Below, piece by piece: positions 1 to 24,652 of a DNA stretch of 24,652 nucleotides. The stretch covers positions 1 through 24,652 of IMG/VR virus record IMGVR_UViG_3300018049_000138. The stretch is one strand, 5' to 3'. Within the stretch, counting starts at the first letter, position 1; every line of letters begins with the position of its first letter. A model generated the notes under the pieces. It saw only the letters and a list, made by a program, of their open reading frames with translations. It was not told the origin of the DNA and searched no databases. Position numbers and translations under genes: made by a program. This stretch comes from a virus.

Positions 1-29
1 AAAACGCTCATCTTGTCTCCTGTCTAAAG

Positions 30-117
30 TGGTAGCGGCAGTCGGACTCGAACCGACAAGGGCATAATGCCCGGCAGATTTTGAGTCTGCTGTGTATACC
101 AATTCCACCATGCCGCC
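30..117 (-). tRNA. tRNA-Leu (anticodon CAA)
   Basis: On the minus strand the sequence folds into a class II tRNA with a long variable arm (CGGGCATTATGCCC region). The anticodon loop is CTCAAAA with anticodon CAA, reading UUG, and the T-loop is GTTCGAGTC. The acceptor stem closes with a G1-U72 wobble, the discriminator is A, and CCA is encoded at 32-30. It follows a near-consensus promoter (132-160) by about 15 bases, so it is probably the first gene of its own transcript. Identity is secure from the anticodon and the long arm. Confidence 0.95.
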
Positions 118-131
118 ATAGTGCCCTCTCT

Positions 132-160
132 ATTATAACCCGGAGAGGTGCGGGTGTCAA
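132..160 (-). promoter_or_regulatory. Sigma70-like promoter for tRNA-Leu
   Basis: The -35 box TTGACA is at 160-155 and the -10 box TATAAT at 137-132, separated by 17 bp. The -10 box lies inside a perfect 6-bp inverted repeat, CCTCTC (148-143) and GAGAGG (130-125). The promoter sits between tRNA-Gln and tRNA-Leu and points at tRNA-Leu. Confidence 0.85.
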
Positions 161-171
161 GTAGTTTTATC

Positions 172-246
172 TGGCAGGGGCGCAGGGAATCGAACCCTGA
201 TTACTGGTGCCAAAAACCAGTGTGTTTGCCGTTACACTACGCCCCA
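172..246 (-). tRNA. tRNA-Gln (anticodon TTG)
   Basis: A 75-base cloverleaf with encoded CCA at 174-172 and discriminator G. The anticodon loop is TTTTGGC with anticodon TTG, reading CAA/CAG, and the T-loop is GTTCGATTC. Position 1 is U and position 72 is U, an unpaired first position; glutaminyl-tRNA synthetase is known to favour a weak 1-72 pair. It lies just downstream of tRNA-Arg and is probably cotranscribed with it. Confidence 0.95.
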
Positions 247-252
247 ACAAAG

Positions 253-329
253 TGGCGCACCAGAGAGGACTCGAACCTCTGACCCTCGGTTTAGAAGACC
301 GATGCTCTATCCAACTGAGCTACTGGTGC
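253..329 (-). tRNA. tRNA-Arg (anticodon TCT)
   Basis: A 77-base cloverleaf starting GCACCAG and ending in an encoded CCA (255-253), with discriminator G. The anticodon loop is CTTCTAA with anticodon TCT, reading AGA/AGG, codons that are rare in many bacterial hosts. The T-loop is GTTCGAGTC. Its first base directly follows the T-run of the hairpin at 330-363, so it is either made by read-through or the hairpin acts in processing. Confidence 0.95.
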
Positions 330-363
330 AAAAGCCCCCTACAAAGCCGGGGGCGAGGCTTTT
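330..363 (-). terminator. Hairpin with T-run after the KTSC gene
   Basis: On the minus strand AAAAGCC (363-357) plus CCC pairs with GGG plus GGCTTTT, with a small bulge in the left arm, and the structure ends in TTTT (333-330). It starts five bases after the KTSC stop codon. Shape and T-run fit an intrinsic terminator, but tRNA-Arg begins at the very next base and no promoter is visible for it. Partial read-through or a processing role is therefore possible. Confidence 0.55.
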
Positions 364-368
364 ACCAA

Positions 369-578
369 TCAGGAGTTGGTGGTGGTGAAACGACCACGAA
401 TGTTGCTTCCAAAGAAGCGGCTGGAACTATCAGCGGAGATTAGTCCCTGATAGACGGACTGATCGACGCCCTGATAGGTATAGGTGCGACCGTCAGTGAA
501 AATAACAGTTAGGGTGTTGGTGTTGCTGTCAAATGATGCCTCTCGTAGAAAGGTGCTGTTTAGTGATGTAGTGCTCAT
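369..578 (-). CDS. KTSC domain protein
   Basis: A 69-residue protein that is almost entirely a KTSC domain (PF13619), a small module of unknown function found alone in phages and fused to lysyl-tRNA synthetases in some bacteria. The family pattern is visible: an N-terminal Ser cluster, the strand LTVIFTDGRTYTYQGV, then a short helix with VYQGLISADSSSRFFGSNI and a C-terminal IRGRF where most members have I+..Y. The start ATG has AAGGA upstream (CAAGGAAAAAC). It sits between tRNA-Lys and tRNA-Arg, apparently in the tRNA transcript, and a hairpin with a T-run follows its stop. The domain assignment is good; the function is unknown. Confidence 0.8.
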   Translation of the reverse strand: MSTTSLNSTFLREASFDSNTNTLTVIFTDGRTYTYQGVDQSVYQGLISADSSSRFFGSNIRGRFTTTNS

Positions 579-629
579 GTTTTTCCTTGTAGTTATGAGT
601 GTTCCTTTTGAGGCAGGAACTTGCCTGTG

Positions 630-705
630 TGGTGGGCCATGTAGGACTCGAACCTACAACCTGCGGATTAAGAGTCCGATGCACTACCAATTGTGCTAAT
701 GACCC
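630..705 (-). tRNA. tRNA-Lys (anticodon CTT)
   Basis: A 76-base cloverleaf with acceptor GGGTCAT/ATGGCCC, discriminator A and encoded CCA at 632-630. The anticodon loop is CTCTTAA with anticodon CTT, reading AAG, and the T-loop is GTTCGAGTC. The outermost anticodon-stem pair (27-43) is a T-C mismatch, an imperfection sometimes seen in phage tRNAs. It is separated from tRNA-Met/Ile by only five bases. Confidence 0.93.
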
Positions 706-710
706 AGAAG

Positions 711-787
711 TGGTAGGGAGACTGGGACTTGAACCCAGAACCGACAGTTTATGAGACTGTTACTCTAACCAATTGAGTTATCTCCCC
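711..787 (-). tRNA. CAU tRNA: tRNA-Met or tRNA-Ile2
   Basis: A 77-base cloverleaf with acceptor GGGGAGA/TCTCCCT (G1-U72 wobble), discriminator A and encoded CCA at 713-711. The anticodon stem is ACAGT/ACTGT with loop CTCATAA, so the anticodon is CAT. It is not an initiator: the three G-C pairs at the base of the anticodon stem are missing. Sequence alone does not separate elongator Met from Ile2, whose C34 becomes lysidine to read AUA. A tilS-like gene about 350 bases upstream in the same direction favours Ile2, by inference only. Confidence 0.9.
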
Positions 788-800
788 TTGTGTCCCTCTT

Positions 801-829
801 ATTATAACCGAGAGGGAGCGGCTTGTCAA
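801..829 (-). promoter_or_regulatory. Consensus sigma70-like promoter for the tRNA cluster
   Basis: The -35 box TTGACA is at 829-824, the spacer is 17 bp, and TATAAT is at 806-801, a perfect consensus match. The -10 box is nested between CCCTCT (816-811) and AGAGGG (799-794), a perfect 6-bp inverted repeat. The CAU tRNA starts 14 bases after the -10 box. Confidence 0.88.
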
Positions 830-875
830 GTCTTTTTTTTGCGTCGGGAGGTTCTCTGTTCCTCCTTACCCCTCT

Positions 876-904
876 ATTGTAACCGGTCAGGGTCGGTCTG
901 TCAA
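876..904 (-). promoter_or_regulatory. Sigma70-like promoter upstream of the tRNA cluster
   Basis: TTGACA at 904-899, a 17-bp spacer ending CCGGT, and TACAAT at 881-876. No open reading frame lies between it and the next promoter (801-829), so it is a second, tandem promoter for the tRNA transcript. A GGAGG/CCTCC inverted repeat (846-865) lies just downstream but is not followed by a T-run. Confidence 0.75.
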
Positions 905-910
905 GGATTT

Positions 911-1093
911 TTATTCAGGAATCTCGGTGCCAAACTCGGGCGTTGAGAAAAACTCGATGGCATCCTGAAGCGCCAGCACGATAGCCTCGCGCTGATCCTC
1001 TGAGGGCAGGTCCATCGTGGAGAATCCCGGATCGTCCATCACGAGCGCGATGAAAGCATCGGTCAAGTTGTTTCGCAGTTCGTCGTTGGTCAT
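911..1093 (-). CDS. Small acidic protein of unknown function
   Basis: A 60-residue acidic protein beginning MTNDELRNNL, predicted all-helical, with no recognised domain, membrane segment or Cys motif. The start ATG follows AAGGAGAGAGG, a strong ribosome site, and a promoter lies at 1112-1140, so it is a monocistronic unit between tilS and the tRNAs. The next promoter (876-904) begins six bases after its stop. The gene is well supported by start, ribosome site and position; no function can be given. Confidence 0.75.
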   Translation of the reverse strand: MTNDELRNNLTDAFIALVMDDPGFSTMDLPSEDQREAIVLALQDAIEFFSTPEFGTEIPE

Positions 1094-1111
1094 CCTCTCT
1101 CCTTCCCTTGT

Positions 1112-1140
1112 AACGTAACCGGGTGATCGTCAGCCGTCAA
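1112..1140 (-). promoter_or_regulatory. Promoter with GATC in spacer
   Basis: TTGACG at 1140-1135, a 17-bp spacer ending CCGGT, and TACGTT at 1117-1112. A GATC lies at 1125-1128, the same offset as in the promoters at 3662-3690 and 4832-4860. The -35 box overlaps the last codons of tilS. It drives the gene at 911-1093. Confidence 0.7.
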
Positions 1141-1723
1141 GGATTTTCTTTCTCAAAGTTTTCTTGATGCCGGGATTGATGTGCTCAACGTGAGGCATCA
1201 TGATCCTTCTAATGTAGTTTCGCCTGTAACGAGTGTTCCCATTAGAAGGATCGTTGATTGTTGGGACTTCCTTGCGGATACACCATAAGGTAAAGTCCCG
1301 CTTCTCTGTTGTAAGGAACGGACGAATGTAGTTGTCTCGTTCCTGTGGGATTAGATAAGGGTTACCATTGAGAGCAGTAAAGATCCAGTTCTCAACAACA
1401 TCGTCAAGGTGGTGTGCTGTAACAATCTTTCTATCTGTGCTCTCGGCAAAAAAGGCATAGCGTTTCTCTCGCCACCAGTTTTCGTGGGAGACACCCTCGG
1501 GCATTTCTTCTTCGCACTTACCTACGATAAGGTCAAGGTCGTGCTTTTCACAATAGTCACGGACGAGTGCCTCTGCCTTTGGTGCGTAGGTTGTGCCGTG
1601 GTTGTAGTGTAGGACGTGAACATCGTGAGAACGACGAAGAAAATCCAACGCAGCCATAGAATCAATCCCGCCACTAACAGCGACGGCTACTTGCCTTGGG
1701 ATCTTACCTGTAATGTGAATCAT
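1130..1723 (-). CDS. tilS: Minimal TilS-like tRNA(Ile)-lysidine synthetase
   Basis: TilS joins lysine to C34 of the CAU isoleucine tRNA in an ATP-dependent reaction, switching decoding from AUG to AUA. This 197-residue protein has the PP-loop SGGIDS at residues 17-22, HYNHG at about 40, TAHHLDDVVENW (family TAHHxDDxxET) at about 102-113, and the family signature DPSNGNTRYRRNYIRR near 157-172. It ends soon after, so it contains only the N-terminal catalytic domain; E. coli TilS has more than 400 residues with C-terminal tRNA-binding domains. Its ATG overlaps the stop of the preceding gene (ATGA). It is the last gene of a five-cistron run that starts at the promoter at 2647-2675. A CAU tRNA lies just downstream. 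Family membership is secure; activity is inferred. Confidence 0.9.
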   Translation of the reverse strand: MIHITGKIPRQVAVAVSGGIDSMAALDFLRRSHDVHVLHYNHGTTYAPKAEALVRDYCEKHDLDLIVGKCEEEMPEGVSHENWWREKRYAFFAESTDRKIVTAHHLDDVVENWIFTALNGNPYLIPQERDNYIRPFLTTEKRDFTLWCIRKEVPTINDPSNGNTRYRRNYIRRIMMPHVEHINPGIKKTLRKKILDG

Positions 1724-1923
1724 TCTTCTACCTTCTCCAAGTATATCGTATTGCTTGTTATTTTCTTTCTTCCGTTGTAAATGGTTGCAATAGTGACTTT
1801 ACCATTGGCATTAAATGTATTCTCTATTTCAAATATTATCCATAAATTCCCCTTTGTGGGTCCTATCACCCTGAGTCCATCCCAAGCACGCGCGCTCAGT
1901 TTCACAAGATCGCCTACTTTCAT
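1720..1923 (-). CDS. Small SH3-like GDLV protein
   Basis: A 67-residue protein starting MKVGDLVKLSARAWDGLRVI, predicted all-beta, with an N-terminal K-G-D-L-V turn typical of small SH3/KOW-like phage proteins. A longer in-frame reading upstream exists, but the start at 1923 is preferred. It has GGGAGAAAG five bases upstream and overlaps the stop of the preceding 56-codon gene by four bases, whereas the longer form would overlap that gene almost completely. It overlaps the tilS start by ATGA. At least three other small proteins here begin with a similar GDLV segment. No function is known. Confidence 0.75.
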   Translation of the reverse strand: MKVGDLVKLSARAWDGLRVIGPTKGNLWIIFEIENTFNANGKVTIATIYNGRKKITSNTIYLEKVEE

Positions 1924-2090
1924 TCTACTTTCTCCCAAGCCCAATGTAGAACACAGAATTCTTCGATCTGGTGTTCTTCTTCCACCATTGGATAAGTCTT
2001 CTTCATCCAAATGCGGATCTGTTCTTCTGTGATCTCAACAAGAGCGTCGCCGCCAGTAACGTGAGGTTCAGCGAAATGATAGACTTTCAC
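1920..2090 (-). CDS. Small protein of unknown function (GTG start)
   Basis: A 56-residue reading frame starting with GTG (MKVYHFAEPHVTGGDALVEI) and ending in a Trp- and Glu-rich tail (HWAWEKVE). GGAG lies about ten bases upstream (GGAGAACGAAGA). The GTG overlaps the stop of the preceding gene as GTGA, and its TGA overlaps the next start as ATGA, which fixes its boundaries. ITEEQIRIWMKK looks like a short amphipathic helix. There is no known family, but the two-sided translational coupling makes it a convincing gene. Confidence 0.75.
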   Translation of the reverse strand: MKVYHFAEPHVTGGDALVEITEEQIRIWMKKTYPMVEEEHQIEEFCVLHWAWEKVE

Positions 2091-2311
2091 TCTTCGTTCT
2101 CCTTTGCTTTTTTAATGGCGCTACGCGCTGCTGCGAGTGTTTCCTCTTTTCCCTCGGCAAGAATCTTCCATTCCCAACTATCGCCAAATCCAAAATCCAA
2201 AGTCTTGGTCTGGATTTTCCAAAAATAATCGGCAGAGTCATAGTATTTTGTAATCGTAGCAACACAGGAATCAAATTCTGCTCGCCAATGAGTAGTTTTT
2301 TGGTACTTCAT
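2087..2311 (-). CDS. Small protein of unknown function
   Basis: A 74-residue protein beginning MKYQKTTHWRAEFDSCVATI, rich in aromatic residues in its first half and ending in a charged helix (ETLAAARSAIKKAKENEE). The ATG follows GGGAGAGCGAAGA and overlaps the preceding stop as ATGA; its own stop overlaps the following GTG. The layout suggests an N-terminal beta sheet and a C-terminal helix. No domain is recognised. It lies in the five-cistron run that ends with tilS. Confidence 0.72.
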   Translation of the reverse strand: MKYQKTTHWRAEFDSCVATITKYYDSADYFWKIQTKTLDFGFGDSWEWKILAEGKEETLAAARSAIKKAKENEE

Positions 2312-2472
2312 TCTTCGCTCTCCCTATCAAGCAATCTATCATAAAACCTATTACAGCGCCACTCGGAGATCTCGTAAAGACCCTTGTAAGTCTTGATCGC
2401 TACCCAAGCGGGAATAAAGGTAGCAATTGCTCCGATTGCGAGTCCGAGAGTAAAAGAAAATAGATCAATCAT
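2308..2472 (-). CDS. Small single-pass membrane protein
   Basis: A 54-residue protein starting MIDLFSFTLGLAIGAIATFI, with one hydrophobic segment at residues 4-26 followed by a basic, polar tail (YEISEWRCNRFYDRLLDR). It is most likely a single-pass inner-membrane protein with its C-terminus in the cytoplasm. The start overlaps the preceding stop as TAATG and the stop overlaps the following ATG as ATGA. No family is recognised; a role at the cell envelope is only a guess from the membrane segment. Confidence 0.72.
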   Translation of the reverse strand: MIDLFSFTLGLAIGAIATFIPAWVAIKTYKGLYEISEWRCNRFYDRLLDRESEE

Positions 2473-2624
2473 TAGATTACCTCAAAGTCAGTGCCTACCC
2501 AAGCCTCAGCGTCCTCAAGTGGCTCGCCAAGGAAAGCAAGGATAGGATCTCCATCCTCGTCAAAATCAACAATAAGAGCCTTCATTCCGCCTCGGCGGTG
2601 CTGGACAAGATCTCCAATCTTCAT
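2472..2624 (-). CDS. Small SH3-like GDLV protein
   Basis: A 50-residue protein beginning MKIGDLVQHRRGGMKALIVD, then an acidic strand-rich segment (FDEDGDPILAFLGEPLEDAE). The K-I-G-D-L-V opening, a basic turn and an I-V-D strand match the small SH3/KOW-like proteins elsewhere in the window. It is the first cistron after the promoter at 2647-2675, and the ATG follows AAGGAGAACGAAGA. Its stop overlaps the next start as TAATG. Function unknown. Confidence 0.78.
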   Translation of the reverse strand: MKIGDLVQHRRGGMKALIVDFDEDGDPILAFLGEPLEDAEAWVGTDFEVI

Positions 2625-2646
2625 TCTTCGTTCTCCTTACTCTTGT

Positions 2647-2675
2647 AATGTAGCACGGGAGGGTGCGGTCGTCAA
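2647..2675 (-). promoter_or_regulatory. Promoter of the small-gene/tilS operon
   Basis: TTGACG at 2675-2670, a 17-bp spacer and TACATT at 2652-2647. Five small cistrons and tilS follow with overlapping start and stop codons, so this promoter probably drives all of them. Confidence 0.75.
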
Positions 2676-2686
2676 GTCACGAAACG

Positions 2687-2899
2687 TCACAGGACTTTGA
2701 GGGAATAGCCGGGCTCTACCGAATCTTCCCTTGCTTCGGGCCAATAGACAGTAGCAATCAGCCACTTGTTAGGGTTCTGGTTAGGGTCAGTAGCAAAACG
2801 ACGCTGCTTGCGCTCACGAACCTCCATAACAATCCCTCTACCGAGTTCCGGATTGTAAAGAGACTCTACGAGCGAACCTTCGTTCAGTTTATTCATCAT
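2687..2899 (-). CDS. Small SH3-like protein
   Basis: A 70-residue protein with the pattern NEGSLVESLYNPELGRGIVM, then a basic loop (RERKQRRF) and a strand ending in VYWPEA. G-S-L-V, G-R-G-I-V and V-Y-W are arranged as in SH3/KOW-like barrels. Two adjacent ATGs are possible; the first has AAAGGA eight bases upstream. It overlaps the end of the zinc-knuckle gene by eleven bases and is the last cistron of the deaminase operon. The basic loop could touch nucleic acid, but no function is known. Confidence 0.72.
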   Translation of the reverse strand: MMNKLNEGSLVESLYNPELGRGIVMEVRERKQRRFATDPNQNPNKWLIATVYWPEAREDSVEPGYSLKVL

Positions 2900-3197
2900 A
2901 GTTACGATCCTTTAGGTTTTCCATTCGGTTGCAGAGTTCACACTTGTCGTCTTTCAGCCACCAAGTAAAGTGTCCGCAGTCCATCTTGGATGGACCGATT
3001 GGTCCTTCGATTTCGACGGCGTACATACAATTCTTCTTGGTGTGTTCTTCGTCGTAACAAACGCTGCAAATCTGCTGCTTGCGCTTCTTCTTCTTTGGCT
3101 TCTCGGGCACAACCTCAACAACTTCTTCCTCAACCTGAAGGTCGGGGCAAGTACGTCGGTTGTGTCCCGGCTGTCCGCAGTTTCCGCATTTACGCAT
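2889..3197 (-). CDS. Twin CCHC zinc-knuckle protein
   Basis: A 102-residue protein with two CCHC zinc knuckles (C-x2-C-x4-H-x4-C): C4, C7, H12, C17 and C44, C47, H52, C57. They are joined by an acidic then strongly basic linker (PEKPKKKKRK at 31-40). A third metal-like cluster, C74, H76, C86, C89, lies near the C-terminus. CCHC knuckles bind single-stranded RNA or DNA and are best known from retroviral nucleocapsid and eukaryotic proteins, so a phage protein of this design is unusual. The start overlaps the deaminase stop (TAATG). The motifs are plain in the sequence; a nucleic-acid-binding role is inferred. Confidence 0.82.
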   Translation of the reverse strand: MRKCGNCGQPGHNRRTCPDLQVEEEVVEVVPEKPKKKKRKQQICSVCYDEEHTKKNCMYAVEIEGPIGPSKMDCGHFTWWLKDDKCELCNRMENLKDRNYDE

Positions 3198-3643
3198 TAT
3201 GGTCTTCCCATTCCGCAGTTATGGTTGTCGATAGTCCAATAGACCCGCTTGATTCCAACGTGGTTCATAGCGGCAGAACACATAGGGCAGGGCTTTGAGA
3301 GTCTGAACCCGTGGTCCTTGCCGATGCGGGCAACATAGAGGGTTGCGCCTTCTGTAATGTTTCGGTCAATCCCAAGAATTGCGCCAAGTTCAGCGTGTAG
3401 CGTCGCAATGCCGTCGTGTTCGGTGCAGAAGCGAGAACCAAACGAAACCAGTCGGTTCTTGTTGCAACTTGTGTTGATTACGGAACCACCCTTTACGAGA
3501 ATAGCGCCGTGCTTGTAATCTTCCTGCTCTGAACACAGAGCGACCTTGCGGGCGAGGTTAAAGTATCGCGCGTTACGTCCTCGATAATTCATAACGCGCT
3601 CGGTCAGCAGACCCGAATCGTATTCCTTCGGTGGGTTCGACAT
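3197..3643 (-). CDS. CMP/dCMP-type zinc deaminase
   Basis: A 148-residue member of the cytidine/deoxycytidylate deaminase superfamily. The zinc and proton-shuttle motif HAE is at residues 83-85 and PCPMC at 118-122, spaced as in the family. Many phages use dCMP deaminase to make dUMP for dTMP synthesis, which would fit the dUTPase at 22580-23044. The exact substrate (dCMP, cytidine or another base) cannot be set from sequence, and an N-terminal lid typical of T4 Cd was not identified. The ATG follows TAGGAGGAACA and the promoter at 3662-3690. It is the first gene of a three-gene operon with the zinc-knuckle and SH3-like proteins. Confidence 0.82.
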   Translation of the reverse strand: MSNPPKEYDSGLLTERVMNYRGRNARYFNLARKVALCSEQEDYKHGAILVKGGSVINTSCNKNRLVSFGSRFCTEHDGIATLHAELGAILGIDRNITEGATLYVARIGKDHGFRLSKPCPMCSAAMNHVGIKRVYWTIDNHNCGMGRP

Positions 3644-3661
3644 TGTTCCTCCTACATCTGT

Positions 3662-3690
3662 AATCTAACCGGGGGATCGCCTGCCGTCAA
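3662..3690 (-). promoter_or_regulatory. Promoter with GATC in spacer (deaminase operon)
   Basis: TTGACG at 3690-3685, a 17-bp spacer ending CCGGT, and TAGATT at 3667-3662. GATC at 3675-3678 occupies the same spacer position as in two other promoters. The deaminase start lies 19 bases below the -10 box. Confidence 0.75.
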
Positions 3691-3699
3691 GGGGAAATC

Positions 3700-4161
3700 T
3701 CAAACGTTTTTGATCAAACTTGTGGGATGCCAGACTTCTCTGTTCTTATGCCACTTGCAGGGTCTATCTCCATAATCGGAGGGTGCCTTGAGCCACCTTA
3801 CAAGTGAGAAGTCTGTCTTTAGTTTTGTAATCTTCGCGCCGAACTTCTGGTAAGAATAGGCTGTGTTGTAACTAAAGAACTGCTTGATTAGTTCGTCTTC
3901 TACGTTTGGTTTGTTTCTCTGGATCTGTTCTCGAATACCTTGAGTTGCGTCTGTTCGTAGAGTCCAAAGCATACTGAAGTTATTATCGCCGTGGAACATG
4001 TATTCTGGATGCTTGCGGTCATACAACTTATGCCAAGCGTCTACGAGATCGAACTCTGCATAAAAGTTCACATCTTTTACACGTTCTAAGACAAGTCCTT
4101 GTCCTTTGATGTTTCTCCTACTCATGCAGACAAGAGAGCCTGCGTCAATTCGTTTGGCCAT
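3700..4161 (-). CDS. Protein of unknown function
   Basis: A 153-residue basic protein beginning MAKRIDAGSLVCMSRRNIKG. The first 30 residues, with G-S-L-V and G-Q-G-L-V-L-E, resemble the small SH3-like proteins in the window. The rest is mixed alpha/beta and rich in Lys, Trp and Tyr (QFFSYNTAYSYQKFG), with no recognised motif. The ATG follows AAGGAGATTAA, which lies in the last codons of the previous gene. It is the last cistron of the operon that starts at the promoter at 4832-4860. No function can be assigned. Confidence 0.72.
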   Translation of the reverse strand: MAKRIDAGSLVCMSRRNIKGQGLVLERVKDVNFYAEFDLVDAWHKLYDRKHPEYMFHGDNNFSMLWTLRTDATQGIREQIQRNKPNVEDELIKQFFSYNTAYSYQKFGAKITKLKTDFSLVRWLKAPSDYGDRPCKWHKNREVWHPTSLIKNV

Positions 4162-4401
4162 TTAATCTCCTTTGGCTTTGCTGATTACGACGAAGCCGTC
4201 GTGAATCATGTGTAACATTTGGTGTAGGTTGTTGTCTATTCTCAACACAACAACGTTTAGTGGGTCGGTGCTTGAGACTTCTATAATGATTCCTTTTGCC
4301 CAGACAGCATCCACAGGGTAGATGCCGCCTGCGTCGTCTGCCTCAAACACACGATAATCAACAATCCATTTTACTAAGTCGCCGGGGTGGAGTTCTTGCA
4401 C
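4162..4401 (-). CDS. Small SH3-like GDLV protein (GTG start)
   Basis: A 79-residue protein starting with GTG and reading MQELHPGDLVKWIVDYRVFE. It has the P-G-D-L-V turn, an acidic loop (EADDAGGIYPVD) and two further strands (GIIIEVSS and LNVVVLRID). The overall pattern is an SH3/KOW-like barrel. No strong ribosome site precedes the GTG, so translation may depend on coupling to the glutaredoxin gene, whose stop is 12 bases upstream. Function unknown. Confidence 0.68.
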   Translation of the reverse strand: MQELHPGDLVKWIVDYRVFEADDAGGIYPVDAVWAKGIIIEVSSTDPLNVVVLRIDNNLHQMLHMIHDGFVVISKAKGD

Positions 4402-4413
4402 ATAATAATTATG

Positions 4414-4677
4414 CTACTCGTCAGCAGAAAGAACTTTTGACAGTTCGTCAAATCCGCCGACAAGATCTTCTATGTATTCTGGGTCATGTGGTGGTCCAAT
4501 CCAAGTAAGTTTTGTAATGATTGGATAAGTCTTCCATTTGAAGAGTTCCTTTTGCCACTCTCGATAATCCTTTGACCAATCCATCATTACCCAAGCGTAG
4601 TCAACGTCCTTTTCCATACATAGCGCCTGTGCTTTGAGGCAGTAGGGACAATCGGAGACTCCATAGATCATAAACAT
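4414..4677 (-). CDS. Glutaredoxin
   Basis: An 87-residue glutaredoxin with the dithiol active site CPYC at residues 10-13. The usual TVP cis-proline turn appears as TYPIIT, and a GGFDEL motif near residue 74 matches the family GG.DDL. Phage glutaredoxins commonly supply electrons to ribonucleotide reductase; no reductase gene is in this window, so the partner is unknown. The ATG overlaps the stop of the 40-residue gene upstream as TAATG and has GGAG seven bases before it. The family is clear from the CPYC motif and the length. Confidence 0.88.
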   Translation of the reverse strand: MFMIYGVSDCPYCLKAQALCMEKDVDYAWVMMDWSKDYREWQKELFKWKTYPIITKLTWIGPPHDPEYIEDLVGGFDELSKVLSADE

Positions 4678-4799
4678 TACCAGTCTCCGTCGTAATCACT
4701 CTCGTCGTCCCACTCCCAAGCGAGCCCCTCGTCAAAGGGGTTCTCGCACTCCATGCCCTCATGCATGGAAACGAATGCGGTGTGGTCGTAGTCAGTCAT
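4677..4799 (-). CDS. 40-residue acidic protein
   Basis: A 40-codon frame beginning MTDYDHTAFVSMHEGMECEN and ending in an extremely acidic tail (WEWDDESDYDGDW). It is supported by a strong ribosome site (AGGAGGACAG) before the ATG, by its place as first cistron after the promoter at 4832-4860, and by TAATG coupling to glutaredoxin. Its acidity suggests a protein that binds a basic partner or mimics DNA charge, but no function is known. Confidence 0.75.
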   Translation of the reverse strand: MTDYDHTAFVSMHEGMECENPFDEGLAWEWDDESDYDGDW

Positions 4800-4831
4800 C
4801 TGTCCTCCTGTGTTGTGTCAGTGACGTGTAT

Positions 4832-4860
4832 AATCTAACCGAGGGATCACCTGCTGTCAA
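4832..4860 (-). promoter_or_regulatory. Promoter with GATC in spacer (glutaredoxin operon)
   Basis: TTGACA at 4860-4855, a 17-bp spacer ending TCGGT, and TAGATT at 4837-4832. GATC at 4845-4848 is at the same offset as in the promoters at 1112 and 3662. The first start codon is 33 bases below the -10 box. Confidence 0.8.
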
Positions 4861-4882
4861 GCAGAGAAAGTTAACACCAAAC

Positions 4883-5881
4883 TCAACTTGGCAATCCAAA
4901 GTAATTATTCAATTCATAGTTGATTTCTTGTAGTGAAAGCGCCTGAACATACGCAACATTGTTAAAGTGAACTGAGAAGTCAATAGCCTTCATTGCCTCT
5001 TTAACGTCTTGTCTTGGGATATCAAAGTACATGGTAGTTGTCTTTGCTTCATATTCTTGGTTTGGATCTAAGTCTTCACACTTACCACACGAATGTCCAA
5101 AGACAATCATCTGAAAGTTAGCGCCTGTGATTTTGTCGGGACGCTTTTGCATAACTTTTTCGTAAACTTCCTTCTCGAATTTTATTGTCTGGTCATCGAC
5201 AACGTGATAAAGTTCTTCAGTTACCTTTCTGAATACCGCAACCTCTTTTTTCTTTGGCTGCATCTTAGAAACCAAACCGTGGTCTTTGACCTTAAACTTG
5301 GGACGCTTATGTTTTTCTCGCTTCCAAATCTGAAAGACCGTATTCAGAACATCCTTCTTTGATTCTTCTTCATCGTCTGATCTGTAAAAGCAGTTCTTTG
5401 GCAACTCAATGTCAGATACAAGATGAAAATTCTTGTTCAAACTGTTTTGGGTTGACCATTTTCTCCAAGACTTTGGGATCAAATAGCAAATGTATTCGCA
5501 ATGACCTGCTGCGTGCTCAAAGAACTTCTTTGCTAATGAACTTGCCCTACCGAACGGCGGGTTTGTTATTGAAACCAAATCAGTCCTATCAAATTGAGTT
5601 TCAAGATAGTCTGCCTTCTTCACAAGAGGATGCTTTGGCTCAATGTCATAAGATAAGATGTTCTTGTCTTCAATACCAATACGATGAAAGCCTTTGATAA
5701 ACTCTCCGGTTCCGCCGCAAGGCTCAAGAATAGTACGACCTGAAAGGTCGATGTACTTGCGAACCTCATCTAAGCAAAGATCAACAACCTCGGGGGTGGT
5801 GTAATATTGTTCCTTGCCAGTTGTTCTTGTGTTGGCATACGACTGCTTGTCTTTGTGCCCTGCTTTCACATTATTGGACAT
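4883..5881 (-). CDS. N6-adenine DNA methyltransferase (partner of putative nuclease)
   Basis: A 332-residue SAM-dependent amino-methyltransferase. Motif I is ILEPCGGTGEF at about residues 51-61 and catalytic motif IV is NPPFG at about 107-111. Order I then IV with (N/D)PPF is typical of gamma-type N6-adenine methylases. The C-terminal third carries a CGKC pair near residue 270 and may be the target-recognition part. The ATG overlaps the stop of the upstream gene as TGATG; a TTG one codon earlier is a possible alternative start. The upstream gene looks like a PD-(D/E)XK nuclease, so the two form a restriction-modification-like pair. Both are more AT-rich than their neighbours. The recognition site cannot be read from sequence. 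Confidence 0.85.
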   Translation of the reverse strand: MSNNVKAGHKDKQSYANTRTTGKEQYYTTPEVVDLCLDEVRKYIDLSGRTILEPCGGTGEFIKGFHRIGIEDKNILSYDIEPKHPLVKKADYLETQFDRTDLVSITNPPFGRASSLAKKFFEHAAGHCEYICYLIPKSWRKWSTQNSLNKNFHLVSDIELPKNCFYRSDDEEESKKDVLNTVFQIWKREKHKRPKFKVKDHGLVSKMQPKKKEVAVFRKVTEELYHVVDDQTIKFEKEVYEKVMQKRPDKITGANFQMIVFGHSCGKCEDLDPNQEYEAKTTTMYFDIPRQDVKEAMKAIDFSVHFNNVAYVQALSLQEINYELNNYFGLPS

Positions 5882-6435
5882 CAAATCAGATCTCCTTGCT
5901 GATCATTATGAATACATTCCCATTCAGAAAAATTATCTGTTCTAGTATTTTTAAGCAGCCGAACACCTCTGAGTTCATCGGTTCCAACGTGCTCAAGAAC
6001 TTTATTGGTTGAATGCATAGTTAAACACTCAGCGTCCCATTCTTTTCTAGTTTTCCTCCAAATTCTAATGTGGTTTGGATAGAATCCAACTAGTGCAACT
6101 TCATCCCAGCCTTTCTGCTTTGGTCGCAATTGATTGAACCAAAGTTGCTCTTTAAGAAAGCCACGCTTTGTATATTCAAGATCTGCCTTAGAAGCCTTGA
6201 CTTCCGATTTAATCCAACTATCTGATGAAGATTGCCTATACATGAGATCGCCTTGATCAGAAATTATAATAACTTCATAACCTAGACTTTCAAGGTATTT
6301 TTTGTACGCATTTGTGCCATGCGAACCTTTGGAATAATTATTATTCAAAAACCAGTTTTCATGTTTAGAGTCCGTCCATAATTCTGGTATTGTAGAGATG
6401 CTTGAATTTATCTCTTCTGTCATGTCAATGATCAT
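5881..6435 (-). CDS. Putative PD-(D/E)XK restriction-type endonuclease
   Basis: A 184-residue, AT-rich protein with a possible PD-(D/E)XK core: D63 in the segment SDQGDLMYR, then E78-V-K80 in KSEVKAS. It is followed by the segment WFNQLRPKQKGWDEVALVGF (100-118) and a strand with IRIWR, the layout of several type II restriction enzyme cores. It sits directly before the methylase gene with overlapping codons. The ATG has AAGGAG six bases upstream, and a promoter at 6516-6543 lies inside the preceding gene. Nuclease function is inferred from motif and context; it could also be a modification-dependent or inactive nuclease. Confidence 0.6.
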   Translation of the reverse strand: MIIDMTEEINSSISTIPELWTDSKHENWFLNNNYSKGSHGTNAYKKYLESLGYEVIIISDQGDLMYRQSSSDSWIKSEVKASKADLEYTKRGFLKEQLWFNQLRPKQKGWDEVALVGFYPNHIRIWRKTRKEWDAECLTMHSTNKVLEHVGTDELRGVRLLKNTRTDNFSEWECIHNDQQGDLI

Positions 6436-6438
6436 TGT

Positions 6439-6702
6439 TCACTCCTTTAGTCTTGTTTTGAGTATCTTGGCTCGGTGACGACCGCCCTGTAGGACGACCA
6501 CCACGTCACACTTAGAATATAACACGTTGCGTAGTGTTGTCAAGTCAGGATCGACCCATCCGTTCTCGGTCTGGAGCATCACACGACTCTGCCCTCGGTT
6601 TGCGAGACGGATCGCATCACGATAAGCGGCAGCCAACGACGAGTACACGCCGTGGAAGGTGTCGTCCCCGTCAAAGAGACAGTAGGTATAAATCTTGGTC
6701 AT
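6439..6702 (-). CDS. Protein of unknown function
   Basis: An 87-residue alpha/beta protein beginning MTKIYTYCLFDGDDTFHGVY, with a helix AAAYRDAIRLANRG and a strand CDVVVVLQGG before a basic C-terminus. The pattern (a strand, a short residue-by-residue helix, then a variable strand) recurs in small phage proteins of unknown function. It overlaps the upstream gene as ATGA. A promoter for the restriction-like pair is embedded in its codons at 6516-6543. No function can be assigned. Confidence 0.72.
   Translation of the reverse strand: MTKIYTYCLFDGDDTFHGVYSSLAAAYRDAIRLANRGQSRVMLQTENGWVDPDLTTLRNVLYSKCDVVVVLQGGRHRAKILKTRLKE
6516..6543 (-). promoter_or_regulatory. Internal promoter for the nuclease/methylase pair
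   Basis: TTGACA at 6543-6538, a 16-bp spacer, and TATATT at 6521-6516, inside the coding region at 6439-6702. It points at the nuclease gene that starts at 6435 and would let the pair be expressed independently of the long upstream operon. The boxes fit well, but being inside a gene it is less certain than the intergenic sites. Confidence 0.6.
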
Positions 6703-6929
6703 TTACCACACGCTTTACACCTCGATGCAAACTTCTTTCGCTTTTCTTTCATACCTATTTTTATTTTTTTAAAGTTCTCGACCCTATCCTTGACCACTTT
6801 GCCGTTGTGGAGTGCCTTGATGTGTGTGCCTGTGTAGGCACCGCAGAGAACGATTGCCTGCGAGGGCACATAGAAGATGTATTCGCCGGGGTGTGGCTTG
6901 TCTTCGTCTGTAATGTCGTAGAATTCCAT
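6699..6929 (-). CDS. Protein of unknown function
   Basis: A 76-residue protein beginning MEFYDITDEDKPHPGEYIFY. It has an N-terminal beta-rich segment with P-G-E-Y-I-F, a G-A-Y-T-G-T-H turn, and a very basic C-terminus (KKIKIGMKEKRKKFASRC) ending in CKACGK. The Cys pair could be half of a zinc site. The start overlaps the nucleotidyltransferase stop (TAATG) and the stop overlaps the next start (ATGA). The basic tail suggests contact with nucleic acid, without further evidence. Confidence 0.7.
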   Translation of the reverse strand: MEFYDITDEDKPHPGEYIFYVPSQAIVLCGAYTGTHIKALHNGKVVKDRVENFKKIKIGMKEKRKKFASRCKACGK

Positions 6930-7849
6930 TAATCGTCCAAGGTCATAGATTGGTCGTAGGCTTTGTACTTTAGTTTGGTTAGTGTGTCGAGGAGTTCGTT
7001 TCTTCTCAACAACTTGAAGGCAATGTTCTCGGGGCTGAATTCCATTTCCTCTGTTTCGAGCCCTGCTTGCCTCATAGAGCGGATTTTATTTTTGATCCTA
7101 TCAACGTGTCGCATAACTTTTTCAAACTCGCCAGAGTTGAACAGACGCTCCACAGAGGCTATTTGTTGCTCTATGTCGGAAGCCTTTTTCTTGGCTGTCT
7201 CCAAGTCAATAGAGCGATCAATCTGTTCGGGGTGCTGAACCCACTCGTCGTTCATTACGGAGTAGATTCCAGAAGAAGAATGTTCTTCGTCTATGTCCTC
7301 AACGTAGAGTTCTACATCATAGCCCTTGATCTTTATGTTGTGTAGTTCGTTCCAGCGTAGGCGCTTGGAATCAAACATTTCTTTTACAAGATCTTTGTTA
7401 TCGTCAATGTCTGTAAAGTCTACGACTATGTGTAGGTCTATGTCGGAATACTTTGACCAGTTGTAGTTTGCGAGAGAGCCTGTGAAGCGAACGTCTTTGA
7501 TCTCAACAGGGAACGGAAGGTTATCAACAAAGTCCTCTGCGATCTCCATTAGACGCTCTTTGATGTGTGGCTTGAGTTCGTCACCATTCCAAAGGCGTGG
7601 CTCTAACTGATCGTTCATTGGGAAGCCTTCGGGATCAACCTCAAGGACTTCTTCAAAGCGATACTTATCAGTTCCGAAAGAAACCTTGCCTTTGTAGGGG
7701 TCGCTCGCAATCTGGCTTTTAATGCCTTGCTTGCCGGTGTACATCTTGCCGTTACGCTTGCGTTGGTTTTTCAACTGACGCTGCGCTGCGTTACCCATAA
7801 TTTGTGATGGCTCTGGTCGCTTACGCTGGTCCACTTTCTTCTGGCTCAT
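6929..7849 (-). CDS. Nucleotidyltransferase-fold protein
   Basis: A 306-residue protein with a pol-beta-type nucleotidyltransferase core: G124-S125 in FTGSLANYNWSKYSDIDLHI followed by D136 and D138, with a likely third carboxylate in GYDVELYVED near residue 173. The first 60 residues are basic and low in structure. The last 100 (from SIDLETAKKKASDIEQQIAS) are helical and may form a coiled coil. Proteins of this type transfer a nucleotide to RNA, protein or small molecules; the substrate here is unknown. The start at 7849, with GAGG upstream, gives a 29-base overlap with the previous gene; no internal ATG has a better ribosome site. Confidence 0.8.
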   Translation of the reverse strand: MSQKKVDQRKRPEPSQIMGNAAQRQLKNQRKRNGKMYTGKQGIKSQIASDPYKGKVSFGTDKYRFEEVLEVDPEGFPMNDQLEPRLWNGDELKPHIKERLMEIAEDFVDNLPFPVEIKDVRFTGSLANYNWSKYSDIDLHIVVDFTDIDDNKDLVKEMFDSKRLRWNELHNIKIKGYDVELYVEDIDEEHSSSGIYSVMNDEWVQHPEQIDRSIDLETAKKKASDIEQQIASVERLFNSGEFEKVMRHVDRIKNKIRSMRQAGLETEEMEFSPENIAFKLLRRNELLDTLTKLKYKAYDQSMTLDD

Positions 7850-8192
7850 TCTTCTTTACCTCTCCTGTCGCAGTGTAAATAGTCTGTCGTCCGTCATCAT
7901 AGGTGATAATTGTTCCGTTTGTTGGGTGGGAACTGACGTGAATCTTGATAAAGTCGTCAAAATTATCAAAGAAAGCAATGCTTCCTCTTGGTGCTGGCGT
8001 GAGCCAGTGGATAACAGTGTGTCCTGTTGCGAACACACAGCCTTCAATTACGACACCTTCACCAGAGATTCCTGTTTCGTCACTTTGACGACAAACGGTA
8101 AAGGTAGTCATGCCCTGCTGGGCTTTGTTGGTCAACTTCTTAGGCTTGAGGTTTTCTACCTCGGTGTTGACAGCCTCTGCTGTTTCTGACAT
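7821..8192 (-). CDS. Protein of unknown function
   Basis: A 123-residue protein with flexible ends (acidic start, acidic Pro-rich finish) around a beta-rich core of about residues 28-107. Visible strands include TTFTVCRQSD, GVVIEGCVF, GTIITYDDGR and QTIYTATGEV. A C-x-R-Q-S-D-E-T-G-I-S-G-E-G-V-V-I pattern suggests a small barrel. The start overlaps the coiled-coil gene stop (TAATG). It is not recognised as a known family and could be a minor virion or regulatory protein. Confidence 0.68.
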   Translation of the reverse strand: MSETAEAVNTEVENLKPKKLTNKAQQGMTTFTVCRQSDETGISGEGVVIEGCVFATGHTVIHWLTPAPRGSIAFFDNFDDFIKIHVSSHPTNGTIITYDDGRQTIYTATGEVKKNEPEESGPA

Positions 8193-8434
8193 TAGGCTTC
8201 TCCTGCTGGTTTTGCCTTCATTAGTTCATCAATAAAATAGTTGTCTAGTGCGTCTTGTAGCGCATTCTCGGATTCTATTTCATCTTCGCACATTTCCATT
8301 TGTTTTTCTTTGTGCTTCTCAACCATTAGTTCGATCACTTTTAGTCTCTCACGAATGGTTTTGAGGTTTACGTCAATCGTTTCTATTCTGCCCGTTACTT
8401 CTTCGTAGGGGCAATCTTTCTTCTTGTCGTCCAT
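8192..8434 (-). CDS. Coiled-coil protein
   Basis: An 80-residue, highly charged helical protein. VTGRIETIDVNLKTIRERLK and the following helix show heptad spacing of I, V and L residues, consistent with a coiled coil, and the C-terminal half is acidic. A longer frame opens at 8485 but would overlap the protease gene. The chosen ATG has AAGGAG seven bases upstream and lies just after the protease stop. Function unknown. Confidence 0.72.
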   Translation of the reverse strand: MDDKKKDCPYEEVTGRIETIDVNLKTIRERLKVIELMVEKHKEKQMEMCEDEIESENALQDALDNYFIDELMKAKPAGEA

Positions 8435-8438
8435 AGGG

Positions 8439-9179
8439 TTACTCCTTGAAAATTTCAGCCCAATCAATAGCCCAAGTGGGAACAATGATCACAAAGTTGT
8501 TTAGAATCTGGGTTCCTTCCTTTGTTCTTCCCACATCAAGAGCCATTACAATTCCGATTAGACTTCCCTTCTCGTCAAACACGCCAGATCCAGACGCGCC
8601 AGACCAAGCGTAAGATTGCAAGATTAAATAGTCAGGACCAGCCCCAGCAATAGTTCCTACCCATGTTGTCGGTCCCGTGCTATTAGGATAACCCGTGTAG
8701 TAAGCCTTGTCAAGGATGTTGAAACTCTTTCTTGGGTTTGCTAATGCTCTTGGGATCTTGACTGCTTTTCTTGTCGGCATTTCCTCAACCTCGATCACGG
8801 CATAGTCAACTTTTCTATCTATGTAAAGCAAATCAATACAATTGACCTGAGAATCCAAGTAAGAGATCTTGATTCCTACGCACTCACCGATAATTCCGTG
8901 GGCGGAGGTCAAGACATAGAAGCGATTGTTGTAGGTTATGTAGGTTCCGCTCAAGGCAGAGAGCGCGAACACCTCTCCACCAAGCGAGAACACCTGAACG
9001 ACCGATTCTGTTGATCTTGTAACGGCTTTCTTCTCATTGATTGTGTAGGAACTGGACATTCCTTCTGTTGTGTGAAAGCCTTTTGGCGAGACAGGAACAT
9101 AGAACAAATGTGCTGCAAGCATCGCCCCCGTAAAGATTCCAGCCAACATGACTTTGAAGGCGGTGCTTAGTGATTTCAT
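8439..9179 (-). CDS. Exported trypsin-like serine protease
   Basis: A 246-residue protein with a hydrophobic N-terminal segment (about residues 8-27), either a signal peptide or a membrane anchor, then a trypsin/HtrA-type protease fold. The triad is visible: H94 in LTSAHG, D125 in KVDYAVIE, and S196 in the oxyanion loop WSGASGSGVFD. No PDZ domain follows, so it is not a full DegP. It is expected to act in the periplasm or at the membrane. The ATG lies after a ribosome site (AGGAGAACAG), ten bases after the 972-residue gene stop. Possible roles include envelope remodelling, blocking other phages or processing virion proteins; none is shown by the sequence. Confidence 0.85.
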   Translation of the reverse strand: MKSLSTAFKVMLAGIFTGAMLAAHLFYVPVSPKGFHTTEGMSSSYTINEKKAVTRSTESVVQVFSLGGEVFALSALSGTYITYNNRFYVLTSAHGIIGECVGIKISYLDSQVNCIDLLYIDRKVDYAVIEVEEMPTRKAVKIPRALANPRKSFNILDKAYYTGYPNSTGPTTWVGTIAGAGPDYLILQSYAWSGASGSGVFDEKGSLIGIVMALDVGRTKEGTQILNNFVIIVPTWAIDWAEIFKE

Positions 9180-9188
9180 TCTGTTCTC

Positions 9189-12107
9189 CTAGACTTGGCG
9201 CTGGTAAGAAATGAACACTGGAACTTCCTCAACTCCTGCTTTGATTGCGTAGCGCAAATCATCCTCATTTCCAGTTATCTTTGCTCTCCCGTTCTTGCCG
9301 ATCGCTAAGTAAATAGGATCGCGAGGTCCGTTTTTGATAAAGTTTTCATAACCTGCGTCAAAGTGGTGTCCGTGCTTGCGTGCCTCGCGACCGCATAGGT
9401 GCTCCAAGTCAGCCACCGGCATCATCACGCTGTAACGTGTTAGGTTGATGTTGGTTGGCTGGTCGTACATAACCCCACCCTCAACCCAGTCGTCAATTAG
9501 ACCTTGGATTGTTGGTCTTGGTGTTGTTCTCGGAGCGGACGGACGCTGTGAATAAGCAGCGTAGTATTCCTCAAGCCTTTGCTTGCTGTTGGAAACCAAG
9601 TCGGCACGCTCAACTTTGTGAATGCGAATGTCCGAACTAATCTTGTGGATCTGTGGTAAGAGAACTTGCTTGACCCATTCGTTTCTTGGCGTCTGCCCTT
9701 GTAGAGCAAACTTTAGACGCTGTAAAGATACGGTTCTGTTGGCTTGTGTTCTCTTTGTTTCACCGACGGTTCTAACGGTCGTCACATCAGGGATCGCACG
9801 AACGATGTTGTGAATGTCGGTCATTTCATAGCCTTGACCGAGAGGGTAGGACATAACAAAGTCAATCTCGTAGAGACGAACGTCAAGTGGGTTTGCTCTC
9901 GCTTCCTCAACAGGGAGACTTGTGTCTGAACCTGTCCTCTGTTGATAGACTTCTTCTGCTTTCTTCACTTCTGCTCTAACGCCTCGCTCAAAGCCCTTGA
10001 TCATTACATCAAAGTGGTTGTCATAGTATTCGATGTAAGGCCCAAGAACAGGGAAGGTGTTCTTGTCCATAATAATTGTAATCTTGTAATTGATGGAGGG
10101 TGGTGTTCCCTTGCCTGCTGGGGTTGTGGTGATGCCGATTTGGGCATCCTGCTCTATGATCTCGAATGCCTTGTCGAAAGTATCGTCTGGGATTTCTTTG
10201 TATTTTTCTCCAAAGTTCAGTTTCATCTGGTTTTTGGCGAAAGCCTGTGCTTGGCGGTCGTAGTTAAACACGGTGTCCAAGAACTCGCGTCTTAGTTCGT
10301 AGCCCCAGTAAGATCCATTGTGTTGCCTAAAGAGTGATCGGTTGAAGCCAACCTGTTTGAGTGCCTGCATTTGTTCTTCGGTTGCCTTGAACAAGACACC
10401 AGAGGCAAACAATTCTATTGTGCCTCTTTTTGCTTTAGTTGAGGATGCGACCGTAAAGTTGTTGAATTCTTCTTCAGCCCTATCGGCGTAGCCCTTAAGA
10501 TCCGGGCGCTTTGCAAGTTTTCTTGAAACTAGAAGGTCTTCAATTGCGTCAAGCGAGTCGTCAAGATCATCTACCATCTCGTTGACGGTTTCATACCATT
10601 CTCCGAACGCTTCTGCGTCGGTGGCGTTCAAATTATCACCAGTCCAGTCGTCAAACAATCGACCAATGTCCCAAATAACAACGTAAGTACCAGAGCCCTT
10701 GGTCAATTGCTCGCGATCTTCTCTCATTAGGCTCGACATGTTATCGGCTCTAATGAATGCCTGAGTGTAGTTGTCTGCTTTGACCAAGTAAGCATAAGCC
10801 TGATGGTAATGATGCGCGTCTTTTATAATTTCGTTTCTATCTTCTTCCTTGAAGATCTCCATTATTGCTTCTTCTATCTCGTCAGCGAGGGCAAGGTCTG
10901 CGCTGTTTTCGGAGCCAACAGCAAAAAAAGTACGCATCGCTTCTTCAGACAAATCAAATGGGAGTTTGGAAGCAATAGAACTTACGCTGGCAGCCCACAT
11001 AGGGGTGTCGCCATCATACCCGTCCATTGTGTCAATTGAAACACCATCAAAATCTACCTGCTGGAAATAATCTGATCTTTTCCAATCGTTCTCAAGGCGC
11101 TCTACTTCTTCTCTGAACTCTTCCATTCTTTTCTCGAATGAACCCTCGAAAGAAATACCGGTGTTCTCATCAAGCCATTGTCCGAGTTCTTCAAACTCTT
11201 CGGGCTCATTTGAATACTCGCCGGTTTCTGCTAACTTCTCAGCACCTGTAATCTCGATGAATGTCGCAATGTGATTCCATAGTTCTCGTGGTGGGCAAGT
11301 ATTCTGGCGACCCTTGATTTGGTAGATGGTTTCGTCGTGCGCGTTGTAAGCAATAGTAACGTAAGACTTGGAGGATTTCTGTCCCGACTCTTTCTTGCGT
11401 AGTGAATAAAGTGTGCCCCGTTCATCAGTTCCGCAGTGGCCCATTCTATCGCCTTCCATTTTACACTGATAGGTGTCGAGGTCGTACCAGTAGGAGCCAT
11501 CGTCAAATACGTGCATAATCTGATCTGGATCCTCACGAGTCTGCTGATAGTCAAAGCACACTTGTTCAGCCTCTATTTGATCACTCGGTGGGATTGACTT
11601 GATCATTTCGTAGTTGTTTGGGTTCTGGTTGAGAGTAATAATAACATTCTCAATGCGACTACTAAACCAGCGCCAAATTCTCATTTCAAGATTTTTGAGA
11701 CCAAGTAAAGCCTGTCTGGCTTGCTCCTCGGAGAATCCTCCCTTCTTTACAGCCTTTACAAACTGACGCTTTGCCTTTGGCCATTTAGCAGCAGGCTGCG
11801 TTGTGTAAACAGAAATCAAATTAGTCAGGAGATTGTAACCGCCTTCTTCTGGCGGCTTCTGGAATGCTCTACCGCGTTCTTCGATTATCTTACCGGCGAG
11901 ATATTCAAACCAACCATAACTGGAAAGTCTCTTTCCTTCAAGAGACTTCCAAGCATTACCAACCCACACGCGGCTTTTCTCACTTGCCTCTGGTAGTTTA
12001 TCCTTGATCTCTTGTTGGATGTTTTCATCCAAACCTATGTCGGCTAGACCCTCTATTAGGATTTCTTCGTGTAAGTGCTTAAACCATTTATCAGTCGCAA
12101 AAGACAT
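9189..12107 (-). CDS. 972-residue multidomain protein with MGHC motif
   Basis: The largest gene here. Residues 200-285 contain DGSYWYDLDTYQCKMEGDRM, then MGHC (222-225), LYSLRKK and IYQIKGRQN, a pattern like the PcfJ-type and cyanophage-type proteins with M-x-H-C and G-x-x-N motifs. The stretch MTDIHNIVRAIPDVTTVRTV, around residue 780, resembles a ferredoxin-like module found in marine phage proteins. The C-terminus (DPIYLAIGKNGRAKITGNED, then AGVEEVPVFIS) resembles the N-terminal fold of ParB-like proteins. The middle is acidic and helical. It starts at an ATG with AGGAG upstream and lies between a cupin and a secreted protease. A structural or DNA-handling role is possible; no function is established. 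Confidence 0.75.
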   Translation of the reverse strand: MSFATDKWFKHLHEEILIEGLADIGLDENIQQEIKDKLPEASEKSRVWVGNAWKSLEGKRLSSYGWFEYLAGKIIEERGRAFQKPPEEGGYNLLTNLISVYTTQPAAKWPKAKRQFVKAVKKGGFSEEQARQALLGLKNLEMRIWRWFSSRIENVIITLNQNPNNYEMIKSIPPSDQIEAEQVCFDYQQTREDPDQIMHVFDDGSYWYDLDTYQCKMEGDRMGHCGTDERGTLYSLRKKESGQKSSKSYVTIAYNAHDETIYQIKGRQNTCPPRELWNHIATFIEITGAEKLAETGEYSNEPEEFEELGQWLDENTGISFEGSFEKRMEEFREEVERLENDWKRSDYFQQVDFDGVSIDTMDGYDGDTPMWAASVSSIASKLPFDLSEEAMRTFFAVGSENSADLALADEIEEAIMEIFKEEDRNEIIKDAHHYHQAYAYLVKADNYTQAFIRADNMSSLMREDREQLTKGSGTYVVIWDIGRLFDDWTGDNLNATDAEAFGEWYETVNEMVDDLDDSLDAIEDLLVSRKLAKRPDLKGYADRAEEEFNNFTVASSTKAKRGTIELFASGVLFKATEEQMQALKQVGFNRSLFRQHNGSYWGYELRREFLDTVFNYDRQAQAFAKNQMKLNFGEKYKEIPDDTFDKAFEIIEQDAQIGITTTPAGKGTPPSINYKITIIMDKNTFPVLGPYIEYYDNHFDVMIKGFERGVRAEVKKAEEVYQQRTGSDTSLPVEEARANPLDVRLYEIDFVMSYPLGQGYEMTDIHNIVRAIPDVTTVRTVGETKRTQANRTVSLQRLKFALQGQTPRNEWVKQVLLPQIHKISSDIRIHKVERADLVSNSKQRLEEYYAAYSQRPSAPRTTPRPTIQGLIDDWVEGGVMYDQPTNINLTRYSVMMPVADLEHLCGREARKHGHHFDAGYENFIKNGPRDPIYLAIGKNGRAKITGNEDDLRYAIKAGVEEVPVFISYQRQV

Positions 12108-12138
12108 CTATTTTCTCCTGTTTCCCAATAAATAGTTT

Positions 12139-12468
12139 CTATCTTTGATAGTCGTCTTCTAATCTCACAACATCATCAAGATGTGGAGTGCTGACCTCCA
12201 TTATCTCAACGTCGCTTTCGTTAGCGCCGAAACGATGGACCTGTAACGGATTGACGTGGAAAGACTGACCGGGCGTTAGTTTGGTGATTCCACCACTCCC
12301 GTCATAAATGTAGAGAGTGCCCGAGACTACATAAACAGTCTCCTCTTTCACTCTATGGAATTGTAACGATAGTCTGTGTCCTGCGTTGATGTGTAGGAGT
12401 TTGCCTACATAGTTTGGTGTTTCTGCCCAGATGACCTCATGTCCCCAAGGCTTTTCTACTTTTCTCAT
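12139..12468 (-). CDS. Cupin, mannose-6-phosphate isomerase type
   Basis: A 109-residue single-domain cupin resembling the C-terminal domain of type II phosphomannose isomerase/mannose-1-phosphate guanylyltransferases. It reads KPWGHEVIW at the start, then LSLQFHRVKEETVYVVSG with metal-binding H38 and E42/E43, P-x-x-V-HRF near 78, and ends STPHLDDVVRLEDDY as in that family. Members isomerise or bind sugar phosphates; the activity of phage stand-alone forms is not known. It overlaps the upstream membrane protein by four bases. Family assignment is confident; the substrate is not. Confidence 0.83.
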   Translation of the reverse strand: MRKVEKPWGHEVIWAETPNYVGKLLHINAGHRLSLQFHRVKEETVYVVSGTLYIYDGSGGITKLTPGQSFHVNPLQVHRFGANESDVEIMEVSTPHLDDVVRLEDDYQR

Positions 12469-12812
12469 TTGAACCTCATTTGGATGTAGATAATTGTGGT
12501 CGCAAGTGCAACCGAAATCATGTTCTTCGGTGTGAAGAACTTTTCTCCCATGAAATACCAGAAAAGAACTGGCATTATAGCAAACGAGAGCGCAAAGATG
12601 TAGAATCTTGGAGCCCAGCCGCTCTGGAAGAATTCATAGGCATAGCGTAGCCCGTAAATGAAACATAGTGCTGACGGAATTGCTGTGCAAATCGCAATCC
12701 ATAGTGTGTGTTCTCTTGCCCAATCCCAGACGAACTGAGAATAAGAACTAAACCATGTGATGCCTTGTCCGAGAATGAAAAGGCAGGTTGCGATTGCGAG
12801 TTTGTCATACAT
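12465..12812 (-). CDS. Small integral membrane protein, about four segments
   Basis: A 115-residue, Trp- and Phe-rich hydrophobic protein with about four membrane segments: near residues 4-24, 38-58, 70-88 and 96-112. Charged residues are few and lie in the short loops (WDWAREH, GEKFFTPK). It overlaps both neighbours by a few bases. No holin signature or known family is recognised. A holin is possible on size and topology, but no endolysin gene is nearby, so this stays open. Confidence 0.72.
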   Translation of the reverse strand: MYDKLAIATCLFILGQGITWFSSYSQFVWDWAREHTLWIAICTAIPSALCFIYGLRYAYEFFQSGWAPRFYIFALSFAIMPVLFWYFMGEKFFTPKNMISVALATTIIYIQMRFK

Positions 12813-13545
12813 TGTGTAAGATTATTTCCTTAGCGTTTTGCTCGGTTGTTGTTCTGCCGTATTGATCAAGAAAAATTTTATCCCAATTTTTCATTTTACC
12901 TAAACGTGGATGATAGTTGTAAACAAAAATTGTTGGACTATGCACAAACTTTTTCAACATCTTTGTATGCTGAAAAGGTGACTCTTCAAGACCTACGACT
13001 TGCTCTGTACTTAGAACATCATAAAAGTAATTGCCACCACTAAACAAATTAAAATCAGAATTTGATAAGGTTTGATATTCTTCGTGTTGCTGTAAAAATA
13101 CGGAATGAAAATTGCCTATCTTAAAAGTCTTTAACTCGTTCAAAGATATTGGATTATAGTTTTTCGTATCGAGTTCGCCGTGTGTGATCATTCCAATTGA
13201 AGAACATCTATTTAGAAGATAAAACAATGCGCTTCTAACAAATGGATCCTTGTAAGAATACCAGTTTGTCTTTAAGATATCAAAAGTATTTTCGTTGACA
13301 ACAGGAAACATTTTGTCTGCTATCAGAGAAATTTTTTTTGAGTCTTTCATGGCGTAAGTCCAAAATTCATGGACCACAATACTCTTAGTACAACCAATAG
13401 CATATCTATCAGTTTCTGCAAGAGAGAACTCCAAAGCACCATCATAAAAAGGGTAAGTCTGGACGACGGAGCCTTTTGGAATCAATGTCTTTAGGGTTGA
13501 AAAACTATTAGTTTTGTTCTTCAGATTCTTGATTGGGCTTCGCAT
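12805..13545 (-). CDS. Degenerate D12-methylase-like protein
   Basis: A 246-residue AT-rich protein. It starts MRSPIKNLKNK, like the MRSPIKYPGGK opening of D12-class Dam methylases. It then shows YPFYDGALEFSLAE in the position of PFLGGGSLEL, and ALFYLLNRCSSIGMITHGEL in the position of AAAYFAINRSSFSGATLSGG of the intact Dam at 15973-16734. The catalytic DPPY is absent; the expected region reads YFYDVLS. This suggests a D12 fold that has lost catalysis or uses another activity. A TTG one codon earlier is an alternative start, but the ATG at 13545 is better placed after AAGGAA. The homology is by eye and modest. Confidence 0.6.
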   Translation of the reverse strand: MRSPIKNLKNKTNSFSTLKTLIPKGSVVQTYPFYDGALEFSLAETDRYAIGCTKSIVVHEFWTYAMKDSKKISLIADKMFPVVNENTFDILKTNWYSYKDPFVRSALFYLLNRCSSIGMITHGELDTKNYNPISLNELKTFKIGNFHSVFLQQHEEYQTLSNSDFNLFSGGNYFYDVLSTEQVVGLEESPFQHTKMLKKFVHSPTIFVYNYHPRLGKMKNWDKIFLDQYGRTTTEQNAKEIILHNV

Positions 13546-13885
13546 CAAACATTTCCTTGAACTTTGCTATTCTGTCCTCAAGCATTTCGATCTCTTCTGC
13601 TTCGCTTGGAGAATCTGGAACCTTTGGCTGTTCAGGTTGTGTCTTGAAGCGCACATAACCCTCAACGATATTCTGAATGTCGCCAAGCATTATGTCTATC
13701 TTGGCGAGTTTGCGACGCAGATCGTCTAACTTATCAAGGCCATCGGTTCCAAGTTTAAGAGTTGGTGTACCACCCACAGGTGCAAGAACATCGAGTTGCC
13801 TGATTGCATCACTAAATAGGCGGTTAACTTCATTAGGCAACTCATCGAGTTCAACAGAATACTGAATGTTTACTCTCTGTCCCAT
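13508..13885 (-). CDS. Helical protein of unknown function
   Basis: A 125-residue, mostly helical, acidic protein beginning MGQRVNIQYSVELDELPNEV. Residues 50-75 (LDDLRRKLAKIDIMLGDI) look like an amphipathic or coiled-coil helix, followed by a Pro-rich linker and a second charged helix (ETEMLEDR-like region EIEMLEDRIAKFKEMF). The pattern of a short strand then helices is common in phage chaperone or assembly helper proteins. The ATG has GAGG upstream. It overlaps the start of the next gene by about 38 bases. No family is recognised. Confidence 0.72.
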   Translation of the reverse strand: MGQRVNIQYSVELDELPNEVNRLFSDAIRQLDVLAPVGGTPTLKLGTDGLDKLDDLRRKLAKIDIMLGDIQNIVEGYVRFKTQPEQPKVPDSPSEAEEIEMLEDRIAKFKEMFDAKPNQESEEQN

Positions 13886-13886
13886 C

Positions 13887-14177
13887 TTATCCTCTCAGTA
13901 GTTGGCTGCGGGTCTGTAGTGCTGTCTCTACCGAGTTTGGATCTCCAATAACAACAATCTCTGTGCCTGTGGTTCCCTTATCAATAGTAATCTTGGAGAA
14001 GCGGTGCTCTTTGCTAAGACCCTCTGTAAGCATTCCCTGCTCGTTTAGATTCTTCATCTGGTGTTCTTCTCTCACCATAACGACGTGCTCTGGATTGACG
14101 AACACCTCTCGTAGTGAATAACGGCGACCGCTTGTTACTGCACCTGTTCCACACACCTCTGTAAGTTTAACTAGCAT
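13887..14177 (-). CDS. Small beta-rich protein, FlbD-like pattern
   Basis: A 96-residue protein beginning MLVKLTEVCGTG. The segment VFVNPEHVVMVREE and the later SKITIDKGTTGTEIVVIGDP, followed by a helix (VETALQTRSQ), recall the small FlbD/FlbEa-like pattern (strand, N-P-x-x-V, strand, x-V-x-x-x-x-x-V). This is a weak resemblance, not a firm assignment. It is adjacent to groEL but lacks the features of GroES. GGAGGTGGAGA precedes the ATG, overlapping the upstream gene by eleven bases. Confidence 0.68.
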   Translation of the reverse strand: MLVKLTEVCGTGAVTSGRRYSLREVFVNPEHVVMVREEHQMKNLNEQGMLTEGLSKEHRFSKITIDKGTTGTEIVVIGDPNSVETALQTRSQLLRG

Positions 14178-14397
14178 TCTCCACCTCCTTGTTGATTGGA
14201 TAAATGTCTCTCATTTTTACCGACCAGACCTTGCCTTTGTAGTAGACCATTCCCCATGTTGGTTCTTTGGGGTTTCGATCCCAAAACAATGCCTTGACTG
14301 GCTTGTCTGTCTTGACATACTCTTTTAGATATTCTTCTGCATCCTGAAGCAAGAAAGCATCTTGCGGGATGTGAACTAAGTCTCCTCTTATCATCAT
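14167..14397 (-). CDS. Small SH3-like GDLV protein
   Basis: A 76-residue protein beginning MMIRGDLVHIPQDAFLLQDA. It has the R-G-D-L-V turn of the window's SH3-like family, then an insertion with a helix (AEEYLKEYVK), and closes with strands WGMVYYKGKVWSV. A longer frame runs 16 codons further upstream but would lie inside groEL. The ATG at 14397 overlaps the groEL stop as ATGA, so coupling is likely. Function unknown; size and position beside groEL might suggest GroES, but no GroES mobile-loop or core pattern is present. Confidence 0.72.
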   Translation of the reverse strand: MMIRGDLVHIPQDAFLLQDAEEYLKEYVKTDKPVKALFWDRNPKEPTWGMVYYKGKVWSVKMRDIYPINKEVENAS

Positions 14398-15971
14398 GAT
14401 ACCTGAATAATCCCATAGTTGGTCGTGATAAGTGTGCCGGCGCACGACGCTGCGTTCTTCAGTGCCGACTTGGTTACTCTCACTGGATCTAAGATACCAC
14501 GCTCGTAGAGGTTTGTCAAGGTGCCGTTGCGGAAATCATAGCCCATGTCGTTTGACTGGTCTAGAACATGCGCCAGCAGGAGGTCTTCGCTCTTGCCGCC
14601 GTTTCTACACATTTGACGGAAGGGCGCTTCACATGCCTTCTTTACGATCGCAATACCAATTGCCTGCTCTTCGTGGTCAGTTGTAACGACAAGAGAGTTG
14701 CTTGCTCGTAGCAGGGCTGTGCCTCCACCACCGATTACGCCTTCTTCCTGTGCAGAGCGGACTGCTTCAAGGGCGTCCTCAATGCGGTGCTTGCGTTCGG
14801 TCATCTCTACCTGTGTTGCACCACCAACATGAATCACAGCAACACCTGAAGATAGGCGAACAATGCGACCCTGAATGCGCTCGCACTCTGCAAAGTCGTC
14901 TGTGTTTGCAATCTCAGCCTTTAGACTCTCAATACGAGTCTCAACTGCTTCGTAGTCACAGTTACCGCCGACAAGAATGGTGCCGACCTTGGTGCTCTCA
15001 ACAGACTTGGCCGTACCCAACTGATCAAGAGTTGCGGTCTGCAACTTCTGTCCTGACTCTCGGGTGATGAATGTTGCACCAGTCGAGATAGCAAGGTCAG
15101 ACAAAAGATTGCGGCGTTCCTCACCATAGAATGGAGCCTTGATTCCTGCAATCTTTAGAGAGCCACGCATAGCGTTCATAATCATAGCAGCAAGTGCCTG
15201 ACCCTCAATGTCTTCTGCAACAATGACGAGTGGGCGCGCTTCTCTTGCAACCAACTCAAGAATAGGAAGAATCTGCTCTACCTGTGTGATCTTGTAGTCT
15301 GTAACCATAACCAGCGGCTCTTCGTAGTGCATCACATTACGACGCTCGTCGTTGACAAATGCAGATGCACAGAAGCCAGCAGGGAAGCGGAAGCCCTCGG
15401 TCACGTCAATAGAAGTCTCCATAGAACGAGACTCTTCGATTGTGATAGAGCCGTCCTGACCTACCTTGTCCACAGCCATAGCAATGAGATCCCCAATAGT
15501 AGAATCGTTGTTGGCTGAAATAGTAGCGATGTGTTTGATGTCGTCAATGCTATTGACTGGTCGCGCCATCTCTGTAAGGTTGTTACAAATCTCTGATACT
15601 GTTGCATCTATTCCCCTCTGTAGTTCGATTGGAGAAACACCAGCAACAATGTGTCGCTGTGCTTCATTTAGGATTGCTCTCGCAAGGACGGTAGCAGTTG
15701 TTGTTCCGTCTCCAGCGCTTGTGTTTGTCTCGTTAGCAGCCTGACGGATAACCTGTGCGCCAGCGTTCTCAAACTCGTCGTCCAACTGAACGAACTGGGC
15801 TACTGTTACTCCGTCCTTTGTTGCGAAAGCAGACTTATCGTGCTCTTTTAGAAGAACCGTTCTGCCCTTTGGTCCGAGAGTAGAAGAAACATAATCAGCA
15901 AGTGTGTTTGCTCCGTTTAGAATCTTCTGTCGTAGTTCTTCGTTGTTTGCGAATACCATCTTGTTTGTCAT
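14394..15971 (-). CDS. groEL: Chaperonin GroEL
   Basis: A 525-residue GroEL/HSP60. ATP-site motifs are intact: TLGPKG at 31-36, KDGVT with Asp53, GDGTTT at 87-92, and the catalytic Asp in HRIEDALEAVRSAQ, followed by EEGVIGGGGTALLRA. The apical and intermediate domains are full length. The protein ends NYGIIQVS, without the flexible Gly-Gly-Met tail of E. coli GroEL (548 residues). No groES gene was found here, so host GroES or an unlinked phage cochaperonin would be needed, as for known phage GroELs. The ATG has GAGGTTAAA upstream, and a candidate promoter lies at 16098-16125 inside the dam gene. Likely role: folding phage structural proteins. Confidence 0.95.
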   Translation of the reverse strand: MTNKMVFANNEELRQKILNGANTLADYVSSTLGPKGRTVLLKEHDKSAFATKDGVTVAQFVQLDDEFENAGAQVIRQAANETNTSAGDGTTTATVLARAILNEAQRHIVAGVSPIELQRGIDATVSEICNNLTEMARPVNSIDDIKHIATISANNDSTIGDLIAMAVDKVGQDGSITIEESRSMETSIDVTEGFRFPAGFCASAFVNDERRNVMHYEEPLVMVTDYKITQVEQILPILELVAREARPLVIVAEDIEGQALAAMIMNAMRGSLKIAGIKAPFYGEERRNLLSDLAISTGATFITRESGQKLQTATLDQLGTAKSVESTKVGTILVGGNCDYEAVETRIESLKAEIANTDDFAECERIQGRIVRLSSGVAVIHVGGATQVEMTERKHRIEDALEAVRSAQEEGVIGGGGTALLRASNSLVVTTDHEEQAIGIAIVKKACEAPFRQMCRNGGKSEDLLLAHVLDQSNDMGYDFRNGTLTNLYERGILDPVRVTKSALKNAASCAGTLITTNYGIIQVS

Positions 15972-15972
15972 T

Positions 15973-16734
15973 TTAACCTCGTGAAATAATGAAAACTTCG
16001 TTTGACTTCTTGCTCTTGTTCATTCCGTAAGCCCACTCTGCCGGAATAATCTCATAGTCAGAGTAGTGTTCGCGAATAAACTCACAATCATTATAACATA
16101 ATAACCAGTTCTGGCGATTTGTCAAGAGGGAATGTAAAAGTTTATGATCAAATCCCTCGTGCATGTCTCCGTTCTTTCCATATAACTTGCTCTTCTCCTC
16201 CAAAAAGTAAGGAGGGTCAAGATAAAGGAAACAATTTTTGTGCTGCTCTATGGACTCCTCAAAGCCCAGAAAGCCTACTTTTAGGTTGGGTGCGTCAAAG
16301 TTAGCCAGCCTTTTGATGCTGTTCTCGTTGAAGCGTCCGTCGGCTGCTTGCTGGGAAAAACCACCTGATAGTGTTGCGCCAGAGAACGAAGAACGATTGA
16401 TCGCAAAGTAAGCGGCAGCAAGTTCTACGCTCTTGCCCTGCGTTGGATCGTAGCCTCGCAAGAGCATTCGTAAAGCCTTGAATGTTTCTTTGTCTAATGG
16501 ATGTAACTTCTTTACCTGCGCTACAAGATAATCTTTATCTGTCAGCAGACAATTCCAAAAGTTGTAGAGAGGATAGAACGCATCATAAGCATAGACGGCT
16601 CTATCTTTGGAGAGCACCAACTCTAACGACCCACCGCCCAAGAATGGGGAACAAATGTCCCCCTCTGGAATGTGGGGGAGTAGGTGCTTTATTGCGCGTG
16701 TTTTTCCACCGGGATAACGTAGTGGTGATTTCAA
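15973..16734 (-). CDS. D12-class adenine DNA methyltransferase (Dam-like)
   Basis: A 253-residue D12-class N6-adenine methylase. It begins MKSPLRYPGGK, has the SAM motif PFLGGGSLEL at 30-39, the helix segment AAAYFAINRSSFSGATLSGG at about 107-124, and catalytic DPPY at 173-176. The D12 class includes Dam (GATC) and several type II methylases, so GATC is likely but unproven. The start is TTG with a strong GGAGGAAAC site; no ATG fits. It follows a putative nuclease gene, and the two are possibly a restriction-modification-like pair. A promoter for groEL seems embedded in its 3' part (16098-16125). Confidence 0.9.
   Translation of the reverse strand: MKSPLRYPGGKTRAIKHLLPHIPEGDICSPFLGGGSLELVLSKDRAVYAYDAFYPLYNFWNCLLTDKDYLVAQVKKLHPLDKETFKALRMLLRGYDPTQGKSVELAAAYFAINRSSFSGATLSGGFSQQAADGRFNENSIKRLANFDAPNLKVGFLGFEESIEQHKNCFLYLDPPYFLEEKSKLYGKNGDMHEGFDHKLLHSLLTNRQNWLLCYNDCEFIREHYSDYEIIPAEWAYGMNKSKKSNEVFIISRG
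16098..16125 (-). promoter_or_regulatory. Candidate promoter for groEL inside dam
   Basis: TTGACA at 16125-16120 with a 16-bp spacer to TATTAT at 16103-16098; a TATAAT-like sequence lies a few bases further on (16096-16091). It is within the dam coding region, about 125 bases upstream of the groEL start. It fits the window's promoter family less well than the intergenic ones. Confidence 0.5.
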
Positions 16735-16758
16735 GTTTCCTCCAAGTATTGTTTTATT

Positions 16759-17751
16759 TTACCACGGATCGCCTGACAATTTCAATGAAGATGCGAGTTT
16801 TTGATCAGCGTATTTAAATCTAATTTTCATAATTTTGGTGCCGTTTACGCTTTTTATTCCAATGCTATTGGTACCAACTGGTACAATCTCGACATCTTCT
16901 CCCATCAATGATTTGTATTTTTCATTGTTGATCGGATCCATAATCATTGCACCATATGACTTTCCGGGCATACCGTAACCCGTTGATTGTACATAATACG
17001 GATATACTGTAGGAGATGCATCGAGCCAGTGAGTATACAAGTGTGCTCTTAACTCTGCCACCGGTAATTCCTTTAATCTTTCTAAGAGTATATCTCTAAG
17101 TTGATTTACTATTTGATCGGCGTGTTTTTCTGCTGCTATTCTGATGTCTTTGTTTTCAGGTGCTCTTAGAAACTTTTTTCTTGTTGCGGCAGTTTGGCTG
17201 AGTTTATTGGTAACAATAAAATTTTCGACACTTTTATTAATTTTGTCGATATTCAAACCTAATTCTTCAACAAGCCACCCAACACCATGATTTTTAAATC
17301 CAATTTTTTGTTTTGTTTTTGTTGACTTTGCAGATATACCAAGATATTCTGTGCCGTTTATTTCGTACAAAATGTCAGAGGGGTTTCCTAATTCGGCTGC
17401 GGGTACAGCAGAAACCAAAACATTTGGTCGAGCAGTCCACCATACCTTTGTTATTTCACCCTCAAAGCCATTTTCTTGCCGCCAATCTTCAATTTCTTCA
17501 AACATTTTAATTGCGCGCTGACTTTGTATTTCAAGTTCTGCTGATTTTTGTGCAGCAGTTAGTTGTGTTTTTCTCTGATTGATCGTTTGAAAAGCCTCTT
17601 CGTAGTTGATAAATTTTGATGTATCACCACCTAGAGAATCGGATGCTATAAGTGCCAATAGAATTTCATTTACGTCAGCCCCAAGTGTATTTCGAGATTC
17701 ACCCAAAACTCCCTCCATAATTTCAAGAATTGTTAACAAACTATCAGACAT
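16759..17751 (-). CDS. Putative PD-(D/E)XK-like endonuclease
   Basis: A 330-residue, distinctly AT-rich protein. VWWTARPN near 103-110, then NPSDILYEINGTEYLGISAK (about 123-142) and KIGFKNHGVGWL, match the layout of nuclease-like phage and restriction proteins with D-x13-x-x-K. The acidic residue before the catalytic Lys is replaced by Ser (D126, S140, K142). It starts NEILLALIASDSL-like, as do several type II enzymes. The ATG has GAGGTTAAGTT upstream, and the stop is 24 bases before the dam-like gene. Restriction function is inferred from motif and neighbour; it may be inactive or have another DNA role. Confidence 0.5.
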   Translation of the reverse strand: MSDSLLTILEIMEGVLGESRNTLGADVNEILLALIASDSLGGDTSKFINYEEAFQTINQRKTQLTAAQKSAELEIQSQRAIKMFEEIEDWRQENGFEGEITKVWWTARPNVLVSAVPAAELGNPSDILYEINGTEYLGISAKSTKTKQKIGFKNHGVGWLVEELGLNIDKINKSVENFIVTNKLSQTAATRKKFLRAPENKDIRIAAEKHADQIVNQLRDILLERLKELPVAELRAHLYTHWLDASPTVYPYYVQSTGYGMPGKSYGAMIMDPINNEKYKSLMGEDVEIVPVGTNSIGIKSVNGTKIMKIRFKYADQKLASSLKLSGDPW

Positions 17752-17760
17752 AACTTAACC

Positions 17761-18414
17761 TCACATTATCTCGTCGGCAAGACCATACTTCACTGCCTCT
17801 TCAGCAGAGAGATAGATGTTTACCTTTTCACTAAGTAGTTTCTCCAACTTCTTACGTGTGAACTTGGTGTTCTCAACCATAGCAGTGATGTAGTCGTCCT
17901 GTAGTTGCTGGATAGCCTCAAGTTCGTTTGTGAGGTTAGGTAGGATTCCAAAGTTACCTGCTGCAACGTTGTGAATCATTACGCGGCAGTTCTTGCCAAT
18001 CTTGCGCTTGCCCTTGGTTCCCGCTGCGAGGAGTAGGGTGCCTGCGGACATAACCTTGCCAACACCGATGGTGTGGATTTCAGTTTCCTCCATGACCTGC
18101 TGCATAACGTCATACATTGCAAACATGTCATCAGCAGAACCGCCATAGGTGTTGATGTAGAATTCAACAGGCTTACTTTCTTCCTTTTCCTTGTCTCTCA
18201 ACTTGTTAGTCTCGTTGAGGTAAAGTAGAGCCTGTGTTAGTTCAGCAATCTTCTCGTCTTCAACGTTGGAGTAGAGTCCGATTACTCTTAGTTCCGGCTC
18301 TGGACCTCCACCTAGCATTTCGGCTAGATTCACGACTTTTGGTTCTGCTTGCGCTTCTGCGTTTGGAGAAGGTAGTAGCTTCTCAACAATCTTTCCAATA
18401 ATCTGCTTAATCAT
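17761..18414 (-). CDS. clpP: ClpP-like serine protease subunit
   Basis: A 217-residue S14-family protease. The nucleophile is S123 in GVGKVMSAGTLLLAAGTKG and the base is H148 in CRVMIHNVAAG. NTYGGSADDMFAMYD matches the substrate-strand region. The third triad residue, Asp in E. coli (RDRFLSAPEA), appears as N199 in VNIYLSAEEA. A 40-residue N-terminal extension is present compared with E. coli ClpP. No ClpX or ClpA gene is in the window. Roles could be head-maturation proteolysis or association with a host unfoldase. The ATG overlaps the upstream stop as ATGA, with AAGGAG before it. The family is certain; activity needs the Asp-to-Asn change examined. Confidence 0.9.
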   Translation of the reverse strand: MIKQIIGKIVEKLLPSPNAEAQAEPKVVNLAEMLGGGPEPELRVIGLYSNVEDEKIAELTQALLYLNETNKLRDKEKEESKPVEFYINTYGGSADDMFAMYDVMQQVMEETEIHTIGVGKVMSAGTLLLAAGTKGKRKIGKNCRVMIHNVAAGNFGILPNLTNELEAIQQLQDDYITAMVENTKFTRKKLEKLLSEKVNIYLSAEEAVKYGLADEIM

Positions 18415-18827
18415 GATTCTGCTCCTTTTCTAAATAGAATCGCTAGTTCTCTGTTCTTTTCTAAAAACCTCATGGCTGAACGCCAATCTGTATAGGGTGC
18501 GATCTCCTTGAAGATTCCGCTGTGTGCGTTGACCAAGAACTTGATTGAATCTTCTTTGAAGTTATTCATAATCTTCTCTTGGTTCTCCTTCTCTAACTTG
18601 TAAACCTTATCGTCGGGTTCTACGCCCGACTTTCTAAGGGCGTCTAATTTAACTAGGTTCGCGTAACTGTAATTCTCTATGCACTTGGCTAAAATAGATA
18701 ACCCAATAACGCTGGAGGCTTTGACGATCAAGATCGTTGTTGAGCCTGACGCCCTGACGGAGAGCAAGAACCCAAATGTAAGTCCAAGCCCGAAGCATAA
18801 AATTCCTAATGCAATGTACCAAACCAT
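18411..18827 (-). CDS. Membrane-anchored protein
   Basis: A 138-residue protein beginning MVWYIALGILCFGLGLTFGF, with one or two N-terminal membrane segments (about 3-24 and possibly 32-50) and a charged, helical C-terminal domain. Two earlier starts exist (a GTG at 18851 and an ATG at 18839). The ATG at 18827 is preferred because GGAGGG lies five bases upstream, whereas the earlier ones fall inside the terminator hairpin. It is the first gene of the operon after the promoter at 18875-18903 and is coupled to clpP. Function unknown; anchoring or envelope roles are possible. Confidence 0.75.
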   Translation of the reverse strand: MVWYIALGILCFGLGLTFGFLLSVRASGSTTILIVKASSVIGLSILAKCIENYSYANLVKLDALRKSGVEPDDKVYKLEKENQEKIMNNFKEDSIKFLVNAHSGIFKEIAPYTDWRSAMRFLEKNRELAILFRKGAES

Positions 18828-18839
18828 AAGTCCCTCCAT

Positions 18840-18874
18840 AAAAATAACCACCTAGGATGGTTGCCTAGATGGTT
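18840..18874 (-). terminator. Intrinsic terminator just downstream of a promoter
   Basis: AACCATCTAGG (18874-18864) pairs with CCTAGGTGGTT (18856-18846) in an 11-bp stem with one wobble and a 7-base loop, followed by ATTTTT (18845-18840). It would stop transcripts coming from the upstream acidic-protein operon. The promoter at 18875-18903 starts RNA at about 18868, inside the left arm, so its own RNA would lack the outer half of the stem. Confidence 0.8.
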
Positions 18875-18903
18875 ATTATAACGGCTCAGGAGAATGCTGT
18901 CAA
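18875..18903 (-). promoter_or_regulatory. Promoter of the clpP operon
   Basis: TTGACA at 18903-18898, a 17-bp spacer ending GCCGT, and TATAAT at 18880-18875, a perfect consensus match. It begins five bases after the stop of the acidic protein and overlaps the upstream edge of the terminator hairpin. Confidence 0.85.
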
Positions 18904-18907
18904 GTTA

Positions 18908-19543
18908 TTATTTTGAAGCCAAGCGACGGAAGATACGTTCGGCTAACTTGGTCGCCACATCTTCCTGCTTCTTCTCACGGAGTAGGCGGGCAGCCACGCG
19001 GCGAGCGACTTCTTGTACAATTTCTTCGTCACTTTCCATCATTGGTTCATCTGCCTCATCTTCGTCACCCATTTCCATTGGGGCTTCGGGAGCGGCGTCA
19101 GCCATTTCTAGATCACCACCTTCATCGGCGTCAACTTCACCCCCCATTTCCATCTCTTCTTCGCCACCAACCTCAACATCGGCGTCAAGACCAAGTAGGT
19201 CAGCAAGTTTGTCAACGATGTCAGCAAACTGCTCTTCTTTACCACCGTCTGCGTCCATGCCACCCATATCCATGTCCATGTCGCCTGCGGGTTCTTCAGC
19301 GCCCATATCCATTTCCATTTCTTCGCCGCCCTCGGGGGCTGGCATTTCTGGGGCGGGCGCTTCTTCGTCTTCAGCCTCCTGCATGTAATCGCGCATTCCG
19401 GGTTCGTCTTCTTCTTCCTCATCATCCCTCATACCGGGGACTGGTAGTTCGCCGCCCATGCCCATTTCTTGTAGGGGCTTGATGTTCGCCAATTTCATAA
19501 ACTGACGGATTTCTGATTCTGATAGTAGTGTCTTGCGAGCCAT
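18908..19543 (-). CDS. Acidic Met-, Glu- and Asp-rich protein
   Basis: A 211-residue protein with an ordered start (MARKTLLSESEIRQFMKLAN), a long low-complexity acidic middle with repeated (E/D)-M and D-M-D-M-G units, a short helical insert (EEQFADIVDKLADLLGL), and a basic helical C-terminus (VARRVAARLLREKKQED). The start motif E-x-x-x-F-M-K-L-A-N and the acidic linker resemble a protein common in marine T4-like phages of unknown function. The basic tail and acidic middle could form a scaffolding- or tether-like protein. AAGGAG precedes the ATG. A terminator lies just beyond its stop. Confidence 0.75.
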   Translation of the reverse strand: MARKTLLSESEIRQFMKLANIKPLQEMGMGGELPVPGMRDDEEEEDEPGMRDYMQEAEDEEAPAPEMPAPEGGEEMEMDMGAEEPAGDMDMDMGGMDADGGKEEQFADIVDKLADLLGLDADVEVGGEEEMEMGGEVDADEGGDLEMADAAPEAPMEMGDEDEADEPMMESDEEIVQEVARRVAARLLREKKQEDVATKLAERIFRRLASK

Positions 19544-19557
19544 TGTTTTAATTCTCC

Positions 19558-19857
19558 TTAAAAACTCAATGTTAAATAGTCTACGTCACCAGAAGAAGCC
19601 AATAATTCTTCTCCGTCAGGCAAACGTTTCTGTAGTTTAATTAGTGCCTTACTTTCTATTTGTTTTATTCTCGCGAAAGAAAGTCCTTCGCGTTTTGCTA
19701 TTTCCCTGAGAGTCATAGGTCCATTTTCATGGATCGAGATCAGGGAACAATTAAATTCGTCTTCATAGTCAATGTGAAATTTACATTTGTCTGCTGGGCA
19801 ACATTCCCTGTCTTTAAGGCACTGCTGCGAGCATACTAGTAAGTCTTCTTTATTCAT
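19558..19857 (-). CDS. Stand-alone sigma region 4-like protein
   Basis: A 99-residue protein whose residues 46-79 (GPMTLREIAKREGLS, then ARIKQIESKALIKLQKRL) match sigma70 region 4.2, the -35 DNA-binding helix-turn-helix of RpoD. Regions 1-3 are absent. The N-terminal 40 residues carry six cysteines (C9, C13, C19, C20, C25, C37), which suggests a metal or iron-sulfur site. It could recognise -35-like sequences, interact with the RNA polymerase flap or act as an anti- or co-sigma factor. The ATG overlaps the stop of an RHH-like gene. The HTH is clear; the function is inferred. Confidence 0.82.
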   Translation of the reverse strand: MNKEDLLVCSQQCLKDRECCPADKCKFHIDYEDEFNCSLISIHENGPMTLREIAKREGLSFARIKQIESKALIKLQKRLPDGEELLASSGDVDYLTLSF

Positions 19858-20195
19858 AGGTCTGGAAACTCCTGTGCGATTAGATCAAATAGGTTTTCTT
19901 TGTCGGCATCATCTAGGAGTCCCCAGTCTTCTAACTTTTCTTCTCCTTTCTTTCTCAGTTTGAGCGATTTGGTAAAGCGTTTGCGGCTTAGGATCTTATG
20001 CTCTACAACATAATTGTCCAAGAAAGCCATTAGATTTGGGTCTTCCTCAATGACGCCATCGATCACGGCACGGAAGAACTGAGACACCCTTATCTTGTTG
20101 TGTCTCAGCCTTATGATTAGTCGTGCGTGATCGTCGTCATAGACCCAAAAACGAATTGACTTTACGTCTTCTCCGTAGTTTGGATCGTCAGACAT
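19854..20195 (-). CDS. Possible ribbon-helix-helix regulator
   Basis: A 113-residue protein beginning MSDDPNYGEDVKSIRFWVYD. The segment SIRFWVYDDDHARLIIRLRH, then KIRVSQFFRAVIDGVIEED, has the strand-helix-helix arrangement of RHH/MetJ-Arc-like domains, with a basic helix (RKRFTKSLKLRKKGEEKL) following. A GTG three codons earlier is possible, but the ATG at 20195 has AGGAG eight bases upstream. It is coupled to the sigma region 4-like gene, so the pair may be transcription regulators. The RHH assignment is tentative. Confidence 0.6.
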   Translation of the reverse strand: MSDDPNYGEDVKSIRFWVYDDDHARLIIRLRHNKIRVSQFFRAVIDGVIEEDPNLMAFLDNYVVEHKILSRKRFTKSLKLRKKGEEKLEDWGLLDDADKENLFDLIAQEFPDL

Positions 20196-20196
20196 T

Positions 20197-21219
20197 TCAC
20201 ACACTCCTATTCAGAATGTGTGTTCTGCTTTCGCCAAGACCTGCGGAGGTCTGACGAACAAACTTGGCTCTATGTTGTAGTTCATGGATAGAGCGACAAC
20301 CAGAGTAGGACAACCCAGAACGAATGCCTCGCTCAAGGTCTTCAAGAACGTTCTTTACCTTGCCTCGGTAGGGAACAGTAGCGGAGACACCTTCAAACGA
20401 AGAGTAGCGTCCTCTCCAATCCATTTGCGCCTCCTTGGACGCCATTCCTCGGTAGGTTTTAAATTTACGACCTGTTCCGTCTACAAGGGTTTCTCCGGGT
20501 GTCTCGCGCGTTCCAGATAGCAAGGAACCCAACATTACAGCGTCTGCGCCAGCAGCGAGAGCCTTTACAATGTCGCCAGAGTTGCGAATGCCTCCGTCGG
20601 CAATGATAGTAACGTCGCGGTCTGTGCGAGAACAATCAAAGATCGTCTGCAAGCCGGGGTGTCCGTGTCCTGTCTGGATTCTGGTAGAACAGATAGAGCC
20701 ACCACCAATGTTGCATCGAACGGAGTCTGCTCCCCAGTCTGCGAGGTCGTTTACGCCTTCGAGGGTTGCTACGTTGCCTGCCATGATGTGGATTTGGGAA
20801 CCCAATTCATAACGCAAATTTTTCAAGGCTTCTCGCATCTTGACGTGGTGGCCATGAGCAACGTCAACGCAAACAAATGTTGCGCCTGCCTTTACGCCCT
20901 CTTCAGCACGATCAAGGTAATCGTTATCAATGCCAACAGCGAATCCGATGTTGGCTACGCCGCTACTTTTGGCAGCACGAATCATTTCGGTTTGCTGCCC
21001 GATTGTGTTGTAGCGGTGTAGAACACCAGCACTGCTTGCATGGTGCATTGCTTCTGCCATCATTACCTCGGAAATAGTATCCATCGGTGAAGCAAAGATG
21101 GGTAGTCCGAGTTCTAGTCCGTTCCCCAGATTAGAAGAGATATCCACTTCAGATCGAGAGCGGATATCGGAGTATTGTGGTAAGAGTAAAACGTCGTCAT
21201 AGGTTAATGCTGTCTCCAT
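20197..21219 (-). CDS. IMP dehydrogenase/GMP reductase family enzyme, no CBS domains
   Basis: A 340-residue TIM-barrel enzyme. The catalytic Cys is C178 in NIGGGSICSTR; other motifs are PMDTISE, HRYNTI, IADGGIRNSGDIVKALAAGA and KTYRGMASKEA. It lacks the two CBS domains inserted in most IMP dehydrogenases. The mobile flap after GMAS is short, as in GMP reductase. By length and flap it could be a GMP reductase (GMP to IMP) rather than an IMP dehydrogenase. Sequence cannot settle this by eye. A PurA-family gene lies in the same direction near the window end. Its stop lies just before the RHH-like start. Confidence 0.83.
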   Translation of the reverse strand: METALTYDDVLLLPQYSDIRSRSEVDISSNLGNGLELGLPIFASPMDTISEVMMAEAMHHASSAGVLHRYNTIGQQTEMIRAAKSSGVANIGFAVGIDNDYLDRAEEGVKAGATFVCVDVAHGHHVKMREALKNLRYELGSQIHIMAGNVATLEGVNDLADWGADSVRCNIGGGSICSTRIQTGHGHPGLQTIFDCSRTDRDVTIIADGGIRNSGDIVKALAAGADAVMLGSLLSGTRETPGETLVDGTGRKFKTYRGMASKEAQMDWRGRYSSFEGVSATVPYRGKVKNVLEDLERGIRSGLSYSGCRSIHELQHRAKFVRQTSAGLGESRTHILNRSV

Positions 21220-21221
21220 TG

Positions 21222-21584
21222 TTAGTTCCTATTGTTGTCAATAAACTTGCGGATTCCGGTTGGGTGGAACCACATTTCTTTATGCGGTTGCGGCGGGTCT
21301 TCCATGAAACGCACACGAGGACGCATACCTCCGGTGCGGACATAACAAATGGAAGGAACTCCACTAAATCCCCACTTCTTTTCTAGACCCTCGCCGTCTT
21401 CCATGTTGAATGCATAGAAGTGAACATCACCATATTCATCGGAAATGTCTACGAACTGCGGCTTTAGAGCGTGACATAGGTGACAATTGGAGCCATAGAG
21501 TTTAATTACGACTTCGTGTTCACCTGTCACTCCGCCACCTAGGATTTGGTCTAGGTTTTTTCGATTGATTCTGCTAACTGCCAT
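21222..21584 (-). CDS. Thioredoxin-like protein (CHLC)
   Basis: A 120-residue thioredoxin-fold protein with dithiol site CHLC at 34-37 (LYGSNCHLCHALKPQF) and the cis-proline turn GVPSI near 75-79. Standard thioredoxin has WCGPC; this variant is closer to thioredoxin-like or TlpA-like phage proteins. It overlaps the DUF3310 gene by eleven bases, and the ATG follows GAGGA. The physiological partner is unknown; ribonucleotide reductase or other phage enzymes are candidates. Confidence 0.83.
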   Translation of the reverse strand: MAVSRINRKNLDQILGGGVTGEHEVVIKLYGSNCHLCHALKPQFVDISDEYGDVHFYAFNMEDGEGLEKKWGFSGVPSICYVRTGGMRPRVRFMEDPPQPHKEMWFHPTGIRKFIDNNRN

Positions 21585-21879
21585 TTTCTATCCTCTCGAT
21601 TAGTCGGTCAAGATACCAACGGGCTTTCTTGAGGTCTTCAAGGGGATCTGCCTTGTGTTGGTGTCTCGCAACATACTTTACCACGTTACCGGCATTGAAG
21701 TCAAGTTTCCAATCATCGATTGCGTCAATTACTTCAATCTTTCCGGTGTTGTAATGTGAAGGGTGATTGACGGCTTCGCGTCGTGCTAGACCTTCAAGTC
21801 CTGTTAGGTTGTCGGAGAACTCGTCATCGTGAGAGCCCTGCGAATCAAATAGGTCAATCATCTGTGTTGGTGTGGGCAT
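21574..21879 (-). CDS. DUF3310 protein
   Basis: A 101-residue protein with the DUF3310 core: AVNHPSHYNTGKIEVIDAID (about 36-55), then FNAGNVVKYVARHQHK and EDLKKARWYLDRLIERI. The domain is frequent in phages, sometimes annotated as a nucleotide-kinase-like protein, but its biochemical role is not established. The chosen ATG at 21879 has AGGAGGTAATTG upstream; a TTG one codon earlier is less likely. It overlaps the zinc-ribbon gene by about 26 bases. Confidence 0.88.
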   Translation of the reverse strand: MPTPTQMIDLFDSQGSHDDEFSDNLTGLEGLARREAVNHPSHYNTGKIEVIDAIDDWKLDFNAGNVVKYVARHQHKADPLEDLKKARWYLDRLIERIENGS

Positions 21880-22111
21880 CAATTACCTCCTGTGCTTTAT
21901 TGATGCAATCTGGGCAAAATAGGGTTACCTGCGTTGGATTTTCCCGTACAACTACTCGCCATGTGAGCGCATGTTCCTTGGATTTGGGGTCAAATGCGGC
22001 GTTACATGCTGAGCAGTTGTCCGGTCTGTGGCTAAAGGTGGAAATTTTTTGGGCGAGTTTTTCGTTGCCTTTATTCTTCTTCTTGAGCCGTCGCCGTTGT
22101 GCCCTATTCAT
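21854..22111 (-). CDS. Small zinc-ribbon-like protein
   Basis: An 85-residue basic protein with two CxxC knuckles, C-S-A-C (about 33-36) and C-P-D-C (about 67-70), a typical zinc ribbon spacing. It begins with a strongly basic helix (MNRAQRRRLKKKNKGNEKL). It overlaps the methylase gene by four bases upstream and DUF3310 downstream. Zinc binding is inferred from the Cys pairs. It could bind nucleic acid or another protein; no family is recognised. Confidence 0.75.
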   Translation of the reverse strand: MNRAQRRRLKKKNKGNEKLAQKISTFSHRPDNCSACNAAFDPKSKEHALTWRVVVRENPTQVTLFCPDCINKAQEVIDAHTNTDD

Positions 22112-22587
22112 GGTCGCTCCATTCCTGTGATGCGGGGTCCGTCAAATGCGGACGGACGAAAAACCACCACTGCTGATGGGAATGGTGCGCTATTCGTCTC
22201 ATCACCAAATTTGATGCGTCCTCGAACAAAGCGAATCTCGTCTGCCTTCATCACGTACTCGTGCCAGTATGCAGTATCAGTACGGGCGGGGATAAGCATA
22301 ACAACCATTGTGTTTTCCTTAAGTCCCTCTTCGTATGACTTCTTGACCCAATCCTTTAGTCCGCGACCATAAGGTGGGTTGAGAAATACTCGATGACCAG
22401 ACCAATCCTGTGATAAGGAATCATCTGCCTGAGTGTAATACTTTGCGACCTTGTAGTTGTCGTCTGATGCAGCAGCGTCTAGAGTAAATGGACCATAGAT
22501 GCTGTTTAGTTTGTCAAAGATGGACTGCGGAGTAGCCCACTCGTTTGACTTTGAACTAAACATGACTTCTCGTGTATTCTTATCCAC
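22108..22587 (-). CDS. dam: Phage N-6-adenine methyltransferase (PF05869 type)
   Basis: A 159-residue phage DNA N6-adenine methylase. It contains SSKSNEWATPQSIFDKL, LDAAASDDNYK, catalytic NPPYGRGLKDWVKK (about 70-83), then VVMLIPARTDTAYWHEYV and RFVRGRIKFG, the hallmark order of this family. Family members methylate GATC or related sites and may protect phage DNA from host restriction. The start is GTG with GGGAG six bases upstream, overlapping the dUTPase stop by eight bases; an ATG eight codons later is possible. Confidence 0.9.
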   Translation of the reverse strand: MDKNTREVMFSSKSNEWATPQSIFDKLNSIYGPFTLDAAASDDNYKVAKYYTQADDSLSQDWSGHRVFLNPPYGRGLKDWVKKSYEEGLKENTMVVMLIPARTDTAYWHEYVMKADEIRFVRGRIKFGDETNSAPFPSAVVVFRPSAFDGPRITGMERP

Positions 22588-23044
22588 CTGTACTCCCTAG
22601 GGCTCCTGAGCCTCGTTCTGAAATAGTGATTGGGTGACGCTCGTCGTAAAGTATTCCGTCTACTTCCTCAAATGCACGGAAGTGGACTACTGGAATCATT
22701 ACCAATTGAGCAATCTTGTCTCCGTGCTTGATGTCCTGACTACGATGCCCAACGTTGTGAAGATTGATGAAGACCTCTCCGTCGTAACCAGAGTCAACGA
22801 CGTGGGCTCCAACAACAAGACCACGCTTGGCTGCTACACTTGAGCGGTTCATAACCTGTAGCATGTAGCCGTGTGGAATGCCAAACTTCAGCCCTGTTGG
22901 GATTAGGACAGAATGTCCGGGCAGAATAACCTTGAAGTCATCCTTTCCTCCGAGGAAAGCATAGATGTCAAGACCAGCATCCGAGGGGTTCGAGCGAGTT
23001 GGATGCTGCACGTCGCTGTAAAGGCGATGATACTCAATAATCAT
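22580..23044 (-). CDS. dut: dUTP diphosphatase
   Basis: A 154-residue trimeric-type dUTPase that hydrolyses dUTP to dUMP and pyrophosphate, keeping uracil out of DNA and feeding dTMP synthesis. All five motifs are present: DAGLD at 22-26, NRSS at 66-69, VVDSGYDGE at 82-90, GDKIAQLV at 108-115 and RGSGALGSTG at 144-153. Motif V has Leu where Phe is usual in the C-terminal arm. The ATG overlaps the upstream stop as ATGA. It pairs functionally with the deaminase at 3197-3643. Confidence 0.95.
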   Translation of the reverse strand: MIIEYHRLYSDVQHPTRSNPSDAGLDIYAFLGGKDDFKVILPGHSVLIPTGLKFGIPHGYMLQVMNRSSVAAKRGLVVGAHVVDSGYDGEVFINLHNVGHRSQDIKHGDKIAQLVMIPVVHFRAFEEVDGILYDERHPITISERGSGALGSTGG

Positions 23045-23298
23045 GGGTTCTCCGTATCTTCGCCCGAAAGCGCCTTGTAGTTGTCGTAAACCTCATCAAT
23101 GTCAATCTTACCCTTGAACAGACGGTAAGCCTTCACAGCCGCACGGATCTCGTCGGTGTTCAGCCAGCCCTGCTCACGATACTCGGTACGCAGTTCGCGC
23201 TTCTGCTCCTTGTAAGGCTCCATGGCCTCTTCAATTGCTACGAGTGAACGGATGTACTCCATGACGTAGCGCTTCTTCTCTTCGGTTGATGTAGACAT
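23041..23298 (-). CDS. Helical phage protein of unknown function
   Basis: An 85-residue, charged, all-helical protein. YKEQKRELRTEYREQGWLNTD followed by EIRAAVKAYRLFKGKIDIDE is a pattern I associate with small phage proteins of unknown role. It may form a coiled-coil dimer. It is the first gene after the promoter at 23322-23350, with a strong AAGGAGGACAGC site before the ATG, and its stop overlaps the dUTPase start as ATGA. Confidence 0.75.
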   Translation of the reverse strand: MSTSTEEKKRYVMEYIRSLVAIEEAMEPYKEQKRELRTEYREQGWLNTDEIRAAVKAYRLFKGKIDIDEVYDNYKALSGEDTENP

Positions 23299-23321
23299 GC
23301 TGTCCTCCTTGTTATGTTTGT

Positions 23322-23350
23322 AATGTAACTCGTCACGCTGCCGCTGTCAA
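23322..23350 (-). promoter_or_regulatory. Promoter of the dut/dam/guaB-like operon
   Basis: TTGACA at 23350-23345, a 17-bp spacer ending GAGT, and TACATT at 23327-23322. The -35 box and part of the spacer are the last codons of the UV endonuclease gene. It precedes about nine overlapping genes down to the terminator at 18840. Confidence 0.8.
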
Positions 23351-24289
23351 GCGCTCAGCGTCGTTTTTTTTAAGCCCGAACAGGGCGAGTTCCTTCATCT
23401 TCGCCTCGATCATAACGTCGAGGTCGTAGCCGTAGTCGTCAACTGGTCCGTTGACGAAATCTGAGTGGGCATGTGGGCGAATCTTGGAGTCGCGCTTTTC
23501 TTCAGCACGGGACTCGGAGTAGTGGACTACCGGCTTGATGTCTCCCCACGTCGAGATTGCAATTTCCAAGGCTTCTTTTTCTGTAAGACCGCCAGTGCAA
23601 AAACCGTGATGATGATAATCAAAAACAATCGGAATACCAGTCCTGTTGTAAACTCCCTCATAGAGTTCGATAGTCGAGTAAAGTGATTCACGGTCGTCAT
23701 TCTCCACGGTTAGACGAGACTTCACGCTATCTGGTAGTCTCTCAAAGTTACGAGCAAATGTATCGAGGGCTACGGGCTTGTTGCCGTAGGCTGCGCCGAC
23801 ATGAATGTTAATCTTTGCGTAGTGATCTCGGGGCAAGCCAAGCATGTCGAAGAACTCTCCGTGAATCTCCAAGTCTCTCAAGGTGTTCTGAAACACCTTC
23901 TCATTTGGAGAAGCCAGCTTGTTGAATGGTCCGGGGTGAGAAGTAAGACGAATACCATGTTCCCGTGCATAGTTGCCTGCCTTCTCACAAGCCTCGAAGA
24001 TTGCTTCATAGTCGGGCATGTCGTGGAGTTGGTACTCTGACGCCCAAGGAAAAACGTTGGAGGACAGACGGAAGAACTTGATCCCGTGCTCAACATTCCA
24101 TTCAAGGATCTTTTGGAGATCGAGTACGTTTAGGAGAGACAAGGAGGATGCATACTCGATCCCCTTCTCTTCAAAAGTTCTCTTGATCATGGAGCGATTA
24201 GTAGTGATTCTATCTTGCTTTTTACCACCATAATCCTGCGGGTTTGACAACTGCATGTTGATACATGCGTAGCCGTAGTTCTTGCTCAT
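23333..24289 (-). CDS. uvsE: UV-damage endonuclease (UVDE)
   Basis: A 318-residue UvdE-family TIM-barrel endonuclease that nicks DNA 5' to UV photoproducts. Metal-binding and core motifs are visible: FFRLSSNVFPW, LTSHPGPF, INIHVG, LTVENDD, FDYHHHGF, PVVHYSES and RPHAHSDFV. Length is typical of the family (about 300). The enzyme would permit light-independent repair of phage DNA in sunlit water. The ATG has GGAGGACAG upstream and the promoter at 24311-24339. The final residues LTAAA are encoded by the next promoter's -35 region. Confidence 0.93.
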   Translation of the reverse strand: MSKNYGYACINMQLSNPQDYGGKKQDRITTNRSMIKRTFEEKGIEYASSLSLLNVLDLQKILEWNVEHGIKFFRLSSNVFPWASEYQLHDMPDYEAIFEACEKAGNYAREHGIRLTSHPGPFNKLASPNEKVFQNTLRDLEIHGEFFDMLGLPRDHYAKINIHVGAAYGNKPVALDTFARNFERLPDSVKSRLTVENDDRESLYSTIELYEGVYNRTGIPIVFDYHHHGFCTGGLTEKEALEIAISTWGDIKPVVHYSESRAEEKRDSKIRPHAHSDFVNGPVDDYGYDLDVMIEAKMKELALFGLKKNDAERLTAAA

Positions 24290-24310
24290 CTGTCCTCCAA
24301 CGTTATAGAT

Positions 24311-24339
24311 AATGTAACCGGTCAGGCGGCTGCTGTCAA
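24311..24339 (-). promoter_or_regulatory. Promoter of the UV endonuclease gene
   Basis: TTGACA at 24339-24334, a 17-bp spacer ending CCGGT, and TACATT at 24316-24311. It overlaps the last codons of the PurA-family gene, giving the same LTAAA ending as in the UV endonuclease. Confidence 0.8.
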
Positions 24340-24652
24340 GGGATTTTCTTCGTGGATCGTGTGAGGGTTGTCAGAGAAATAGATCTTCTCGATCCCTAGT
24401 CTCCGACTGAACTCGTCCGTGAGGTGCTTGCGGAAGTGACGCTCGCCGTGAAGGCGGCGCTCTGTGGTTCCCCAAGTGTCGATCTCGCGTAGAACGTCCA
24501 TCTTGTTGACTACAAGGCGGTTCACGCCATTCATGTCAATTGCCTGACGCACTTCCCTTGTGTTGATCCAGTTACACTGACGGACGCGACCTGTTGTCGC
24601 ACCAAACTCTGCACCAATTCTCTGAATGTCGTCAAACACAGCGTCCTCGGGC
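24322..24652 (-). CDS. purA: Adenylosuccinate synthetase family, C-terminal part (PurA/PurZ)
   Basis: The 3' end of a gene that continues past the window edge; 109 residues are visible. It contains IGAEFGATTGRVRQCNWINT and NGVNRLVVNKMDVL, the GATTGR and base-recognition region of PurA, which makes adenylosuccinate from IMP and Asp with GTP. The segment after KMDVL is short (about 60 residues) and lacks the usual YE.mPGW region, unlike E. coli PurA. It ends with IYFSDNPHTI and then LTAAA. A shortened C-terminus is known in archaeal-type PurA and phage PurZ. The N-terminal residue (Asp in PurA, Ser in PurZ) that would decide this is outside the window. Confidence 0.85.
   Translation of the reverse strand, partial: PEDAVFDDIQRIGAEFGATTGRVRQCNWINTREVRQAIDMNGVNRLVVNKMDVLREIDTWGTTERRLHGERHFRKHLTDEFSRRLGIEKIYFSDNPHTIHEENPLTAAA

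Follow-up and report, generated by a model that had tools for sequence, protein, structure and literature searches.

A nuclease-like gene that overlaps a DNA methylase gene in a phage raises the question of whether the two work as a restriction-modification (R-M) system and, if so, how self-damage is avoided when the nuclease is encoded first. We address this question for a pair found in a 24.7-kb viral metagenome fragment (24,652 nucleotides; hereafter, the window), in which nearly all genes lie on the minus strand and many are small. An earlier note, made from the letters of this DNA, had proposed a restriction module, and a nuclease gene and an N6-adenine methylase gene with an NPPF motif indeed overlap on the minus strand where it had placed them (Table 1). 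The two are also AT-rich, as it had claimed, with a GC content of 36.6% for the nuclease gene (second lowest of 38 CDS) and 40.1% for the methylase gene (fifth lowest), compared with 45.8% for the window. This signal alone is weak because other AT-rich genes sit in the window. Two such genes, at 12805-13548 (34.0% GC) and 16759-17751 (37.1% GC), are possibly recent arrivals like the cassette described here. We consider it likely that the pair constitutes a two-gene, type II-like R-M cassette of T4-like phages that would be usable against unmarked DNA. Support for the R-M reading comes from gene linkage, empty sites, exact replacement of the nuclease, conserved catalytic residues and a predicted PD-(D/E)XK fold.

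The type of phage is relevant to this proposal. Related contigs, including two of 191 kb, encode the T4-type major capsid protein gp23, and eight related phage records (among them a 191-kb record with a cassette-free site and a 191-kb record with a type B cassette, as defined below) yielded no tyrosine integrase. Because of these two features, the window most likely derives from a virulent T4-like myophage, with the lytic lifestyle indicated via the related records rather than directly. All contigs used are metagenomic, and two contigs of the phage type to which the window belongs recur as several of the listed loci.

Table 1. Features of the cassette, its flanks and other parts of the window.
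Feature	Position in window	Strand	Basis or remark
Whole cassette: nuclease, methylase, new promoter-like element and ribosome-binding site	4800..6438	minus	Absent from six related sites
Resident left-flank gene, 87 aa	6439..6702	minus	79-94% identity across related phages, cassette-bearing or not
Predicted extended -10 promoter of the resident locus, TTGACA-16-TATATT, within the 87-aa gene and ahead of the nuclease	6516..6543	minus	11/12 consensus matches, TG before -10
Ribosome-binding site AAGGAG, end of the 87-aa gene	6442..6447	minus	Sequence comparison
Type A nuclease gene, 184 aa, candidate restriction endonuclease	5881..6435	minus	ORF, phrog_6927, fold model
Codons of D63, E78 and K80 (predicted catalytic triad)	6196..6249	minus	Alignment and DSSP of model
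Gamma-class N6-adenine-type DNA methylase gene, 332 aa from ATG 5881	4883..5881	minus	PHROGs, PADLOC
NPPF catalytic motif (motif IV)	5552..5563	minus	Translation; invariant in alignment of methylases
Promoter-like TTGACA-17-TAGATT, cassette 3' end, ahead of downstream resident genes	4832..4860	minus	Promoter scan
Resident right-flank gene, acidic peptide	4677-4799	minus	Next to 87-aa gene in empty-site phages
Resident right-flank gene, glutaredoxin	4414-4677	minus	Pfam Glutaredoxin 7e-8
Five tRNA genes (Leu, Gln, Arg, Lys, Met)	30-787	minus	
GroEL/TCP-1-type chaperonin gene	14394-15971		Pfam 2e-64, phrog_5725 7e-141

The methylase gene begins at an ATG at position 5881 that is conserved in relatives (MSNNVKAGHK), and its reading frame extends to a TTG at 5884. 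Its overlap with the nuclease stop codon is 1 nt (TGATG) if the ATG is used and 4 nt with the TTG, and each of the two genes has a good ribosome-binding site ahead of it. In the protein, motif I (LEPCGGTGEF) precedes NPPF, and both GGTG and NPPF are conserved. The order of a GGTG motif I, NPPF and a long C-terminal part is characteristic of gamma-class N6-adenine methylases. The protein matches phrog_5172 (E=5.6e-33), phrog_799, annotated as 'DNA methyltransferase' (4.9e-17), and PADLOC MTase_II (4.3e-25). It is 83-86% identical to its counterparts in two related phages, L005 and L110. More distant phrog_5172 relatives (~30% identical) occur as orphans in phages of Escherichia, Salmonella and Pseudomonas, in whose records, as examined here, no adjacent nuclease was recognised. 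In the genome collection, the methylase was found once, within a Verrucomicrobiota MAG; the 8-kb contig that encodes it is collinear with the window and so is probably of phage origin, binned with the MAG.

The nuclease is less readily classified. Its family, phrog_6927, is annotated in PHROGs as 'unknown function', and the profile matches the proteins of the window (E=7.6e-7), L005 (3.6e-7), L110 (1.6e-7) and a fourth phage, L027 (3.6e-5). The residues D63, E78 and K80, which the earlier note had proposed for comparison with type II folds, are correctly numbered and are invariant across 30 aligned relatives. The structure check that it had suggested, made here with AlphaFold2 and DSSP, places them as in PD-(D/E)XK enzymes: in the model (mean pLDDT 75; ten-residue blocks mostly 71-97 for residues 11-140, low at 141-169), D63 opens the second strand (63-67), and E78 and K80, the ExK motif, lie in the third (75-88). 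Foldseek searches of BFVD with this model returned viral relatives (up to 2e-6) and, lower down, proteins named as PD(D/E)XK endonucleases and a cyanophage resolvase. Against the PDB there was no match under E=1e-3. The leading nuclease matches there, SPARDA, PvuII (0.13) and Hjc (0.19), all have the PD-(D/E)XK fold, and none is significant alone. Thus, the model and alignment support a PD-(D/E)XK fold with conserved catalytic residues, for which the PDB matches are only suggestive. Among profile libraries, PADLOC REase_II matches relatives of the nuclease (3e-10, 2e-6 and 1.2e-4) and not the window's protein itself, and Pfam and NCBIfam gave no usable match. Only noise came from sequence searches of the PDB, whether the query was the nuclease, one of its relatives or its profile, and a close relative was absent from both the phage collection (tblastn) and the genome collection.

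No helicase domain was matched in the 184-aa protein and the neighbouring genes do not encode R-M subunits, which sets the pair apart from type I and type III restriction systems. Phage P1, which is temperate, carries EcoP1I, a complete type III R-M system (Mod/Res, with a helicase-nuclease). The window's pair would resemble it in that a phage genome encodes the whole R-M system, and differs in its small nuclease without a recognised helicase domain. The bacterial type II systems, such as PvuII, are a closer likeness. They too consist of separate, linked genes for a small PD-(D/E)XK nuclease and a DNA methylase, and the resemblance extends to the MTase_II and REase_II matches and to the presence of PvuII among the structural matches. 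Unlike them, the window's nuclease has no significant sequence match to any solved restriction enzyme, and the cassette sits behind a resident phage promoter.

The structural matches could also be read differently. An orphan anti-restriction methylase and an unrelated recombination nuclease, for example a Holliday-junction resolvase, might be neighbours by chance. The structural matches include Hjc-type resolvases, one relative of the nuclease has a weak resolvase match in PHROG, and orphan methylases of the wider family exist, as do unpaired nucleases. Apart from that PHROG match, the likeness to resolvases is at the fold level only (Hjc, E=0.19, probability 0.90; P60 resolvase, E=0.01). Furthermore, a gene that is nuclease-like, in the case of type B by signature or position only, lies directly upstream of the methylase in all eight distinct phages in which this methylase type was found, and linkage in 8/8 loci with three nuclease types would not arise by chance. 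Type A is found in the window and L027, type C in L005 and L110, and type B in L021, L022, L028 and L029. The loci fall into two unrelated neighbourhoods, that of the window, L005 and L110 versus a DNA polymerase and/or dUTPase region (L021, L022, L027, L028 and L029). Type B proteins share a signature resembling GGQG..PD...E-x-K. They have no library match, their predicted model is too poor for use, and profile comparison detected no homology between them and the type A and C nucleases.

A scan for phrog_6927 nucleases extends this pattern to another methylase class. The counts that follow describe the best 80 of 101 confirmed stretches, of which 79 could be assessed. The nuclease overlaps a beta-class methylase (DLPYG motif; Pfam N6_N4_Mtase 5e-30) in 49/79 of these loci, always with the nuclease first and in 48 of the 49 by the same 7 nt, which is also difficult to reconcile with chance neighbours. 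A beta-class methylase lies further downstream in 2/79 and is absent in 28/79. Counted as distinct sequences (n=62), 37 are linked and 24 unlinked. These pairs, from marine and partly cyanophage-like viruses, share with the window a related nuclease, its leading position and the gene overlap, and they differ in methylase class and in a nuclease only about 20-30% identical to the window's. The earlier note had called the nuclease-first arrangement unusual. On the contrary, it is the rule here, because it recurs in 8/8 methylase loci and in 49/79 related nuclease loci. The unpaired phrog_6927 nucleases are the main caveat to the R-M reading, because the 28 loci without an adjacent beta-class methylase indicate that the family can exist unpaired. 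In these loci (including L033, L049, L060, L101 and L108), the catalytic residues are kept where aligned, and in one of them, L073, another methylase-like protein comes next.

The third line of evidence on linkage is the insertion site. Further phages of the same neighbourhood were found by a search with the conserved 87-aa gene, and six of them (L113, L114, L116, L117, L118 and L119) have an empty site, where this gene is followed directly by the acidic-peptide and glutaredoxin genes. Alignment of the joined flanks places the cassette after the stop codon of the 87-aa gene and before the start of the acidic-peptide gene. No copy of the methylase or nuclease was found elsewhere in the six empty-site records, which include records of 191 and 155 kb. 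The absence of both genes from empty sites shows that the pair enters or leaves as one unit. Taken together, the 8/8 and 49/79 counts (the latter from the best 80 of 101) and this joint absence indicate a linkage beyond chance, which makes a fortuitous pairing unlikely.

At the same site, one further phage (L120) carries a different pair, a 271-aa protein and a gamma-class methylase only 26% identical to the window's. Thus, at the window's locus, close relatives may have a pair with a type A or a type C nuclease, a different pair, or no pair at all. The 271-aa protein (L120, 5269-6084) has no library match and belongs to no known family. It is a candidate new nuclease type, called nuclease-like from signature or position only. 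This allelic series bears on whether the nuclease might be a homing endonuclease of the free-standing kind, which would cut empty sites and so spread the cassette. The precise insertion, the empty sites and the mobility between phages would suit such an enzyme. However, different nucleases and even a different pair occupy the same spot, and a methylase is always present, which a homing enzyme does not need because insertion destroys its site. On balance, we regard homing as unlikely.

The nuclease has been replaced within the cassette. Between the window and L005, the methylases are 86% identical and the nucleases 27.5%, while most neighbouring genes share 68-93% identity, with 46% for one fast gene. 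L005 and L110, at a similar overall distance, have nucleases that are 75% identical. DNA similarity between the window and L005 ends at 5881 and resumes at 6438, which is exactly the nuclease gene. The gap between methylase and nuclease identity indicates that the nuclease was replaced and is not merely fast-evolving. Indeed, the nearest relative of the window's nuclease is that of L027 (44%), whose methylase is only 67% identical, whereas the nearest methylase is that of L005. These comparisons show the nuclease half exchanged and the methylase half kept, an argument that rests on identities and DNA breakpoints because the methylase tree is too poorly resolved for fine groupings. A variable methylase segment (about residues 213-243), which would be expected to follow nuclease type if it determined specificity, is long with type A and short with type C. 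Its tracking of nuclease type is not decisive because both forms occur with type B.

The strong divergence of the nuclease between phages might suggest that it is decayed or inactive, and that only the methylase matters, as protection against host restriction. This we judge to be very unlikely, given that the catalytic residues are invariant, that type C nucleases appear to be under purifying selection (dN/dS 0.09-0.14, or 0.06-0.14 for type C nuclease and methylase together, with dS near saturation), and that the replacements are other intact nucleases, not remnants.

The earlier note had also proposed that a promoter inside the preceding gene could express the pair separately. A consensus match alone is no evidence for this promoter, because the scan found 9 sites versus 6.2 expected. 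Its existence is nevertheless supported by codon conservation. All 10 close relatives, cassette-less ones among them, share the same five codons for the -35 and -10 elements, while surrounding synonymous sites vary, and only 2/54 other invariant-residue codons are identical (nine of these genomes; hypergeometric P = 4e-6). The element is absent from more distant relatives. It was not made for the pair, however, because its presence in cassette-less relatives indicates that it is resident and predates the cassette; in those relatives it would serve the downstream genes. Similarly, the AAGGAG site at the end of the 87-aa gene stands ahead of the nuclease here and ahead of the acidic-peptide gene in empty-site phages. 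The cassettes in turn bring a promoter-like element at their 3' end, which has similar counterparts in L005 and L110, a weaker one in L120 and none in empty sites, together with a ribosome-binding site that empty sites also lack. These would presumably restore expression of the displaced downstream genes. We infer that both predicted promoters work.

With these features, operation of the pair as an R-M cassette can be envisioned as follows. Sequence comparison shows the cassette inserted precisely behind a resident promoter and ribosome-binding site, which thereby stand in position to drive the nuclease and, coupled to it, the methylase. The methylase would place N6-methyladenine at its target sites in phage DNA, and progeny genomes would thereby be protected when they leave in virions. 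In the next infection, the nuclease could be made first without harm, as both the incoming DNA and its hemimethylated daughters would be resistant, and it could cut unmarked DNA in the cell, be it the host chromosome or rival phages. The nuclease-first order would be tolerable because the phage genome arrives methylated and new DNA is hemimethylated. An R-M plasmid, in contrast, enters a naive cell, whereas a phage genome can arrive already protected. Most likely, then, virion DNA arrives already methylated, which would answer the question of self-damage that the earlier note had raised.

The main target could be either the host chromosome or rival phages. Perhaps the same enzymes mainly destroy host DNA to feed phage replication, with competition between phages being secondary. 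The restriction enzymes of chloroviruses are held to degrade host chromatin early and not to be responsible for mutual exclusion (PMC7019647). The window also encodes a dCMP-type deaminase and glutaredoxin, which would fit nucleotide recycling. Against a mainly host-directed role, presence/absence and nuclease swapping at one site suggest a diversifying accessory function, and no copy was found elsewhere in two large records, of 191 and 155 kb, that lack the cassette. Such a role is possible, if doubtful. Nuclease exchange and presence/absence polymorphism would be more readily expected from competition among related phages than from a fixed part in host-DNA breakdown, and the allele pattern at this one site leans toward rival phages as the target. 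We also offer the tentative idea that the conserved methylase might serve as a general shield while phages swap cutter families, which would give sister phages mutually incompatible weapons, with virion-inherited methylation permitting nuclease-first operons.

Virus-borne type II R-M is already known. In chloroviruses (PBCV-1, NY-2A), restriction enzyme genes and companion methylase genes are always adjacent, and some viral methylases are orphan (PMC7019647). The likeness to the window lies in this adjacency of virus-encoded genes. Chloroviruses are, however, eukaryotic algal viruses with packaged restriction enzymes, and the cassette of T4-like phages differs further in its unrelated locus, its precise insertion site and the swapped nucleases beside one conserved methylase. 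A literature search, confined to open-licence papers, found the chlorovirus precedent and no paper on the present cassette. A survey of gut phages found phage methylases to be mostly orphan (PMC10477858). The gamma-class adenine methylases (phrog_5172) of rV5-like, phAPEC8-like and Felix O1-like phages belong to the wider family of the window's enzyme and differ from it as orphans, with no nuclease recognised next to them in the records examined. A phage methylase is commonly interpreted as an orphan gene that counters restriction, whereas here nucleases from families of unknown function pair systematically with phage methylases. The exact insertion site, together with cassette-free and cassette-swapped relatives, makes restriction by virulent phages against each other or the host genome testable. 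The findings also bear on how a methylase keeps protecting the genome after the swap to an unlike nuclease, and hence on how the two specificities stay matched.

Several other genes in the window merit mention. A second DNA methyltransferase gene (15973-16734; phrog_56, 9e-49) adjoins the chaperonin gene. A nucleotidyltransferase-fold protein (6929-7849; NTP_transf_2 9e-5; phrog_36119 9e-44) is kept in related phages, and a secreted or membrane-anchored protein with the look of a trypsin-like serine protease (8439-9179; TSAHG and GASGSG motifs) is kept in L005. Finally, a dehydrogenase-like gene is located at 20197-21219 (phrog_9582, 8e-99).
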